Part shown: positions 1 through 64,000 of the stretch, piece by piece
Layout: every line of letters begins with the position of its first letter
Position numbering within the stretch: the first letter of the stretch is position 1
DNA from: Burkholderiales bacterium
GTDB taxonomy: Bacteria; Pseudomonadota; Gammaproteobacteria; Burkholderiales; Burkholderiaceae_E
Direction: 5' to 3'
Length of the DNA stretch: 64,000 nucleotides
NCBI GenBank assembly: GCA_026399835.1
Contig: JAPLQE010000016.1
Span: forward strand, 1-64,000
Notes under the pieces: model-generated
Told to the model about the DNA's origin: nothing
Seen by the model: only the letters and a program-made list of their open reading frames with translations
Database searches by the model: none
Position numbers and translations under genes: made by a program

Positions 1-112
1 CTGACGACCATAGCGAGTTGGAACCACCCCTTCCCATCCCGAACAGGACCGTGAAACGACTCTGCGCCGATGATAGTGAGCATTCGCTCGTGAAAGTAGG
101 ACATCGTCAGGC
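1..112 (+). rRNA. rrf: 5S ribosomal RNA (5' end cut by the window by about 2 nt)
   Basis: The sequence has the standard betaproteobacterial 5S blocks: CCCATCCCGAACAGGACCG in loops B/C, then CGTGAAACGACTC, GCCGATGATAGTG and GTGAAAGTAGGACATCGTCAGGC. The first bases CTGACGACC pair with the terminal CGTCAG to form helix I, so only a couple of 5' bases are missing. It is the last gene of an rRNA operon whose 16S and 23S genes lie to the left, outside the window. Confidence 0.97.
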
Positions 113-130
113 AACCCTACGCAGCATCAA

Positions 131-160
131 CGCCCCGAGTTTTTCACTCGGGGCGTTTTT
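131..160 (+). terminator. Rho-independent terminator of the rRNA operon
   Basis: A perfect 10-bp stem (CGCCCCGAGT paired with ACTCGGGGCG) closes a 5-nt loop and is followed by five T residues. It begins 19 nt after the 5S gene, as expected for the end of an rRNA transcript. Confidence 0.93.
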
Positions 161-184
161 GCTTTGGGGACGCCCGAAGTCGCT

Positions 185-520
185 TCAGAACACCACGGCA
201 CCGTGACTGTGTCGGTTTAGAGCCCGATCCGCGACGCTGCCGAACGCGGTCAGCGTGTGCGGCGCACCCGTCCCCGTCATCGTGGAGACGACGGTGCCGA
301 CCGTGCCGTCTCGCCAGATGCGGGTGCGGGCAGCATCCTCGTAGATCGTATAGGTCAGCAGGTTGCCACCTTCGCTCATCTGGCGAAGCGCGGGTGTGGC
401 TGTCGGGCCGGTGCCGGTGCCGGCGCCGATGGAGCACCGAGTACGGCACACTCGCGGAACACTGAGCGGTAATCGCGGAGGTGCTGTACACCGGATGCAC
501 GCGGCCGGGGTCTCGCGCCC
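185..520 (-). pseudogene. Decayed spore coat U (SCPU) domain pilin, frameshifted
   Basis: Read on the minus strand, one frame encodes the first half of an SCPU domain (YSTSAITAQCSASVPYSV). After a shift near 425-440 a second frame encodes the second half: RQMSEGG, then LTYTIYEDAARTRIW, then DGTVGT and STMTGTG. This matches the arrangement in the intact pilin at 816. The C-terminal strand, which should read like YSDTILVTLTF, appears only in a third frame (TDTVTV), so at least two frameshifts are present. No start codon or signal peptide survives. It lies opposite to the pilus operon and is probably a relic of a duplicated or inverted pilin gene. Confidence 0.7.
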
Positions 521-815
521 CGGTGGTTGCGGTCGGTCGAATCGGTTCATGCCATCGCGGCAAGGCCGCTTCGGGACGTTCGATGCGGCAGCGGCTCGCT
601 CGGCGAGACACCTGCCGTCCGGCGTTTCCGACCGTCCGGCGATAAGGGTTCAAGAACCGTCGCATACGCGCCGATTTCGGCCGCCTTGGCCGAACTTGAA
701 TCGAGACTCAGCCGGTACGCTGCGAAGCCGTACGCGATACACCGAACTGGCGGGCCGCGACCCGGCTTCTGTGTTCGCTGCGACTGGCTCTCGACTTCAT
801 CGGAGATTAACGAAT
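521..815. other. Intergenic stretch before the pilus operon
   Basis: No recognisable gene or RNA is visible. Open frames here have no family resemblance. The stretch must carry the promoter of the pilus operon, but no convincing -35/-10 pair stands out. A GGAGAT ribosome-binding site lies at 802-807, just before the first pilin gene. Confidence 0.5.
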
Positions 816-1319
816 ATGAAACTCATGACCTCCTCGCGTCGCATCGTTCTCGCGGCCATGCTGGCTGGCATCGGCGCCCCGGCGCTGGCTGCCACCGCGA
901 CCTCGACCTTCACGGTCAACGGCACCGTCGTGGCCACCTGCTCGGTCAGCGCCACCGCATTGAACTTCGGCGCGTCGATCCCGACGCCGGTGAACAGCAA
1001 CATCGATGCGACCAGCACGATCACCGCGACCTGCTCGAATGCCGTGCCGTTCTCGGTCGCGCTCAACGCCGGCAACGGCGCGGGCGCGACGGTGGTGGCG
1101 CGCAAGATGTCGAGCGGGCCGAACACGGTCAACTATGCGATGTACACGGACGCCGGTCGCACGACGGTCTGGGGCGACGGCACGCCGGGCTCGTCGATCA
1201 ACACGCTGACGGGCACGGGCGCCGCGCAGGCGATCCCGGTCTACGGCCGCATCCCGACGGGCCAGACCCCGGCCATCGGGACCTACAGCGACACCATCCT
1301 GGTGACGCTGACGTTCTGA
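816..1319 (+). CDS. Spore coat U domain pilin (Csu-type major pilin)
   Basis: A 167-residue secreted protein and probable structural subunit of a Csu-type (archaic) chaperone-usher pilus. A Sec signal peptide of about 26 residues ends at ALA-ATA. The mature part is one SCPU domain with two Cys (VATCSV and TATCSN) likely to form a disulfide. It also has the family signatures RKMSSGPNTVNYAMYTDA, WGDGTPG, and a final YSDTILVTLTF strand. The start was chosen because ATG 816 directly precedes the signal peptide and has GGAGAT 8 nt upstream; the open frame extends further upstream but without coding character. It is the first gene of the operon with the chaperone (1416) and usher (2319). Confidence 0.88.
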   Translation: MKLMTSSRRIVLAAMLAGIGAPALAATATSTFTVNGTVVATCSVSATALNFGASIPTPVNSNIDATSTITATCSNAVPFSVALNAGNGAGATVVARKMSSGPNTVNYAMYTDAGRTTVWGDGTPGSSINTLTGTGAAQAIPVYGRIPTGQTPAIGTYSDTILVTLTF

Positions 1320-1415
1320 TTCACCGATAGCGAGGGCACCGTCGGCGCTTCGAGCCGGCGGTACGGCGCCATACGCAGCGCCCACGTCTCCCCTCGACCA
1401 GCCAGGAGCCTCCCC

Positions 1416-2144
1416 ATGCATCCGATCCGACAGCTTCTCGGAACGGCCTTCGGCCTGATGATCGGGCTCGCCGCAGCGATGCCCGCGATGGCCGGATCGT
1501 TCAGTGCGAACCCGGTCCGCCTCTCGCTGCCTGCGGGCGCGAACTCGACCTCGCTCGTCCTCGAGAACCGGGGCGACAAGCCCGTGGTCGTGCAGGCGAG
1601 CACCGCTTCATGGAAGCAGCAGGACGGTCGCGACCTGCTTGCCGAGACCGAGGACCTGATCGTCTCGCCTCCGATCTTCACGATCCCGGTCGGCGGCAGC
1701 CAGACCGTGCGTGTCGGCTTGATGCGCGCAGCGGATCCGACGCGCGAGGTCACCTACAGGCTCTTCCTGCAGGAAGTGCCGCCGCCGCCGACGGACGGCG
1801 AGCCGGGCGTCGCAGTGGCCCTGCAGCTCGCGCTCCCGCTCTTCGTGCAGCCGGTCGCCAAGGCGTCGCCAAGGCTCGCCTGGCAGGCACGCAACGGTGC
1901 GGACGGCGCGATCGAACTGTCCCTCGCGAACGAGGGCACGGCCCACGTGCAGGTCGTCGATGCGCGCCTCGCGGGGCCGGACGGCACCCTGATCGCCGAA
2001 CTCAGCCCGCGCGCCTACGTGCTGCAGGGCCAGTCACGCTCGTGGCGCGTCACGCCGCTGCGGCCCTGGACGGGGGAGGCGCTTCGTCTCACCGCGCGCA
2101 CCAGTGGCGGAGACATCAGCGCACAGGTCGCGCCCGTCCGCTGA
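1416..2144 (+). CDS. Periplasmic fimbrial chaperone (CsuC/PapD-like)
   Basis: A 242-residue secreted protein. The signal peptide ends near AMA-GSF (residue 26), followed by a PapD N-terminal immunoglobulin-like domain (SANPVRLSLPAG, LVLENRGDKPVVVQ, VSPPIFTIPVGGSQTVRVGL, YRLFLQEVP) and a shorter C-terminal domain. Chaperones of this family bind pilin subunits in the periplasm, complete their fold and hand them to the usher. AGGAGC lies about 10 nt before ATG 1416. It sits between the pilin and usher genes, the usual place in Csu-type operons. Confidence 0.9.
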   Translation: MHPIRQLLGTAFGLMIGLAAAMPAMAGSFSANPVRLSLPAGANSTSLVLENRGDKPVVVQASTASWKQQDGRDLLAETEDLIVSPPIFTIPVGGSQTVRVGLMRAADPTREVTYRLFLQEVPPPPTDGEPGVAVALQLALPLFVQPVAKASPRLAWQARNGADGAIELSLANEGTAHVQVVDARLAGPDGTLIAELSPRAYVLQGQSRSWRVTPLRPWTGEALRLTARTSGGDISAQVAPVR

Positions 2145-2318
2145 CGCGGGCGCAAGTGCGCCGTCCTGTCTCGGTCGTGCTCGACCGGGGCGCGCCACAC
2201 GTCGCTGCTTCGCCGTCGCATCGGATGCGACCGGGTCGCGGAGTCCCTGCACGGTGATGGGTGCCCGGCCGGTGCCTGCGGCGAGGTCGGCCTGCCCCGC
2301 ATCGGTACACTCGCGGCC

Positions 2319-5000
2319 ATGTCGCTGCGTTCCCCCACGATGCCGTCGCGCCCCCACACGCTGACGGTCGTGAGGGCTGTGCTCTTCGCCGGATGGCTCG
2401 CGGGTCCGGGTCTCGCGCTGGCGTCCGCGCCGACGCGGTCCACCGCCACCGCGTCCACCGCCACCGCGTCCACGGCCACCGGGTCCACTGCCACCGCGTC
2501 CACTGCCACCGCGTCCACCGACGCGGCGTCGACCGCCACAGCTTCGACCGACTCAGCGTCCACGGACTCAGCGTCCACCGACGCGGCGTCCACCGACTCA
2601 GCGTCCACCGGATCGGCATCCGCGGCGCCCGAGTCCATCGCGCCCGAGTCCGCCGCATCCCACTCCAGCGCGGCGCCTGCGCCGTCAGCGCCCGCCCCGC
2701 CTCCGGAGCCCGCCACGGCGCCCGCCCCGGGCCCCGCGGTCGCGACACCGGCGCGCGCGGCGGCCGTGCTCTTCGAGGTCGAGATCAATCGCGAGCCGGT
2801 CGGCAGCACGCGCCTCGCGAAGCTGCCGGACGGGCGGCTCGCGGCCCGGCGCGCGGACCTGCTCGCCTGGCGTCTGAGGATCCCCGAAGGCGTCTCGCCG
2901 GTCCTGTTCGCCGGCGAGCCGCACGTCCCGCTCGAAGCGTTCTCGGGCGTTAAGATCGTGATCGACGAGGCGCTGCAGCGCCTGTCGATCGATGTTCCCG
3001 CGGCGTACTTCGAGCCCACGCAGCTGGTGGCGACCCCGCCCCGCCCCCCGGCGCCGAGCCGGCCGACGCCGGGTGGCTTCGCGAACTACGACCTGTTCTT
3101 CAGCCGCGCGTCGGGCGATCCGCTCGGTGCATCGACCAACAGCTTCACCGGGCAGTTCGAGGTCGGCGCGTTCAGCCGATTCGGCGTCGTCTCGAGCGGG
3201 CTGCTCGTCAGGGGCGTCGGCATCGATCCGAGCAGGGTGCGTCTCGACACGAGCTGGACGCTCGACCTGCCCGACCGCACCCGCACGCTGACGCTCGGCG
3301 ACGCGATCGGTACCTCCGGCCTCTGGGGGCGTCCGCTTCGCTTCGGCGGGCTGCGCTACAGCACGAATTTCGCGACCAACCCGACCTTCGTGACCTTTCC
3401 TCTGCCCGGGCTGCGCGGCGAGGCGGTGCTGCCGAGCGTGACTGACCTGTACGTCGACGGCGTGCTGCGCCAGAGCAGTCCGCTGCCGGCCGGGCCCTTC
3501 TCGATCTCCAACGTGCCGGTGATCACCGGACGCGGCGAGGTCCGGCTGGTGACACGCGACCTGCTGGGGCGCGAGCAGGTGATCACCTTGCCCTACTACG
3601 CGAGCAGCCAGCTGCTGCGCGCGGGTCTGGTCGACGACGCCTTCGAGGTCGGCTGGATCAGGAACAACTTCGGCCTGAGCTCGAACGACTACGGCCGGTT
3701 CGTGTCGACCTACCAGCAGCGGCGAGGCATCAGCGACCGTCTGACCGGCGAGGTCCGGCTCGAGGCCCTCGCGGACCGGCAGACCGGCGGCGGCGGGATG
3801 ATCGTGTCGCTGCCCGAACTTGGCGTGCTGACCGCGGCGGGCGCGGTGAGCCGCGGCCCGGCGGGCACGGGCCAGCTCGCCTACGCGGGCTTCGAGCGCC
3901 AGACCCGCACGGGAGTGAGCGTCGGCGTGCGGTTGCAATGGGCGACGCCCGAATTCACGCAGCTCGGACTGCAGCCGGACCAGCCGGCGCCCAAGCTGCA
4001 GTTGTCGGGCAATCTCGGGACCTCGCTCGGTCCTGCGGGCTCGATCGGGCTGGGCTATGTGCGTCAGGACAACCGCGATCGCCCCGACGCCCGGATCGGG
4101 TCGCTGAGCTACAGCCTCGCGCTCGGCCCGCGGTCTGCACTGGTGCTCTCCGCGTTCAAGGCGTTCGACGCGACCGGCAGCTCCGCGGTGTCGCTGACGC
4201 TGATCTCGGCACTGGATTCGGCGACATCGGCCTCGGCGACCCTGACGACGCCCACCGATCCGGCCGCCCAGGTGCAGCTGCAGCGCAATCTGCCCGAGGG
4301 CCGGGGCATGGGTTATCGGCTGCTCGCGGCGGGCACCGGGCCGCAGAGCCGGCTCGAGGCGGGCGTGGCGCTCCAGAACGACCTCGCGACGGTCTCGCTG
4401 GAGGCCGCGCGCGGCAATGGCCTGGAGGCGTACCGGGCGAACCTGAGCGGCTCGGTCGCGCTGCTCGACGGCCAGGTCTTCGCCTCGCGTCGGCTGGGGG
4501 ACAGCTTCGGTCTGGTCCACGTGCCCGGCTTCAATGACGTCGAGGTGCTGGTCAACAACCAGCCTGCGGCGCGCACCAATTCGGCCGGATACGCGGTGCT
4601 GCCGCGCCTGCTGCCCTTCCAGTCGAACCCGGTGCGGCTCGAGATCGGGCAGCTGCCGATGGACACCACGATCGGTGCGTCGGAGATCGATGCGGTACCC
4701 TACTCGCGGAGCGGCGTCGTGCTGCGGTTCCCGATCGAACGCAGCCGGGGCGCACTGATCAGGCTGGTGCTCGAAGACGGCTCGCCGATGCCGGTGGGTG
4801 CGCAGGTGAAGGTCACCGGCCGGGACACATCGTTTCCGGTCGCGGCACGCGGCGAGGTCTTCGTCGACGGCCTGTCCGCCCGCAACGGGATGTCGGCCGA
4901 GTGGCGGGGGCAGCGGTGCATGTTCCAAGTGAATCTCGAGGACGGTGGGCCGGTGCAGCCCAGAGTCGGCCCGATCACCTGCAGCGGAGTGGACAGATGA
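2319..5000 (+). CDS. Outer membrane usher of a Csu-type pilus, with an N-terminal repeat tract
   Basis: An 893-residue FimD/PapC-family usher, the outer membrane pore through which the pilus is assembled. After a signal peptide (about residues 1-36, ending LALASA) comes an unusual Ser/Thr/Ala/Pro-rich region of about 105 residues. Residues 41-100 of this are a five-residue repeat of the type STxxA. The usher N-terminal domain follows (VLFEVEINREPVGSTRL onward, about 148-235), then the 24-strand barrel with plug, and a C-terminal domain with two Cys (GQRCMF, PITCSG). ATG 2340 is an alternative start 7 codons in. The stop overlaps the next gene (ATGA), indicating translational coupling. Homologous ushers normally start their N-terminal domain right after the signal peptide, so the linker is the odd feature. 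Confidence 0.9.
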   Translation: MSLRSPTMPSRPHTLTVVRAVLFAGWLAGPGLALASAPTRSTATASTATASTATGSTATASTATASTDAASTATASTDSASTDSASTDAASTDSASTGSASAAPESIAPESAASHSSAAPAPSAPAPPPEPATAPAPGPAVATPARAAAVLFEVEINREPVGSTRLAKLPDGRLAARRADLLAWRLRIPEGVSPVLFAGEPHVPLEAFSGVKIVIDEALQRLSIDVPAAYFEPTQLVATPPRPPAPSRPTPGGFANYDLFFSRASGDPLGASTNSFTGQFEVGAFSRFGVVSSGLLVRGVGIDPSRVRLDTSWTLDLPDRTRTLTLGDAIGTSGLWGRPLRFGGLRYSTNFATNPTFVTFPLPGLRGEAVLPSVTDLYVDGVLRQSSPLPAGPFSISNVPVITGRGEVRLVTRDLLGREQVITLPYYASSQLLRAGLVDDAFEVGWIRNNFGLSSNDYGRFVSTYQQRRGISDRLTGEVRLEALADRQTGGGGMIVSLPELGVLTAAGAVSRGPAGTGQLAYAGFERQTRTGVSVGVRLQWATPEFTQLGLQPDQPAPKLQLSGNLGTSLGPAGSIGLGYVRQDNRDRPDARIGSLSYSLALGPRSALVLSAFKAFDATGSSAVSLTLISALDSATSASATLTTPTDPAAQVQLQRNLPEGRGMGYRLLAAGTGPQSRLEAGVALQNDLATVSLEAARGNGLEAYRANLSGSVALLDGQVFASRRLGDSFGLVHVPGFNDVEVLVNNQPAARTNSAGYAVLPRLLPFQSNPVRLEIGQLPMDTTIGASEIDAVPYSRSGVVLRFPIERSRGALIRLVLEDGSPMPVGAQVKVTGRDTSFPVAARGEVFVDGLSARNGMSAEWRGQRCMFQVNLEDGGPVQPRVGPITCSGVDR
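2439..2618 (+). repeat. 15-bp in-frame minisatellite, 12 units, inside the usher gene
   Basis: Twelve tandem 15-bp units, consensus TCCACCGCCACCGCG with variants such as TCCACCGACTCAGCG and TCCACGGCCACCGGG. Each unit encodes five residues (STATA, STDAA, STDSA). The unit length is a multiple of three, so copy-number change would alter linker length without breaking the reading frame. Confidence 0.9.
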
Positions 5001-5473
5001 CCCTGCATCGGACGGTCCGCGCACTGGCCGCACTGCTGATCGCAGCGAGCGCTTCGGGAGCCGGGGCGACGACCTGTTCGGCGGAGTCCGCCGGGCTGTC
5101 GTTCGGCCGATACAACCCGTTCCACGGCGTGCCGAACGATTCGGTCGGCACCATCACGCTGTCCTGCAGCGGCGCCTCCGGAACCGACGTGGCCTACGTC
5201 CTGCGTATCGGCCCGGGGGCGAGCGGCACGCCGACCGCGCGGGTCATGCGCGCCGCGTCGGGCTGGTCGCTGGGCTACAACCTCTACACCGATCCTGCGC
5301 GCAGCCTCGTATGGGGGGATGGCACCGGCGGCACGCGGGTCGTGGCCGACGCGTTCACGCTGCGCGGGATGAGGCAGACGCGGCGCTACCAGGTGTTCGG
5401 CCGAACCTTCGAGCGCCAGAACGTCGCGCCCGGCGTCTACTCCGACAGTCTGGTCCTGTCAGTCGAGTTCTGA
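4997..5473 (+). CDS. Spore coat U domain protein (minor or tip pilin candidate)
   Basis: A 158-residue secreted SCPU protein. The signal peptide ends near AGA-TTC, followed by the domain: SFGRYNPFHG, GTITLSCSGASG, VAYVLRIGPG, RVMRAASGWSLGYNLYTD, WGDGTGG, VFGRTFERQNVAPGVYSDSLVLSVEF. ATG 4997 overlaps the usher stop by 4 bp and has GGAG upstream, so the start is well supported. In Csu-type operons the subunit encoded after the usher is often the tip adhesin. That role is possible here, but the protein is single-domain and short, so it is not certain. Confidence 0.85.
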   Translation: MTLHRTVRALAALLIAASASGAGATTCSAESAGLSFGRYNPFHGVPNDSVGTITLSCSGASGTDVAYVLRIGPGASGTPTARVMRAASGWSLGYNLYTDPARSLVWGDGTGGTRVVADAFTLRGMRQTRRYQVFGRTFERQNVAPGVYSDSLVLSVEF

Positions 5474-5539
5474 GCGGCCGGTTCAGGTTTCGCGGCGTGC
5501 TGCCGATAACCCGGAGACCCTTGTCAACGGGCGGAAGCG

Positions 5540-5851
5540 GTGCTTCGTCGAACGCGCGGATACGTCGTGGTGCTGTGCATGGTCGTGGGCGAGTCGAGCC
5601 TGGCCGACCGGACCGGCACCGAGTTCGTCGTCACGGCGGGTGTCGTGGCGGCCTGTCGCAGCGTGCGGATCGTCAGTGCCACCGCCATGCCGGCCACGAT
5701 CGATCCGCGCACGGCCGTCGCCGTCGACTGCGGGGCGGTGCCCTACCGGGTCTCGATCGGGGACCGCCGGCCGCAGCGCATCGCGGACGCGGGCAGGAAG
5801 ACCTCCGTCGTGCAGGGCGAGGGACGGATCACGGTCAGTGTCGAGTTCTGA
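5540..5851 (+). CDS. Short SCPU-like secreted protein, last gene of the pilus operon
   Basis: A 103-residue protein beginning at GTG 5540 (GGAAG about 5 nt upstream) with a signal peptide ending near SSLA-DRT. The first half follows the SCPU pattern (TEFVVTAGVVAACRSV, then TAVAVDCGAVPYRVSI) with two Cys, and the last strand (GRITVSVEF) matches the end of the upstream pilin. The central block with R-M, LxYxLYxD and WGDGT is missing. This is either a genuine minimal subunit or a pilin shortened by an internal in-frame deletion. The function is unknown and expression is not assured. Confidence 0.55.
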   Translation: MLRRTRGYVVVLCMVVGESSLADRTGTEFVVTAGVVAACRSVRIVSATAMPATIDPRTAVAVDCGAVPYRVSIGDRRPQRIADAGRKTSVVQGEGRITVSVEF

Positions 5852-5881
5852 GGCCGCGTCATCCGCACGCGTCGGCCACGC

Positions 5882-6415
5882 TCAGCGCGCGAGATCGAAG
5901 GTCCAGCTGGCGCCGAACAGGAAGCCGTTCGCGCCGAGCACCGAGGCGAACGCCGAGAACGGGCCGTAGCGCCATCCGACCGTCGGGATGATGACCGGCG
6001 CGATGCCGAACCGGTTGAACGGGATCTTGTCCTCGTAGGGTTCCTTGTAGCCGTGCAGCAGGCCGAAGGTCGCGTTGACGAACAGCTCACCGCCGGCGAA
6101 CTTCGCGAGGTCCCACTCCTGGCCGACGTACAGGTACTGCGAGAACTGGCCGAACGAGTTGTCGAGCAAGGCGAGCCCGGCCAGGGAGCGTTCCGCCCCC
6201 CAGAAGGTCCAGCGCTTCGTCAGCAGCTCGCCCGACACCATGTGGTTGTAGCGCACGTGCTCGGCGCTGCCGCTGAAGTGCCAGGCGCTCGGCCCGTAGC
6301 TGGCGCGGAACTGGTCTCCCGGCGCGATCCATTGCGCGCAGGCCGGTGCAGCGCTGGCAAGGAGTGCCGCGCCGAGTGCGATCGCGGTCAGGCGCGAGGC
6401 ACGGGGGGCGGGCAC
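5882..6415 (-). CDS. Small exported beta-barrel-like protein, function unresolved
   Basis: A 177-residue protein. GTG 6415 is the start that leaves a normal signal peptide (MPAPRASRLTAIALGAALLA, cleaved near ACA-QWI); the frame runs further upstream but without coding character. The mature part is rich in aromatic residues in alternating patterns (WHFSGSAEHVRYNHMVSGEL, GQEWDLAKFAGGELFVNATF, FSAFASVLGANGFLFGASWTF) and ends near a Phe, as small outer membrane barrels do. The size and C-terminal pattern recall PagP-like eight-strand barrels, but I do not see enough to assign that. It is convergent with the pilus operon, 30 bp away. Confidence 0.65.
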   Translation of the reverse strand: MPAPRASRLTAIALGAALLASAAPACAQWIAPGDQFRASYGPSAWHFSGSAEHVRYNHMVSGELLTKRWTFWGAERSLAGLALLDNSFGQFSQYLYVGQEWDLAKFAGGELFVNATFGLLHGYKEPYEDKIPFNRFGIAPVIIPTVGWRYGPFSAFASVLGANGFLFGASWTFDLAR

Positions 6416-6825
6416 GTTCGCCCGGGGCGGCACGGCGGGCCATGAGGCCTGCGAGGTCGTCGGTATCGGCACGGTGGGCGCTGTCGGGTTCGTTACGGCG
6501 GGGCGGCATGTCGCGGCCGGTAGCGGCCGGTAGCGGCCGGTCGCGCGAATGGTATCGCGAAGCACGATCGTGATCGGGCGTCCCTCGGTTTCCCGAAGGG
6601 GCGGATGCAACGGGCTGTCAATGCTGCCCGCGCGGCTCGGCGTGCCCCCCGTCCGAACCGCGGTCCGGCGCAGAATCGACCGCTTCGACCCCTTGCTGCA
6701 CGGCTTGGCCTTATGATGCGGGATCAGTCCAGCAGTGCCTCCCCGCGACAGGATCTCGACCTCGTGCTCCGGCAGAACCCGATGACGCGCCCGCACAGTC
6801 CCGGCCGCAGCGCACGTCCGACCTG
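6416..6825. other. Divergent intergenic region, 410 bp
   Basis: This separates the exported protein on the minus strand from the TolC-family gene on the plus strand and should contain both promoters. No coding signal is convincing. It contains a short GC-rich tandem repeat at 6511-6540 and several small palindromes (ACGATCGT near 6564). No clear sigma-70 promoter could be chosen. Confidence 0.5.
6511..6540. repeat. 10-bp tandem repeat, three units
   Basis: Three consecutive 10-bp units: TCGCGGCCGG, TAGCGGCCGG and TAGCGGCCGG. They lie in the divergent intergenic region, so they may vary in copy number or hold a binding site; nothing more can be said. Confidence 0.8.
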
Positions 6826-8406
6826 ATGACCCCGGACCGCGCCACGTACCTCGCGTCCGGCGGCTCGCTGCCGAAGCGGGCGCTGCTGCTGTCGGCGCTG
6901 CTGCTCGCCGGCTGCACCATCGTCCCGAAGCCCGCGACCGAGGCTGAACTCGCCGCCCGGACCGGGCAGGACCTGTCGGCGATGTTCGCTCGACAGGAGC
7001 CGGTCCGCGGACCGATCACCTACGGCGAGGCGGCGGCGCGCGCGATCAAGTACAACTTCGACGTGCGCCTGAAGGCGATGGAAGGCGCGCTGGCGAGCGG
7101 GCAGCTCGACGTGGCGCGCTGGGACATGTTCCCGAGAGTGCTCGCCAACGCCGGCTACACCACCCGGAGCGCCGGCGACGGCTCGCGCACCCAGACGGTC
7201 GAGACCGGGCTGGAGAGCGCGTTCCACCAGACCTCGTCCGAGCGCACGCGCACGATCGCGAGCGCCGAGTTCTCCTGGAACGTGCTGGACTTCGGCGTGT
7301 CCTACTACCGCGCCCGGCAGCAGGCCGACCAGGTGCTGGTGCTCGAGGAGCGCCGGCGCCGCGTCGTGCAGAACCTGCTCGTCGACACCCGCAACGCCTA
7401 CTGGCGCGCGCTCGGCGCGCAACGGCTCACCGGCCGCATCGACCGGCTGATCGAGCGCAGCAATGCGGCGCTCGAGCGGGCGCGCGAGGTCGAGCGGCAG
7501 GGCCTGATGCCGACGACGCAGGTGCTGGAGACGCAGCGGCGGCTGCTCGACGCGATCCTGCTGCTGCAGTACCGCCGTCAGGAGCTCGAACTCGCCAAGC
7601 AGGAGCTCGCCGGACTGATGGCCCTGCCCACGGGCACGCCGTTCACGCTCGCCGATGGTCCGGATGCGCCGCTGCCGCCGACCCCCGGCGAGATCGGCCG
7701 TCTCGAGGAGGCGGCGCTGGCGCGGCGCCCCGAGCTGCGCGAGGAGTTCTACCGGACCCGGATCACCGCCAGCGAAGTCCGCCGCGCGATCGCCTCGACG
7801 CTGCCCAACCTCGGCGTGGACGTCGCCGGCCGCTACGACGCGAACCGGTTCCTGTTCGACAACACCTGGGTCGATGGCGGCCTGCGCTTGTCGATGAACC
7901 TGTTCCGGCTCGCCTCGATCCCCTCGGTGATGCGCGCGGGCGAGGCCCAGCAGCAGGTCGACGACGCCCGCCGGATGGCCCAGGCGATGGCGGTGCTCAC
8001 GCAGATGCGCATCGCGACGCTGCGCTACGGCCTGACCGTCTCGGAGTACGAGCAGGTCGCCGTCAGCGCTGCGGTCGACCAGCGCCTGCTCGGCTTCTCG
8101 CGCGCGGCCGCGGCGGCCCGCATCGAGGGCGATCTGGACGTGGTCCGCAACGAGGCCCGCGCGCTGCTCTCCGAGTACCAGCGGCACATCGCCTACGCGA
8201 ACGCGCAGGCGGCCTGGGGACGCATCTTCAACTCGCTCGGCTACGACGTCGACCCGCCGGCCCCCGATGCCGGCGTGGCAGAGGTGGCCGCTTCGATCGA
8301 GCGCTCGCTCGCCCAGTGGCAGCGGCTGGCCTTCGAGCCGACCGCGCCGCGCGGCGCCGCGCCGGCGGGCCCGGCCGGGCCGAGCGCAGGCGTCTCGCCG
8401 CGCTGA
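6826..8406 (+). CDS. TolC-family outer membrane efflux lipoprotein
   Basis: A 526-residue outer membrane factor. The N-terminus has a lipoprotein signal with lipobox LLAGC (Cys about residue 29), so the protein is probably lipid-anchored. Two outer-membrane-efflux repeats follow, with long coiled-coil stretches (ARAIKYNFDVRLKAMEGALA, VQNLLVDTRNAYWRALGAQR, RQELELAKQELAGLMALPTG, RNEARALLSEYQRHIAYANA). TolC proteins form the tunnel of tripartite export systems. No membrane-fusion protein or inner membrane pump is adjacent, so the partner must be encoded elsewhere. The Ala/Pro-rich C-terminal tail (APRGAAPAGPAGPSAG) is likely disordered. Confidence 0.85.
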   Translation: MTPDRATYLASGGSLPKRALLLSALLLAGCTIVPKPATEAELAARTGQDLSAMFARQEPVRGPITYGEAAARAIKYNFDVRLKAMEGALASGQLDVARWDMFPRVLANAGYTTRSAGDGSRTQTVETGLESAFHQTSSERTRTIASAEFSWNVLDFGVSYYRARQQADQVLVLEERRRRVVQNLLVDTRNAYWRALGAQRLTGRIDRLIERSNAALERAREVERQGLMPTTQVLETQRRLLDAILLLQYRRQELELAKQELAGLMALPTGTPFTLADGPDAPLPPTPGEIGRLEEAALARRPELREEFYRTRITASEVRRAIASTLPNLGVDVAGRYDANRFLFDNTWVDGGLRLSMNLFRLASIPSVMRAGEAQQQVDDARRMAQAMAVLTQMRIATLRYGLTVSEYEQVAVSAAVDQRLLGFSRAAAAARIEGDLDVVRNEARALLSEYQRHIAYANAQAAWGRIFNSLGYDVDPPAPDAGVAEVAASIERSLAQWQRLAFEPTAPRGAAPAGPAGPSAGVSPR

Positions 8407-8486
8407 TCCGGACGGCGGACGATCGCGCCCGGCCGGCGCCGAGGCCTGTGCTACCTTCGTGCGCGTTCCCCGATGCCCACGATGCG

Positions 8487-9488
8487 ATGAGCGCTCCGAC
8501 GTCCGCCTCCGCCGTCCACCCCCGCGAAGCGCTCCACGCGCCGGGCCGCAGTCTGCCGATGATCGCGCCGTGCGAGCACATCGCCGGCAACGAGAAGATG
8601 ATCGTCAAGGCGATCGCGCTGCAGCGCGAGCTGCGCGGCGCCTTCGACCTCACCTGCGACTGCGAGGACGGTGCGATCGTCGGCGCCGAGCGCGCGCATG
8701 CGACGATGGTCGCACGGGTGCTCGCGGCCACGCCGGACGCGGCCGGGCGCATCGGCGTGCGCGTGCACGACGTCACGCATCCGCACTGGCGCGACGACGT
8801 CGAGATCCTGCTGGCCGGAGCCGGCGAGCGCATCGCCTACCTGACGCTGCCCAAGCCCGAGGGCGTGGCCGACGTCGCGCGGATGCTCGACTTCATCGAG
8901 CGGCGCGCGGCGCTCGCCGGCTGCGCCGCCCCGCCGGTGCACGTGCTGATCGAGACCCACGGCGCGCTCGAGCAGGCCGCAGCGATCGCAGCGCTCGCCG
9001 AGGTCGAGACGCTCGACTTCGGCGTGATGGACTTCGTCAGCGCCCACCATGGCGCGCTCGGTTTCGACGCGATGCGCTCGCCGGCGCAGTTCGAGCATCC
9101 GCTGCTGGTCCGCGCCAAGACCGCGCTGGTGTCGGCCGCGCTCGCGCATGCGGTCGTGCCGGCGCACAACGTGTCGCTGGCGCTGCGCGACCCGGGGTCG
9201 GTGCGCTCGGACGCGCGGATCGCCCGCGAGCGCTTCGGCTTCCTGCGCATGTGGAGCATCCATCCGTCGCAGATCGCGCCGATCGTCGAGGCGATGAGCC
9301 CTGGCCACGCCGAGGTCGAGCGCGCCGGGCGAATCCTGCTGGCCGCACAGGCCGCGGGCTGGGGCCCGATCGACTTCGTCGGCGATCTGCACGACCGCGC
9401 GTCGTACCGGCACTGCTGGACCGTGGTGCAGCGTGCGCACGCGGCCGGCATGCCGCTCGAGGCCGCGGTCGCGCACGCCTTCTTCTGA
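8487..9488 (+). CDS. HpcH/HpaI-CitE family aldolase / CoA-ester lyase
   Basis: A 333-residue TIM-barrel enzyme of the HpcH/HpaI aldolase and citrate lyase beta superfamily, whose members cleave malyl-CoA, citramalyl-CoA or related acids. Motifs include the acidic metal site CDCEDGAIVGAERAHA, VHDVTHPHW, LTLPKPEGVADV, the metal Glu in HVLIETHGALEQ, LDFGVMDFVSAHHGA and the late MWSIHPSQIAPIVEA. ATG 8487 begins the conserved region; upstream sequence in frame has no family resemblance. It lies 64 bp before acetoacetyl-CoA synthetase in the same direction, so the two may share a transcript in acyl-CoA metabolism. The exact substrate cannot be read from sequence. Confidence 0.8.
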   Translation: MSAPTSASAVHPREALHAPGRSLPMIAPCEHIAGNEKMIVKAIALQRELRGAFDLTCDCEDGAIVGAERAHATMVARVLAATPDAAGRIGVRVHDVTHPHWRDDVEILLAGAGERIAYLTLPKPEGVADVARMLDFIERRAALAGCAAPPVHVLIETHGALEQAAAIAALAEVETLDFGVMDFVSAHHGALGFDAMRSPAQFEHPLLVRAKTALVSAALAHAVVPAHNVSLALRDPGSVRSDARIARERFGFLRMWSIHPSQIAPIVEAMSPGHAEVERAGRILLAAQAAGWGPIDFVGDLHDRASYRHCWTVVQRAHAAGMPLEAAVAHAFF

Positions 9489-9552
9489 GACGACGCGCGC
9501 CCGCCGCGGGCCGACGCGACGCCCATCCGACCCGAGACACGGAGACTTCCCG

Positions 9553-11604
9553 ATGACCGCCTCGTCCTCGTTGCCCGCCACCGGGCCGATCTGGCGTCCG
9601 TCGCCCGAGCGCATCGCGCGCGCGACGCTGACCCGCTACACCGACTGGCTGCGCCGCGAGCGCGGCCTCGACTTCCCGGACTACGAATCGCTGTGGCAAT
9701 GGTCGGTCGACGAGACCGCGGCGTTCTGGACGTCGATCTGGACCTTCTGCGGGATGCGCGCGTTCACGCCGTACCGCGAGGTGCTGCGCGAGGCGAAGAT
9801 GCCCGGCGCGGTCTGGTTCGACGGCGCCACCGTCAACTACGCCGACCAGATGCTGTGGCGCGCCGCCGAGCCGGGCTGGGCTGAACGCACCGCGATCGTG
9901 TTCTGGTCCGAGATCGTCGCGCGGCGCGAGGTGAGCTGGGGTGCGCTCGCCGCTGAGACGGGGGCGCTGGCCGCGACGATGGCGCGGCTCGGCGTGGGCT
10001 TCGGCGATCGCGCGGTGTCGTACATGCCGAACATTCCCGAGTCGATGACCGCGGTGCTCGCGAGCACCTCGCGCGGCGCGATCTGGTCGAGCTGCGCGCC
10101 CGACATGGGGGCCGCGGGCGTACTCGACCGCTTCCGGCAGATCGAGCCCCGGCTGCTGTTCGCGGTCGACGGCTACCGCTACGGCGGCAAGGACTTCGAC
10201 CGGCTCGACACGGTACGTGAACTGGTTGCGCAGCTGCCCTCGGTCGAGGCGGTGGTGCTCGTGCCCTATCTCGATCCGCAGGCCTCGCTCGGCGACGCGA
10301 TCGAGGTGCCGGCCCGCGACGGCGCACCCGCGCGCCGCGTGCCGGTGGTGTGCTGGGCCGATGCGCTCGCGCAGCCCGCGCCCTTCGTCGCGCAGCCGGT
10401 GCCCTTCGACCATCCGCTGTGGATCGTCTACTCGTCGGGCACCACCGGCATGCCCAAGCCGATCGTGCACGGCCATGGCGGCACGACGCTCGAGTACCTC
10501 AAGGCGATGCTGATCCACAGCGACCTCGGTGCGGACGACCGGTTCTTCTGGTTCACGTCCACCAACTGGATCATGTGGAACATGACGGTGTCGGCCCTCA
10601 TCCCGGGCAGCACCGTGCTGCTCTTCGACGGCAACCCCGGGTACCCCGATCTGGGCACGCTGTGGCGCTTCGCCGAGCGCGAGCGCGCGACCTTCTTCGG
10701 GCTGTCGCCCGCGTTCGTGCAGCTCAACGTCAAGCACGGCGCGAGCCCGCGCGAGCGCTTCGACCTGTCGTCGCTGCGCACCGTCGGCGCGACCGGCTCG
10801 CCGCTCACCGAGGACGGCTACCGCTGGATCTACGGGCACGTCCACCCCGACGTGCTGCTCGCCTCCATCAGCGGCGGCACCGACCCGAACACCGCCTTCC
10901 TGGGCACCTGCCCGACCGCGCCCATCTACGCGGGCGAGATGCAGGCGCGCGGGCTGGGTGCGGCCGTCTATGCCTACGACGACGCGGGCCGGGCGGTCTA
11001 CGGCGAGGTGGGCGAGCTGGTGTGCGCCAAGCCGATGCCGTCGATGCCGCTGCGCTTCTGGGGCGATGCGGAGGGCAAGCGCTACTTCGACAGCTACTTC
11101 GATGTCTATCCCGGCGTCTGGCGGCACGGTGACTGGCTCAAGCTCGAGCGCCGGCCCGAGACGGTCACCGGCGTGATCTACGGCCGCTCCGACTCGACGA
11201 TCAACCGGCACGGCATCCGCATGGGCACGAGCGAGCTCTATCGGGTCGTCGAGGGCTTCGACGAGGTGGCCGACTCGCTGGTCATCGACCTCGAGTACCT
11301 CGGACGCGAGTCGTTCATGGCGCTGTTCGTGGTGCCGCGCGCCCCGCACGCGCTGACCGATGCGCTCAAGCGCCGGCTGCTCGACGCGATCCGCACGCAG
11401 CTCTCGGCGCGTCACGTGCCGAACGACGTGTTCGAGATCCCGGAGGTGCCGCGGACGATCTCGGGCAAGAAGCTCGAGGTGCCGGTCAAGAAGATCCTGC
11501 TCGGGCAGCCGCCGGAGCGCGCCTGCAACCGCTCGGCGATGTCCAACCCCGGCTCGATCGACTGGTTCGTCGCCTTCGGGGCAGCGCGGGCCGCGGCGGG
11601 CTGA
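9553..11604 (+). CDS. Acetoacetyl-CoA synthetase (acetoacetate--CoA ligase)
   Basis: A 683-residue ATP-dependent ligase that activates acetoacetate to acetoacetyl-CoA for ketone-body or polyhydroxybutyrate metabolism. It has the ANL-superfamily AMP-binding motif YSSGTTGMPKPIVHGHGG (about residues 292-309), a long N-terminal domain (YESLWQWSVDETAAFWTSIW) typical of the acetyl-/acetoacetyl-CoA synthetase group, the hinge GRSDSTINRHGIRMG, and the C-terminal catalytic Lys in TISGKKLEVPVKKIL. GGAGA lies 8 nt before ATG 9553. Length and the ISGGTDPN block fit AacS rather than acetyl-CoA synthetase. Confidence 0.9.
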   Translation: MTASSSLPATGPIWRPSPERIARATLTRYTDWLRRERGLDFPDYESLWQWSVDETAAFWTSIWTFCGMRAFTPYREVLREAKMPGAVWFDGATVNYADQMLWRAAEPGWAERTAIVFWSEIVARREVSWGALAAETGALAATMARLGVGFGDRAVSYMPNIPESMTAVLASTSRGAIWSSCAPDMGAAGVLDRFRQIEPRLLFAVDGYRYGGKDFDRLDTVRELVAQLPSVEAVVLVPYLDPQASLGDAIEVPARDGAPARRVPVVCWADALAQPAPFVAQPVPFDHPLWIVYSSGTTGMPKPIVHGHGGTTLEYLKAMLIHSDLGADDRFFWFTSTNWIMWNMTVSALIPGSTVLLFDGNPGYPDLGTLWRFAERERATFFGLSPAFVQLNVKHGASPRERFDLSSLRTVGATGSPLTEDGYRWIYGHVHPDVLLASISGGTDPNTAFLGTCPTAPIYAGEMQARGLGAAVYAYDDAGRAVYGEVGELVCAKPMPSMPLRFWGDAEGKRYFDSYFDVYPGVWRHGDWLKLERRPETVTGVIYGRSDSTINRHGIRMGTSELYRVVEGFDEVADSLVIDLEYLGRESFMALFVVPRAPHALTDALKRRLLDAIRTQLSARHVPNDVFEIPEVPRTISGKKLEVPVKKILLGQPPERACNRSAMSNPGSIDWFVAFGAARAAAG

Positions 11605-11625
11605 CGCCCGGCGGTGACCGCCGCC

Positions 11626-11667
11626 GCCGGATCGGGACGCGCAGCAAGTTCGTTCGCGGCGTCTCAG
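11626..11667. repeat. 42-bp dispersed repeat, copy A, at a convergent gene end
   Basis: It starts with GCCGGATCGGGACGCGCAG and ends with TTCGCGGC-G-TCTCAG. The same 42-bp length and sequence, with about 7 substitutions in the middle, occurs at 55921-55962. In both places it lies after a plus-strand gene and covers the stop codon of the converging minus-strand gene (here the cheB stop, 11664-11666). GGGACGC can pair with GCGTCTC, so a hairpin is possible. Confidence 0.7.
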
Positions 11668-12716
11668 CCCCGCCGGTCGAAGCGCAGGATCTCGGCCGCG
11701 ATCCGGTCGAGCGGCAGCACCGCATCGGCACCGCCCAGCGCGATCGCTTCCTTGGGCATGCCGAACACCACGCAGGTCTCCTCGTTCTGCGCGACGGTGC
11801 GTGCGCCCCGGTCGTGCAGCGCCTTCATGCCGCGCGCGCCATCGTCGCCCATGCCGGTCAGGATGATCGCCAGCGCGTCGCGCCCCGCGCAGTCGGCCGC
11901 GGAGCGAAAGAGCACGTCCACGGAAGGCTTGTGCCGGTTGACCGGCGGGCCGTCTGCGATCTGGGCGAAGTACTGGCCGCCCGCCTTGCGCAGCTGCATG
12001 TGCCGCCCGCCCGGCGCGATCAGCACCACGCCGCGCTCCAGACGGTCGCCGTCGCGCGCCTCGCGCACGTTCATCTCGCAGGTGCCGTCCAGGCGCTGCG
12101 CATACATCGCCGTGAACTTCTCGGGCATGTGCTGGACGATCGCGATGCCGGGCGCGTCGCCCGGCAGCGCGAGCAGCACCGCCTCGATCGCCTGGGTGCC
12201 GCCGGTGGAGCTGCCGAGCACCACCGGCTTGTTCACCGACAGCGCGTGCAGGCCCTCGATCGGCGGGCGCGGCGCGGCGGGTGCCACGCGTGCAGATGCG
12301 GCCCCGCCGGCGCGCGGCCGGGCACGTGCGGCGGCCTTCAGCGTCTGCAGCAGCTCGCGCCGCGAATCCTCGAGGAACTGCTTGAGGCCGAGCCGCGGCT
12401 TGGCGACCACCGCCACCGCGCCGGCGGCCATCGCATCGAGCGCCATCTTGCTGCCGGCTTCCGTCAGCGTCGAGCAGATGACGGTCGGGATCGGCGACTC
12501 GTCCATGATCTGCCGCAGGAAGGTCAGGCCGTCCATTCCGGGCATCTCGATGTCGAGCAGCAGCACGTCGGGCCGGCGCCGCCGCAGCATCGGTGCCGCG
12601 ATCAGCGGGTTCGGTGCGCTGCCCATCAGCTCGATGTCCGGATCGTCCTTGAGCAGGTGCATCAGCGTCTGGCGTACCACCGCCGAATCGTCCACCACGA
12701 AGACCATGATCGCCAT
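11664..12716 (-). CDS. cheB: Chemotaxis protein-glutamate methylesterase/glutaminase CheB
   Basis: A 350-residue two-domain CheB. The N-terminal receiver domain carries the acidic pair DD (9-10), phospho-acceptor Asp55 (LLLDIEMPGMDG) and conserved Lys (VVAKPRLG). The C-terminal methylesterase domain has the Ser site GSSTGGTQAIE, the His site IVQHMPEKFTAMYAQRL and the Asp site LTGMGDDGARG. It removes methyl groups from receptor glutamates to drive adaptation. It is the last gene of the che operon, 18 bp after cheD. Its stop codon lies inside the 42-bp repeat. Confidence 0.95.
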   Translation of the reverse strand: MAIMVFVVDDSAVVRQTLMHLLKDDPDIELMGSAPNPLIAAPMLRRRRPDVLLLDIEMPGMDGLTFLRQIMDESPIPTVICSTLTEAGSKMALDAMAAGAVAVVAKPRLGLKQFLEDSRRELLQTLKAAARARPRAGGAASARVAPAAPRPPIEGLHALSVNKPVVLGSSTGGTQAIEAVLLALPGDAPGIAIVQHMPEKFTAMYAQRLDGTCEMNVREARDGDRLERGVVLIAPGGRHMQLRKAGGQYFAQIADGPPVNRHKPSVDVLFRSAADCAGRDALAIILTGMGDDGARGMKALHDRGARTVAQNEETCVVFGMPKEAIALGGADAVLPLDRIAAEILRFDRRG

Positions 12717-12734
12717 CCGCCGCTCCCTCGCCCT

Positions 12735-13241
12735 TCAGACCTGAACCGCCGCGACCTCGGGCGGGCCGTCGCCGACGGTCCACGCGAGCCTGCGGTACAC
12801 CCTGCCGCCGGTGTCGTGCGCGAGCACGCGCACGCCGTCGCGGGCCAGCGCCGCGAACGCCCAGTCGGTGTTGTCGGCACCCACGTGCCCCTGCTCGAAC
12901 AGCGCGGGGAACATGTTCCCGCCGCCGTAGACCCAGGCCAGGCACAGCGCCGGGACGATGCCGCGCGCGAGCAGCCCGCCGTACATCGTGCGCAGCGCCA
13001 TCTCGCCCCAGGCGCTCGTCTCGACGGCGGCTGCGACCGGGGCGCGCGAATGGACGACGTGGCACATCGCGCCGAGCGTGCGGCGCGGGTCGGTCATCAC
13101 GATCGCCACGCACGAGCCGAGCAGCGTCTCGAGCCGCTCGCCACGCTCGACGACTCGCACGTCACCAGGATGCAGCGTGTGTACCAGCGGGGCGTCGCGG
13201 CGCGGCCCGGCGCAGGGCGCGAGCATGCCCGGACGGCTCAT
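12735..13241 (-). CDS. cheD: Chemoreceptor glutamine deamidase CheD
   Basis: A 168-residue protein. The CheD core reads GSCVAIVMTDPRRTLGAMCHVVHS (given here as the catalytic Cys in LGSCVAI and the His in MCHVVHS), then GEMALRTMYGGLLARG and the glycine-rich VYGGGNMF. CheD deamidates receptor glutamines and tunes CheA activity. ATG 13241 overlaps the cheR stop by 4 bp (ATGA), which fixes the start although the frame is open further upstream. Confidence 0.92.
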   Translation of the reverse strand: MSRPGMLAPCAGPRRDAPLVHTLHPGDVRVVERGERLETLLGSCVAIVMTDPRRTLGAMCHVVHSRAPVAAAVETSAWGEMALRTMYGGLLARGIVPALCLAWVYGGGNMFPALFEQGHVGADNTDWAFAALARDGVRVLAHDTGGRVYRRLAWTVGDGPPEVAAVQV

Positions 13242-14050
13242 GCGCCGTCCTTGCGGAAGGCGCCCGGAGCGAGCACCTGCAGCGGCGTGCGGCATGGCAC
13301 GCGGCCCTCGGCGGTGCCGATGAAGAACAGCCCGCCCGGACGCAGCTGCGTGAGCACGCGGTCGACCACCTCGCTCTTCGTCGTCGGATCGAAATAGATC
13401 AGCACGTTGCGCAGGAAGATCACGTCGAAGGGGCCGATGGACTCGACGGGGCGGCACAGGTTGAGCTGGCCGAAGCGGACCCGCTCGCGCAGTCGCGGGT
13501 GGATCTGCACCAGGCCGTCGGAGGCGCCTTCGCCGCGCAGGCAATGCCGGTGCAGCCGTTCCGGGGTGACCATCCTCAGCCGCTCGAGCGGATAGATCGC
13601 CTCGGTGGCGCTGCGCAGCACGCGGTCGCTGATGTCGGTACCGAGGATCCGCCAGTCCGAGCCGATGCGTCCCTGCTGCTGCAGGTCGGCCAGCAGCATC
13701 GCCGTGCTGTAGGCCTCGTCGCCGAACGAGGACGCCGCGCTCCACACCGACAGCGAGCGCGGCCTGGTCGCCGAGAGCTCGGCCTCCAGCAGCGCGTAGT
13801 GCGCCGGCTCCCGGAAGAAGTAGGTCTCGTTGGTGGTCAGCAGGTCCACCGCGACCTGGAACTCGCCGCCGTCCTCGGGGCCCTCGATCAGCGCCAGGTA
13901 GTCCTCGTAGCTGTCCAGGCCGAGGCGCTGGATCCGCGGGCCGAGGCGCGAGGACACCAGCGGCTTCTTGCCGTCGGCGAAGGACAGGCCCACCGCGCCG
14001 TACATGAGCTCGGTGATGCGGCGGAAGGTGGGGTCATTCAGGGTCGCCAC
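13238..14050 (-). CDS. cheR: Chemotaxis protein methyltransferase CheR
   Basis: A 270-residue SAM-dependent methyltransferase that methylates receptor glutamates. A helical N-terminal domain (FRRITELMYGAVGLSF, RLGPRIQRLGLDSYEDYLAL) is followed by the catalytic domain: TTNETYFFREPAHY, the SAM loop VWSAASSFGDEAYSTAM, RILGTDISDRVLRSA, FDVIFLRNVLIYFD. The start is GTG 14050. It is 27 bp downstream of cheW and coupled to cheD. The glycine usually found in the SAM loop is partly replaced (SAASSFGDE against the common SAGCSTGEE), which is worth noting but occurs in divergent members. Confidence 0.93.
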   Translation of the reverse strand: MATLNDPTFRRITELMYGAVGLSFADGKKPLVSSRLGPRIQRLGLDSYEDYLALIEGPEDGGEFQVAVDLLTTNETYFFREPAHYALLEAELSATRPRSLSVWSAASSFGDEAYSTAMLLADLQQQGRIGSDWRILGTDISDRVLRSATEAIYPLERLRMVTPERLHRHCLRGEGASDGLVQIHPRLRERVRFGQLNLCRPVESIGPFDVIFLRNVLIYFDPTTKSEVVDRVLTQLRPGGLFFIGTAEGRVPCRTPLQVLAPGAFRKDGA

Positions 14051-14077
14051 GGGCCCCTCCGGTCGGGCGTGGGGCGC

Positions 14078-14602
14078 TCATGCCGCGGCCGTGTCCTGGG
14101 CCGACTCGCACAGCCGGGCCATGTCGTCGACGTCGAACGCACGGTCGGGCTCGAGCAGGATGATGAAGCCGCCCTCGACCTTGCCCATGCCGCTGATGAA
14201 GTCGCGCCGCACGGAGGTGCCGAAGTTGGGCGGCGGCTCGATCGCCTCGGGCGGGATGTCGATGACCTCGCTCACCGCATCGACGAGCAGCCCGAGCTCG
14301 ACGCGCTCGCGATCGCGCAGGGTGTCGAAGATCACGATGCAGGTCTTCTTGCCGACGTCGGCCGGCGGGCGGCCGAAGCGCGCCTGCAGGTCGATCACCG
14401 GCACCACCGAGCCGCGCAGGTTGATGACGCCGCGCACGAAGTCCGGCATCAGCGGCACGGCGGTCATCGGGCCGTACTGGATGATCTCGCGCACCGTGCG
14501 GATGTCCATCGCGAACACCTCCGCGCCGAGCGTGAACGTGAGGTACTGCGCTGCCGGACCGGCCTCCGCGGAGGCGCCGGTGCCCGTCGAGTCGTGCTTC
14601 AT
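14078..14602 (-). CDS. cheW: Chemotaxis coupling protein CheW
   Basis: A 174-residue scaffold protein with an SH3-like CheW fold: YLTFTLGAEVFAMDIRTVRE, VPLMPDFVRGVINLRGSVVP, VIDLQARFG, GLLVDAVSEVIDIP. It links receptors to CheA in signalling arrays. A short Ser/Thr/Gly/Ala-rich N-terminal extension (about 18 residues) precedes the fold. It starts 11 bp after the end of the PAS-containing receptor gene. Confidence 0.93.
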   Translation of the reverse strand: MKHDSTGTGASAEAGPAAQYLTFTLGAEVFAMDIRTVREIIQYGPMTAVPLMPDFVRGVINLRGSVVPVIDLQARFGRPPADVGKKTCIVIFDTLRDRERVELGLLVDAVSEVIDIPPEAIEPPPNFGTSVRRDFISGMGKVEGGFIILLEPDRAFDVDDMARLCESAQDTAAA

Positions 14603-14613
14603 CTCGGCCTCGC

Positions 14614-16887
14614 TCAGTAGGGTCGGAAGTTGCCGTGCGTGCCGGTGGCCGCCGCGACGCCGCGCGGGGCCGGTGCGGCTGGCCGGGCGGAAGCGCGCAT
14701 CGGCGAGGCGGTGCTGCGCCGCTCGCCGCCGCCGCCCTGGCCGCCCGTGCCGCGTGTCTCGCCCCGGCCGCGTGCGGCCGCGGGCGCCTCGTCGCCGAGG
14801 TTGAAGAACGCGACCGACTGCTGCAGCTGCTCGGCCTGCCCGGACAGCTCCTCGGCGGTGGCCGCCAGTTCCTCGGACGCCGACGCGTTCTGCTGCGTGG
14901 CCTTCGAGAGCTGGCCCATCGCGCCGCCGATCTCGGTGACCGACTGGCTCTGCTCCTGCGAGGCGGCCGCGATCTCCTGCACCAGCTCGCTGGTGCGCTG
15001 GATCGACGGGACGATCTCGTCGAGCAGCTTGCCTGCGCGCTCGGCGGTGCTCACGCTGTTGCCGGCGAGGTCGCCGATCTCCTTGGCGGCCTCCTGGCTG
15101 CGCTCGGCGAGCTTGCGCACCTCGGCGGCGACCACCGCGAAGCCCTTGCCGTGTTCGCCGGCCCGCGCCGCCTCGATGGCCGCATTCAGCGCCAGCAGGT
15201 TCGTCTGGTAGGCGATGTCGTCGATGATGCTGATCTTGGCGGCGATCTGCTTCATCGCGGCCACCGTCTGCGTGACCGCGGCACCGCCTTCGCCGGCCTC
15301 CTTGCTGGCCTTGGTGGCCATGCCGTCGGTGACGCGGGCGTTGTCGCTGTTCTGTGTGATCGAGGCCGACATCGTGTCGACCGACGCGGTGGTCTCCTCG
15401 ACCGAGCTCGCCTGCTCGCTGGCCGACTGCGACAGGCTCTGCGCGGTGCTGCTCACCTGGTTGGCCGCACCGGTCAGTGCATCGGCCGCGCCGCGCACCT
15501 CCTCGATGATGCGCGCCAGCTTCTCGGAGCTCGCGTTGGCGTCGGTCTTGACCCGGTCGAACACGCCCTCGGCGTCGCGCGTGATGCGCTGCGTGAGGTC
15601 GCCCTCGGCCATGCCGGAGAACACGCGGCCGACGTCCTCGATGATCGCCGACAGCTTCTCGCTGGTGGCGTTGGCGTCGTTCTTCACCTGTTCGAACACG
15701 CCCGAGTACTCGCGGGTGATCCGCTGCGACAGGTCGCCGCCGGCGAGCGCGCCGAGCGAGCGGCCGACGTCGCCGAAGATCACCGAGGTGGTCTCGACCA
15801 GCATGTTGACGCCGGCGCAGAGCTCGCCGATCGGGCCGCTCTTGCCTTCGAGCGGGATGCGCTGGGACAGGTCGCCCGACTTCGCGGCGGCCGTCACCTT
15901 CTGCGCTTCCTCGACAGCCTGGCGAAGCATGGTCGCGTCGTTCACCGACGCGGTCACGTCGGTGGCGATCTTGACGATCTTCGAGACCCGGCCCATCTCG
16001 TCCTTGACCGGCGCGTAGACCGCCTGGATCCAGACGACGCGGCCGGCCTTGGTGAGCCGCGGGAAGACCTCGCTCTGCGCCTTGCCGGCGTTCAGTTCGC
16101 GCCAGAACTGCGGGTAGGCGGGTGAGGCGACGATCGCCGGATCCACGAAGATGCGGTGGTGCTGGCCGACCACCTCGCCGAGCTGGTAGCCGAGCAGCGA
16201 CAGGAAGTTGGCGTTCGCCGTCAGCACCGTGCCGTTCAGGTCGAACTCGATGTACGCGTATGAGGTGTCGATCGCGCCGAGGATGCCCGTGGCGTTCTGG
16301 CGCTCGATCTCCGCCTCGGTGATGTCGTAGCGCACGCCGAGGTACTTCATCGGCTTGCCGTTCTCGCCCAGGATCGGCGCGATCACCGCATCGACGTAGT
16401 AGGGCGTGCCGTCCTTCGCCCGGTTCTTGATCTTGCCGCGGAAGAGCTCGCCGCGGCCGATGGTCGACCACAGCTGCTTGAAGGTCTCCTTCGGCATGTC
16501 GGGGTGGCGTGTCGTGTTGTGCGGCTTGCCGAGCAGCTCGTGGCGCGCGTACTTCGACACCTCGATGAACTTCTCGTTGATCGAGAGGATGTCGCCCTTC
16601 TTGTCCGACTCGGAGACGATGGACGTCTCGTTCATGATCTGGGTGCGGACCTTCAGCTCGGCCTCGATGTCGGCCAGTCGGCTCCGGGTCTCGGTCATCG
16701 CCGCCTCGGCCTGCTCGGCGGCGGCCTGCGCGGCGCTCCGCGCGGCCTGCGCCTCGGCCTGCGCGGCATTGCGCGCGGCGAGGGCCTCGGTGCGTGCGGT
16801 CTCGGTGCGCTGCATCTCGGCCTGCAGACGCTGCAGCTCGCCGCCGATCAGGAGACGGGCGATCCAGGACGGGTTCGGTTGGTTCAT
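14614..16887 (-). CDS. Soluble PAS-containing methyl-accepting chemoreceptor with C-terminal tether (Aer2-like)
   Basis: A 757-residue receptor without membrane segments, so cytoplasmic. Order: an Ala/Glu-rich coiled coil (about 10-70), PAS 1 ([20 protein letters not shown]...[11 protein letters not shown]), PAS 2 ([20 protein letters not shown]...IVKIATDVT), about three HAMP-like units ([53 protein letters not shown]), then the signalling hairpin with tip [20 protein letters not shown] and [17 protein letters not shown] disordered Gly/Arg/Ala linker of about 55 residues ends in NFRPY, which fits the xZxxZ pentapeptide that docks CheR. Poly-HAMP plus PAS in a che2-like operon recalls Pseudomonas Aer2/McpB, but the ligand is unknown. 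Confidence 0.93.
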
Positions 16888-19007
16888 GACGGTTGTCCTT
16901 CGAGGGAGATGGAGGCGGCTTGCCGGGTGTCGCCGGCGACGGGTGACTGAGGGTGGAGCGGATGCGGCGGGTGGGCCGCCAGCTGACCGAGCGAGACGAC
17001 GTCGAAGATCAGGGCGACCTCGCCGGTGCCGAGGATCGATGAGCCGGACATGCCGCGCAGGCTGCGGAACATCCGGCCGAGCGGCTTGATGACGGTCTGG
17101 TGCTGCCCGAGCAGCGCGTCGACCCTCACGCCGTAGTGCTGGCCCGAGGCCTTGAGCACGACGATGCTGCTGCGCTCGGGCTCCGGTCCGTCGAGCCCGT
17201 ACAGCGCCCTCAGGCCGACCACCGGCAGCACCTGGCCGCGCAGCTCGACGACGCCGCATCCGCGTGTGTCGACGGCCGACTCGGTGCGCCGGTTCTCGAT
17301 GACCTCGACCACCGACTCGAGCGGGAAGATGAACTTGGACGGGCCGACGCCGATCATGAAGCCGTCGATGATCGCGAGCGTGAGCGGCAGCCGGATCTCG
17401 ATCGCGCTGCCGGCGCCGGGCTCGCTGCGGATCGTCACCGTGCCGCGCAGCGCCTCGATGTTCCGCCGCACCACGTCCATCCCGACGCCGCGCCCGCTGA
17501 GGTTGGTCACGGCCTCGGCGGTGGAGAAGCCCGGCTCGAAGATCAGCTTCAGGATCTCGTCGTCCGGCGGGGTCACGCCCTGCTCGAGCAGGCCGCGCTC
17601 CCAGGCACGCGCGAGCACGCGGTCGCGCCGCACGCCGCGGCCGTCGTCGACGATGCGGATCAGGATGCCGCCCGACTCGTGGCAGGCCGACAGCACCAGC
17701 CGGCCCTGCGGCGGCTTGCCGGCGGCCTCGCGCTCGGCGGGCGGCTCGAGGCCGTGGTCGAGCGCGTTGCGCACCAGGTGCATCAGCGGATCGGCGATGT
17801 GCTCGACCACCGACTTGTCGAGCTCGGTCTCGCCGCCGACGATCTCGAGCTGCACGTCCTTGCCGAGTTCGGCGGCGGTGTCGCGCACCACGCGCCGGAA
17901 GCGCGTGAAGGTCTCGCCGACCGGCACCATCCTGAGCTGCAGCGTGCCGTTGCGGACCTCCTCGATCAGCCGGCCGAGCTGGTGGCTCGACTCGATCAGC
18001 TCGCCCACGCCCGTCTTCTGCGCGAGCAGCGCCGTGCCCGCACCCGCGATCACCAGCTCGCCCAGCAGGTTGATGACCGCGTCGAGCCGGTCCGCCGGCA
18101 CGCGCACCGTGCGGGCGTCATCGCCGTCGCGCCCGCGCTGCTTGCGCGCGGCCGCGTCGACCACCTGCCGGGGCACGCCGGTCGCTGCCTGCAGGACCTC
18201 GCCGATCGGCACCGCCGGGTTGTCGCGGGCGAGCCGTGACTGCTCGTCCAGCGCCGCGGCGACGCGCACCACACAGTCTTCGCGGAACAGGTCGAAGGCG
18301 GCCTCGAGCTGCGCGGCGTCGAGCTCGCCGACCAGCACCAGCGACAGGTCGAGGTGGCAGTCCTCGGGGTGGAGCAGGTCGAATCCCGGCAGGCGGTCGG
18401 CGTCGATCCCGACCTCGTGCAGCGTGCCGACGGTGGCGAGGTACTCGAGGATCGCGAGGGGATCGAAGCCGTCGCGGAAGGTGTCGGTCTTGAAGTGCAG
18501 CGCGATGTGGTGGGCGGTCGTGCCGTCCTTCGTCGCGCCCGCCGGGCGCGGTGTCGAGTCGCCGGCGGGTGTCCGCTCGGCAGCGGCCGCCCCGGGCCGC
18601 ATCGCGGCCAGCGCCGCGATCAGCGCCTCGCGGTCGTCGGCGGCGGCGCCGTCGGGCAGCGGGCTGTCGTCGACCTGTGCGACCAGCCGCCGGACCTGGT
18701 CGGCACAGCGCAGCAGCACGTCGTTGACGGCGGGTGCGAGCCGCACCGTGCCCTCGCGCAGCGCATCGAGGAAGGTCTCGACGTGATGGGTGAAGGCGAC
18801 GATCTCGTCCAGCCCGAACAGGCCGGCCGAGCCCTTGATCGTGTGGGCGCAGCGAAAGAGCGCATCGAGCTGCTCGCGGTCGTCGGGGCTGGCCTCGAGC
18901 TCGAGCAGCAGCTGCTCGAGCTGGTCGAGCTGCTCGCGCGCCTCGCTGAGGAACGCGGGCAGGGCCTCGCGCAGGAAGCTCTCGTCATCGGCTTGTCGGT
19001 TGGGCAT
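16884..19007 (-). CDS. cheA: Chemotaxis histidine kinase CheA
   Basis: A 707-residue kinase. The P1 phosphotransfer domain has phospho-accepting His55 ([18 protein letters not shown]). A P2-like region (about 160-260) reads [20 protein letters not shown] and may bind CheY or CheB. P3 dimerisation, P4 kinase with N box ([20 protein letters not shown]), [31 protein letters not shown], then the P5 CheW-like domain ([32 protein letters not shown]). It phosphorylates CheY and CheB in response to receptors. Its stop overlaps the PAS receptor start by 4 bp. Confidence 0.95.
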
Positions 19008-19017
19008 CGGAGCCCCC

Positions 19018-19338
19018 TCAGTCGGTGAGCGCGGCGGCCGGCAGGCCGAGCGCCGGGGCGGCGCCGAGGCGCCGGATCGCCCGCTCGAGCGCGGCGCTCG
19101 GCTCGCGCAGCTGCAGCCGCATGCGGCGTCGGCGCAGCTCGGCGGCGAGCACGACGAGCAGCTGCAGCGCCGCGGCGTCGACCTGGTCGACGTGGCGCGC
19201 GTCGATCACGAGCGTGTCGTTCGCGAGCAGGCCGTGCGCGTCGAGCGCCTCGGCCAGCTCGCGGCGCACCTGTGCGACGGTGTAGATGCCGAACTCCGCG
19301 GGCAGCGCGCAGTCGACCGGATCGGCGATCGGTTCCAT
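19018..19338 (-). CDS. STAS-domain protein within the chemosensory operon
   Basis: A 106-residue single-domain protein with the STAS fold pattern: a strand AEFGIYTVAQVRRELAEALD, then DTLVIDARHVDQVDAAALQL and LVVLAAELRRRRMRLQLREP. The residue of the anti-anti-sigma phosphorylation site (usually DSSG at this point) reads DAAA, so phosphorylation by a kinase of the SpoIIAB type is doubtful. CCGGAGACC lies directly upstream of ATG 19338. Its position between cheY and cheA suggests a scaffold or accessory role in the array. Function is inferred only from context. Confidence 0.82.
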   Translation of the reverse strand: MEPIADPVDCALPAEFGIYTVAQVRRELAEALDAHGLLANDTLVIDARHVDQVDAAALQLLVVLAAELRRRRMRLQLREPSAALERAIRRLGAAPALGLPAAALTD

Positions 19339-19376
19339 GGGGTCTCCGGACAGTCTCGGGCGGGTGGGCGGACGGG

Positions 19377-19745
19377 TCAGGGCAGGCAGAGCTTGGCCAC
19401 CGCGTCGAGCAGCACGGGCGGGTTGAACGGCTTGACGATCCACGCGCGCGCGCCGGCGGCGCGGCCGGCGTCCTTCTTCGCGTCGCCGCTCTCGGTGGTC
19501 AGCATGATCACCGGCGTGAAGCGGTAGTTCGGCAGCGCCTTGACCGCCTTCAGGAAGGTGAGCCCGTCCATGCGCGGCATGTTCACGTCGCTGACGATCA
19601 GGTGCACCTTGCGGCCGTCGAGCTTGGCGAGGGCGTCCTGCCCGTCGCAGCCTTCCAGCACCTCGTAGCCCGCGCGACTGAGCGCGAGGTTCACCACCTG
19701 CCGCAGCGAGGACGAGTCGTCGACGATCAGTACGGTCTTTTTCAT
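19377..19745 (-). CDS. cheY: Chemotaxis response regulator CheY
   Basis: A 122-residue single receiver domain: acidic pair DD (9-10), phospho-acceptor Asp53 (IVSDVNMPRMDG), Thr in IMLTTESGDAKK and Lys in WIVKPFNPPVL. It receives phosphate from CheA. ATG 19745 is the start since homologues begin MKKTVLIVDDS. It sits 19 bp after the upstream receptor gene and is transcribed with the whole operon. Whether it acts on flagella or another output cannot be told from sequence. Confidence 0.94.
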   Translation of the reverse strand: MKKTVLIVDDSSSLRQVVNLALSRAGYEVLEGCDGQDALAKLDGRKVHLIVSDVNMPRMDGLTFLKAVKALPNYRFTPVIMLTTESGDAKKDAGRAAGARAWIVKPFNPPVLLDAVAKLCLP

Positions 19746-19764
19746 GGGCGGCCGTTCGGGTGGG

Positions 19765-20940
19765 TCAGAAGAAGGTGACCTCGGAGACCGCCACCGGCGC
19801 CTTCGCACCGGTCGTGTCCTTCGAGTGGTTGGTCTGCTGCTCTTCGGTGGAGTAGCCGCTGGTCAGCGTGCGCTGCCAGTCGGCGTCGCTCGGCAGCCGC
19901 TGCGTTCGGGCGGCCTGCTCGACGTGCGCGGAGACGCCTTCGACGGCCTGCAGGACCTGGTCGATGATCTGGCTGACACGGTCCTGGAACTGGAACGCGA
20001 CCATCATCGCCTCCACCTCGGTGCGGATCGCCTGCGACAGCTCGCGGGTGTCCCCGGCGCGCCGGTTCAGCGACTCGACGGCCCCCTCGACGCGGCCGAT
20101 CACGGTGCGCACGCGCTGCTCGTTCTCGTCGAGCGCCACGCGGTCGTGCTCGGCCTGCGCGCTCGCGTCGTGCAGCGTGCGGTCGACCTGCTCGCCGAAG
20201 TGACGCACCTGTTCGCCGATCTGCTTGCCCATGTTCCCGGACTCGGCCGACAGCCGTCGCACCTCGCCCGCCACCACCGCGAAGCCTGCGCCCGCGGGGC
20301 CTGCGCGCGCCGCCTCGATCGCCGCGTTGATCGCCAGCAGGTTGGTCTGCCGCGCGACCGTGCCGACCATGCCGGCCAGGCCGAGCAGGCCCTTCGAGGC
20401 GCCGTCGAGCGCGCGGATCGTGCCGAGCACCCGGTCCTTCGAATGCAGCACCTCGTCGAGCGACGCGAGCAGTGCCTTGAGGTCCTCCTCGGCGTCGATC
20501 AGCACGCGGGCCCGCGCGTCGGGGCCCCCCGCGACGGCGGCGTCGGCGCCGGTCTCGATGATCCGATCGAGCTGGTGGAGGATCGACACGAAGCCGGCGA
20601 GCAGCCGGTCGGTCGCGTCCCGGGTCTGCGACTGCGCGGTCTGCAGGTGCCGGTGCCAGACGGAGAAGGCCTCGGCCAGCCGCGGCGCCGCGGCCTCGAA
20701 GGTGGCCTCGGGGCCGTGGGTGCCCGCATCGGTCGATGCGCCGCCCTCGCGGGGGCGTCGGAGGAGTGTGATGGCGAGCCAGGCGGCGGCCGACGCGATC
20801 GCGGCGCAGGCCAGCCAGGCGGCCCATCCCGCCTGCCCGGACGACAGCACCGCGGCCTGGGCGCCGAGCGCCACTCCCAGGAGGCACAGCGGCCCGTATG
20901 CGGCGCGCCGTGCCGAAGCGTGATTCTTGTTCTCGTGCAT
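19765..20940 (-). CDS. Short membrane-bound methyl-accepting chemotaxis protein
   Basis: A 391-residue receptor-like protein. Two closely spaced hydrophobic segments ([17 protein letters not shown] and [19 protein letters not shown], residues about 16-55) form a membrane hairpin with no sizeable periplasmic domain. A cytoplasmic coiled coil follows, containing the signalling tip ([20 protein letters not shown], then [18 protein letters not shown]). Residues 260-330 include [20 protein letters not shown], a block seen in receptors such as BdlA-like or CheZ-like coiled coils. It lacks HAMP and PAS domains. As first gene of the operon it may sense through the membrane or a partner. Confidence 0.85.
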
Positions 20941-21349
20941 CCCCGAGGTCCGAGTTCGACGTGACGGCCGAAGTCTCTGCCCCTGATCCCAGTGTGGACG
21001 TTCGAGAAAGGGCACGACCTCGCCGTATCTCGATCGACCGCTCGTCCCGGACGAGCGGCGCGCCGAACAGGCTTCGCGCCGCGGGACCGCTGTCGTCCTG
21101 CGGATGACGTCGTGTCGGGGTATTCCTACAGGAATCGACCTGAAAACGGTCGCTCCGGGCCGTCGCCGCTCGTCGTCCAGGTGCCCGACGAACGGACGTC
21201 CCGAGCCAGGAGCGTTCGAACAACACTGAGGAATACCCGTACATCGTCGGCGGCGGCAGACGAGCGGCGGAATTTCACGCGTGTGCGGCAACCGGGCTGC
21301 TAGCATTCGGTCACGCATCCACGCGCCGTGGTGCCGCCGGGAGAACTCG
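20941..21349. other. Divergent intergenic region upstream of the che operon
   Basis: This 409-bp region separates the che operon (minus) from the DUF3047 lipoprotein gene (plus). It contains the palindrome and long inverted repeat described at 21118-21238. A TGC-TAGCAT extended -10 candidate at 21298-21306 could start the DUF3047 transcript, about 37 nt before the gene's 21350 start, but without a good -35. No sigma-28 type chemotaxis promoter was found. Open frames here show no family resemblance. Confidence 0.5.
21118..21238. promoter_or_regulatory. Palindrome and distant inverted repeat upstream of the che operon
   Basis: GGGTATTCCT at 21118-21127 is repeated in inverted orientation (AGGAATACCC) at 21229-21238. 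The left copy is also half of a tight perfect palindrome, ATTCCT-AC-AGGAAT (21122-21135). Such paired sites about 111 bp apart are what a DNA-looping or two-site regulator would use. The regulator is not identified. Confidence 0.45.
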
Positions 21350-22129
21350 ATGAAGACCGCCGTCCTCGCCGTCCTGACCCTCGCCGCAGCCCTCGCGGGC
21401 TGCGCCGCGCCGGGGCTCGGCGAACCGCAGGCTGCCGTGTCCGCAGCTCCCCGCGCGGCGCCCCCGACCGACGTGCTGGCGCCGTTCTCGGGCATCGACC
21501 GGCTCGATCCCAAGGGGCCGTGGGCCACCTGGATCTTCCATCCGACCAAGAAGCCGACGCGGTTCCGCAGCGTGACGGTCGACGGCGTGCGGGTCGTCGA
21601 GGCGCAGTCCGAGCAGTCCATCTCCGGCCTGCAGCACCGCGTCGACGTCGATCCGGGCGAGCGTCCGATCCTCGAATGGCGCTGGCGCGTCGATCGCGTC
21701 CTCGAGACCGCGAACATGCGGGAGCGTCATGGCGACGACTCCCCGGTGCGGGTGGTGCTCGCCTTCGAGGGCGACGTGTCCTCGCTGCCGATCAAGGAGC
21801 AGATGTTCTTCGAGCGCGTGAAGCTGCTCGGGGGGCAGGACATGCCGTATGCGACGCTGATGTACGTCTGGTGCAATGCGAGCGAGGCCGAGGCGGTCAC
21901 CCCCAATGCCCACACCTCGCGCGTCCAGAAGATCGTCGTCGAGTCCGGCGCGCAGGGCGTCGGCCAGTGGCGCAGCTACCGTCGCGACATCGTCGCCGAC
22001 TACGAGCGCGCGTTCGGCCGCAAGCCCGGCCGCCTCGTCGCGGTCGGCGTGTTGAGCGATACCGACAACACCCGGCTGTCGGCACGCGGCTGGTACGGCG
22101 ACATCAGGCTGCTCTCGCGCGCCGAGTAA
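21350..22129 (+). CDS. DUF3047 domain lipoprotein
   Basis: A 259-residue exported protein with a lipoprotein signal ([18 protein letters not shown]; lipobox LAGC, Cys18). The remainder follows the DUF3047 pattern: [32 protein letters not shown], the charged [23 protein letters not shown], and [34 protein letters not shown] near the end. The molecular role of this family is unknown; it is predicted to sit in the periplasm or on the outer membrane. ATG 21350 has GGGAGAA just upstream. It converges with mgtA, with only 3 bp between the stops. Confidence 0.8.
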
Positions 22130-22132
22130 GGC

Positions 22133-24685
22133 TCAGCGTACGTGGTAGCGGCGCTTGGCGAGCTCGGTGAACGCCGCGTAGCCCGCTACCACCGCCACCA
22201 GCGCGAGCATCAGCGGCGCCGACAGCGGCACGAAGCCGAACGCCGCGGCTGCCGCGGGCCACCACGGCATCGCGATCGAGACCGCGCCCACCGACAGCGT
22301 CGAGACGACCAGCAGCCGGCTCGGCGACGAGGTCCAGGCGGGCCGCGCGGTGCGCAGCAGCAGCAGCACGGCGAGTTCGGTCAGCACCGACACGAGGAAC
22401 CAGCCCGTCTGGAAAGTCGGAGCGTCCGCGTCGAAGCCGCGCCGCAGCAGTACGAAGGTCAGCAGATCGAAGCCCGTCGACAGGAGCCCGAAGGCGAGCA
22501 TGAAGCGGCGCACCTCGGCGACGTTCCAGCGCTGCGGGCGCGCCAGCCGGTCGTCGTCGACGCGGTCGGTCGCGATCGCCATCGACGGCAGGTCCGACAG
22601 GAAGTTGTTCAGCAGGATCTGCGTCGCCGCCAGCGGCAGGAAGGGCAGCAGGGGCGTGGCGAACGCCATGCTCAGCATGTTGCCGAAGTTCGCGCTGGTG
22701 GTGATCGAGATGTACTTCATCGTGTTGGCGAAGGTGCGCCGTCCCTCGACGACCCCGTCGCGCAGCACGCCGAGGTCGCGCTCGAGCAGCACGACGTCCG
22801 CGCTCTCGCGGGCGACGTCCACCGCCGAGTCGACCGAGATGCCGACGTCGGCGGCATGCAGGGCCGGTGCGTCGTTGATGCCGTCCCCGAGGTAGCCGAC
22901 CAGGTGGCCGGCGCGCTGCAGCGCGCGCACGATCCGCTCCTTCTGCTGCGGATCGACCTCGACGAAGAGCGCCGTGAGCGGGGCGCGGTGCAGGAGCGCC
23001 TCGTCGGACATCGTGCCGATCTCGGCGCCGGTCAGCGTCGCTTCGCCGTCGATGCCGACCTCGCGGGCGACGTGCGCTGCCACCCAGCGGTTGTCGCCGC
23101 TGATCACCTTCGTCGCGATGCCGAGCCCGGCCAGCGCCGCGATCGCCGCGCCCGCCTCGGGACGGGGCGGATCGCGAAAGAGGAGGAAGCCGGCGAGCAC
23201 GAGGTCCGTCTCGTCGTCGCGGCTCCACGCGGGCCGTGCATCGTGCTCGGCCTCGGCGATCGCGAGCACCCGCAGGCCTTCGGTGCCGCGCGCCGCGCAC
23301 CAGGCCTCGAGCCGTGCGCGGCGCTCGGCGTCCAGGGCCATTGGGGCCGCGGATGCCGCGTTCGGGCCAGCCCGCAGGTGCGTGCACAGGTCGAGCACCT
23401 GCGCGACCGCGCCCTTGGTGACCAGCCGGTGGCGTTCCGGCGCGCCCGGGTCGGCGACCACGACGGTGAGGCGGCGCCGCACGAAGTCGTACGGCATCTC
23501 CGCGACCTTGCGGCAGCCCTCGAGCGCGAGCGAGGCGGCGGCGCCCGCGGACACCAGTGCCGCGTCGAGCGGATTGTCGATGCCGGCCTCGAGCGTGGCG
23601 TTCAGCCAGGCCAGGCGCAGCACCTCGGCGCTCGGCGTGCCGCCGGGGTCGACCGCGGCCTGCAGCACGATCGTGCCCTCGGTCAGCGTGCCGGTCTTGT
23701 CCGTGCACAGCACGTCCATGCCGCCGAGGTTCTCGATCGCCTGCAGATGCCGCACGATCGTGCCGCGTGCGGCCATGGCCCGGGCGCCGTGCGCGAGGGT
23801 GACGCTGACGATCGCCGGCAGCAGCTCGGGCGAGAGTCCGACCGCGAGCGCCACGGCGAAGAGCAGCGATTCGATCGTCGGCCGACCGAGCGCCTGGCTG
23901 ACGACCACGACGAACAGCGTCATCAGCACCATCACCCGCAGCAGCAGCGTGCCGAACTCGCGCACGCCCTGCTCGAAGCCGGTGTCGGGCGGGCGTGCCG
24001 CGAGCCGGGCGGCGACCGTGCCGTAGGCGGTGTCGCGGCCGGTGGCGGCCACCAGGACGGTGGCGGAGCCGCTGCGTACCGAGGTGCCTACGAAGACCGC
24101 GCCGGTGCGGGCCGAGGGCGGCGCATCGGCCGCGGCGATGCCGGGGCGCTTGTCGACCGGGAAGGACTCGCCGGTCAGGCTGGCCTCCTCGACCAGGCAG
24201 TCGAGGGCCTCGAGCACCCGCCCGTCGGCGGGCACCCGGTCGCCGGCGGACAGCAGCACCACGTCGCCGGGCACCAGCGACTCGGTCGGCACGCGCTGCA
24301 CGCGTGCGTCGCGGCGCACGCGGGCGACCGGCGCGAGCCGCCGGCGCAGCGCGGCGACCGCACCCGCGGCGCGCTGCTCCTGCAGGAAGCCGAGCAGCGC
24401 GCTGCCGAGCACGATCGCGACGATGATCGCCGCGTCGACCCATTCGCGCAGGGCGGCGGACACCACCGCGCCAACGAGCAGGATCAGGACGAGCGGGCTC
24501 TCGAGCTGGCGGGCGAGTAGGCGGGCGGCGCCGAACGCGGGCGAGTCGTCGACGCGGTTGGCGCCGTGGGCCGCGAGCCGCGCGGCGGCATCGTCCGACG
24601 CGAGGCCCTCACGGCGCGCTGCCAGCGAAGCGAGCAGCGCGGCCTCGTCGAGGCTCCAGAACGGCGGGCCAGGGGGCGCTGCCAT
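22133..24685 (-). CDS. mgtA: MgtA/MgtB-type magnesium-translocating P-type ATPase
   Basis: An 850-residue P-type ATPase predicted to import Mg2+. Motifs in order: TGES actuator motif (ASLTGESFPVDKRPG), phosphorylation site CTDKTGTLTEG, nucleotide-domain region with FVRRRLTVVVADPG, and hinge GDGINDAPALHAADVGISVD. The membrane part has the family-specific block SANFGNMLSMAFATPLLPFL and LLNNFLSDLPSMAIATDRVD, which places it with MgtA/MgtB rather than Ca2+ or heavy-metal pumps. It is slightly shorter than enterobacterial MgtA (898 residues), mostly at the N-terminus. ATG 24685 is 25 bp after dadA. No Mg2+ riboswitch-like leader is possible in that gap. Confidence 0.88.
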   Translation of the reverse strand: MAAPPGPPFWSLDEAALLASLAARREGLASDDAAARLAAHGANRVDDSPAFGAARLLARQLESPLVLILLVGAVVSAALREWVDAAIIVAIVLGSALLGFLQEQRAAGAVAALRRRLAPVARVRRDARVQRVPTESLVPGDVVLLSAGDRVPADGRVLEALDCLVEEASLTGESFPVDKRPGIAAADAPPSARTGAVFVGTSVRSGSATVLVAATGRDTAYGTVAARLAARPPDTGFEQGVREFGTLLLRVMVLMTLFVVVVSQALGRPTIESLLFAVALAVGLSPELLPAIVSVTLAHGARAMAARGTIVRHLQAIENLGGMDVLCTDKTGTLTEGTIVLQAAVDPGGTPSAEVLRLAWLNATLEAGIDNPLDAALVSAGAAASLALEGCRKVAEMPYDFVRRRLTVVVADPGAPERHRLVTKGAVAQVLDLCTHLRAGPNAASAAPMALDAERRARLEAWCAARGTEGLRVLAIAEAEHDARPAWSRDDETDLVLAGFLLFRDPPRPEAGAAIAALAGLGIATKVISGDNRWVAAHVAREVGIDGEATLTGAEIGTMSDEALLHRAPLTALFVEVDPQQKERIVRALQRAGHLVGYLGDGINDAPALHAADVGISVDSAVDVARESADVVLLERDLGVLRDGVVEGRRTFANTMKYISITTSANFGNMLSMAFATPLLPFLPLAATQILLNNFLSDLPSMAIATDRVDDDRLARPQRWNVAEVRRFMLAFGLLSTGFDLLTFVLLRRGFDADAPTFQTGWFLVSVLTELAVLLLLRTARPAWTSSPSRLLVVSTLSVGAVSIAMPWWPAAAAAFGFVPLSAPLMLALVAVVAGYAAFTELAKRRYHVR

Positions 24686-24710
24686 GGTCGTGGTACCCGC
24701 GTGCGAGCGC

Positions 24711-26027
24711 TCAGTGGGCCGGCTGCGGCGCCCGCGGCCGTGCCGGTGCCGCACCCGAGGCGCGCGCATACCGGTCGATGCCGAGGCCCCCGGCACTGAT
24801 CTCCGGCCGACGGCGGGAGATCAGGTCGGCGATCAGCCTGCCGGAGCCGCAGGCCATCGTCCATCCGAGGGTGCCTTGACCGGTGTTCAGCCAGAGGTTG
24901 GCGATGCCGGTGGCGCCGACCACCGGCGTGCCGTCCGGGGTCATCGGGCGCAGCCCGGTCCAGAAGCTGGCCGCGCGCACGTCGCCGCCGTTCGGGAACA
25001 GGCCCGCCACGACGCGCTCGAGCGTCGCACGCCGGCGCGGGTTCAGGCGCAGGTCGAAGCCTGAGACCTCGGCCATGCCGCCCACGCGGATGCGGTCGTC
25101 GAAGCGGGTGATCGCGACCTTGTAGGTCTCGTCCATGACGGTCGAGACCGGCGCCGCGTCGGGGTCGGTGATCGGCACGGTGAGCGAGTAGCCCTTGAGC
25201 GGATACACCGGCAGGTCCAGACCGAGCGGCGACAGCAGTTCGCGCGAGTAGCTGCCCAGCGCGAGCACGTACTGGTCGGCGGCGAGCTGGCGGCGGCCTT
25301 GCGGGCCGCGCACCCAGACACCGGCGATCGTGTCGGCGCGGCGCTCGATGCGGTCGATGGTGGTGCCGTAGAGGAAGGTCACGCCGGCCGCGCGCGCGGC
25401 CTCGGCGAGACGCGTCGTGAACAGCTGGCAATCGCCGGTCTCGTCGCCGGGCAGGCGCAGCCCGCCCACGAGCGTGTCCTTGACCGCGGCGAGCGCCGGC
25501 TCGACGCGCGCCAGCGCGTCGCGGCCGAGCAGCTCGAAGGGCACGCCCTGCTCGCGCAGCACCCGCACGTCCTTGTCGACCGCGGCCATCTGCGCGTCGG
25601 TGCGGAACACCTGCAGCGTGCCGAGCTGGCGGCCCTCGTAGGCCAGGCCGAGCTCGCCGCGCAGCGCCTTGAGGCAGTCGCGGCTGTACTCGGACAGGCG
25701 CAGCATCCGCTCCTTGTTCACCGCATAGCGGTCCTCGGTGCAGTTCGCCAGCATCTCGGCCAGCCAGCGCAGCTGGAACAGCGTGCCGTCCGGACGGATC
25801 GACAGCGGTGCGTCCTTCTGGAACAGCCACTTGATCGCCTTGAGCGGAATGCCGGGCGCCGCCCAGGGCGTCGAGTAGCCGGGCGAGACCTGGCCGGCGT
25901 TCGCGAAGCTGGTCTCCAGCGCCGCGCCGGGCTGGCGGTCGACGACCGTCACCTCGTGGCCCTGACGGGCCAGGTACCAGGCGCTGGTCACGCCGATCAC
26001 GCCACTGCCGAGAACGAGAACGCGCAT
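24711..26027 (-). CDS. dadA: D-amino acid dehydrogenase small subunit DadA
   Basis: A 438-residue FAD enzyme that oxidises D-amino acids (best known for D-alanine) to 2-oxo acids and passes electrons to the respiratory chain. It starts with the Rossmann motif [20 protein letters not shown] and Glu/Asp-ending strand VTVVDRQPG, then [17 protein letters not shown], and ends with the FAD/substrate block [16 protein letters not shown] and [16 protein letters not shown]. Length is close to E. coli DadA. GGAG lies just upstream of ATG 26027. It is divergent from the Lrp-type gene at 26146, its probable regulator. Confidence 0.9.
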
Positions 26028-26145
26028 GGGAGTCTCCAAAGCGATATCCTCCAATCTACGGTTGTTAAGACAGTGCATGTAACCAAAGTATCTGCATAAA
26101 ATAGTGGATAACGCTGCCTTGATCGATCTGAACAGGAGAAATCGT
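26028..26145. promoter_or_regulatory. Divergent dadA / lrp-type promoter region
   Basis: This 118-bp region is much richer in A+T than its surroundings. For dadA (minus strand), TTACAT, an 18-bp spacer and TAGATT form a plausible promoter. For the regulator (plus strand), TTGTTA at about 26063 lies upstream of AT-rich sequence. Lrp-family proteins usually bind such AT-rich regions, often activating the divergent gene in response to an amino acid. Confidence 0.5.
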
Positions 26146-26637
26146 TTGAAGTCCAGGGCCGAGAGTGCGCCGCGCCCGATCGACCGCATCGACCGCAGGA
26201 TCCTGCGCACCCTGCAGGACGACGGGCGCATCTCGATCACCGACCTCGCCGAGCGAATCGGACTGTCGGCCACGCCGTGCAGCGAGCGGGTCAAGCGGCT
26301 CGAGCGCGACGGGTTCATCACCGGCTACCACGCACGGCTCTCGCCGCAGGCGCTCGGCCAGTCGCTGCTGGTGTTCGTCGAGATCCGGCTGTCGGCGAAG
26401 TCCGGGCAGATCTTCGAGGAGTTCAGGCGCGAGGTGCTCAAGCTGCCCAACGTGCTCGAGTGCCACCTGGTGTCGGGCGACTTCGACTACCTGATCAAGG
26501 CGCGGATCCCCGAGATGAACGCCTACCGGAGGCTGCTCGGCGACATGCTGCTCAGGTTGCCGGGGGCGCGCGAGAGCAAGAGCTACGTGGTGATGGAGGA
26601 GATCAAGGAGAGCCTGGCGCTGACCGTCGAGGACTGA
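26146..26637 (+). CDS. Lrp/AsnC-family transcriptional regulator (probable dadA regulator)
   Basis: A 163-residue protein with an N-terminal winged helix ([40 protein letters not shown]) and a C-terminal RAM/AsnC ligand domain ([34 protein letters not shown]). The start is decided by the ribosome-binding site. TTG 26146 has AGGAGA 6 nt upstream (26134-26139) and gives a normal family length. The frame continues up to GTG 26104 but without a site there. It is divergent from dadA and most likely senses an amino acid to control it. Confidence 0.88.
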
Positions 26638-26688
26638 GCCCGGCGTGGCCTCGATGTACCGCGCACCGCCCCTCGGATGGCCCGGGTC

Positions 26689-27239
26689 TCAGCGGTGCCC
26701 GAAGCGCGGCGCCCGCCGCTCGAGGAACGCGCGCATGCCTTCGTGAGCGTCCTCGCTCGCGAAGCGCGCGTACATCTGGCGCCGCTCGAAGCGCACGCCC
26801 TCGGCGAGCGGCGTCTCGTGGGCACGGTTCACCGACTCCTTGATCGCGATCAGCGCCGGCAGCGAGAACCCGGCGATGCGCTCGGCGAGCGCGAGCGTCT
26901 CGTCCATCAGCCGCCGCCGAGCGCCACGCCCGCGACCGCGGCCAGCACCGGCTTGCGGACCTGCAGCACCGTCTCCCAGTTGCGGGTGATGAACCGGTCG
27001 CGCTCGACCTCCGCGTGCGAGCGGCCGACCATGCCCGAGATGTCCGCGCCGGCCGCGAACGCGCGCGGCCCGCCGGTGACGACGATCGCGCCGATGCCCT
27101 CGTCGGCGTCGAAGGCGAGCAGCGCGCCGCCGAGCGCGTCCATCAGCGCATCGTCGAGCGCGTTCAGCGCCTCGGGTCGGTTGAGCGTGATCACGCCGAC
27201 GCGCCCGCGACGCTCGACGAGCACGACGGACGCGGTCAT
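26689..27239 (-). pseudogene. badK: Broken badK: cyclohex-1-ene-1-carboxyl-CoA hydratase with internal deletion
   Basis: Two adjacent frames together resemble one enoyl-CoA hydratase. The first (27239-26907) reads MTASVVLVERRGRVGVITLN...DALMDALGGALLAFDADEG...FITRNWETVLQVRKPVLAAV and stops right after ALGGG. The second (26907-26689) resumes at MDETLALAERIAGFSLPALI and runs to the normal end AFLERRAPRFGHR. About 75 residues are missing between them, including the GxLPGxGGTQRLPR region with the catalytic Glu. The junction GGCGGCTGATGGACGAG also shifts the frame. The ends match BadK of Rhodopseudomonas palustris as I recall it, and the position at the end of the badH-badI-aliB-aliA operon fits. 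Confidence 0.87.
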
Positions 27240-27288
27240 CGCCCGGCTCCGTCCACGCGGCCCGTCGCGCGTGCAGGGCTCGCGGCGC

Positions 27289-28932
<1,644 letters not shown>

Positions 28933-28992
28933 GGTCGACTCCTGGGGTGATCGGTCGTGGATCGTGACGGGCGGGCCGGCGTGTCCCGGGGC

Positions 28993-30144
28993 TCAGGCCG
29001 GCACGTGCTTGCGGCCCGCCCGCGTGCGGGCGATGACGGTCTTCATGATCTGCGCGGTGCCGTCGCCGATCTGGAAGCCGAGGATGTCGCGCAGCCGCTG
29101 CTCCATCGGGCCTCGGTCATAGCCGCCGTGGCCGTGCATCAGCAGGCACTGGTGGACGACGTCGTAGGCGAGCTTGGGCGCCCACCACTTGCACATCGCC
29201 GCCTCGGCCGCATGCGGGCGGCCGCGGTCCTTGAGCCACAGCGCCTGCAGGCACAGCAGCCGTGCGGCCTCGACCTGCGTGTCGAGCTCGGCGAGCGGAT
29301 GCGAGACGCCCTGGAAGGCCGACAGCGGCTGGCCGAAGGCCTGGCGCTCGACCACCCAGGCCCAGGTCTCCTCGAGTGCGACGCGCGCCACCGCGAGCAC
29401 CTGCAGGCCGATCAGCGCGCGCGAGTAGTCGAAGCCCTGCATCACCTGCACGAAGCCCCGGTTCTCGTCGCCCAGCCGGTGGTCGGCGGGCACGCGCACG
29501 TTGTCGAAGAACAGCGAGCCGCGGCCGATCGCCCGCTGGCCGTGGCAGTCGAAGCGGCTGCGGGTCAGGCCCGGTGCGTCGCCGGCCACCAGCAGCGCGG
29601 TCACGCCGTGCGCGCCGGACTCGGGCGTGCCGGTGCGGCCGAACACCACGATCGCATCGGCCTGGTCGGCGGCCGAGATCGAGGTCTTCTCGCCGTTGAT
29701 CAGGTACCCGTCGGCGGTGCGCTCGACGCGCAGCCGCAGGTTGGCCGCGTCCGATCCGCCGCGCGGCTCGGTCAGCGCGATCGCCAGCAGCGCCTCGCCG
29801 CTGACCAGGCGCCGCAGCCAGGGGCCGGCGACCTCGGGGCGGCCGTGCTCCGCCAGGATCTGGCCGTTCAGCGATGCCAGCAGGTTCACGTACGACAGGC
29901 TCAGGTCGGCGCGCGCGATCTCCTCGTGGATCACGCCGGCCGCGAGGCACCCTATGCCCTGGCCGCCGACCGCCTCGGGCAGCTCGGGCGCGATGAAGCC
30001 GAGTTCGCCCATCTGGCGCATCAGCGTGCGATCGAGCACGCGCGTGCGGTCACGCTCCTCGAAGCCGGGCGCGACGCGCTCGGCGGCGAAGCGGCGGGCA
30101 TGCTCGCCGAGCGTGGCGAGGTCCTCGTCGATGTACGGGTTCAT
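28993..30144 (-). CDS. aliB: Cyclohexanecarboxyl-CoA dehydrogenase AliB
   Basis: A 383-residue acyl-CoA dehydrogenase expected to form cyclohex-1-ene-1-carboxyl-CoA. FAD/substrate motifs are visible: LTEPRGGSDAANLRLRVERT, LINGEKTSIS, DYSRALIGLQVLAVARVALE, RQAFGQPLSAFQGV, LMHGHGGYD. At the place of the usual catalytic glutamate (IYEGT in most family members) it reads IGDGTAQIM, i.e. Asp361. It is the third gene of the operon, 25 bp after badI. A change of base is plausible for a cyclic substrate, but activity cannot be judged here. Confidence 0.83.
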   Translation of the reverse strand: MNPYIDEDLATLGEHARRFAAERVAPGFEERDRTRVLDRTLMRQMGELGFIAPELPEAVGGQGIGCLAAGVIHEEIARADLSLSYVNLLASLNGQILAEHGRPEVAGPWLRRLVSGEALLAIALTEPRGGSDAANLRLRVERTADGYLINGEKTSISAADQADAIVVFGRTGTPESGAHGVTALLVAGDAPGLTRSRFDCHGQRAIGRGSLFFDNVRVPADHRLGDENRGFVQVMQGFDYSRALIGLQVLAVARVALEETWAWVVERQAFGQPLSAFQGVSHPLAELDTQVEAARLLCLQALWLKDRGRPHAAEAAMCKWWAPKLAYDVVHQCLLMHGHGGYDRGPMEQRLRDILGFQIGDGTAQIMKTVIARTRAGRKHVPA

Positions 30145-30169
30145 CGTGATGGGTCTCCGTGCGGGGCGT

Positions 30170-30961
30170 CTACTTCGCGAACTTCCTGAACTCGGGCTTG
30201 CGCTTTTCCTTCTGCGCGGTGACGCCCTCGCGGGACTCGTCGGTGTCGTAGTAGAGCTTGAGCGCGAGCATGCCCATGCCCGCGATGCCGGCCTGGTGCG
30301 CGGTGTCCATGTTGAAGCTGCGCTTGGCGATGGCCAGCGCCGTCGGGCTGCGCTCGCAGATGGTCTCGGCCCATTCCTGCACGGTGGCGTCGAGCTGCTC
30401 GTGCGGCACGCAGACGTTGGCCAGCCCCATCGCCACGGCTTCCTGGCCGGAGTAGCGCTTGTTGAGGTACCACATCTCGCGGGCCTTCTTCTCGCCGACG
30501 ACGCGCGCGAGGAAGGCCGTGCCGTAGCCCGGATCGACCGAGCCCATCTTCGGGCCGACCTGGCCGAAGATCGCCTTCTCCGAGGCGATGGTCAGGTCGC
30601 AGATCGTGCACAGCACGTTGCCGCCGCCGATGGCGAAGCCCTGCACGCGGGCGATGACCGGCTTGGGCACGTCGCGGATGGCGGTGTGCAGCTCCTCCAT
30701 CGGCAGGCCGATGGTGCCGCGCCCGTCGTAGTTGCCGTCGTGCGCGGACTGGTCGCCGCCGGTGCAGAAGGCGCGATCGCCGGCGCCGGCGAGCACGATC
30801 GCGCCGATCGAGCGGTCGTAGCCGGCGCGGTTCAGCGCGCGGATCAGCTCGTCGCAGGTGGTGCCGCGGAAGGCGTTCATCTTCTCCGGGCGGTTGATCG
30901 TGATCCAGGCGACGCCGTTGCGGACTTCGTACAGCAGGTCTTCGTAGTCGGTGGTGCTCAT
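30170..30961 (-). CDS. badI: 2-ketocyclohexanecarboxyl-CoA hydrolase BadI
   Basis: A 263-residue crotonase-family enzyme that opens the ring of 2-ketocyclohexanecarboxyl-CoA to give pimelyl-CoA. It matches BadI of R. palustris strongly as I recall it: YEVRNGVAWITINRPEKMNA, FRGTTCDELI, GDRAFCTGGDQSAHDGNYDG, GFAIGGGNVLCTICDLTIAS, QVGPKMGSVDPGYGTAFLAR, and the C-terminal KRSFNMDTAHQAGIAGMGM and LKLYYDTDESREGV. This long agreement makes it the anchor for naming the cluster. It starts 31 bp after badH. Confidence 0.93.
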   Translation of the reverse strand: MSTTDYEDLLYEVRNGVAWITINRPEKMNAFRGTTCDELIRALNRAGYDRSIGAIVLAGAGDRAFCTGGDQSAHDGNYDGRGTIGLPMEELHTAIRDVPKPVIARVQGFAIGGGNVLCTICDLTIASEKAIFGQVGPKMGSVDPGYGTAFLARVVGEKKAREMWYLNKRYSGQEAVAMGLANVCVPHEQLDATVQEWAETICERSPTALAIAKRSFNMDTAHQAGIAGMGMLALKLYYDTDESREGVTAQKEKRKPEFRKFAK

Positions 30962-30992
30962 GGTTCGGATTCCGTTGTGTGGGTGGGCCGGC

Positions 30993-31760
30993 TCAACCGG
31001 CCATCGTCAGGCCGCCGGAAACGCTCAGCACCTGGCCGGTGACATAGCCCGCGTCGTCGCTGGCGAAGAAGAGGATGGCGCCCGGCAGGTCCTCGGGCTG
31101 GCCGATGCGCCCGAGCGGGATCGAGCGGGTGAACGCGTCGATCAGCTTTTCGGGGTTGCCGGCGCCGGCCTTGTAGTCCTCGAAGAGCGCGGTCTGCGTC
31201 GGGCCCGGGCACACGACGTTGACGGTGATGCCGTGGCGGGCGTGCTCGCGGGCGATGGTCTTGGAGAACGCCACCAGCCCGCCCTTGCAGGCGGCATAGA
31301 CGGCCTCGCCCGAGGAGCCCACGCGGGCGGCATCCGACGACACGTTGACGATGCGCCCGCTGCGCCGCTCCACCATGCCGGGCAGCACCGCGTGGTGCAT
31401 GTGCAGCGCGCCGGTCAGGTTGATGGCGATGAGCCGGTCCCAGTGGGCGGGCTCGGTCTTGGTGAAGGGCTTGAAGATGTCCCAGCCCGCGTTGTTGACC
31501 AGCACGTCGATCGGGCCGAGCTCGGTGCGCACGCCAGCGATGGCCGCGTCGACGCTGGCGCGCTCGGTGATGTCGCAGCGGAAGGCCGCAGCGGTGCCGC
31601 CGGCCTCGCGTACCGCGGCGGCGGTGGCCTCAGCAGTCTCCAGGTTCTGGTCGAGCACCGCCACGCGGGCGCCCTCCGCGCCGAAGCGGCGGCAGGTGGC
31701 GCCGCCGATGCCGCCGCCGCCGCCGGTGACGACGACGACCCTGCCGGTGAATCGATCCAT
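30993..31760 (-). CDS. badH: 2-hydroxycyclohexanecarboxyl-CoA dehydrogenase BadH
   Basis: A 255-residue short-chain dehydrogenase oxidising the 2-hydroxy ring intermediate with NAD. Cofactor motif VVVTGGGGGIGGATCRRFGA, VLDQN for NAD preference, NNAGWD, and catalytic Ser (NVSSDAARVG), Tyr and Lys (YAACKGG). The CPGPTQTALFEDYKAGAGNP region is typical of the family. First gene of the operon, reading away from badR, with a good promoter 70-100 bp upstream. Its product is the substrate of BadI. Confidence 0.9.
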   Translation of the reverse strand: MDRFTGRVVVVTGGGGGIGGATCRRFGAEGARVAVLDQNLETAEATAAAVREAGGTAAAFRCDITERASVDAAIAGVRTELGPIDVLVNNAGWDIFKPFTKTEPAHWDRLIAINLTGALHMHHAVLPGMVERRSGRIVNVSSDAARVGSSGEAVYAACKGGLVAFSKTIAREHARHGITVNVVCPGPTQTALFEDYKAGAGNPEKLIDAFTRSIPLGRIGQPEDLPGAILFFASDDAGYVTGQVLSVSGGLTMAG

Positions 31761-31819
31761 GGTGTTGCCTCCTGTGCGGTGCGGGGCCTGGGTTTCGCTC
31801 GGCCTGCATTTACGTCAAT

Positions 31820-31858
31820 ATAGCGACCTATCGTAGGGCAGGTCACCGAGGCCTGCAA
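31820..31858 (-). promoter_or_regulatory. badH operon promoter with overlapping operator-like repeat
   Basis: On the minus strand TTGCAG (31858-31853), a 17-bp spacer and TACGAT (31835-31830) form a good sigma-70 promoter. The -10 end overlaps an inverted repeat, ATAG-CGAC-CTAT (31820-31831), a likely site for BadR. In R. palustris BadR represses the equivalent operon, with relief by a pathway CoA intermediate; the same control is inferred here. Confidence 0.6.
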
Positions 31859-31868
31859 GGGGGATGAG

Positions 31869-32399
31869 ATGGCGACGCCGGCACAAAAGATCCGAAATGT
31901 TGCGACGCAACGAGAGGATGATGCCGACTCGGTGAAGCTGGAGCTGGCCAATCGTCTCTTCTTCCGGCTCTACCAGTGCGCAAACATGTTGCATAAAACC
32001 GGCAGCCGCGCGGTCGAGGCCGAGGGGCTGACCACGCAGCAGTGGGCGGTGCTCGGCGCGCTGTCGCGCGAGCGCGCGGCCGGCGGCATCAGCATCGGCG
32101 AGCTCGCGCGCTACCTGATGGTCAGCCGCCAGAACCTGTCGGGCGTGATCGGACGGATGGAGCGCGACGGACATGTCGCGGTGGCGCCCGACGGCCAGGA
32201 CCGGCGCTCGCGGCTGGTCACGATGACCGCATCGGGGCGTCGCGTGTGGACCGAGCTCGCGCAGCCCAAGATCCGCGACTACTACCGCGAGGTCCTGGGC
32301 GACTTCTCGGTCAGCGACGCGACCCACACGCTGCACTACCTGCTGAAGATGCTCGGCAACATGGAGCGGGTCGACGCGCGGCAGTCGGGCGGGCGCTGA
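31869..32399 (+). CDS. badR: MarR-family regulator BadR
   Basis: A 176-residue winged-helix regulator. MarR features: helical N-terminus (VKLELANRLFFRLYQCANML), TTQQWAVLGALSRERAAGGI, recognition helix region SIGELARYLMVSRQNLSGVI, and wing DGQDRRSRLVTMTASGRRVW. It is divergent from the badHI-aliBA operon, as badR is in R. palustris, which supports the name. A GGGGG ribosome-binding tract precedes ATG 31869. Its stop codon forms part of a perfect hairpin. Confidence 0.87.
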   Translation: MATPAQKIRNVATQREDDADSVKLELANRLFFRLYQCANMLHKTGSRAVEAEGLTTQQWAVLGALSRERAAGGISIGELARYLMVSRQNLSGVIGRMERDGHVAVAPDGQDRRSRLVTMTASGRRVWTELAQPKIRDYYREVLGDFSVSDATHTLHYLLKMLGNMERVDARQSGGR

Positions 32400-32420
32400 T
32401 CGTCACGAGCGTGACGATCA
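32397..32420. terminator. Perfect hairpin joining the stop codons of two convergent genes
   Basis: TGATCGTCAC-GAGC-GTGACGATCA is a perfect 10-bp stem with a 4-nt loop. The left arm begins with the badR stop (TGA 32397-32399); the right arm ends with the complement of the Bug-gene stop (32418-32420). It can act in both directions, but has no T tract, so it may work as a bidirectional RNA end or an RNA-stabilising structure rather than a classical terminator. Confidence 0.7.
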
Positions 32421-33416
32421 GTCGATGGTCGCGCCCGACGCCTTGACGATCCCCTGCCACAGCTTCAGGTCCTCGCGCAGCAGCGCGGCGAGCTGATCGG
32501 GCGTCGAGGGCGCGGGCTCCGCGCCCTGGCCCGCCATCCGCTCGACCAGGGCCGGATCGGCCAGCACCTTCGCACCCTCCGCCGCGATCCGGTCGACGAT
32601 CGCCTTCGGGGTGCCCGCCGGCGCGAACAGGCCGTACCACGAGTTCGCATGGAAGCCCGGCAGGGATTCGTTCAGCGTCGGCAGGTCGGGGGCGAGCTTC
32701 GTGCGCTTCTCGGTCGCCACGCCGATGACCTTGAGCTGGCCGGCCTTCACGAACGGGAACACGCCGGGGAAGCTCCCGAAGGCGATCGGCACCTGCCCAC
32801 CCACCACGTCGGTCGCCGCTGCCGCGGCACCGCGGTACGGGATGTGCACGAGGTGCAGGCCAGCCTGGCGGTTCAGCATCACCCCGAGCAGGTGGTTCAG
32901 CGTGCCGTTGCCAGCGGACGCGTAGTCGATCCGCCCGGGGCGCTGCTTCGCGTAGGCGATCAGCTCCTTGAGGTTCGAGACCGGGAACGACGGGTTCGCC
33001 ACCAGCAGGTACGGCGCGGTCGCCACCGACATGACGGGCTCGAAGTCCTTGACCGGATCGAAGCCGGTGTTCCTGTAGAGCCACGGGTTGATCGTCTGCG
33101 CGCTCTGCGCGGTCAGCATCAGCGTGTGCCCGTCCTTGGGCGCGCGTGCGGCCTGCGCGGTGCCCACGTTGCCGCCGGCGCCCGTGCGGTTCTCGATCAC
33201 CACCGGCTGGCCGATCGCCTGCGAGAGCCGGGCGCCGAACGCCCGTGCGACGGTGTCGTTGGCACCGCCGGCGGCCTGCGGCACGACGAGCGTCACCGGC
33301 TTGGTGGGCCAGGCCTCCTGAGCGCGGGCGGGGCGCGACGAGAGCGCGGCCGATGCCAGCGCGACGGGGGCGAAGGGCGCGAGCAGGCGGCTGCGCTCGG
33401 GGGTGGCACGGGACAT
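32418..33416 (-). CDS. Bug-family (TctC-like) solute receptor
   Basis: A 332-residue periplasmic binding protein of the tripartite tricarboxylate transporter receptor family. The signal peptide ends near ARA-QEA (residue 32). Family blocks: WPTKPVTLVVPQAAGGANDT, IENRTGAGGNVGTAQAARA, DYASAGNGTLNHLLGVML, HIPYRGAAAAATDVVGGQVP, SWYGLFAPAGTPKAIVDRI. Such proteins bind carboxylates, often for a TctAB membrane pair or as free receptors. No tctA/tctB is adjacent, the usual situation in Burkholderiales. GAGGAG precedes ATG 33416. The ligand is unknown; proximity to badR suggests an organic acid but the genes converge rather than share an operon. Confidence 0.88.
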   Translation of the reverse strand: MSRATPERSRLLAPFAPVALASAALSSRPARAQEAWPTKPVTLVVPQAAGGANDTVARAFGARLSQAIGQPVVIENRTGAGGNVGTAQAARAPKDGHTLMLTAQSAQTINPWLYRNTGFDPVKDFEPVMSVATAPYLLVANPSFPVSNLKELIAYAKQRPGRIDYASAGNGTLNHLLGVMLNRQAGLHLVHIPYRGAAAAATDVVGGQVPIAFGSFPGVFPFVKAGQLKVIGVATEKRTKLAPDLPTLNESLPGFHANSWYGLFAPAGTPKAIVDRIAAEGAKVLADPALVERMAGQGAEPAPSTPDQLAALLREDLKLWQGIVKASGATID

Positions 33417-33571
33417 GGGGTCTCCTCTCTGTACGTGTCGTCCCCAATTGTAGAGACCCGTATGCCATCGAAGTGCACGGCAGCCCGCCCGGTGATCGTC
33501 GTACCGCCGGCGCGGCCGAGGCGCATGATGCGCGTCACCGGATCCGTCCTCGCCGCAGCAGGGGTTCACCG

Positions 33572-34009
33572 ATGCTTTCCCGACTGATCTACGCCAGCGC
33601 CGTCGGCGACGACCTGCGCACCGACGAGCTCAACCGCCTGCTCGAGCGGGCGCGCCAGCGCAACGTCCAGCGCGGGATCACCGGGCTGCTGGTCTTCGAC
33701 AGCCGGCACTTCCTGCAGGTGGTCGAGGGCTCGCGCCGCGCGCTCAACGAGCTGTACGCGGCGCTGCTGAGGGATCCGCGTCACCGCGACGTGCAGCTCC
33801 TCAAGTTCGCCCGGATCGACGCGCGGCGCTTCCCGGGCTGGTCGATGGGCTTCGTGCCCGCGGACCTCGCCCACCGCACGATGGTGGCGCGCCACGCCGA
33901 GTCGTTCGACTTCGATCCGACCCTGCTGGACGGCGAGTCGGCCGAGGCGCTGCTCGTCGAGTTCGGCGCGGCCACCGCCGGCCGGGCGGCGGTGCTGACG
34001 CCCGCCTGA
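33572..34009 (+). CDS. BLUF-domain blue-light photoreceptor
   Basis: A 145-residue stand-alone BLUF protein that would bind FAD and sense blue light. Conserved residues are all visible: Tyr7 (SRLIYAS), Asn31 (ARQRNVQRGITGLLVF), Gln49 (HFLQVVEG), Trp90 and Met92 (FPGWSMGF), and the DPRHRDVQLL block. The C-terminal 40 residues form only a short tail with no output domain, so it must signal through a partner. ATG 33572 starts at the usual BLUF N-terminus. The next gene starts 68 bp downstream and is not an obvious partner. Confidence 0.9.
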   Translation: MLSRLIYASAVGDDLRTDELNRLLERARQRNVQRGITGLLVFDSRHFLQVVEGSRRALNELYAALLRDPRHRDVQLLKFARIDARRFPGWSMGFVPADLAHRTMVARHAESFDFDPTLLDGESAEALLVEFGAATAGRAAVLTPA

Positions 34010-34077
34010 TGCCTGTCTGACGCGGCGCCTCGGCGACGACGCGTGTCGTCGGCCGCGCGTCGGGCGATAATCGTCGG

Positions 34078-35367
34078 ATGCCGACACTCGATCGCATCCT
34101 GGCCGAGCGCCTCGACGCCAGCTTCAAGGGCTTTCCCTCCGAGCGGCCCGCGTTCACCGTCGCCGAGGCCGGTGCGCAGGGCCTGCAGCTGCTGCGCGGC
34201 GACCTGCCGATGCCGGTGGCGGTGCTGCGCGAATCCGCGCTGCGCCACAACGCCGACTGGCTGATGCGCTTCGTCGCGGCCTCGGGCGCGAGGCTCGCGC
34301 CGCACGGCAAGACCACCAACGCGCCGCAGCTCTTCGTCGAGCAGCTGCGCGACGGCGCCTGGGGACTGACCGTGGCCAATGTCCACCAGGCGCGGCTCGC
34401 GGTCGAGGCGGGCGCGCAGTGCGTGCTGATGGCCAACCAGATCGCGAGCGTCGGCGACGCGGCGCGCTGGGGCGCGCTGGCCGGCGCGAATCCCGGCGTG
34501 CGTTTCCTGACGCTGACCGACTCGAGCGCGCAGCTCGCCCTGCTCGCCGAGGGCCTCGCGCGGGCGGGCGCGCCGCGCGTCGACGTGCTGGTCGAGCTGG
34601 GCACGCCGGGCGGACGCACCGGCTGTCGCGACGCGGCGGGGGCGCTCGCGCTCGCGCGCGCCGTCGCGGCGACGCCCGGGCTGCGGCTGGCCGGCGTCGA
34701 GGCCTTCGAGGGGCTGAACGTCAGCAACGACACCGCGCGCGACGCCGCCTTCGTCGGTGACTGGATGCGCGCGCTGCTCGGGCTCGCCCGCGACTGCGAC
34801 CGCGAGGGCCTGTTCGCAGGCCTCGACGAGGTGCTGCTGTCGGCCGGGGGCTCGGCGGCCTACGACCTGGTCGTCGGCGGCCTGGGTGGCGCGGCCCTGT
34901 CGCGCCCGGCGCGCGTCGTGCTGCGCAGCGGCTGCTACCTGAGCCACGACGACGGCATGTACCGCCGGCACGTCGCCGCGATCGCCGCCCGCGGCGCGGT
35001 GCACGGCGAGCCGCCGCGCGGCGCGCTCGAGGTCTGGGCCGCGGTGCAGTCGCGCCCGGAGCCGGATCGCGCGATCGTCACGCTCGGGCGCCGCGACGTC
35101 GGCACGGATGCCGACCTGCCGCTGCCGAAGTGGTGGTTCCGACCGGGCCGCGATGCGCAGCCGGCGCCCGCGCCCGCGCATTGGGCCGTCTTCGGCCACA
35201 ACGACCAGCACGGCTACCTCAGGGTGTCGCCTGCGGACCCGATCGAGGTCGGCGACTGGATCGGCTTCGGGGTGTCGCACCCGTGCACGACCTTCGACAA
35301 GTGGCGCCTGGTCTGGGGCATCGACGACGCGGGGCACGTGACCCGCGCCATCCGCACCTACTTCTGA
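34078..35367 (+). CDS. D-serine dehydratase-like / amino acid deaminase PLP enzyme (alanine racemase fold)
   Basis: A 429-residue fold-type III PLP enzyme. PLP Lys78 sits in LAPHGKTTNAPQ, followed by barrel segments VANVHQARLAVEAG, VDVLVELGTPGGRTG and VLRSGCYLSHDDGMY. The C-terminal D-serine-dehydratase-like domain carries the His and Cys metal ligands in GVSHPCTTFDKWR. Family members act on D-amino acids (D-serine dehydratase, D-threonine aldolase, amino acid deaminase); the exact reaction is not fixed by sequence. Its end overlaps the converging hydrolase gene by 10 bp. Confidence 0.82.
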   Translation: MPTLDRILAERLDASFKGFPSERPAFTVAEAGAQGLQLLRGDLPMPVAVLRESALRHNADWLMRFVAASGARLAPHGKTTNAPQLFVEQLRDGAWGLTVANVHQARLAVEAGAQCVLMANQIASVGDAARWGALAGANPGVRFLTLTDSSAQLALLAEGLARAGAPRVDVLVELGTPGGRTGCRDAAGALALARAVAATPGLRLAGVEAFEGLNVSNDTARDAAFVGDWMRALLGLARDCDREGLFAGLDEVLLSAGGSAAYDLVVGGLGGAALSRPARVVLRSGCYLSHDDGMYRRHVAAIAARGAVHGEPPRGALEVWAAVQSRPEPDRAIVTLGRRDVGTDADLPLPKWWFRPGRDAQPAPAPAHWAVFGHNDQHGYLRVSPADPIEVGDWIGFGVSHPCTTFDKWRLVWGIDDAGHVTRAIRTYF

Positions 35368-36404
35368 CCCGGGACGGCGCCGCCGCGCAGGAAGGTCATC
35401 GCGTCGCGCGCGGTCGTCAGCGGGTCCTCCTCCATCGGCAGGTGGCCGAGCTCGGGGTAGAGGACGAGGCGGCTGTCGGGGATGTCCTTCCGGAAGCGCT
35501 CGGCATGACTGATCGGCACCCAGCGATCGGCGCCGCCCCACTGGATCAGCGTCGGCACCCGCAGCTCGGGCAGGCGCTGCCAGCCCAGCGGGCGGCGTTC
35601 GGCGCGGGCGCGGTCGCCCATGGCGGTGCGGTTGCCCGGCCGCAGCATCAGCTGCTCGTAGCGGTCGACCAGCTCCGGCGTGACCTTCGAGCCGTCGCCG
35701 TAGGTGTCCTTCAGGCTGCGCTCGACCATGCCGCGGATCGGCGCGAAGCGCATCAGCTCGCTCACCACCGGCATCCGGGCGAGTTCGAGCGCGATCGCGC
35801 CGCTGGTGCCGGGCTCGATCGGATAGCCGACCGCATCGATCAGCACGAGGGCGCTGACCCGGTCCGGATGCCGCAGCGCGAAGCGCCACGCGTAGTAGCC
35901 GCCCAGGCTGTTGCCGGCGATCGCGAAGCGCTTCAGGCCTGCGGCGTTGGCGAAGCGCTCGAGGAAGTCGACCGTGGCGGTACCGGAATAGTCGCCCGAC
36001 GGATGCGGACCGGTCAGCCCGAAGCCCGGGAGGTCCAGGCGCACGACCCGCAGGGTCGGGCTCATCTGCCGGGCCCAGCCATCCCAGGTGTGCAGCGACG
36101 ATCCGGTGCCGTGCAGCAGCAGGATCGCGGGCGGCTCGGTGTCGGCGACGACGGCCGAGGCGGCCGAGGCGGCCGAGGCGGGCGAGGCGGGCGAGGCGGC
36201 GGTCGGTGCCGCCGGCGCGGCCACCGCGCCCGGCGCAAGATTGGCCGGTCCCTCGTCGCGCCAGTGCACCTCGATGCCGTCCATCGGCAGGAAGCGCGAG
36301 GACGGCCCGGCCCAGCGCGCCTTCAGGTCGACCAGCGCGAGATCGGTCTGGCAGCCGGCGAGCAGCAGCAGCGGGGCGAGAAGGAGCAGCAGACTGCGTC
36401 GCAT
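35358..36404 (-). CDS. Alpha/beta hydrolase lipoprotein
   Basis: A 348-residue protein starting with a lipoprotein signal (MRRSLLLLLAPLLLLAGC, Cys18). An Ala/Ser/Pro-rich linker (about residues 60-85, partly encoded by a 9-bp repeat) leads to the hydrolase domain: oxyanion LLLHGTGSSLHTWDGW, nucleophile Ser in IAGNSLGGYYAWRFA, acid Asp in WGGADRWVPISH and His in ELGHLPMEED. ATG 36404 is chosen because it places the signal at the N-terminus; an in-frame start 30 bp upstream overlaps the ABC gene. It is the last gene of the dipeptide-transporter operon. Substrate unknown. Confidence 0.82.
   Translation of the reverse strand: MRRSLLLLLAPLLLLAGCQTDLALVDLKARWAGPSSRFLPMDGIEVHWRDEGPANLAPGAVAAPAAPTAASPASPASAASAASAVVADTEPPAILLLHGTGSSLHTWDGWARQMSPTLRVVRLDLPGFGLTGPHPSGDYSGTATVDFLERFANAAGLKRFAIAGNSLGGYYAWRFALRHPDRVSALVLIDAVGYPIEPGTSGAIALELARMPVVSELMRFAPIRGMVERSLKDTYGDGSKVTPELVDRYEQLMLRPGNRTAMGDRARAERRPLGWQRLPELRVPTLIQWGGADRWVPISHAERFRKDIPDSRLVLYPELGHLPMEEDPLTTARDAMTFLRGGAVPGQK
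36157..36201. repeat. 9-bp in-frame tandem repeat, five units
   Basis: Five units of GAGGCGGCC or close variants (GAGGCGGGC, GAGGCGGCG), read on the plus strand. On the minus strand they encode an Ala-Ser-Ala/Pro linker between the lipid anchor and the hydrolase domain. Copy-number change would lengthen or shorten the linker in frame. Confidence 0.85.
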
Positions 36405-36408
36405 GGTG

Positions 36409-37448
36409 TCAGCCGCGGCCTTCCTCCACCGCATGGCAGGCCACCTGCGCGCCGTCGTCGAGACGGCGCAGCAGCGGACGCTCGGCCTTGCACCGCGCGT
36501 TGGCGAGCGGGCAGCGCGGGTGGAAGGTGCAGCCGGTCGGCGGGTTGAGCGGGTTGGGCACCTCGCCGGCGACCGGCGTGCGGGCCTTGCCGGTCATCTG
36601 CATGTCCGGGATCGCGTCGAGCAGCATCCGCGTGTACGGATGGCGGGGCGTCGCGAACAGCGTGGTCTTGTCGGCGAGCTCGACGATCCGGCCGAGGTAC
36701 ATCACGCCGACGCGGTCGCTGACGTGGTGGACCACCGCCAGGTTGTGCGAGATGAACAGGTAGGTCAGACCGTCCTGGCGCTGGATGTCGCGCATCAGGT
36801 TCAGCACCTGCGCCTGCACCGACACGTCGAGCGCCGAGGTCGGCTCGTCGCACACCAGGAAGGTCGGCTGCGAGGCGAGCGCCCGCGCGATCGACAGCCG
36901 CTGGCGCTGGCCGCCGGAGAACTGGTGCGGATACTTCTCGGCATCGGCGGGCGCGAGGCCGACGTGCTGCAGCAGCTGCGCCACGCGCGCGAGGATGGCG
37001 GCCTCGCCGTCGATCAGCCGGTGCACGCGGATCGGCTCGGCGATGATGTCGGCGACCTTCCAGCGCGGGTTCAGGCTCGCGTACGGATCCTGGAAGATCA
37101 TCTGCAGCTTCGAGCGCAGCGGCTTGCCCGCCGCGGTGCCGAGCGTCGCGAGGTCGGTGCCGTCGAAGGCGACGCGGCCGCGCGAGGGCGCGTAGAGCCC
37201 GACCATCATCCGTGCGACCGTCGACTTGCCGCAGCCCGACTCGCCGACCAGCGCGAGCGTCTCGCCGCGGGCGATCTCGAAGCTCACCCCGTCGACGGCC
37301 CGCAGCAGCGTGCGCGGCTTGCGCTCGATGACGCGGTTGAGCCACGGCGGCGAGACGTCGAACACCTTCGTGATGTCCTCGACCACCACCAGCGGCTCGC
37401 CGGCCTTCGCCGGCCTCGGGACGATCTGCACCGGACGCTCCGCGGCGT

Positions 37449-37452
<4 letters not shown>
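36409..37452 (-). CDS. Dipeptide/oligopeptide ABC transporter ATP-binding protein DppF-like
   Basis: A 347-residue ABC ATPase. Walker A GESGCGKSTVARMMVGLYAP, Q loop QMIFQDPYASLNPRW, signature QFSGGQRQRLSIARALA, Walker B FLVCDEPTSALDVS and switch His ISHNLAVVHH. The C-terminal extension with clustered Cys (GCTFHPRCPLANARC) is typical of OppF/DppF subunits and may carry an iron-sulfur cluster. Its start overlaps the dppD stop by 4 bp. With DppD, DppB and DppC it forms the import pump. Confidence 0.9.
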
Positions 37453-38441
<989 letters not shown>

Positions 38442-38451
38442 CGTGCGCGTC

Positions 38452-39372
38452 TCATTGCAGCTTCGGGTTCAGCGCATCGCGCAGCCAGTCGCCGAGCAGG
38501 TTCACCGACATGCACAGCAGGATCAGCGTGGAGCCGGGGAAGATCACCAGCCACCACTCGCCGGAATACAGGAAGTTGTTGCCGTTGTTGATCATCGTGC
38601 CGAGCGACGGCGAGGTCGGCGGCACGCCCACCCCGAGGAAGGACAGCGTCGCCTCGGTGATGATCGCGGTCGCGACGTTGATGGTGCCGATGACCAGCAC
38701 CGGCCCGAGCACGTTCGGCAGCACGTGCCGCAGCATGATCGCGACCGGGCCGACGCCGATCACGCGCGCCGCCTGCACGTAGTCCTTGTTCTTCTCGACC
38801 ATCGTCGAGCCGCGCACCGTGCGCGCGTACTGCACCCAGTTCGCCAGTCCGATCGAGCCGACCAGCACCGCCAGCGCCATCGCGTCGATGTTGGCGTCGG
38901 ACGGCAGCACCGCGCGCGCCACGCCGTTGATCAGCAGCGCGATCAGGATCGACGGGAAGGAGAGCTGCACGTCGGCGACCCGCATGATGAACGCGTCGAG
39001 CCGTCCGCCCAGGTAGCCCGACAGCAGGCCCAGGGCGATGCCCATCACCATCGCGAACGCGACCGATGCGATGCCCACCAGCAGCGAGATCCGCGAACCG
39101 TAGAGGATCGTGGACAGCACGTCGCGGCCCTGGTCGTCGGTGCCGAGCGGATACGCCGACTGGCCGCCCTCGGTCCACGACGGCGGCAGCAGCGAGTTGT
39201 TGAGGTCGAGCGTCTTCAGGTCGAAGGGATCGAAGGGCGCGACCCAGGGCGCGAAGACCGCTCCGAGGATCAGGATCGCGGCCACGATCGCGGCCCCCAC
39301 CGCGACCGGGCTGTTCTTGAAGCTGTGATAGACGTCGCCGTCGAGGAAACGGGCGATCGCGGAGGTGCTCAT
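38452..39372 (-). CDS. Dipeptide/oligopeptide ABC transporter permease DppC-like
   Basis: A 306-residue inner membrane permease with an N-terminal OppC-type segment (FKNSPVAVGAAIVAAILILG), the LGTDDQGRDVLSTILYGSRI block typical of this family, five further membrane helices and the EAA coupling loop (YVQAARVIGVGPVAIMLRHV). The end motif LGDWLRDALNPKLQ is characteristic. It follows the truncated binding-protein gene by 31 bp. Confidence 0.9.
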   Translation of the reverse strand: MSTSAIARFLDGDVYHSFKNSPVAVGAAIVAAILILGAVFAPWVAPFDPFDLKTLDLNNSLLPPSWTEGGQSAYPLGTDDQGRDVLSTILYGSRISLLVGIASVAFAMVMGIALGLLSGYLGGRLDAFIMRVADVQLSFPSILIALLINGVARAVLPSDANIDAMALAVLVGSIGLANWVQYARTVRGSTMVEKNKDYVQAARVIGVGPVAIMLRHVLPNVLGPVLVIGTINVATAIITEATLSFLGVGVPPTSPSLGTMINNGNNFLYSGEWWLVIFPGSTLILLCMSVNLLGDWLRDALNPKLQ

Positions 39373-39403
39373 GCGGCGGGCTCTTCGGTCGACGTCGTGA
39401 CGG

Positions 39404-39745
39404 TCACTGGATCACCGCGGTTCGGTACAGGATGATGTCGTCGGCGGTGAACGGCGTGCCGTCGTGGAAGCTCACGCCGCGGCGCAGCTCGAAGCGCCAT
39501 ACCGTGGGCGCGGTCTGCTTCCACGAGGTGGCGAGCGCAGGCGCGGGCGTGAGCTGGGCGTCGCGGGCGACCAGCGGCTCGTAGACGTTGTGCGTGAAGC
39601 CGAGCTGCGTGGTCTCGTTCAGCGAGTGCGGGTCCATCGACAGTGCATCGCCCTGGTCGGCGGTGCGCAGCGTCTTGGCCTGCACGCCGGTCGCGAGCAG
39701 TGCGGCGGCGACGAGGGCGGCCAGGCGGGTGGAGCGGATCGTCAT
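39404..39745 (-). pseudogene. Truncated periplasmic substrate-binding protein of the peptide ABC system
   Basis: Only 113 residues remain of a family 5 extracellular solute-binding protein, normally about 500. The signal peptide (ending VQA-KTL) and first domain are intact: TADQGDALSMDPHSLNETTQ, NVYEPLVARDAQLTPAPALA, WRFELRRGVSFHDGTPFTAD. After ADDI the frame reads ILYRTAVIQ and stops. The normal continuation (DVVFSxxR...) is absent; the ending could be the natural C-terminus brought next to the N-terminal part by an internal deletion of about 400 codons. Either way it cannot form a complete binding protein. Confidence 0.8.
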
Positions 39746-39806
39746 GGGTGGGGCTCCCTGGGGGTGGACCGGCGCGTCCTGGAGGGCGGTGTTCGGGCGG
39801 GCGGGA

Positions 39807-41003
39807 TCAGAGCGGCAGCGAGCGCTCCGCGAGCCGGACGAACAGCGCCGCACCGAGCGGCAGGATCTCGTCGTTGAAGTCGTAGCGGGGGTTGTGCAGG
39901 AAACAGCCGGATTCTGCGCCGCCCTGGCCGATACGGAAATAGGCGCCCGGGCGCTGCTCGAGCATGAAGGAGAAGTCTTCGGCGCCCATGCTCGGTTCGA
40001 GGTCGCGCAGCACGCGCTCGGCGCCGACCAGTTCCTCGGCCACCTCCGCGCCGAACAGCGCTTCGTCGCGCGTGTTCACGGTGGCTGGGTACATGCGCTC
40101 GTAGTGCACTCGGGCGGTCGCGCCGAAGCCGATGGCCACCGACTCGGCGAGCTGCGCGAGCCGCTGCTCGATCATGTCCTGGGTCTGGGGCCGGAACGAA
40201 CGCACGGTGCCGGTGATGACCGCCTCGCGCGGGATGACGCTCATCGCCGCCGGATGCCCGGCCTGGATCGAGCACAGGCTGACCACCGCCGAGGCGAGGG
40301 GGCCGACGTTGCGGCTGACGATGGTCTGCGCCGCGGTGATGACATGGGCCGCGACCACCACCGGGTCGATCGCCAGGTAGGCGTGCGCGCCGTGGCCGCC
40401 CTTGCCCTCGATCGTGATGGTGACGCGGTCGGCGGCGGCCATCATCGGGCCCGGCTTGACCGCGATCGTGCCGGGCTCCAGGCCCGGCCAGTTGTGCATC
40501 GCGTAGACCGCATCGCAGGGGAAGCGCTCGAAGAGGCCGTCCTGGATCATCGCCCGCGCGCCGGCATAGCCTTCCTCGCCCGGCTGGAAGATCAGGTGCA
40601 CGGTGCCGTCGAAGTCGCGCGTCTTCGCCAGCCAGCGGGCGGCACCGAGCAGCATCGCGGTATGGCCGTCGTGGCCGCAGGCGTGCATCCGGCCGGCCAC
40701 CGTCGAGCGGTGCGCGAAGTCGTTCTCCTCGGCCATCGGCAGCGCGTCCATGTCGGCGCGCAGCCCGACCGTGCGGCCGCTTGCGCCCGCGCGGCCCCGG
40801 ATCACGCCGACGACGCCGGTCTTGCCGAGCCCGCGGTGGATCTCGTCGACGCCGTAGCGCTCGAGCTGACGCACCACCAGCTCGGCGGTCGCATGCTCCT
40901 CGAAGCCGAGCTCGGGGGTGGCGTGCAGCGCGTGGCGGATCGCGGTGAGGTCGGCCTGCCAGGCGCGCAGGCCGGCGATCGCGGGATGGGCGGCGAGGTA
41001 CAT
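39807..41003 (-). CDS. M20-family amidohydrolase (hippurate hydrolase-like)
   Basis: A 398-residue zinc hydrolase of the M20D type (HipO/IAA-amino acid hydrolase family). Metal motifs: LRADMDALPM, ACGHDGHTAMLLGAARWLA, IFQPGEEGYAGARAMIQDGL, AMHNWPG, and GAEDFSFMLEQRPGAYFRIG. Such enzymes split N-acyl amino acids, and here one may process the compound imported by the ABC transporter. It lies between the permease gene dppB and the truncated binding-protein gene. Confidence 0.87.
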   Translation of the reverse strand: MYLAAHPAIAGLRAWQADLTAIRHALHATPELGFEEHATAELVVRQLERYGVDEIHRGLGKTGVVGVIRGRAGASGRTVGLRADMDALPMAEENDFAHRSTVAGRMHACGHDGHTAMLLGAARWLAKTRDFDGTVHLIFQPGEEGYAGARAMIQDGLFERFPCDAVYAMHNWPGLEPGTIAVKPGPMMAAADRVTITIEGKGGHGAHAYLAIDPVVVAAHVITAAQTIVSRNVGPLASAVVSLCSIQAGHPAAMSVIPREAVITGTVRSFRPQTQDMIEQRLAQLAESVAIGFGATARVHYERMYPATVNTRDEALFGAEVAEELVGAERVLRDLEPSMGAEDFSFMLEQRPGAYFRIGQGGAESGCFLHNPRYDFNDEILPLGAALFVRLAERSLPL

Positions 41004-41033
41004 GGGGCTCGGGGCGGGGCTCGGTGGCGGGGC

Positions 41034-42020
41034 TCAGTGGCCCGCGGTCGAGCGCTCGACGCGCAGGCGGGGGTCGACCACGAAGTACAGCAGGTCGACG
41101 ATCAGGTTGATGGTCACGAAGATCAGCGCGATCAGGCACAGGTAGGCGGCCATGATCGGGATGTCGGCGACCTGCACCGACTGGATGAACAGCAGCCCCA
41201 TGCCGGGCCACTGGAACACCGTCTCGGTGATGATGGCGAAGGCGATCAGCGCGCCGAGCTGCAGCCCGGTGATGGTGATCACCGGCACCAGGGTGTTCTT
41301 GAGCGCATGGCCGAAGTAGACCGCCCGATCGGGCAGGCCGCGGGCGCGGGCGAACTTGATGTAGTCGGTGCGCAGCACCTCGAGCATCTCGGAGCGCACC
41401 AGCCGCATGATCAGCGTCATCTGGAACAGCGCGAGCGTGATCGAGGGCAGCACCAGGTGCGACCAGCCGTCGCGGGTCAGCAGGCCGGTCGACCAGCCGC
41501 CGATGTCGACGGTGTCGCCGCGTCCGAACGAGGGCAGCCAGCCGAGCAGCACCGCGAACACCAGGATCAGCAGGATGCCGATCAGGAAGGTCGGCAGCGA
41601 CACGCCGATCAGCGAGACCGCGAGAAACACGTTCGCGAGGAAGCCCTTGCGTCGCAGCGCGGTGTAGACCCCCATCGGTATGCCGACCGCGAGCGCGAGC
41701 GCGGCCGCGGCGAGCGACAGCTCGAGCGTGGCCGGCAGCCGCTCCTGGATCAGCGTGCTGACCTTGCGGCCCTGCCGGTAGGACAGGCCGAAGTCGCCCT
41801 GCACCGCGTTCTTGACGAAGGTCGCGAACTGCACCGCGATCGGATCGTCGAGCCCGAGGTCGCGGCGCAGGTCGGCGCGCTGCTCGGGCGTGGCGTCCTG
41901 CCCGAGCATCGCGACCACCGGATCGCCGACGAACTGGAACAGCGAGAACGACACGAAGGCGACCACCGCCATCACGACCACCGCCTGCATCAGGCGGCGC
42001 AGGATGAACGCGATCATCAT
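41034..42020 (-). CDS. Dipeptide/oligopeptide ABC transporter permease DppB-like
   Basis: A 328-residue inner membrane permease: N-terminal helix (ILRRLMQAVVVMAVVAFVSF), GDPVVAMLG block, FGLSYRQGRKVSTLIQERLP, helices around LELSLAAAALALAVGIPMGV and FLIGILLILVFAVLLGWLPS, EAA loop YIKFARARGLPDRAVYFGHA and the C-terminal VDPRLRVE. It pairs with DppC. It is separated from dppC by an amidohydrolase gene and the binding-protein remnant, an arrangement found in some Burkholderiales operons. Confidence 0.9.
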   Translation of the reverse strand: MMIAFILRRLMQAVVVMAVVAFVSFSLFQFVGDPVVAMLGQDATPEQRADLRRDLGLDDPIAVQFATFVKNAVQGDFGLSYRQGRKVSTLIQERLPATLELSLAAAALALAVGIPMGVYTALRRKGFLANVFLAVSLIGVSLPTFLIGILLILVFAVLLGWLPSFGRGDTVDIGGWSTGLLTRDGWSHLVLPSITLALFQMTLIMRLVRSEMLEVLRTDYIKFARARGLPDRAVYFGHALKNTLVPVITITGLQLGALIAFAIITETVFQWPGMGLLFIQSVQVADIPIMAAYLCLIALIFVTINLIVDLLYFVVDPRLRVERSTAGH

Positions 42021-42060
42021 GGCCGGAGCGCCCCCGCCGCCGGCCCCGGTCTGCCGCCGC

Positions 42061-43257
42061 TCACGCGGCGACCGGCAGGAAGCGCTGCACCAGCTTCACC
42101 CAGAAGCTGCCGCCGAGCGGCAGCAGCTCGTCGTTGAAGTCGTAGCTCGGGTTGTGCAGCATGCACGGGCCCAGGCCGTGGCCGTGGCTGCGGTGCGAGC
42201 CGTCGCCGTTGCCGATGAACGCGTAGCAGCCGGGCAAGGCCTGCAGCATGAAGGCGAAGTCCTCCGAGCCCATCGTCGGCTCGCAGGCGGCGTCCACCCC
42301 GTCGTCGCCGACCAGCTCGCGCATCACCGAGGCGGCGAACGCGGTCTGCTTCGGATCGTTGATGGTGGGCGGGTAGTTGCGGTGGAAGTGCAGCGAGCCG
42401 GTGGCCCCGAAGGCCGGCGGCAGCTGCTCGGTCAGCTGCTTCATCCGCGACTCGATCAGGTCGAGCGTCTCGAGGGTGAAGGTGCGCACCGTGCCCCGCA
42501 CGATCGCGCTGTCCGGGATGATGTTGGTGGTGCTGCCCGCATGGATCTCGGTGACCGACAGCACGGCCGCGTCGATCGGCTTCTTGTTGCGGGTGATGAT
42601 CGACTGCAGCGCCTGCACGAGGTGGGTCGCCACCAGCACCGGGTCGATACCGTTCTGCGGCATCGCGGCATGGGCGCCCTTGCCGCGCAGCGTGATCTCG
42701 AACTCGTTGGACGAGGCCATCATCGGCCCCGGCGTGACCGCGAACTGCCCGACCTTCATGCCCGGCCAGTTGTGCATGCCAAACACCGCCTCGCACGGGA
42801 AGCGCTCGAACAGGCCCTCGTCGATCATCTTCTGGGCACCGGCACCGCCTTCCTCGGCGGGCTGGAAGATGAAGTGCGCGACGCCGTCGAAGCCGCCGTG
42901 CTGGGACAGCCAGCGCGCGCCGGCCAGCAGCATCGCGGTGTGGCCGTCGTGGCCGCAGGCGTGCATCTTGCCCTCGTGCTTCGAAGCGTGGCCGAAGGTG
43001 TTGTGCTCCTGCAGGGGCAGGGCGTCCATGTCGGCACGCAGCCCGACCGAACGGGTCGAGGTGCCGCGCCGCAGCGTGCCGACCAGCCCCGTCCCGCCGA
43101 TCCCCTCGGTGACCTCCAGCCCCCAGGCGCGCAGCTTGGACGCCACGACCGCGGCCGTCCGATGCTCCTCGAACCGGAGCTCGGGGTGGGCATGCAGGTC
43201 GCGCCGGATCGCCTGGATCTCTGACTGCAGCTCGAGAATTCCTTCGGCCAGCATCAT
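42061..43257 (-). CDS. M20-family amidohydrolase (hippurate hydrolase-like), second copy
   Basis: A 398-residue paralogue of the enzyme at 39807: GLRADMDALPLQEHNTFGHA, HACGHDGHTAMLLAGARWLS, FIFQPAEEGGAGAQKMIDEG, GMHNWPGMKVGQFAV, GSEDFAFMLQALPGCYAFIG. It is the first gene of the transporter operon, 40 bp before dppB. Two copies flanking the permease suggest the system takes up and hydrolyses N-acyl amino acids or peptides. It is divergent from the molybdopterin oxidoreductase with only 44 bp between them. Confidence 0.87.
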   Translation of the reverse strand: MMLAEGILELQSEIQAIRRDLHAHPELRFEEHRTAAVVASKLRAWGLEVTEGIGGTGLVGTLRRGTSTRSVGLRADMDALPLQEHNTFGHASKHEGKMHACGHDGHTAMLLAGARWLSQHGGFDGVAHFIFQPAEEGGAGAQKMIDEGLFERFPCEAVFGMHNWPGMKVGQFAVTPGPMMASSNEFEITLRGKGAHAAMPQNGIDPVLVATHLVQALQSIITRNKKPIDAAVLSVTEIHAGSTTNIIPDSAIVRGTVRTFTLETLDLIESRMKQLTEQLPPAFGATGSLHFHRNYPPTINDPKQTAFAASVMRELVGDDGVDAACEPTMGSEDFAFMLQALPGCYAFIGNGDGSHRSHGHGLGPCMLHNPSYDFNDELLPLGGSFWVKLVQRFLPVAA

Positions 43258-43301
43258 GATTGGGGGCCTCCCGCCAAAAGGGTTAGCTTAACATCGCGGT
43301 C

Positions 43302-45461
43302 ATGGCTGCCAACCCTGTCGAGCACCCGGACACCCCCGGCGAAACCGTCGTCCGCGGTGCCTGTCCGCACGATTGTCCCGATACCTGTGCGCTGCGCACT
43401 ACCGTGCGCGACGGCGTCGCGATCCGGGTCGCCGGAGACCCCGATCACCCGCCCACGCGCGGGGTGCTGTGCACCAAGGTCTCGCGCTATCTCGAGCGCG
43501 TGTATGCCGCCGACCGCTTGGCCGTGCCCCTGCGCCGCGTCGGTCCGAAGGGCTCCGGGCGCTTCGAGCCCGCGACCTGGGACGAGGCGCTCGACGACAT
43601 CGCGGCGCGGCTCGGCGCGATCGCCGCACGCGACCCCGAGCGCATCCTGCCCTACAGCTACGCCGGCACGATGGGCATCGTGCAGGGCGACGGGCTCGGC
43701 CAGCGCTTCTTCCACGCGCTCGGTGCGTCGCTGATCGACCGCACGATCTGCTCGTCGCCCGGCATCCACGGGCTGACCTACACGCTCGGCGGCCCGGTCG
43801 GCATGGACGTCGAGCGTTTCGCGGATTCGAAGCTGATCCTGATCTGGGGCTCGAACCCGATCACCTCGTCGGTCCACTTCTGGAGCCTCGCGCAGGACGC
43901 CCGGCGCCGCGGCGCGAAGCTGGTCGCGATCGACCCGTACCGGACCGCCACCGCCGAGCGCTGCGACGAGCATGTCGCGCTGCGCCCGGGCACCGACGGG
44001 GCGCTCGCGCTCGGGCTGGTGCAGCAGCTCGTCGAGCAGGGGCTGGTCGATCGCGCCTGGGTCGACGCCCACACCCTCGGGTTCGATGCGCTCGTGGCGC
44101 GCGCGGCCGCGTGGACGCCCGAGCGCGTGGCCGAGACCTGCGGCATCCCGGCCGCGCAGGTGGTCGCGCTCGCCCGCGACTACGGCACGATCGCGCCGGC
44201 CGCGATCCGCCTGAACTACGGCATGCAGCGCGTGCGCGGCGGCGCGAACGCGGTGCGGCTGGTGGCCGGTCTGCCAGCGCTGGTCGGCGCCTGGAAGCAT
44301 GCGGCCGGCGGCGTGCTGCTGTCGGCCAGCGGGCACTTCAACCTGGATGTCGCCGCCTGGCAGCGGCCCGATCTGCTCGGTGCGCGGCGCCCGCGCACGC
44401 TCAACATGTCGACCATCGGCGACGCGCTGCTCGAGGCCGATCCGCCGGTCGAGGCGCTGGTGGTGTGGAACTCCAATCCGGTGGCGGTCGCGCCCGACAG
44501 CTCGAAGGTGCGGCGCGGCTTCGCGCGCGAGGACCTGTTCACCGTGGTCATCGAGCAGTTCATGACCGACACCGCCGACCATGCGGACTGGGTGCTGCCG
44601 GCGACCACCCAGCTCGAGCACTTCGACCTGCACAAGACCTACGGTCACCGCTGGTGGGTGGTGAACCGGCCCGCGATCGCGCCGCTCGGGCAGGCGCTGC
44701 CCAACTCCGAGATCTTCAGGCGGCTGGCGGCCCGCATGGGGATGGACCATCCGGCGCTCCACGCGAGCGACGAGGCGGTGGCGGCCGATGCGCTGCGGCT
44801 CGACGACCCGCGCCTGCCCGAGCCGCTGGCCGCGGTCGTCGCGGCCCACGGCGGCCCGGGGCCCGAGGCGCGGCGCGCGGTGCTCGAGACCCTCGCCGAG
44901 CTGGGCTACGCGAAGCTCGCGGTGCCCGAGGCGCCGTTCGCGGCCGGCGGTTTCCCGTCGCCGTCGGGCAAGGTCGAGTTCGTCTCTCCACGGCTGGCCG
45001 CCCAGGGCCTGGATCCGCTGCCCGACTTCGTGCCGCCTTACGAGTCGGCCGCGTCCGCCCCCGAGCTCGCCGCGCGCTTCCCGCTGTCGATGATCTCGCC
45101 GCCGGCCCGGCACTTCATGAACTCCACCTTCGTCAACATCGAGAGCCTGCGGGCGACCGAGCGCGAGCCTGCGGTCGACGTGCATCCGGACGACGCGCGG
45201 GCGCGTGGCCTGGCGGCGGGCGCGATGGTGCGGGTGTTCAACGATCGCGGCGCGTTCCTCGCCCGCCTTCGCGTGTCCGAGCGCACCCGTCCGGGCGTGG
45301 TCGTCGGCTGGGGGGTCTGGTGGCCGAAGCTCGCACCCGGCGGCCACAACGTCAACGCGGTCACCGGCCAGGCCCTCACCGACCTGGGCCGCGGCCCGAC
45401 GTTCTACGACTGCCTGGTCGAGGTCGCGGCGGCGCCGGCGGACATCGCTGCCGATGCGTAG
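43302..45461 (+). CDS. Molybdopterin-containing oxidoreductase (DMSO reductase superfamily)
   Basis: A 719-residue enzyme with an N-terminal [4Fe-4S] site (Cys21, 25, 29 in GACPHDCPDTC and Cys57 in GVLCTK). It has molybdopterin-binding segments: SYAGTMGIVQGDGLGQRFFH, LIWGSNPITSSVHFW, LVAIDPYRTATAERCDEHVA, and the C-terminal dinucleotide-binding domain (DVHPDDARARGLAAGAMVRV, FNDRGAF). A Cys in RTICSSPG lies where the metal ligand is expected. No Tat signal is present, so it is probably cytoplasmic. The CPHDCPDTC subgroup is common and mostly uncharacterised; its substrate is unknown. It overlaps the next gene by 8 bp. Confidence 0.85.
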   Translation: MAANPVEHPDTPGETVVRGACPHDCPDTCALRTTVRDGVAIRVAGDPDHPPTRGVLCTKVSRYLERVYAADRLAVPLRRVGPKGSGRFEPATWDEALDDIAARLGAIAARDPERILPYSYAGTMGIVQGDGLGQRFFHALGASLIDRTICSSPGIHGLTYTLGGPVGMDVERFADSKLILIWGSNPITSSVHFWSLAQDARRRGAKLVAIDPYRTATAERCDEHVALRPGTDGALALGLVQQLVEQGLVDRAWVDAHTLGFDALVARAAAWTPERVAETCGIPAAQVVALARDYGTIAPAAIRLNYGMQRVRGGANAVRLVAGLPALVGAWKHAAGGVLLSASGHFNLDVAAWQRPDLLGARRPRTLNMSTIGDALLEADPPVEALVVWNSNPVAVAPDSSKVRRGFAREDLFTVVIEQFMTDTADHADWVLPATTQLEHFDLHKTYGHRWWVVNRPAIAPLGQALPNSEIFRRLAARMGMDHPALHASDEAVAADALRLDDPRLPEPLAAVVAAHGGPGPEARRAVLETLAELGYAKLAVPEAPFAAGGFPSPSGKVEFVSPRLAAQGLDPLPDFVPPYESAASAPELAARFPLSMISPPARHFMNSTFVNIESLRATEREPAVDVHPDDARARGLAAGAMVRVFNDRGAFLARLRVSERTRPGVVVGWGVWWPKLAPGGHNVNAVTGQALTDLGRGPTFYDCLVEVAAAPADIAADA

Positions 45462-46581
45462 GCGCCTCACGGTAGCCGCGGCCGGCGCGGCGCTCGTGCT
45501 GGCCGCGGCGCTCGGCGGCTGCTCGGCCACCGACGGCCCGGGCTACTACTGGCAGTCGGTGGTCGGGCATCTCGAGGTGATCAACCGCCGCCGGCCGGTC
45601 GCCGAGCTGATCGCCGATCCGGCCACCGACCCGGTGCTGCGCGCGCGCCTCGAGCGGGCCCGCGAGATCCGGACCTACGCGAGCCGCGAGCTCGGGCTGC
45701 CCGCCAACGGCAGCTATGCCGCGTACACCGACCTGCAGCGGCCCTTCGTGCTGTGGAACGTGTTCGCCACGCCGGAGCTGTCGCTCGCGCTCGAGCGCTG
45801 GTGCTTCCCGGTCGCCGGCTGCGTCGCCTATCGGGGCTACTACGACCGCGAGGCCGCCGAGCGCTTCGCGGACGCGCTGCGCGGCCGCGGCCTCGAGGCC
45901 CACGTCGGCGGCGTGCCCGCCTACTCGACGCTCGGCTGGTTCGACGACCCGCTGCTCTCGAGCTTCATCCAGTACCCGGAAGCGGAGCTGGCGCGGCTGA
46001 TCTTCCACGAGCTGGCGCACCAGGTGCTGTACGTGTCGGGCGACACGACCTTCAACGAGTCGTTCGCCACCGCGGTCGAGGAGGCCGGCGTCGAGCGCTG
46101 GCTCGCGCGCCGCGCGGATCCCGCCGTCGAGCGCGCCTACCGCGAGCAGTCGGCGCGCCGCGAGGCCTTCGTCGCGCTGCTCAGGCGCTACAAGGACACC
46201 CTGGCCGCGGTCTATGCCCGCGAGGTCGACGACGACACCAAGCGCGCGGGCAAGCGTGCGACCTTCGACGCGCTGCGTGCCGACTACGCGCTGCTGCGCG
46301 CCGGCTGGGGCGGCTTCGCCGGCTACGACCGGTTCTTCGCGCAGGGCCCGACCAACCCGCAGCTCGCGGCAGTCGGCGCCTACAACGACCTGCTGCCCGC
46401 GTTCCGCGAGATGCTGCGGCGCGAGGGCGGCGACCTGCCCGCGTTCTACGCGGCGGTGCGCGCGCTGTCGGCGCTGCCCCGTGCCGAGCGCGACGCTCGG
46501 CTGCGCGCGCTCGGCGGCCGGCCCGCCGCCGGCAACGAGACGAACGCACCGCCGGCGGCGCCCGCCGGACGCCCGTCTTGA
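45454..46581 (+). CDS. Putative zinc aminopeptidase lipoprotein
   Basis: A 375-residue protein. The lipoprotein signal ends in LGGC (Cys23). The domain resembles the putative aminopeptidase family (Pfam Aminopep): YYWQSVVGHLEVINRRRPVA, GLPANGSYAAYTDL, PVAGCVAYRGYYD, the zincin motif IFHELAHQVLYVSGDTTFNE with HExxH, then ESFATAVEEAGVERWL. A third ligand Glu is likely in the ESFAT segment. ATG 45454 overlaps the oxidoreductase stop. Its Pro/Ala-rich C-terminus is dispensable-looking. Peptidase activity is predicted, not shown. Confidence 0.82.
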   Translation: MRRRLTVAAAGAALVLAAALGGCSATDGPGYYWQSVVGHLEVINRRRPVAELIADPATDPVLRARLERAREIRTYASRELGLPANGSYAAYTDLQRPFVLWNVFATPELSLALERWCFPVAGCVAYRGYYDREAAERFADALRGRGLEAHVGGVPAYSTLGWFDDPLLSSFIQYPEAELARLIFHELAHQVLYVSGDTTFNESFATAVEEAGVERWLARRADPAVERAYREQSARREAFVALLRRYKDTLAAVYAREVDDDTKRAGKRATFDALRADYALLRAGWGGFAGYDRFFAQGPTNPQLAAVGAYNDLLPAFREMLRREGGDLPAFYAAVRALSALPRAERDARLRALGGRPAAGNETNAPPAAPAGRPS

Positions 46582-48848
46582 GCGTGCCGGTGTCCGCCGG
46601 GCCGGGCCCGCTCGCGCACCGCGCGCGGGCGGCCCTCGGGGTCTGCGCCGTCGGCTGCGCGGGCTTCGTGGCCATCGGCAAGGCACCGTTCAACCTGTTC
46701 TTCTGGTGCGGCGTGATCGCGTTCTGCGTGCTCGCCGCCGCGGATCGCCGCGCGCTCGGGCGAGGCCTGCGCGAGCCGGTGGTGGTGGGCTCGCTCGCGC
46801 TCTTCGCGCTGTACGCGGCGAGCCTGCTGTGGACCGCGGCGCCCCTGCGGGCGGGCGCGTTGCAGCTCGGCAGCTATCGCGTGCTGGCGATGCCGCTGGT
46901 GTTCCTGCCGGTGCTGGTCGACCCGGTGTGGCGCGAGCGCACGCTGCGCGCGCTGCTGGTCGCGCTGGGCGTCGTGCTCGTGCTCAGCCTTGTGCAGGCG
47001 GTCCATCCGTTGCCCTTCGCGCGGGCCAGCCGGGACGAGTTCGGCATCCTCTATCGCGATGCGTACGTGTTCAGCGACCGCATCCGGCAGGCCATCCAGC
47101 TCGGCCCGCTGCTGCTCTGGGCCGCGGGCATGGCGATCTTCCATCCCGGTTCGTCGCGGCGGCTGCGCCTGGGGCTGGCGGCGGTCGCCGTCGTGACCGC
47201 GATCGACATGATGTGGCTGCTCAAGGGCCGCACCGGGACGCTGGTCGTGTCCGGCCTGCTGCTCTACCTGCTGCAGGCCCGCTTCGGCGCGCGCGGGCTG
47301 ATCGCCGCCGTCGCCGGGGTGGCGACAGTGCTCGCAGCCGGCCTGTGGATGAACGCACGGCTGGGCGAGACCCTGTCCGACATCGATGCCTATCGGCAGG
47401 CGGGCGCGAACAACGCTACCGGCGAGCGCCTCGAGATGTGGCGCAACGCCGCGCAGATGCTCGCGGATGCGCCGCTCCTGGGCGCAGGCATCGAGGCGTA
47501 TCCGGGGCTGTCCGCCGCCGCCTACGCGGCAAAGGGGCGCGTGCCGGCCGAGCTCTTCCACGACCCGCACCAGGAGTTCCTGTATGTCGGGGCCGAGCTC
47601 GGCCTCGTCGGGCTTGCGCTGCTGGTGGGCGGGCTGATCGGTATCTGGCGCATCGCGGCGCGCTTCGACGAGCGCTGGCGCTGGCTCGCGCGCGGGTTCG
47701 TCGCGATCTACGCGAGCGCGGGCCTGGCGAACTGCCTGCTGAACCTCGGCTGGACCGGCTACCTGTTCGGCCTGCTGCTCGCGCTCGTCGCCGGCCGACA
47801 TGCCCAGGCCCGCGCCGAGCAGGGCCCGGCGCGGGCCCGCTCCTTCGTCGTGGTGCGGCACGACAACCTCGGCGACGTGGCGCTCGCGCTGCCCATGGCC
47901 GGGCTGCTCAAGCGCGCGCGGCCGGACTGCACGGTGCACTTCGCGGTGCGTCGCTATGCGCAGGACGTGGCCGCGGCGTCGCGGTACGTCGACGGCGTCG
48001 TCGTCGTCACCGACGAGGCGGCGTTCGAGCGCGACCTGCGCGCGCTGCGGCCCGACGCCGTGATCTTCGCCTTCCCGTCCGCGTCGCTCGCACGCGCCGC
48101 GGCGCGCGCGGGTGTGCCGATCCGCGTGGGCACCGCGCGGCGCTGGTACCACTGGCGCTGGTGCACCCTGCGCCCGTTCGTGCGCCGCAGCGGCTCGTCG
48201 GCGCACGAGGCACAGCTCGACCTGAGGCTGCTCGCGCCCTTCGTCACGGACACCGAGGTGCCGCGCGAGGCCCTGTGGCGCCTCGCCGGGCTGGCGCCCG
48301 AGGCGCCGGATCCCCGGAGCGAGACGCCCGCGTGGCCGCTGCGCGCCGGCGTCGCCAACGTGCTGCTGCAGGTCCGTTCCAACGGCAACGGCAAGGAATG
48401 GCCGCTGCGCCACTACCTGTCACTGGTCGGGGCGCTGCCGGCCGATCGCTTCAACTTCATCGTCAACGGCACGCCCGCCGAGGGCGACGCGCTGCGCGAG
48501 GCCGCCCCCGCGCTCTTCGCGCTCCCGCAGGTCACCGACGCGACGCGCGGCTTCACCATCCCGGACCTGCTGCGCACGCTGCCGCGCATGGACGCGGTGC
48601 TGTCGAACAGCACCGGGCCGATGCATCTCGCCGCGCTCTCGGGGGCGCCGACCCTGGGGCTCTTCGTCGACCTCCCGGGCATGGACCCGGCGCGATGGGG
48701 GCCACTCGGGCCGCATGCCGGCGCGATCGTCGCGCCGCGCGAGGCCTGCGTGCGCTGTCCGCGCGGCGCCCCGGAATGCCCGTGCATGGCGGCGATCGAG
48801 GTCGGCCGCGTGGCCGACGCGCTCCAGGCGACGATCGCGCGCCGCTGA
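46578..48848 (+). CDS. Fusion of O-antigen-ligase-like membrane protein and GT9 glycosyltransferase
   Basis: A 756-residue single frame. Residues 1-410 have about ten membrane helices and the Wzy_C/O-antigen ligase blocks TGERLEMWRNAAQMLADAPL and FHDPHQEFLYVGAELGLVGL. After a short basic linker (RHAQARAEQGPARAR), residues 425-756 are a family 9 glycosyltransferase: VVVRHDNLGDVALALPMAGL, QVRSNGNGKEWPLRHY and SNSTGPMHLAALSGAPTLGL. No stop or good internal start separates them. TTG 46578 overlaps the preceding stop (TTGA); GTG 46584 is an alternative. It probably acts in lipopolysaccharide or polysaccharide assembly. Confidence 0.8.
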   Translation: MSVPVSAGPGPLAHRARAALGVCAVGCAGFVAIGKAPFNLFFWCGVIAFCVLAAADRRALGRGLREPVVVGSLALFALYAASLLWTAAPLRAGALQLGSYRVLAMPLVFLPVLVDPVWRERTLRALLVALGVVLVLSLVQAVHPLPFARASRDEFGILYRDAYVFSDRIRQAIQLGPLLLWAAGMAIFHPGSSRRLRLGLAAVAVVTAIDMMWLLKGRTGTLVVSGLLLYLLQARFGARGLIAAVAGVATVLAAGLWMNARLGETLSDIDAYRQAGANNATGERLEMWRNAAQMLADAPLLGAGIEAYPGLSAAAYAAKGRVPAELFHDPHQEFLYVGAELGLVGLALLVGGLIGIWRIAARFDERWRWLARGFVAIYASAGLANCLLNLGWTGYLFGLLLALVAGRHAQARAEQGPARARSFVVVRHDNLGDVALALPMAGLLKRARPDCTVHFAVRRYAQDVAAASRYVDGVVVVTDEAAFERDLRALRPDAVIFAFPSASLARAAARAGVPIRVGTARRWYHWRWCTLRPFVRRSGSSAHEAQLDLRLLAPFVTDTEVPREALWRLAGLAPEAPDPRSETPAWPLRAGVANVLLQVRSNGNGKEWPLRHYLSLVGALPADRFNFIVNGTPAEGDALREAAPALFALPQVTDATRGFTIPDLLRTLPRMDAVLSNSTGPMHLAALSGAPTLGLFVDLPGMDPARWGPLGPHAGAIVAPREACVRCPRGAPECPCMAAIEVGRVADALQATIARR

Positions 48849-49088
48849 CGCGGGCTGCGCCGCGGCGCGGGCTCGCCGCCGAGTCGATGCCGGGCCCGCA
48901 GCGCGCGTCGCTCCGCCCGCGCGACCCCACGGTGCGCACGCGCCGCCGCGGTGCGCTACCCTGTCGGCCCGCCCCGCCGCGGTGCCGCCCGGCGCACCGC
49001 CGAGGTGGCACGCCGCTTGCGTCGAGGGTGCTGGGCTGCGCGGGTCGGCATCGGGCCGGCCGGACGCGGCCGTCCCGGAGCATCGCCC

Positions 49089-52000
49089 TTGTCGATCCAC
49101 GTCGCGCTGAACCACGTCAGCCACTACGTCTACGACCGCCCGGTCGCCCTCGGTCCGCAAGTCGTGCGGCTGCGGCCGGCGCCGCATTCGCGCACCCGCA
49201 TCCTGTCGTACTCGATGCGGGTCGAGCCCGTGCAGCACTTCCTGAACTGGCAGCAGGATCCGCAGTCGAACTGGCTGGCGCGCCTGGTGTTCCCGGAGCG
49301 CACGCGCGAACTGCGCATCGAGATCGACCTCGTCGCCGAGATGGCGGTGTTCAACCCGTTCGACTTCTTCCTCGAGCCGCACGCCGAGCAGGTCCCGTTC
49401 GAGTACGACCCCGAGCAGCGCCACGAGCTCGCGCCCTACCTGGTCCGCATCGAGGCGACGCCGGCCTTCGCGAAGCGACTCGCGGCCGTGCCGCGCGAGC
49501 CGATGCAGACGATCGATTTCCTGGTCGCGCTGAACCAGCGCCTGCAGGAGGAGATCGCCTACCTGATCCGCATGGAGCCGGGCGTGCAGACGCCCGAGCA
49601 GACGCTGGTCAACCGCTCGGGCTCGTGCCGCGACTCGGCCTGGCTGCTGGTGCAGCTGCTTCGCCACCTCGGGCTGGCCGCACGCTTCGTGTCGGGCTAC
49701 CTCATCCAGCTCGTGCCCGACGTGAAGTCGCTCGACGGCCCCTCGGGCGCCGACCGCGACTTCACCGACCTGCACGCCTGGTGCGAGGTCTACCTGCCGG
49801 GCGCCGGCTGGGTCGGCCTGGACCCGACCTCGGGCCTGCTCGCCGGCGAGGGCCACGTGCCGGTCGCCTGCACGCCCGAGCCCTCGTCGGCGGCGCCGGT
49901 CAGCGGCCTGGTCGAACCCGCCGAATGCACGTTCACGCACACGATGACCGTGCGGCGCGCCTTCGAGGCGCCGCGCGTCACCAAGCCGTACGACGACGCG
50001 CAGTGGGCGGCGATCGACGCGCTCGGCCGTAGCGTCGACGCCGACCTGGTCGCCGGTGACGTGCGTCTGACCCAGGGTGGCGAGCCGACCTTCGTGTCGA
50101 TCGACGACCGCGACGGCGCCGAGTGGAACACCGAGGCGATGGGCCCGGACAAGCGTCGCCTCTCGGGCGAGCTGCTCGAGCGCATGGCGGCGCAGCACGG
50201 CACCCACGGGTTGCCGCACTTCGGGCAGGGCAAGTGGTACCCGGGCGAGCAGCTGCCGCGCTGGTCGCTGAACTGGTTCTGGCGCAAGGATGGCCAGCCG
50301 ATCGTCGCCGATCCGTCGATCCTCGCGTCCGAGGCGGACGGCGGCGCGTTCGGCGCGTCGCTCGACGTGGTCGACGCGGCCGGCATCGACGAGGCTCGCG
50401 AGCTGGTCGCCGGCATCGCATCGCGGCTCGGCCTCGATGCGGGGCTCGCGTTCGAGGCCTACGAGGACCCCTGGCACTTCTCGCGTCGCGAGCAGGAGCT
50501 GCCGGTCAACGTCGATCCTTCCGATTCCAGGCTCGAGGATCCGATGGAGCGCGAGCGGCTCGCTCGGGTGTTCGAGCGCGGGCTCGGCGCGCCGGTGGGC
50601 TGGATCCTGCCGATGACCCCGAACCCCGCCGCGCGCCGCGCCCCCTCCGTCGCGCAGCCCCAGCAGCTGTGGCAGGCCACCCACTGGCCGCTGCGTACCC
50701 CCCGCTGCTACCTCGCACCGGGCGACTCGGCGATCGGCTACCGGCTGCCGCTCTCGTCGTTGCCCTGGGTGGCGCCGAACGACTACCCGTGGATCCACCA
50801 GGCCGACCCGATGCAGCCCGAGGCGCCGCTGCCGCTGCACTCGGCCCTGCTGCCGGCCGGAGGGGTCTGGCCGATCCCGTCGCGCGACGGCGGCACGAAA
50901 CCGATCGACCCGACGATGGTCTCGCCGCAACCGGGCGCCCGGGCCGTGGTGTCGGCACGCACGCGCAGCGCGGCGGCCGCGGCGCAGCCGATCGGGCGCG
51001 ATGCCGCTGACGGCCAGGGCAGCGCCGCCGGCGCCGCCTACGCCGGCATCGCCCGCACCGCGCTGTGCATCGAGCCGCGCGACGGCCGGCTCTACGTGTT
51101 CATGCCGCCGGCGGCCAACCTCGACGAGTACCTGCAGCTCGTCGCAGCGGTCGAGGCGAGCGCCAAGGCGACCGGCCAGCGTGTGGTCTTCGAGGGCTAC
51201 GAGCCGCCGCGCGATCCGCGCCTCGCGGTGCTGCGCATCACGCCCGATCCGGGCGTGATCGAGGTCAACGTCGCGCCGGCATCGAGCTGGGACGAGCTCG
51301 CCTCGCGCACGACCGCGCTCTACGACGCCGCGCACCTCACCCGCCTGTCGACCGAGAAGTTCATGCTCGACGGCCGCCACATCGGCACCGGCGGGGGCAA
51401 CCATGTCGTGCTCGGCGGCGACACGCCCGCCGACTCGCCGTTCCTGCGCCGCCCCGACCTGCTGGCCAGCCTGATCGCCTGGTGGCTCGCGCATCCGTCG
51501 CTGTCCTACCTGTTCTCGGGGCTCTTCATCGGCCCGACCAGCCAGGCGCCCCGGATCGACGAGGCCCGCCACGATTCGGTCCGCGAGCTCGAGATCGCGT
51601 TCTCCGAGATCGCGCGGCTGCAGGCCCAGGGTCCGCAGGCCTGCCCGCCGTGGCTGCTCGACCGCGTGCTGCGCAACCTGCTGGTCGACGTGACCGGCAA
51701 TACCCATCGCGCCGAGTTCTGCATCGACAAGCTCTACTCGCCGGACTCGACAAGCGGGCGCCTCGGCCTGCTCGAGCTGCGCGGCTTCGAGATGCCGCCG
51801 CACGCGCGGATGAGCCTCGTGCAGATGCTGCTGCTGCGCGCGCTGGTCGCACGCTTCTGGCGCTCGCCGCTCGAGGTCTCGCGGCTGCCGCGCTGGGGCA
51901 CCGCGCTGCACGACCGCTTCATGCTGCCTTCGCACATCCGCGAGGACCTGCGCGAGGTGGTCGAGGACCTGCGCGCGCACGGCTATCCGTTCGAGCTCGA

Positions 52001-52568
52001 CTGGTTCGCGCCGCACTGGGAGTTCCGCTTTCCGAAGCTCGGCGACTTCGAGGCGGGCGGCGTGCGCGTGGACCTGCGCATGGCGCTCGAGCCCTGGCCG
52101 GTGATGGGCGAGGAGGGCGCAGCCGGGGGCACGGTGCGCTTCGTGGATGCCTCGCTCGAGCGCATCGAGCTGTCGGCGCGCGGCCTGATCGAGGGGCATC
52201 ACGCGCTCACGGTCAACGGTCGCACGGTGCCGCTGCAGCGCGTCGGGCCCGAGGGCGCGCAGGTCGGCGGCGTGCGCTACCGCGCCTGGAAGCCGTCGTC
52301 CTGCCTGCATCCGACGATCGACCCGCACGTACCGCTCGTGGTCGACCTGGTGGACACCTGGAACCGCCGGTCGATCGGGGGATGCCAGTATCATGTCGCG
52401 CATCCCGGGGGCCGCAACCACGAGACGTTCCCGGTCAATGCATACGAGGCGGAGGCGAGGCGGCTCGCGCGCTTCTTCAGGATGGGGCACACCCCCGGCG
52501 AGATGACCCCGAACGCGGCCCGGATCGATCCAGAGACCCCTTGCACGCTGGACCTGCGGCGTGCGTGA
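49089..52568 (+). CDS. Transglutaminase-like protein with DUF2126 domain
   Basis: A 1159-residue cytoplasmic protein. The N-terminal part (IHVALNHVSHYVYDRPVALG, bacterial transglutaminase N domain) leads to a transglutaminase core with Cys180 (NRSGSCRDSAWLL), His (FTDLHAWCEVYLPGAGWVGL) and Asp (LDPTSGLL). The rest is the large DUF2126 region (TQGGEPTFVSIDDRDGAEWN, WYPGEQLPRWSLNWFWRKDG, GGGNHVVLGGDTP, ELRGFEMPPHARM). TTG 49089 is preferred: it has GGAG 8 nt upstream and homologues begin here. It overlaps the ATP-grasp gene by 8 bp. This gene set is predicted to build or process peptides, but no product is known. Confidence 0.87.
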   Translation: MSIHVALNHVSHYVYDRPVALGPQVVRLRPAPHSRTRILSYSMRVEPVQHFLNWQQDPQSNWLARLVFPERTRELRIEIDLVAEMAVFNPFDFFLEPHAEQVPFEYDPEQRHELAPYLVRIEATPAFAKRLAAVPREPMQTIDFLVALNQRLQEEIAYLIRMEPGVQTPEQTLVNRSGSCRDSAWLLVQLLRHLGLAARFVSGYLIQLVPDVKSLDGPSGADRDFTDLHAWCEVYLPGAGWVGLDPTSGLLAGEGHVPVACTPEPSSAAPVSGLVEPAECTFTHTMTVRRAFEAPRVTKPYDDAQWAAIDALGRSVDADLVAGDVRLTQGGEPTFVSIDDRDGAEWNTEAMGPDKRRLSGELLERMAAQHGTHGLPHFGQGKWYPGEQLPRWSLNWFWRKDGQPIVADPSILASEADGGAFGASLDVVDAAGIDEARELVAGIASRLGLDAGLAFEAYEDPWHFSRREQELPVNVDPSDSRLEDPMERERLARVFERGLGAPVGWILPMTPNPAARRAPSVAQPQQLWQATHWPLRTPRCYLAPGDSAIGYRLPLSSLPWVAPNDYPWIHQADPMQPEAPLPLHSALLPAGGVWPIPSRDGGTKPIDPTMVSPQPGARAVVSARTRSAAAAAQPIGRDAADGQGSAAGAAYAGIARTALCIEPRDGRLYVFMPPAANLDEYLQLVAAVEASAKATGQRVVFEGYEPPRDPRLAVLRITPDPGVIEVNVAPASSWDELASRTTALYDAAHLTRLSTEKFMLDGRHIGTGGGNHVVLGGDTPADSPFLRRPDLLASLIAWWLAHPSLSYLFSGLFIGPTSQAPRIDEARHDSVRELEIAFSEIARLQAQGPQACPPWLLDRVLRNLLVDVTGNTHRAEFCIDKLYSPDSTSGRLGLLELRGFEMPPHARMSLVQMLLLRALVARFWRSPLEVSRLPRWGTALHDRFMLPSHIREDLREVVEDLRAHGYPFELDWFAPHWEFRFPKLGDFEAGGVRVDLRMALEPWPVMGEEGAAGGTVRFVDASLERIELSARGLIEGHHALTVNGRTVPLQRVGPEGAQVGGVRYRAWKPSSCLHPTIDPHVPLVVDLVDTWNRRSIGGCQYHVAHPGGRNHETFPVNAYEAEARRLARFFRMGHTPGEMTPNAARIDPETPCTLDLRRA

Positions 52569-55014
52569 CCTGCTCGCCGCGTACCCGCGCGCCGAGCCCC
52601 GCTTCGACGAGATGCTCGGGGAGGACGGCCGTCCGCGCGCGCACTGGGCGCCGCTGGTGGACATGCTCACTCGGGCCGAGCCGGCACGCATGCGCGACCG
52701 GATCGCGACCATCGAGCGCGAGATCCGCGACAGCGGGCTGACGTACAACATGTACGCCGACCCCAAGGGCGCCGAGCGTCCCTGGGCACTCGATGCGCTG
52801 CCGATGATCATCCCCGCCGACGAGTGGCCGGCGATCGAGGCGGCGGTCGCGCAGCGCGCGCACCTGCTCGATGCGGTGCTGGCCGACCTCTATGGTCCGC
52901 AGCAGCTGCTCGCCGAAGGGCTGCTGCCACCGCGGCTCGTGCTCGGCCACAGCGCGTTCCGGCGTCCCGCCTGCGGCGCCACGCCGACCGGGCGGCCCTC
53001 GCTCGTGGTCTATGCGGCCGACCTCGCCCGCTCGCCCGACGGGCGCTGGTGGGTGGTCGCCGACCGCACTCAGGCGCCCTCGGGCGCGGGCTACGCGATC
53101 GAGAACCGGCTGATCGTCTCGAGGATCTTCCCGCAGCTCTTCCGCGACCTGCACGCGCAGCGGCTCGCCGGCTTCTTCGTCGCGCTGCGCGACACGCTGC
53201 GCGACTTCGCGCCCTCGGGCGACGGCCCCCAGCTCACGGTGCTGCTCACGCCCGGGCCGTACAACGAGACCTATTCCGAGCACTCCCTGCTCGCGCGCTA
53301 CCTGGGCCTGACGCTCGTCGAGGGCAGCGACCTCGCGGTGCGCGGCGGCAAGGTCTGGCTCAAGACCGTCGAGGGCCTGCGCCGCGTGCACGCGATCCTG
53401 CGCCGCCAGGACGACGACTTCTGCGATCCGCTCGAGCTGCGCTCCGACTCCGCGCTCGGCGTACCCGGCCTGACCGACTGCGCGCGCCGCGGCAGCGTGC
53501 TGATGGCCAACGCGATCGGCTCGGGCGTGCTCGAGTCGGGCGCGATGATGGGCTTCCTGCCGCGTCTGTCCGAGCGCCTGCTCGGCGAGCCGCTGAAGAT
53601 GCCGTCGATCGCGACCTGGTGGCTCGGCGAGCCCGCCGCGCTCGCCGACGCGCTGCCGCGGATGTCGCAGCTGGTGTTCAAGCCCGCCGATCCGGTGCTG
53701 CGCGAGGAGCCGGTCTTCGGCCAGGACCTCGATGCGGCCGGCGCGCGCTCGCTCGCCGCACGGATCCGCCGTCACCCCGAAGCCTGGATCGCGCAGGAGC
53801 TGGTGCGGCTGTCGCAGGCACCGGTCTACGACCGCACGCGCCCCGGGCACCTCGGCGCGCGCGCCGTTGGACTGCGCGTGTTCGCGGTCGCCTCGCGCGG
53901 CGGCTGGACGGTGATGCCGGGCGGCCTCGCACGGGTCGCGGGCTCGCACGATGCGCGGGTCATCTCGATGCAGCGCGGCGGCGCCTCCAAGGACACCTGG
54001 GTGCTCGCCAGCGCGCCGGCCGAGGGCGCGCTCACGCTGCTGCGCTCCACCGTCGGTGCCGACGAGCTGGTGCGCAGCGGCTCGTCGACGCTGTCCTCGC
54101 GCGCCGCCGAGAACCTCTTCTGGCTCGGGCGCTACTCCGAGCGGGCCGAGGACTCGGCACGGCTGCTGCGCGTCGCGCTGCCGCGCTTCTCGGTCGACGA
54201 CGACGTCGACCGCGCCGCACAGGCCCCGCTGCTGGCGCTGGGCCGCGCGCTCGGCGTCGTCGACGACGAGGTCGAGACCGAGACCGCGCTGCTCGATTCG
54301 CTCTACGAGGCCGAGCGCATGGGCGGCCTGCGCACGACGCTGCTGCAGGTGCAGCGCGTCGCCTTCGGCCTGCGCGACCGGCTCTCGGTCGATCACTGGC
54401 GGACCATCAACCGGCTGCTGCAGGACCCGGCCTTCGACGCCTTCCGCGAGCTGCCGCAGGCGATGGGCCTGCTCGACCGCATCGTCGACGGGCTGGTCAC
54501 GCAGTCGGGCTTCGCGCTCGACGGCATGACGCGCGACACCGGCTGGCGCTTCATGTCGATCGGCCGGCGCATCGAGCGGCTGCGCGCGATCTGTGCCGCC
54601 GTCGCCTGCGCCGCCCGCGAGGGCCGCTCGGCCGGCCTCGACTGGCTGCTCGAGTTCTGCGACTCGTCGATCACCTACCGCTCGCGCTACATGGGCCAGC
54701 CCGAGTGGCTGCCCGCGCTCGACCTGGTGATCCGCGACGAGACCAATCCGCGCTCGGTCGCATTCCAGCTGCGCGGCCTGGCCGACGTGCTGGCCCGCGT
54801 GGACCACGCCCTGGCCGGTGCCGGCGCAGACCTCGCGCCCGCCGTGCTCGCGAACCTCGGGCCGCTCGAGGACGCGACCGCGCTGGTGCCCGACGCGGTC
54901 CTCGCGGCGCGGCTCGACGCGATCGCCGACGGCGCGGCCGCGCTCTCCGATCGCCTGTCGCTGCGCTTCTTCGCGCATGCCGACGAGCGCGGCCGCGCCA
55001 CGCTCGCGGCCTGA
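52561..55014 (+). CDS. Circularly permuted ATP-grasp and alpha-E domain protein
   Basis: An 817-residue protein starting at GTG 52561. The N-terminal 480 residues are the circularly permuted ATP-grasp region (DUF404/DUF407 type): LTYNMYADPKGAERPWALDA, VLGHSAFRRPACG, LTVLLTPGPYNETYSEHSLL, TWWLGEPAALADALPRM, HPEAWIAQELVRLSQAP. The C-terminal 300 residues are the helical alpha-E domain (LSSRAAENLFWLGRYSERAE, WRFMSIGRRIERLRAICAAV, QPEWLPALDLVIRDETNPRS). In other bacteria the two domains are often adjacent or fused and are predicted to ligate peptides. It is coupled to both neighbours. Confidence 0.9.
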   Translation: MRDLLAAYPRAEPRFDEMLGEDGRPRAHWAPLVDMLTRAEPARMRDRIATIEREIRDSGLTYNMYADPKGAERPWALDALPMIIPADEWPAIEAAVAQRAHLLDAVLADLYGPQQLLAEGLLPPRLVLGHSAFRRPACGATPTGRPSLVVYAADLARSPDGRWWVVADRTQAPSGAGYAIENRLIVSRIFPQLFRDLHAQRLAGFFVALRDTLRDFAPSGDGPQLTVLLTPGPYNETYSEHSLLARYLGLTLVEGSDLAVRGGKVWLKTVEGLRRVHAILRRQDDDFCDPLELRSDSALGVPGLTDCARRGSVLMANAIGSGVLESGAMMGFLPRLSERLLGEPLKMPSIATWWLGEPAALADALPRMSQLVFKPADPVLREEPVFGQDLDAAGARSLAARIRRHPEAWIAQELVRLSQAPVYDRTRPGHLGARAVGLRVFAVASRGGWTVMPGGLARVAGSHDARVISMQRGGASKDTWVLASAPAEGALTLLRSTVGADELVRSGSSTLSSRAAENLFWLGRYSERAEDSARLLRVALPRFSVDDDVDRAAQAPLLALGRALGVVDDEVETETALLDSLYEAERMGGLRTTLLQVQRVAFGLRDRLSVDHWRTINRLLQDPAFDAFRELPQAMGLLDRIVDGLVTQSGFALDGMTRDTGWRFMSIGRRIERLRAICAAVACAAREGRSAGLDWLLEFCDSSITYRSRYMGQPEWLPALDLVIRDETNPRSVAFQLRGLADVLARVDHALAGAGADLAPAVLANLGPLEDATALVPDAVLAARLDAIADGAAALSDRLSLRFFAHADERGRATLAA

Positions 55015-55018
55015 GCCC

Positions 55019-55897
55019 ATGGGCGCATCGCGCGTCGTGCACGTCGTGCACGAGACCGAATACCGCTACGACGCGCCGGTCTCGCAGTCGTGGCAGCTCG
55101 CCCACCTCGCGCCGCGCGCCTGCGCGAGGCAGCACGTGCTCGAGCACCGCCTCGCGGTGACGCCGCGCCCCGACTGGATCGACGCGCACACCGATGCGTT
55201 CGGCAACGCGGTCGCCGCCTTCGCGATCCACGCCGCGCACGAGCGTCTCGACGTCGTCGCCGAGTCGCGCATCGAGATCGCGCCGCCCCTGCACGACACC
55301 GAGGCCGCGCTGCGGCCCTTCGACCCCGCGGCCGCGCGCCGCACCAGCGGCCGCGAGGCGCTCGAGCTCGCGTCCTTCTTCGGCCCGAGCCCGCTGGTGC
55401 CGCGCTCGCGGCGGGCCGTGCACTACGCGGCGCGCAGCTTCCGGCCGGGCGTGCCCTTCATCGTCGCCCTCGACGAGCTCGCGCACCGCATCCACCGCGA
55501 CTTCGAGTTCGATGCCGAGGCCACCACCGTGACCACGCCGCTCGAGGAGGTGTTCGCCGAGCGGCGCGGGGTGTGCCAGGACTTCGCGCAGCTGATGATC
55601 GCGTGCCTGCGCGGCGTGGGCGTGCCGGCCCGCTACGTGTCCGGCTACATCCTCACCCGCCCGCCGCCGGGCAAGCCGCGGCTGGTCGGCGCCGACGCCT
55701 CGCACGCCTGGGTGTCCGCCTGGTGCCCGGGGCAGGGCTGGATCGACGTCGATCCGACCAACGACCGACGCGTCGACCAGGACTTCGTGACGCTCGGCTG
55801 GGGCCGGGACTTCTCCGACGTGACGCCGCTGCGCGGCGTGATCCTCGGCGGCGGCGCGCAGGCCCTCGAGGCGCGCGTGACGGTCACGCCCGAGTAA
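55019..55897 (+). CDS. Transglutaminase-like cysteine peptidase-fold protein
   Basis: A 292-residue protein: N domain VVHVVHETEYRYDAPVSQSW, then the transglutaminase core with Cys (AERRGVCQDFAQLMIACLRG), His (GADASHAWVSAWCPGQGWID) and Asp (DVDPTND). It is predicted to hydrolyse or transfer on amide bonds. ATG 55019 lies 4 bp after the ATP-grasp stop. As third gene of the operon it completes the conserved trio transglutaminase-DUF2126 / ATP-grasp-alpha-E / transglutaminase. Confidence 0.9.
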   Translation: MGASRVVHVVHETEYRYDAPVSQSWQLAHLAPRACARQHVLEHRLAVTPRPDWIDAHTDAFGNAVAAFAIHAAHERLDVVAESRIEIAPPLHDTEAALRPFDPAAARRTSGREALELASFFGPSPLVPRSRRAVHYAARSFRPGVPFIVALDELAHRIHRDFEFDAEATTVTTPLEEVFAERRGVCQDFAQLMIACLRGVGVPARYVSGYILTRPPPGKPRLVGADASHAWVSAWCPGQGWIDVDPTNDRRVDQDFVTLGWGRDFSDVTPLRGVILGGGAQALEARVTVTPE

Positions 55898-55920
55898 GCG
55901 AGGGCACTCGCTCCTCAGAA

Positions 55921-55962
55921 GCCGGATCGGGACGCGCAGTAGGTGTATTCGCGGCTTCTCAG
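55921..55962. repeat. 42-bp dispersed repeat, copy B, at a convergent gene end
   Basis: Same element as 11626-11667, starting GCCGGATCGGGACGCGCAG and ending TTCGCGGC-T-TCTCAG. It covers the stop of the converging CoA-ligase gene (55959-55961). AGAAGCCG (55918-55925) and CGGCTTCT (about 55951-55958) form a perfect 8-bp stem closing the element, and the stem-base difference relative to copy A is partly compensated. Confidence 0.7.
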
Positions 55963-57587
55963 TCGCGCAGCCTGAAGCGCTGGAGCTTGCCGGTCTCGGT
56001 GCGCGGCAGCGCGTCCCGGAACTCGATCGCACGCGGGTACTTGTACGGCGCGATCGTCGCCTTCACATGGTCCTGCAGCGCCCGCGCCATCGCCGCGTCG
56101 CCCATGTGCCCGGGCGCCAGCACGACGAAGGCCTTCACCACCGTGCCGCGCTCCTCGTCGGGCACGCCGATCACGCCGGCCTCGGCGACCGCCTCGTGGG
56201 TGAGCAGCGCGGCCTCGACCTCCGGGCCCGCGATGTTGTAGCCGGCCGAGACGATCATGTCGTCCGAACGCGCGTGGTACGCGAAGTAGCCGTCAGCGTC
56301 CATCGAGAAGGTGTCGCCGGTCAGGTTCCAGCCGTCGCACACGTACTGGGCCTGGCGCGCGTCGGCCAGGTAGCGGCAGCCGGTCGGGCCGCGCACCGCG
56401 AGCCGGCCGGGTTCGCCGGGCGGCAGCGTGCGCATCGCGTCGTCGACGATGCGGGCCTCGTAGCCGGGGATCACCCGGCCGATCGTGCCGCGGCGCACCG
56501 ACTCCGGCGGCGACGAGATGAAGATGTGGATCAGCTCGGTCGAGCCGATGCCGTCGATCATCTCCAGGCCGCTCGCCTGCTTCCAGAGCTGGCGCGTCGC
56601 ATCGGGCAGCGCCTCGCCGGCCGACACGCTCGCCCGCAGCGAGGACAGGTCGAACTCGCCCACGCGCGCGGCCATCTGCCGGTAGAAGGTCGGCGCGGTG
56701 AACACCACGGTCGCGCGGTGCCGGGCGATTGCGGCGAGCAGCGAGTCGGGCGAGGCGCGCTCGAGCAGCAGCGTCGAGGCGCCCACCCGCATCGGGAAAC
56801 ACAGCATGCCGCCCAGGCCGAAGGTGAACGCGAGCGGCGGCGTGCCGCAGTAGATGTCGTCGGCGTGCGTGCGCAGCACCGAGCGCGGGAACAGGTCGCA
56901 CATCGCGAGCACGTCGCGATGGAAGTGCATCGTGCCCTTGGGCTGGCCGGTGGTGCCCGAGGTGAAGGCGATCAGCGCGACATCGTCCTGCGCGGTGTCG
57001 CAGCCCGCGAAGTCGGCGGGCTTGGCGGCGGCCCGCGCCTCGAGCGAGCCGGCGCGCGCGCCGCCTACCGTGCCGTCGCCGTCGTCGAACCAGAGCACCT
57101 GCGCCAGCGACGGGCACTGCGCCTGCGCCAGGCGCATCTCGTCGGCGAGGCGCGCATCGCACAGCGCCGCCGTGACGCGCGCCTTCTCGATCACCGGCAC
57201 CAGCTCGCGGGCCCGCAGCAGCGGCATGGTCGCCACCGCCACCAGCCCGCACTTGATCACCGCCAGCCAGCACGCGGCCATCATCGGCGAGTTCGGTCCA
57301 CGCAGCAGCACGCGGTTGCCCGGCACCAGCGCCAGGTCCTCCACCAGCACGCGGCAGATCCGGTCGACCTGCGCCTGCAGCTGCCGATAGGTGCAGCTCG
57401 CCGCGTCGGTGCGCAGCGCGATGCGATCGCCGTGGCCCGCCGAGACCGCGCCGTCGAGCAGCGCGACCGCGCAGTTCAGACGCTCCGGATACCGGAGCTC
57501 GGGCCGATCCAGCAGGAAGTCCGGCCACTGCCCGGGCGGCGGCAGGTTGTCGCGGGTGAAGGGGTCGACGTGGGCGCTGCGGAACAT
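55959..57587 (-). CDS. Aromatic-acid-type CoA ligase (benzoate / 2-aminobenzoate-CoA ligase family)
   Basis: A 542-residue ANL-superfamily ligase. AMP-binding motif IAFTSGTTGQPKGTMHFHRD (about residues 207-226), GTPPLAFTFGLGGMLCFPMR, IDGIGSTELIHIFISSP, hinge ARSDDMIVSAGYNIAGPEVE, catalytic Lys in RTETGKLQRFRLRD. The IGSTELIHIF block resembles the benzoate- and 2-aminobenzoate-CoA ligase group. It is the last gene of the operon with an acyl-CoA dehydrogenase, a hydratase and a MarR gene. Similar sets occur with salicylyl- or 2-aminobenzoyl-CoA oxygenases, but no oxygenase is present here. Substrate is therefore inferred only broadly. Confidence 0.8.
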   Translation of the reverse strand: MFRSAHVDPFTRDNLPPPGQWPDFLLDRPELRYPERLNCAVALLDGAVSAGHGDRIALRTDAASCTYRQLQAQVDRICRVLVEDLALVPGNRVLLRGPNSPMMAACWLAVIKCGLVAVATMPLLRARELVPVIEKARVTAALCDARLADEMRLAQAQCPSLAQVLWFDDGDGTVGGARAGSLEARAAAKPADFAGCDTAQDDVALIAFTSGTTGQPKGTMHFHRDVLAMCDLFPRSVLRTHADDIYCGTPPLAFTFGLGGMLCFPMRVGASTLLLERASPDSLLAAIARHRATVVFTAPTFYRQMAARVGEFDLSSLRASVSAGEALPDATRQLWKQASGLEMIDGIGSTELIHIFISSPPESVRRGTIGRVIPGYEARIVDDAMRTLPPGEPGRLAVRGPTGCRYLADARQAQYVCDGWNLTGDTFSMDADGYFAYHARSDDMIVSAGYNIAGPEVEAALLTHEAVAEAGVIGVPDEERGTVVKAFVVLAPGHMGDAAMARALQDHVKATIAPYKYPRAIEFRDALPRTETGKLQRFRLRD

Positions 57588-57627
57588 CTCGATGCCTCCG
57601 GGACGGTCGCCGATCGGCAGTGGGCGC

Positions 57628-58821
57628 TCAGGCCCCGGACTTGAGCAGGTCGCGGCCGATGATCAGCTTCTGCACCTCGGTCGCGCCCTCGTAGATGCGC
57701 AGCGCGCGGATCTCGCGGTACAGGCCCTCGACCGCCGTGCCCTTCTTCACGCCGAGGCCGCCGAAGAGCTGCACCGCGCGGTCGATCACCTGCTGCGCCG
57801 ATTCGGTGGCCACCATCTTGGCCATCGCGGCCTCGCGGGTCTGGCGCTCGCCGGTGCCGCGGGCGACCGCCGTGTCGCGCAGCCAGGCCGCTCGGTAGGT
57901 GAGCAGCATCGAGGCGTCGATCGCGGTCGCCATGTCGGCGAGCGCCGCCTGCGTCAGCTGGAAGTCGCCGAGGACGCCGCCGAACATCCTGCGCGACTGC
58001 GCATGCGCCAGCCCCTCGTCGAGCGCGCGCCGTGCGAACCCGAGCGCCGCGGCCGCCACCGAGGACCGGAAGATGTCGAGGTTCGACATCGCGAGCTTGA
58101 AGCCGTCGCCCGGCTCGCCGAGCAGTGCCGACTCCGGCACCCGGCAACCGTCGTAGGTCAGCGTCGCCAGCGGATGGGGCGCGACCACGTCGATGCGCTC
58201 GGCGATCTCGAGCCCCGGCGTGTCCGCGTCGACCACGAAGGCTCCGATGCCCCGGGCGCCCGGCACGTCGGCCGTGCGCGCGAAGGTGACGTAGAAGTCG
58301 GCGATGCCGCCGTTCGAGATCCAGGTCTTGCAGCCGTCGATCACCCAGTGCGCGCTGCCGTCGGCCGCCACCTCGCGGCGCGCGCGGCTCGCCATCGCGG
58401 CGACGTCCGAGCCCGCGTCCGGCTCGGACAGCGCGAACGCGGCGATCGCCTCGCCGCGGGCCACCCTCGGCAGCCACTTGGCGCGCAGCGCCTCGGAGCC
58501 GGCGAGCATGATCGGCCCGCTGCCCAGCCCCTGCATCGCGAACGCGAAGTCCGCCAGGCCGTCATGGCGCGCGAGCGTCTCGCGGACGATGCACAGCGTG
58601 CGCGACTCGAGCACCGGCAGCGCCCCGCCGTGCGAGGCCGGCACCGCGTAGCGCAGCCAGCCCGCGCTGCCGAGGGCGCGCACCCAGGCCTTGCAGGCCG
58701 CGTCGGTGTCGCCGTGGTCGATGCCGGGCGCGGTCTTCGCCGCCCAGTCGTCGAGCTCGGCGGCGAAGGCCGCGTGCCGGGGTTCGAAGAAGGGCAGCTC
58801 GAGGTAGCGGGTGTCGCTCAT
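57628..58821 (-). CDS. Acyl-CoA dehydrogenase
   Basis: A 397-residue FAD enzyme. Motifs: [100 protein letters not shown], and the catalytic glutamate in [20 protein letters not shown]. Unlike AliB in this window it keeps the normal Glu. It lies 40 bp upstream of the ligase gene and 16 bp after the hydratase, so it probably works on the CoA ester made by that ligase or on a pathway intermediate. Confidence 0.87.
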
Positions 58822-58837
58822 CGCCGTGGGTCTCCGC

Positions 58838-59671
58838 TCAGTCGCCCAGGAAGGTCGGCGTCTGCTTGCCCACGAAGGCGCGGTAGGCGCGCTCGAAGTC
58901 CTGCGTCTGCATGCAGATCGCCTGGGCCTGGGCCTCGGCCTCGATCGCCTGCTCGACCGTCATCGACCACTCCTGGTGGAGCATCGTCTTGGTGACGCCA
59001 TGGGCGAAGGTCGGCCCGCCCGCCAGCTCGGCCGCGAGCTTCGCGGCCTCCGCCTGCAGCGCGTCCGAGGCCACCAGCCGGTTGTAGAAGCCCCAGGCCT
59101 GGCCTTCGTCGGCGGTCATCGCGCGGCCGGTGTACAGCAGCTCGGAGGCGCGGCCCTGGCCGATCAGCCGGGGCAGGATCGAGCAGGCGCCCATGTCGCA
59201 GCCGGCGAGGCCGACCCGCGTGAACAGGAACGCGGTCTTCGTCTTCGGCGTGCCCAGCCGCAGGTCGCTCGCCATCGCGAGGATCGCTCCGGCCCCGGCG
59301 CACACGCCGTCGACCGCGGCGATCACCGGCTGCGGGCAGCGGCGCATGGCCAGCACCAGGTCGCCGGTCATCCGGGTGAACTCCAGCAGCTCCGGCATGT
59401 CCATCGCGACCAGCGGCCCGATGATCTCGTGCACGTCGCCGCCGGAGCAGAAGTTGCCGCCCGCGCCGGTCAGCACGACGGCCTTCACGTCCTGCGCGTA
59501 CTGAAGGCCGCGGAACAGCTCGCGCAGCTCGGCGTACGAGTCGAAGGTCAGCGGGTTCTTGCGCTCCGGCCGGTTCAGCGTGACCGTCGCGACCTTGTCG
59601 ACGAGCGAGAAGCCGAAGTGTTGCGGGACGTAGTCGGCGAATTGCCGGCGGATGTTGCCGTTCAGGCTCAT
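58838..59671 (-). CDS. Enoyl-CoA hydratase family protein
   Basis: A 277-residue crotonase-fold enzyme: [20 protein letters not shown], oxyanion segment [57 protein letters not shown]. The usual catalytic Glu pair region (GxLPxxGGTQ) reads [14 protein letters not shown], so it may do something other than classical enoyl hydration. Its start overlaps the MarR stop by 4 bp. It could be a ring-modifying or hydrolytic member within an aromatic-acid CoA pathway. Confidence 0.83.
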
Positions 59672-60312
59672 GGGCGCACCTTGCCGCGCGAGCGGGCGAT
59701 GGGGGTGACGGTGCCGCGGCTGGGGCCGCGGGCGACGGCCGCGGCCGCACGGCCGGGGCGGGCAGGGGGGGCGGCGCGCGGGCGCGCCGGCTTGCGGGAT
59801 CGGGCCGGTGTGCCGGCGCCCGAACCCTCGGCGGGCGATGCGGGCGTGCGCAGGCCGAGCTTGAGCTTGCCGAGCAGCCCGTGCAGCAGCCGCTGCTCGT
59901 CCCGGGTCAGCGTGCCCAGCAGCTCGACCACCCAGTCCTCGTGGGTGCGGGCCATGCCGCTGAACCGCTCTCGCCCGGCATCGGTGAGGCGCAGGCGCGT
60001 GGCCCGGCGATCGTGCTCCACCGCCTCGCGCACCAGCCAGCCCTCGTCCTGCAGCTGGTCGGCGAGGCCGGTGACATTGCCGCCGGTGACCATCAGCCGC
60101 TGCGAGAGCTCGCTCATCTTCAGCGCCTCGCTGCGGTCGAGCTGCGCGAGCAGGTCGAAGCGCGGCAGCGTGCAGTCGAAGTCGCGTCGCAGGTTGTGCC
60201 GGATCCGCGCCTCGATCAGGTTCGAGCAGGTGAGGATCCGCAGCCAGAGCTTCAGCGCGAAATGGTCATCGGCTTCGAGTCGCGTCTCGTGGTCGGCCGC
60301 TTGCGGATCCAT
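59668..60312 (-). CDS. MarR-family regulator with a basic C-terminal tail
   Basis: A 214-residue regulator. Residues 1-155 form a normal MarR winged helix ([59 protein letters not shown], wing [20 protein letters not shown]). Residues about 160-214 are a Pro/Ala/Arg/Lys-rich tail ([15 protein letters not shown]) of low complexity, resembling histone-like or AlgP-type tails. It is the first gene of the ligase operon and probably represses it through the palindrome 24-44 bp upstream. Confidence 0.87.
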
Positions 60313-60335
60313 CCTCGCTCCCGTGCAGATGCTTC

Positions 60336-60356
60336 AGACTTGAATATATCAAGTCT
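60336..60356 (-). promoter_or_regulatory. 21-bp palindromic operator upstream of the marR-type gene
   Basis: AGACTTGA-ATATA-TCAAGTCT is a perfect inverted repeat with 8-bp arms and a 5-bp A+T centre, ending 24 bp before ATG 60312. Size and symmetry are typical of MarR operators, so autorepression of the whole operon is likely. Confidence 0.8.
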
Positions 60357-60415
60357 CAATCATATCGGGGGCACGATCGCGCTCGACGGGCCAGGCTGTC
60401 GAAAATGGGCGGACG

Positions 60416-60446
60416 AAAAAAAAGCGCCGGGTTGCCCCGGCGCTTT
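60416..60446 (-). terminator. Rho-independent terminator of the porin gene
   Basis: On the minus strand AAAGCGCCGGG and its complement form an 11-bp stem with a 4-nt loop (plus-strand TTGC), followed by a run of eight T. It begins about 40 bp after the porin stop. Confidence 0.92.
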
Positions 60447-60485
60447 CCATGCTCGGATCGACAGCCGGCCTGGGCCGGCGTCCGG

Positions 60486-61649
60486 TCAGAACAGGTGACG
60501 CACACCGATCGAGAAGCGGTTCGCGCCGTCGATCAGGGTGGTCGCGGTCGTCGACTGCAGGCCCGACACGTCGTTCAGGCCGTAGGCGGCGTACCAGTTC
60601 GTGCGCTTCGACAGCGGCACCGAGTACGCGACGCCCAGCTGGAGGCCGGAGTCGTTGCGCAGGCCGGTGAAGCCCGAGGCGTCGAGTTGCGTGGCGTTCA
60701 CGAACAGCGTGCCCGGCCCGAGGTTCGCGAAGCCCGAGAACATGATGTTCGTCAGCTTCGGCGAGCTGGCGGCCAGTTCGAAGTTGATCTCCGAGTAGCC
60801 GAGCGACACGCCGAAGTTCGTGAACTTGTACGACGCCGTACCCGCCATCACGTCCTTGACGCCGTTGGTGACGGTGGCACCCGCCCAACGCTTGACGTCG
60901 ATCGAGTGGTAGCCGGCGGCCAGGTACAGGCCTCCCAGTTGCCAACCCGCGGCGACGCCCCAGATGTCGCCGCTGCCCGTCGTGCCCGAACCCGGGGCGG
61001 TCGAGGTGCCAGGGTTGTTCGACAGGTTCTCGCCAAAGGCGTAGGTCGCCCAAACCGTCAGGCCGCCCATGGTCGGCGACTTGTAGGCCAGCGAGTTGTC
61101 CAGGCGGAACGGGCCCTGGGTCGACGCGCCGTTCAGGTTGGTGCCCGAGAAGCCGGCCCAGTTGTTGTAGAAGCCGTAGACGGTGAAGTCGGCCGGGATC
61201 AGCGCCCAGAACAGCGGGCTGTACTGGCGACCCATCGTGATGTTACCGAAGCGGGTCTCGAGACCCACCCACGCCTGGCCGTTCCAGAACTTGTTGTTGA
61301 ACGAGGTGTTCGCCGCGCCCGGGACCAGGAAGATGTTGCCGCCGGCGGTCTCACCGGTCGACACGTCGAGGCGGTGCTCGATCGTGAAGATGCCTTTCAG
61401 GCCGCCGCCGATGTCTTCGACACCGCGGATGCCGAAACGCGAGCCGCTCTGGAGGCCCGAGTTCAGGCGGAAGCCCGAATCGCCTTCCTGGAAGACTTGG
61501 CCGGTGCCGGCCGGGGTGCCGGCGTTGGCCTGGCTGTCCGAGTACTCGACCGACGCGTCCAGGATACCGAACATGGTGACCGACGATTGCGCCTGAGCGA
61601 ACGTCGGCAGGGCGGCCGCGACAGCCACTGCGAGAAGCGATTTCTTCAT
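60486..61649 (-). CDS. Gram-negative general porin
   Basis: A 387-residue outer membrane trimeric porin of the Burkholderia/Neisseria type. Signal peptide MKKSLLAVAVAAALPTFAQA is followed by QSSVTMFGILDASVEYSDSQ. It also has SRFGIRGVEDIGGGLKGIFT, WVGLETRFGNITMGRQYSPL (constriction loop start) and the final strand ANRFSIGVRHLF ending in Phe, the barrel-assembly signal. AGGAGA lies about 9 nt before ATG 61649. It has its own terminator and is probably a single-gene transcript, with codon use typical of a highly expressed gene. Confidence 0.94.
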   Translation of the reverse strand: MKKSLLAVAVAAALPTFAQAQSSVTMFGILDASVEYSDSQANAGTPAGTGQVFQEGDSGFRLNSGLQSGSRFGIRGVEDIGGGLKGIFTIEHRLDVSTGETAGGNIFLVPGAANTSFNNKFWNGQAWVGLETRFGNITMGRQYSPLFWALIPADFTVYGFYNNWAGFSGTNLNGASTQGPFRLDNSLAYKSPTMGGLTVWATYAFGENLSNNPGTSTAPGSGTTGSGDIWGVAAGWQLGGLYLAAGYHSIDVKRWAGATVTNGVKDVMAGTASYKFTNFGVSLGYSEINFELAASSPKLTNIMFSGFANLGPGTLFVNATQLDASGFTGLRNDSGLQLGVAYSVPLSKRTNWYAAYGLNDVSGLQSTTATTLIDGANRFSIGVRHLF

Positions 61650-61912
61650 TGATCAATCTCCTAGGTTTCTGGATTCCACAGGCGCCCGGACGAACCCGAC
61701 ACCGCAACTCCCCGAGAAAACTCTTCGGCCGGAAGTTGCCGCTATTCTCGCCAAAAAGTTCCGGTGGGCAAAGGGAAAGCGGCTCCGGCTGCAGGGCGCG
61801 GGGCGAACTTTGTGGTTTGTCAGCAACAGGGGCGGGCGCGCTCCGGTTGGCCCCCGTCGCCCGTCCGTCGGCTCCCGGGTGCGCGGAATGTGCCCTACTA
61901 CAATAGAACCCG
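61650..61912. promoter_or_regulatory. Divergent porin / coq7 upstream region
   Basis: This 263-bp region is A+T richer than its flanks and must hold both promoters. For coq7 a TACAAT -10 (61899-61904) ends only 8 bp before the ATG, so transcription could start almost at the start codon; the -35 is weak. For the porin no clear promoter could be picked, though the leader GGAGATTGATCA before the ATG is visible. No coding frame is convincing. Confidence 0.45.
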
Positions 61913-62572
61913 ATGCAAACCGTTCCCGCCCTGCGACGACTCACCCCGCTCGACCGGCTGCTGGCCGGCGCGGGCCGTGCGATGGGCGCGATCGCCGCCG
62001 CCCCGGGTGCAAGCCGCCCGACGCCGCGTCCGGCGTCCGAGGTGCTCGGCGATCCGCTGCCCGAGGCCGATCGGCGCCTGGCCGGAGCGCTGATGCGCGT
62101 CAACCATGTCGGCGAGGTCTGCGCGCAGGCGCTGTACGAGGGGCAGGCCGCCACCACCGCCGATCCCCGGCTGGAGCGCTTCTTCCGCGACGCCGCGGCC
62201 GAGGAGGGTGACCACCTGGCCTGGACGCGCGACCGGCTCGACGAGCTCGGCGCCCGGCCGTCGCTGCTCAATCCGCTCTGGTATGCCGGCGCGTTCGCGT
62301 TCGGTGCGCTTGCCGGCCGCATCGGCGACCGGTTCTCGCTCGGCTTCATGGTCGAGACCGAGCGTCAGGTCGAGCGTCATCTGGCCGGGCACCTCGAGCA
62401 GCTGCCCGAGGGCGACGCCGCGTCGCGTGCGATCGTCGAGCAGATGAAGCGCGACGAAGGCGGCCATGCCGACCACGCCGAGGCGCTGGGGGCGGCGCCG
62501 CTCCCCGAGCCGGTCCGGGCCGCGATGCGGGTCGCGGCCAAGCTGATGACCGAGACGGCTCACCGCATCTGA
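61913..62572 (+). CDS. coq7: Ubiquinone biosynthesis hydroxylase Coq7
   Basis: A 219-residue di-iron monooxygenase that adds the last ring hydroxyl in ubiquinone synthesis. Duplicate ferritin-like iron motifs: [20 protein letters not shown] and [20 protein letters not shown] in the first half, [12 protein letters not shown] and [17 protein letters not shown] in the second. The amphipathic middle ([19 protein letters not shown]) contacts the membrane. No Shine-Dalgarno site precedes ATG 61913, and the putative -10 is very near. It converges with osmC across a short tandem repeat. Confidence 0.93.
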
Positions 62573-62578
62573 GCGCCA

Positions 62579-62620
62579 CGCCGAGGCTTCGGTCCTCGAC
62601 GCCGAGGCGTCAGTCCTCCA
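62579..62620. repeat. 21-bp imperfect tandem repeat at the coq7/osmC junction
   Basis: Two direct copies, CGCCGAGGC-T-TC-G-GTCCTC-G-A and CGCCGAGGC-G-TC-A-GTCCTC-C-A (18 of 21 identical). The second contains the osmC stop codon (62610-62612). A small duplication of the end of osmC is the simplest explanation. Confidence 0.7.
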
Positions 62621-63038
62621 CGATCTCCCAGCTCATCTTCAGCTCGGCCGTCCTGGCCAGCATCGCGGAGGCCGAACAGTACTTGTCGTGCGACAGCTTG
62701 ATCGCGCGCTCGACCACGTTCGGCTTCAGGCTGCGGCCGCGGACCGTGAAGTGGAAGGTGATTGCGGTGAAGACCTTCGGGTCGGTCTCGGCCCGGTCCG
62801 CCTTCAGCGCCACCTCGCAGCCCCGGACATCCTGGCCGCTCTTTCTCAGGATCAGCACGACGTCGTAGGCGGTGCATCCGCCGGTGCCGAGCAGCACCAT
62901 CTCCATCGGCCGGGGGCCGAGGTCCCGGCCGCCGCCTTCGGGCGCACCGTCCATCACCACCGCGTGGCCGCTGCCGGTCTCGGCGACGAAGCTCATCGTG
63001 CCTGGGCCGGTCCATCTGACGAGGGTTTCCATATTCAT
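62610..63038 (-). CDS. OsmC/Ohr-family peroxiredoxin-like protein
   Basis: A 142-residue OsmC-family protein, predicted to reduce organic peroxides with thiols. Both redox Cys are present: Cys55 (VLLGTGGCTAYDVVLILRKS) and Cys121 (LSHDKYCSASAML). Other family blocks are GGGRDLGPRPMEM and FHFTVRGRSLKPNVVERAI. ATG 63038 and ATG 63032 are both possible starts. It lies between coq7 and rplM, an order conserved in Burkholderiales. Confidence 0.88.
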   Translation of the reverse strand: MNMETLVRWTGPGTMSFVAETGSGHAVVMDGAPEGGGRDLGPRPMEMVLLGTGGCTAYDVVLILRKSGQDVRGCEVALKADRAETDPKVFTAITFHFTVRGRSLKPNVVERAIKLSHDKYCSASAMLARTAELKMSWEIVED

Positions 63039-63170
63039 GCCACTCTGTTGCGTTATTGCGTTGCGGGATAACAAGGGGCCGGACACTGCTCCGCAGATGG
63101 CCCAGCTCTGCAGAAAACCTCGGCTATTCCGGGGTTAGCGGCGATTCTCTACTTTGATGGCCCGGTCATC

Positions 63171-63200
63171 TTGCACAGCACAATCGGGCGGTGCTAGCAT
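63171..63200 (+). promoter_or_regulatory. Strong sigma-70-like promoter upstream of the candidate small RNA
   Basis: TTGCAC (63171-63176), an 18-bp spacer and TAGCAT (63195-63200), with TG one base before the -10 (extended -10). It points to transcription starting near 63207, too far from rplM to be its only promoter and followed by a terminator. Confidence 0.6.
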
Positions 63201-63206
63201 CGCTTC

Positions 63207-63322
63207 ATCGATCGCGGCTTGCAGGGTTCCAGTGGCTGGCGTGCACGCGGCGATCTCCGCTGTCTCCTCCACCCTCCTCAAAAAGGTGGATTCAACCCGG
63301 GCCTCACCGCCCGGGTTTTTTT
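63207..63322 (+). ncRNA. Candidate small RNA, about 116 nt, upstream of rplM
   Basis: This stretch lies between a good promoter and a strong terminator and contains no convincing short gene. It has an internal hairpin TCCACC/GGTGGA (63268-63273 with 63285-63290) whose 11-nt loop is CTCCTCAAAAA; the CUCCUC is complementary to Shine-Dalgarno sequences. Another CTCCTCC lies just before it. This layout resembles trans-acting RNAs that bind ribosome-binding sites, but it could also be an attenuated rplM leader. Confidence 0.45.
63294..63322 (+). terminator. Rho-independent terminator before rplM
   Basis: AACCCGGGC and GCCCGGGTT form a 9-bp stem around CTCACC, followed by seven T. It ends transcripts coming from the upstream promoter at about 63207 and insulates rplM. 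Confidence 0.9.
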
Positions 63323-63364
63323 CGTCCTGCGCGCCTGGCCCGTGCATCGCTGCGCGATCACCTT

Positions 63365-63394
63365 TTGACGTCGGCCTGCAGTTCCGGTTATGAT
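63365..63394 (+). promoter_or_regulatory. rplM-rpsI promoter
   Basis: TTGACG (63365-63370), 18-bp spacer, TATGAT (63389-63394): a near-consensus sigma-70 promoter, about 28 bp before ATG 63422 and downstream of the terminator. Confidence 0.75.
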
Positions 63395-63421
63395 AGTCGG
63401 CTTCACAGAATTCGCCAGGCC

Positions 63422-63850
63422 ATGAAGACTTTCTCCGCCAAACCCCACGAAGTGCGCCACGACTGGTTCGTCGTCGATGGCACCGACAAAGTCCTCGGGC
63501 GACTGGCCGCGGAGATCGCGTCCCGCCTGCGCGGCAAGCACAAGCCCGAGTACACCCCGCACGTCGACACCGGCGACTTCATCGTCGTCGTGAACGCCGC
63601 GCGGATCCGTGTCACCGGCTCCAAGCCGCAGGACAAGAAGTACTACCGCCATTCGGGTTACCCGGGCGGCATCAGCGAGACCAATTTCGAGAAGATGCAG
63701 GCCCGGTTCCCCGGACGTGCGCTCGAGAAGGCGGTCAAGGGCATGCTGCCCAAGGGCCCGCTCGGCTACGCGATGATCAAGAAGCTCAAGGTCTACGCAG
63801 AGTCGTCCCACCCGCACACCGCCCAGCAGCCGAAGGCGCTGGAAGTCTGA
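63422..63850 (+). CDS. rplM: 50S ribosomal protein L13
   Basis: A 142-residue large-subunit protein, normal length. Recognised by [68 protein letters not shown] and [23 protein letters not shown] 63422 agrees with family N-termini. It forms the usual operon with rpsI, 31 bp downstream. Confidence 0.98.
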
Positions 63851-63881
63851 CCGCAAGCGCCCCGCGCACCAGGACTCACCC

Positions 63882-64000
63882 ATGATCGGTGAATACAATT
63901 ACGGCACCGGCCGCCGCAAAACGTCGGTGGCCCGCGTCTTCATCAAGAAGGGCAAGGGCGACATCGTCGTCAACGGCAAGCCCCTCGACGCCTACTTCGC
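63882..64000 (+). CDS. rpsI: 30S ribosomal protein S9, 5' part (runs off the window)
   Basis: The first 39 codons are present: [20 protein letters not shown], then [19 protein letters not shown], the typical S9 N-terminus. The gene continues past position 64000. It follows rplM as in nearly all bacteria. Confidence 0.96.

Follow-up and report, generated by a model that had tools for sequence, protein, structure and literature searches.

The two related repeats in the window, by which we mean the whole 64,000-nt stretch analysed from a Burkholderiales bacterium (contig JAPLQE010000016.1), are best explained as decayed copies of a non-autonomous MITE family mobilised by IS5-superfamily transposases, a reading to which we assign a probability of roughly 0.78. 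The element is a ~124-bp imperfect palindrome made up of terminal inverted repeats (TIRs) and a hairpin core, without any open reading frame (ORF). Judging from the family alignment, both window copies are internally shortened, decayed forms of this element (41 and ~61 bp). The original prediction had offered several readings of the repeat, and the one strongly supported is the trace of a small mobile sequence inserting at gene ends, with empty sites, target duplications, about 26 copies, a bias to stop codons and a patchy presence within the genus all in its favour.

Both positions of the 42-bp repeat (11626-11667 and 55921-55962) were confirmed in the sequence, as was the identity of the 19 leading bases; by eye we counted 36 of 42 identical positions, where ~35 had been estimated. 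Each 42-mer does include the stop codon at which the minus-strand gene ends (position 11664 for cheB, 55959 for the CoA ligase gene). The 42-bp segments cut across the true units, the extents of which are given in Table 1. Copy 2 has intact TIRs (GAAGCCG/CGGCTTC) and TCA on both flanks, which is TGA on the minus strand, and the stop codon of the transglutaminase-like gene lies ~20 bp away. Copy 1 has imperfect TIRs (GACGCC/GGCGTC) and has kept the left-arm core CTGCGCGTCCCGATCCGGC on the minus strand. It occupies the entire gap between two convergent stop codons, and the plus-strand TGA has its T outside and its GA inside the other TIR. The description of the repeat as lying at convergent gene ends holds for both window copies but not as a general rule, as several copies are found between tandem genes (e.g., L017, L022). 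Elsewhere in the window, a 5S rRNA is located at 1-112 (+), and because this is the start of the contig, an rRNA operon is the probable place of the contig break. The segment 63261-63324 (+) matches Rfam RF02278, a Betaproteobacteria toxic small RNA, with 66.9 bits.

Table 1. Positions of the two element copies in the window and of the stop codons and target duplications beside them.
Feature	Position	Strand	Description and basis
Copy 1	11603..11663 (approximate)	-	Short (~61 bp), degraded element; sequence and family alignment
TGA stop codon of cheB	11664..11666	-	Abuts copy 1; ORF 11664..12716 minus; Pfam CheB_methylest
TGA stop codon of AMP-binding (acetoacetyl-CoA synthetase-like) gene	11602..11604	+	ORF end 11604; Pfam AMP-binding, ACAS_N
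Copy 2	55918..55958	-	41-bp internally deleted element GAAGCCGCGAATACACCTACTGCGCGTCCCGATCCGGCTTC (minus strand); sequence and family alignment
TGA, CoA ligase stop codon and one copy of the target-site duplication	55959..55961	-	ORF 55959..57587 minus; Pfam AMP-binding
TGA (TCA on +), second copy of the target-site duplication beside copy 2	55915..55917	-	Sequence
Stop codon of convergent transglutaminase-like gene	55895..55897	+	ORF 54818..55897 plus; Pfam Transglut_core

The 102-bp region around copy 1 matched 17 places in the source genome (4.95 Mb, 93 contigs) at E ≤ 0.001, and the exact 19-mer leader occurred eight times, along with a series of copies with 1-2 mismatches in the same context. 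The match between the two window copies is therefore not due to chance. Several searches collated by hand gave about 26 element loci in this genome, biased to gene ends, so the repeat is not limited to the two copies first noticed. Three congeners (G008, G010, G011) yielded 20-23 element alignments each, and searches of eight other congeners, among them G005 with 5.1 Mb, gave no match. With a covariance model and a threshold of E ≤ 1e-5 the element was detected in 63 of 300 sampled Burkholderiales genomes, roughly a fifth. The core pattern, searched in GTDB contigs, also matched Zoogloea, Rhodocyclaceae, Hydrogenophilus, Polaromonas, Variovorax and two Pseudomonas. The Pseudomonas loci, beyond the Burkholderiales, are long variants at the end of the same gene in Pseudomonas sp. 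ML96 and P. alcaligenes (L122, L169). Mobile-replicon records contained a single plasmid match, and phage records contained none. Diverged elements were also seen in tandem arrays with ~125-bp spacing (L088, L099, L107; G015:C22:37532-37880), and adjacent copies occur in G014, G175 and G206.

Read along the direction of the abutting gene, the full unit is TGA / GAAGCCGTGAATAAACCTACTGCGCGTCCCGATCCGGCGCCTGCGGTGCTCGCCGTAC - loop - GTACGGCTGCGCTCCTCGGCGCCGGCTCGGGCCTGCTCGCTACGGTTTCTTCACGGCTTC / TGA, and it folds as one long irregular hairpin whose outer 14-17 bp are the TIRs. Size variants range from ~41 bp to >200 bp; some copies are truncated, and others carry an additional inner hairpin, with a total of ~190-200 bp in the source genus. 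At least 7 of the 8 terminal bases were complementary in 55 of 62 copies (total 447, compared with 319 in shuffles). Across 34 full copies, 95.8% of the cells of a 43-pair hairpin were paired, changes on both sides were present in 21 of the 43 pairs, and the covariation score was 0.276, compared with 0.108 for shuffled and at most 0.059 for slid versions. The partial compensation initially noted in the outer stem is thus strong when tested on these 34 copies. This covariation proves the hairpin and not an RNA function, because the inverted ends of a transposon give such covariation too.

Direct evidence for insertion came from empty sites, which were sought with the joined flanks of several source-genome loci. 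The clearest filled site reads GGC-TGA-GAAGCC...GGCTTC-TGA-GCGCGCCGCGAAAGG, and its empty counterpart in G008 reads GGT-TGA-GCGCGCCGCGAAAGG, in a region that is 95% identical. In this pair TGA is duplicated, and the stop codon stays in place in the filled allele. Loci L016, L019 and L022 provided more empty sites. Exact 3-bp duplications flank 26 of the 62 longer copies (25 TGA, 1 TCA), and the same duplications are readable as CTGAG/CTGAG in 17 of 60. Both readings fit because the site and the TIR ends G...C together are almost symmetric, and from the sequences the duplication length in the source lineage would lie between 3 and 5 bp. More than half of the copies have no exact duplication, which may reflect either decay or another route. 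In genus g74, exact 4-bp duplications of varied sequence were found in 13 of 15 cases, compared with 1.65 in shuffles.

The position relative to stop codons was evaluated with a frame test using third-position GC. By this test a gene-like frame ends where the element begins in 79 of 84 copies, usually in a TGA immediately ahead of it, and a conservative count places 68 of 84 at stop codons. Within a genome the orientation of the element relative to the stop codon is fixed; it is reversed in G080. The copies in genus g74 lie at arbitrary 4-bp targets, mostly away from stop codons. As a baseline, we determined how many potential sites in the window are already stop codons. This was the case for 39 of 209 TGA sites outside coding sequence (19%), for 36% of TGAG sites outside genes, and for 11 of 18 CTGAG sites outside coding sequence (61%), the latter fraction resting on 18 sites and a rough gene caller. 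The excess of copies at stop codons is enormous relative to the TGA baseline, still large relative to TGAG, and modest relative to CTGAG. True stop-codon targeting as the cause of the bias is weakened by the CTGAG baseline. We infer that a CTGAG/CTAG-like target, together with the removal of insertions inside genes, accounts for most of the bias, with a residual excess remaining. The element also appears to alter gene ends: at L024 (G000:C71:52185-52229) the final codons of a neighbouring convergent biotin-carboxyl-carrier-like gene, including its TAG stop, seem to come from a truncated copy.

The same placement could be explained by a 3′-end RNA element, in which a hairpin co-transcribed with the upstream gene terminates transcription or makes the mRNA more stable, and selection retains the copies at stop codons, a role also proposed for YPAL of Yersinia. 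We consider this unlikely, even though several observations fit it: the position immediately behind the stop codon, the stop-codon fraction above even the CTGAG baseline, the compensatory changes in the stem and an RNA fold that is predicted to be very stable (full copies, about -80 kcal/mol). Complementarity of the TIRs is, however, expected of any transposon, the same genes are found without the element in sister genomes, and the g74 copies are mostly not at stop codons. By inspection, the folded copies showed no U tract 3′ of the G+C-rich stem, and for eight element loci none of the curated Rfam models matched up to E = 1. Since lineages differ in which side of the element faces the stop codon, as G080 shows, an insertion mechanism fits better than a strand-specific RNA function. 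The proposal of a bidirectional terminator family therefore did not gain support, very stable as the hairpin is. A terminator or 3′UTR function is possible.

Returning to the transposon reading, we compared how well core and ends are conserved in 45 loci, with one locus taken from most genomes. In the core, conservation at CTACTGCGCG and CGCTCGCTACG is mostly 95-100%, compared with an average of roughly 55% for the outer ~16 positions, and the TIRs differ by lineage around the near-invariant core. In the Polaromonas copy L120 the TIR GAAGGTGCGAATAA(ACC) has 14 contiguous bases in common with the IS5 end GGAAGGTGCGAATAAG, which was verified in the annotated E. coli IS5. This IS5-like match is confined to one TIR subtype; the source-genome TIR GAAGCCGTGAATAA equals IS5 at 11 of 14 positions. 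Genome G091 contains a resident multicopy 1258-bp IS with an NF033581 transposase (IS5 family) and the TIRs GGCCACCTCTAAAAACC/GGCCACCTCGAATAACC, which shows the 4-bp duplications TTAA, TGAA, TCAA and TTCC. The elements in this genome bear TIRs of the GGGCACCTCGAAAAACC type, their duplications include ATAA, TTAT and TTAC, and 14 of 17 bases match between the element TIR and that of the resident IS. The match to IS ends is solid in one genome (G091) and one TIR subtype, and is extrapolated elsewhere. An autonomous IS with the TIRs of the element was not found in the source genome or two sister genomes using a search pattern that favoured core-bearing ends. Draft assemblies tend to lose IS copies. 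PF01609 transposases were absent from the element-bearing G008, G011 and G018, the source genus had no PF13586 transposase, and in G103 the TIRs of the element were on none of the IS copies sampled.

We propose that the outer 14-17 bp would serve as IS5-superfamily-type TIRs, at which an IS5-superfamily DDE transposase acting in trans would excise and insert the element and duplicate the target. In the source lineage the element would prefer CTGAG or CTAG as its target. Where a genome is compact and rich in GC, such sites would, outside coding sequence, mostly be the stop codons of genes; surviving insertions would thus lie exactly at gene ends, and the asymmetric TGA would set the fixed orientation. 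Both the mobilisation by IS5-type transposases and the target preference as the cause of the stop-codon bias are parts of the model that we infer.

The hypothesis of a REP/BIME element that owes its spread to a RAYT (Y1 tyrosine) transposase is largely refuted, and with it the REP-like reading of the original prediction. The element is palindromic, extragenic and chromosomal, apart from the one plasmid record, and has CTAC/GTAG motifs near the core, but the GTAG does not mark the base of a short hairpin. The unit is a long palindrome with TIRs and not a 20-40 bp hairpin with a GTAG foot, and no RAYT gene was found to go with it. The Y1/RAYT gene does not track the element: PF01797 genes are absent from the element-bearing G014, G015, G018 and G030 but occur in congeners that lack it. 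Within the genus a single Y1/RAYT-type gene was seen; it is inherited vertically, and QVQ stands where the HUH motif would be expected. The element also duplicates its target, unlike members of the IS200/IS605 group. The Y1/RAYT-like gene was located beside a dgt-like dNTPase gene in the six congeners searched with the protein (L195, L196, L198, L201-L206), with QVQ wherever the motif was read (L195, L196, L198), and from its sequence it possibly encodes a domesticated, catalytically dead transposase-like protein. Even more improbable is an attC-like recombination site left by a chromosomal integron: such sites, too, adjoin stop codons and form long imperfect palindromes, and the ~124-bp imperfect palindrome with conserved mismatches directly behind stop codons resembles them, but no RYYYAAC/GTTRRRY boxes were seen by eye in A1 and its flanks, the copies are dispersed and not in cassette arrays, and target duplications together with empty sites point to transposition.

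The element shows several features of a MITE, being short (~124 bp), multicopy (about 26 copies in the source genome) and without a transposase ORF, and having TIRs, duplicated target sites and empty sites. The usual definition of a MITE rests on conserved TIRs. Like IS5-superfamily MITEs, the element carries IS5-superfamily-type TIRs and short target duplications, but it keeps its inner core across dozens of families while the TIRs vary by lineage. Among other miniature elements, YPAL is reportedly biased to sites just behind stop codons, as De Gregorio is said to have described in 2006. YPAL (RU-2) of Yersinia comprises ~168-bp palindromic miniature intergenic insertions with target duplications, empty and filled sites and a proposed influence on the upstream transcript (PMC2229807). 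The element shares the palindromic, miniature and intergenic nature and the target duplications, but is set apart by the published description of YPAL, which has duplications of 3-26 bp, internal inverted repeats and targets at or next to dyad symmetries; here the duplications are TGA/CTGAG or 4 bp and the TIRs are of IS5 type. ERIC and Correia (NEMIS) elements are likewise ~100-160 bp imperfect palindromes, mostly intergenic, with TIRs and target duplications, but have 5′-TA-3′ at their termini (PMC2229807), unlike the element. GTAG and CGTC REPs are also palindromic extragenic repeats, the latter without a dedicated transposase (PMC3733652), but REPs are 20-40 bp tagged hairpins, whereas the element is ~124 bp long with TIRs and duplications.

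The uncommon feature is a conserved hairpin core on exchangeable IS ends. Our best guess is that the core helps the element to transpose or the hairpin to persist. More tentatively, the conserved core could be the real selfish unit, swapping its ends for those of resident IS5-superfamily transposons and hitchhiking on unrelated transposases, an idea that we hold to be less probable than not. The core 16-mer was absent from open full-text papers, to which the search was limited. According to a review, the genome paper of Polaromonas JS666 is said to report a MITE, which may or may not be the element described here. Taken together, these data delimit a miniature element that is widespread in Burkholderiales and appears not to have been described before. 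It illustrates how insertions can come to lie exactly at stop codons through a site preference, and it raises the puzzle of an internal hairpin that is near invariant while the ends read by the transposase get exchanged.

Follow-up and report, generated by a model that had tools for sequence, protein, structure and literature searches.

The region in front of rplM in the 64,000-nt stretch of DNA analysed here (the window) raises the question of whether the compact unit located there is a leader of the ribosomal protein operon or an RNA gene of its own and, if the latter, which regulator controls it and which mRNAs it acts upon. A sequence-only reading had proposed an extended -10 promoter, a hairpin presenting CUCCUC in an 11-nt loop and a strong terminator, placed ahead of a ribosomal protein operon with its own promoter, and these elements were all recovered here. 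The extended -10 TGCTAGCAT lies at 63192-63200, at an 18-nt spacing from TTGCAC at 63171-63176, and this -35 hexamer sits within a conserved inverted repeat, TTGC-N3-GCACAA. The hairpin pairs UCCACC (63268-63273) with GGUGGA (63285-63290) around the 11-nt loop, and the terminator has a 9-bp stem (63294-63317) with a loop of 6, followed by T7. The features of the locus are:

61913 to 62572, forward strand: coq7, a neighbouring gene (Pfam PF03232); coq7 also flanks S17 of B. pertussis
62610 to 63038, reverse strand: neighbouring gene for an OsmC-like protein (Pfam PF02566)
63168 to 63184, no strand assigned: PhaR-operator-like inverted repeat ATCTTGCACAGCACAAT with the core TGC-N3-GCA, overlapping the -35, its position kept in relatives
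63171 to 63200, forward strand: promoter read from the sequence (TTGCAC, 18 nt, extended -10), kept in the same-genus loci L018 and L023
63207 to 63260, forward strand: 5' leader of the primary transcript, self-folding
63261 to 63322, forward strand: mature sRNA core, RF02278 (the Rfam match extends to 63324)
63261 to 63267, forward strand: pairing site 1 from the fold, the free 5' end UGUCUCC, which runs on into the stem UCC
63268 to 63290, forward strand: hairpin 1 (fold, conservation), whose loop CUCCUCAAAAA at 63274-63284 is pairing site 2
63294 to 63322, forward strand: intrinsic terminator hairpin with U7 tail (sequence, fold)
63365 to 63394, forward strand: promoter-like site of rplM, TTGACG-18-TATGAT, separate from the sRNA
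63422 to 63850, forward strand: rplM, ribosomal protein L13, a neighbour named from its sequence

The 62-nt core has a folding energy of -25.9 kcal/mol (z = -4.58), matched by none of 200 shuffles, and the 116-nt form has a z of -3.42. Positions 63261-63324 of the forward strand match Rfam RF02278, "Betaproteobacteria toxic small RNA", scoring 66.9 bits where the cut-off is 50 and covering the model from end to end (positions 1-64 of 64; E 1.5e-13 in a 351-base search). The RNA has the two hairpins of that family, the second being the terminator, together with the CU-rich 5' end and loop. It is a new member of the already described RF02278, namely the rplM-linked copy of a family that includes ncS27 of B. 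cenocepacia and S17 of B. pertussis. We regard it as quite probable that the window holds a stand-alone, trans-acting RF02278 sRNA gene with two anti-Shine-Dalgarno sites, controlled by PhaR at the level of the family.

The RNA shares with ncS27 (and ncS03, ncS05 and ncS62) the two hairpins, the 5' end UGUCUCCUCC, a CU loop and a terminator; in the accessible text on ncS27 this RNA adjoins BCAL3348a/BCAL3349, and BCAL3348 appears there among the ribosomal protein genes. The differences are a loop AAAAA in the window where ncS27 and RF02278 have CUUU, and a primary transcript predicted at about 116 nt rather than the 92 nt of ncS27. The available portion of the S17 study (PMC11722255) describes a long form transcribed from a sigma-A promoter and a shorter one carrying these 5' pairing sites, near coq7; the window copy also has coq7 nearby and is predicted to give the same two forms. 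S17L, however, has 190 nt, and its neighbours there are BP3151 and coq7, rplM going unmentioned in that portion. What was established for the window copy comprises sequence, structure, conservation, family membership and synteny; by analogy it may behave like its relatives in transcription, processing, Hfq dependence and target repression. The leader at 63207-63260 would be cut off as in the conversion of S17L to S17S, a processing known for S17 and ncS27 only.

Matches to RF02278 above the cut-off were obtained for 55 of the 61 genomes searched in the bacterial family and for 75 of the 200 searched in the order; none of the 14 control genomes had one. The own genome (4.95 Mb in 93 contigs) contains a second copy above cut-off, L002 (G000:C23:80499-80561, 62.8 bits), located between a TctC-type receptor gene and a patatin/DUF3734 gene, as well as a weak match (L003, 25.4 bits) and one near noise (L004, 14.7 bits); the latter two were dropped as weak from the 60 loci fetched, leaving 58 in the counts. 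L003 (G000:C85:4226-4296) is an RF02278-like double hairpin near branched-chain-transporter-like ORFs, with E 0.0069 in a search with our own 45-core model. In Pigmentiphaga, tandem RF02278 sRNAs with identical cores stand at 298-327 and 675-704 of L296, each with its own operator, and weak RF02278 matches lie less than about 1 kb from phaR genes at G127:C1:2180464 and G170:C78:94589.

The comparison with relatives that the sequence-only reading had called for was carried out on 45 aligned cores, in which loop and stems are kept and compensatory changes are present, contrary to the lack of conservation that the reading had named as refuting. The 5' GUCUC (G2-C6) is invariant, and 88.3% of cells are paired in the two helices against 78.5 in shuffled alignments, with a covariation score of 0.281 versus 0.121 (0 of 500 shuffles as high). 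Shifting the pair partners by 1-3 columns drops pairing to 28-49%. Hairpin 1 has 99.2% of its cells paired and varies little, both-side changes being seen at 2 of its 6 pairs.

The upstream regions of the family have in common the inverted repeat TTGC-N3-GCA-MMAA, placed on the -35. Our own 14-position pattern of it was found by eye and then scored on the same 58 loci, where at least 13 of 14 positions agree in 52 (shuffled 1.15; flanking controls 1/57 and 1/56); the fair tests are the phasin loci, the named-genome set and the published consensus. The named set, which shares some loci with the discovery set (L040 seems to derive from L277) and from which 4 further loci were skipped as too near a contig end, contains the pattern in 64 of 77 loci (shuffled 1.6; downstream 3/71). 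As for the published consensus, the accessible text of PMC12849132 (2025) gives YTKNTGCRNYGCANMAR for R. eutropha PhaR, with sites tested by EMSA and a limit of 3 mismatches. With at most 2 mismatches it occurs in 46 of the 58 promoters (shuffled 1.0; downstream windows 1/58) and in 61 of the 77 named-set promoters (shuffled 1.4). The downstream control of the named set yielded such a site in 16 of 75 windows; 15 of these hold the same sequence, GACGCGACGG, at 340-430 nt downstream, interpreted here as part of the rplM coding region, and the other is L245. Because the loci are related by descent, p-values are optimistic throughout. A similar element, TG[N]TGC[N]3GCAA, was footprinted with PhbF of H. 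seropedicae, according to the part of Kadowaki 2011 (PMC3206438) at hand.

The site in the window itself, at 63168-63184, has 4 mismatches to the R. eutropha YTKNTGCRNYGCANMAR and lies outside the published limit of 3; it is therefore treated as a weak copy and is not counted among proven PhaR targets. The second copy of the own genome, L002, has two YTKNTGCRNYGCANMAR sites with 0 mismatches, so that PhaR control may be stronger there than at the weak window site. Cupriavidus and several Ralstonia loci have no good site at the rplM-linked copy. In a relative, L040, the promoter reads TTGCATCGCACAAA and then TACTAT, and holds the -35 TTGCAT, inside the same operator motif, and the -10 TACTAT published for S17 in the accessible text of Sim 2024 (PMC11722255), whose authors speculate there on an unidentified repressor at the S17 promoter.

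It could be argued that TTGC-N3-GCACAA is a mere strong -35 variant and that the sRNA is regulated by growth or starvation in some other way, which we consider unlikely. The TTGC does stand at the -35 place, in most cases with a TATAAT-like hexamer following after 17 nt, and 34 genomes have RF02278 without PhaR. The conserved part, however, runs beyond the -35 as an inverted repeat that matches the footprinted PhbF and EMSA-tested PhaR sites of the published excerpts; the motif is also found in phasin promoters (at least 13 of 14 positions in 21 of 30 loci, shuffled 0.65), and a different dyad replaces it where PhaR is absent.

PhaR control at the family level is also addressed by the distribution of PhaR, which was detected in 135 of the 200 order genomes. 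RF02278 is present in 94 of these 135; of the other 65, in which PhaR was not detected, 34 also have it (p 0.019), and so the RNA does not need PhaR. The site follows PhaR more closely. Compared between the loci of 26 hand-picked PhaR-positive order genomes and 34 PhaR-negative loci, which come from 26 of the 34 sRNA-positive genomes without PhaR (six weak-match genomes being excluded), YTKNTGCRNYGCANMAR sites occur at 19/26 versus 3/34 (p 3.3e-7) and our own pattern at 17/26 versus 4/34 (p 2.4e-5). Two of the 4 PhaR-negative exceptions (G158 and G180) are genomes 85-87% complete whose congeners have PhaR. Two further PhaR-negative genomes are represented in the 58-locus set by L048 and L060, and L048 scores 14/14 with our own pattern, which speaks against the PhaR reading. 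Of the 34 PhaR-negative promoters (L099-L132, 150 nt upstream of the cores), 28 match the dyad TATTAGANNATNCTNAT at 16 or more of its 17 positions; only 1 of the 26 PhaR-positive loci does.

The own genome carries phaC-phaB-phaR at G000:C35, a phasin gene at C69 and phaZ at C31. It has three exact matches to the pattern TTGCRNYGCAMMAA (the reversed control has one), at phaZ (PF06850, 4.5e-92), at a ptsN-like gene and at the phasin gene. The second of these, L163 (G000:C37:5709-5722), is an exact operator-like site just 5' of a PTS EIIA gene, here taken for ptsN, and may suggest a link of PhaR to the nitrogen PTS. The signal is noisier in 12 other genomes: the 69 exact matches there are fewer than twice the 39 of the reversed control, and most of the sites fetched adjoin unrelated genes. 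By position, five of the 69 are immediately 5' of RF02278 sRNAs (G195, G156, G234, G115 and G176) and two are at phasin genes by Pfam (L174 and L190); one more is at a phasin by position (G020), the ORF chosen there (L184) being without a Pfam match.

RNAs resembling the family were also found behind phasin genes. The search model, built from the 45 stand-alone sRNA cores, was run on 30 phasin loci: immediately 3' of the phasin ORF, in the same orientation, 12 gave a match at E < 0.01 and 17 at E < 1. At E < 1 it has none in 8 phaR loci, and the 3' end of the own genome's phasin gene gave no match to it. The distance from ORF end to RNA ranges from -51 to 196 nt, with 14 of 17 at 10-49 nt, and the -51 case (L079) is probably due to the ORF choice. 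Five phasin-end RNAs picked for folding have a free 5' (UG)UCUCCUCC, a hairpin with a CUCCUCC loop and a terminator. Their hairpin-1 stem is unlike that of the stand-alone RNAs, and they may thus be relatives or convergent.

On these sequence grounds we lean, with moderate confidence, towards a PHB-sensing circuit of which RF02278 is the RNA arm, and in which PhaR and a shared operator would govern both sRNAs and phasins, many phasin mRNAs would carry an RF02278-like 3' RNA, and PHB would free both RNAs, shutting uptake and catabolism; where PhaR has been lost, another regulator would act at the TATTAGA-N2-AT-N-CT-N-AT dyad. PhaR would repress the family sRNA promoters at TGC-N3-GCA on the -35. 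In relatives PhaR moves from DNA to PHB granules, and granules drawing it away would release the sRNA. In the window, transcription would start near 63207 and end at the terminator at 63322, and removal of the leader would probably leave a 62-nt RNA with a free 5' end and the CUCCUC loop. With Hfq, this RNA would pair with strong GGAGGAGAC-type ribosome-binding sites and block translation of mRNAs for uptake systems and catabolic enzymes. A carbon-storing cell would thereby turn down more uptake and catabolism.

The accessible text of Sass 2017 (PMC5688073) states the regulator of family RNA accumulation to be unknown and reports higher levels of these RNAs on glucose in cells starved of amino acids. 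A PhaR operator offers a directly testable answer to the regulator question. If the circuit is real, it would name the ncS27 regulator and the missing repressor speculated for S17, explain the rise on glucose under amino-acid starvation, and couple the state of the cell's carbon reserve to a global silencing of its nutrient uptake. Betaproteobacteria would also gain a counterpart to MmgR of Sinorhizobium meliloti, likewise an sRNA repressed by PhaR/AniA and tied to PHB and phasins; MmgR is alphaproteobacterial and of another family (the r8s1 subfamily), and the likeness drawn here is one of regulation. The PhaR-sRNA link may matter for engineering PHB producers, and riboregulation in Cupriavidus has been called undeciphered in print. 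The link of PhaR to RF02278 is apparently unreported, as the literature searched and read here contained nothing that ties RF02278 to PhaR, to PHB or to the 3' ends of phasin genes, though closed-access papers may hold one.

The sequence-only reading had also suggested that the loop could block translation starts, and published work on the RF02278 family, by analogy, supports this; the loop site stands, and it is joined by another pairing site that the reading had overlooked, UGUCUCC at the free 5' end. In the accessible text of Sass 2017 (PMC5688073) the double-hairpin RNAs are assigned to RF02278, their CU-rich stretches pair over ribosome-binding sites, and ncS27 overexpression slows growth, silencing having the opposite effect. 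NcS27 is reviewed, in the part of PMC10987360 available, as a regulator of metabolic shutdown upon nutrient deprivation. The Sim 2024 preprint (PMC11722255), as far as its text is accessible, reports that S17 is transcribed from a sigma-A promoter and shortened to 67 nt through cleavage by RNase E, that it is Hfq-dependent and represses BP2158 directly, with compensatory mutations restoring repression, and that 70 of 92 S17-affected genes have complementary sites. Taken together, these partial texts describe repression of uptake and catabolic genes by pairing at the ribosome-binding site. The NmsR sRNAs of Neisseria meningitidis are likened here by their description, in the excerpts available, as pairing through unpaired CU-rich stretches with ribosome-binding sites, as RF02278 does; they differ in being a tandem pair with TCA-cycle targets.

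A partial target survey by Shine-Dalgarno pattern counted 65 GGAGGAG-N5-11-ATG sites in the own genome and 15 in its reversed control; in 27 of the 65, AC follows. Nine continue with ACA and so present GGAGGAGACA, the full complement of pairing site 1 (UGUCUCC plus UCC); 8 of the 9 precede open frames, of which three encode substrate-binding proteins (Peripla_BP_6 twice, DctP) and five enzymes. Among 14 of 33 AAGGAGG sites inspected as a control, none resembled a substrate-binding protein, as judged by eye. The GGAGGAGACA set fits the published uptake and catabolic targets, its numbers being too small to claim enrichment; within the window GGAGGAGACA is not in excess, and GGAGAC may be a general Shine-Dalgarno style of this genome.

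We hold it to be very unlikely that the RNA instead acts as a 16S 3'-end decoy that titrates ribosomes or S1 without specific mRNA pairing: the consensus loop CCUCCUUU resembles the 16S tail, which counts for such a 'toxic' reading, but the loop of the window copy is CCUCCUCAAAAA, without CCUCCUUU. The family owes its name, according to the accessible description, to toxicity in E. coli, yet the available text of PMC11722255 reports that S17 overexpression is not toxic in exponential growth, nor in E. coli, and the restored repression noted above also argues for specific pairing.

The stand-alone trans-acting sRNA remains our reading with respect to rplM as well. The rplM gene is found in 42 of the 58 loci and an OsmC gene in 47, and rplM, osmC and coq7 are all absent in 9 (counted by eye); the order osmC, sRNA, rplM is thus ancient yet not obligatory, which speaks against an rplM leader. 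An attenuated 5' leader whose terminator controls read-through into the ribosomal protein operon, which the sequence-only reading had offered as its alternative, is highly improbable and was rejected: in 39 of the 42 rplM-holding loci the sRNA does stand on the same strand directly upstream of rplM (by position, by eye), but rplM has a promoter-like site of its own after the terminator, 16 of the 58 loci have no rplM match within the fetched 3 kb or less, the second copy above threshold in the same genome lies between the TctC-type receptor and patatin genes, comparable RNAs occur at other places, phasin gene ends among them, and S17 adjoins coq7 and a glycosyltransferase in the accessible account. 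At its opposite end, the window begins with a 5S rRNA gene at positions 1-112.
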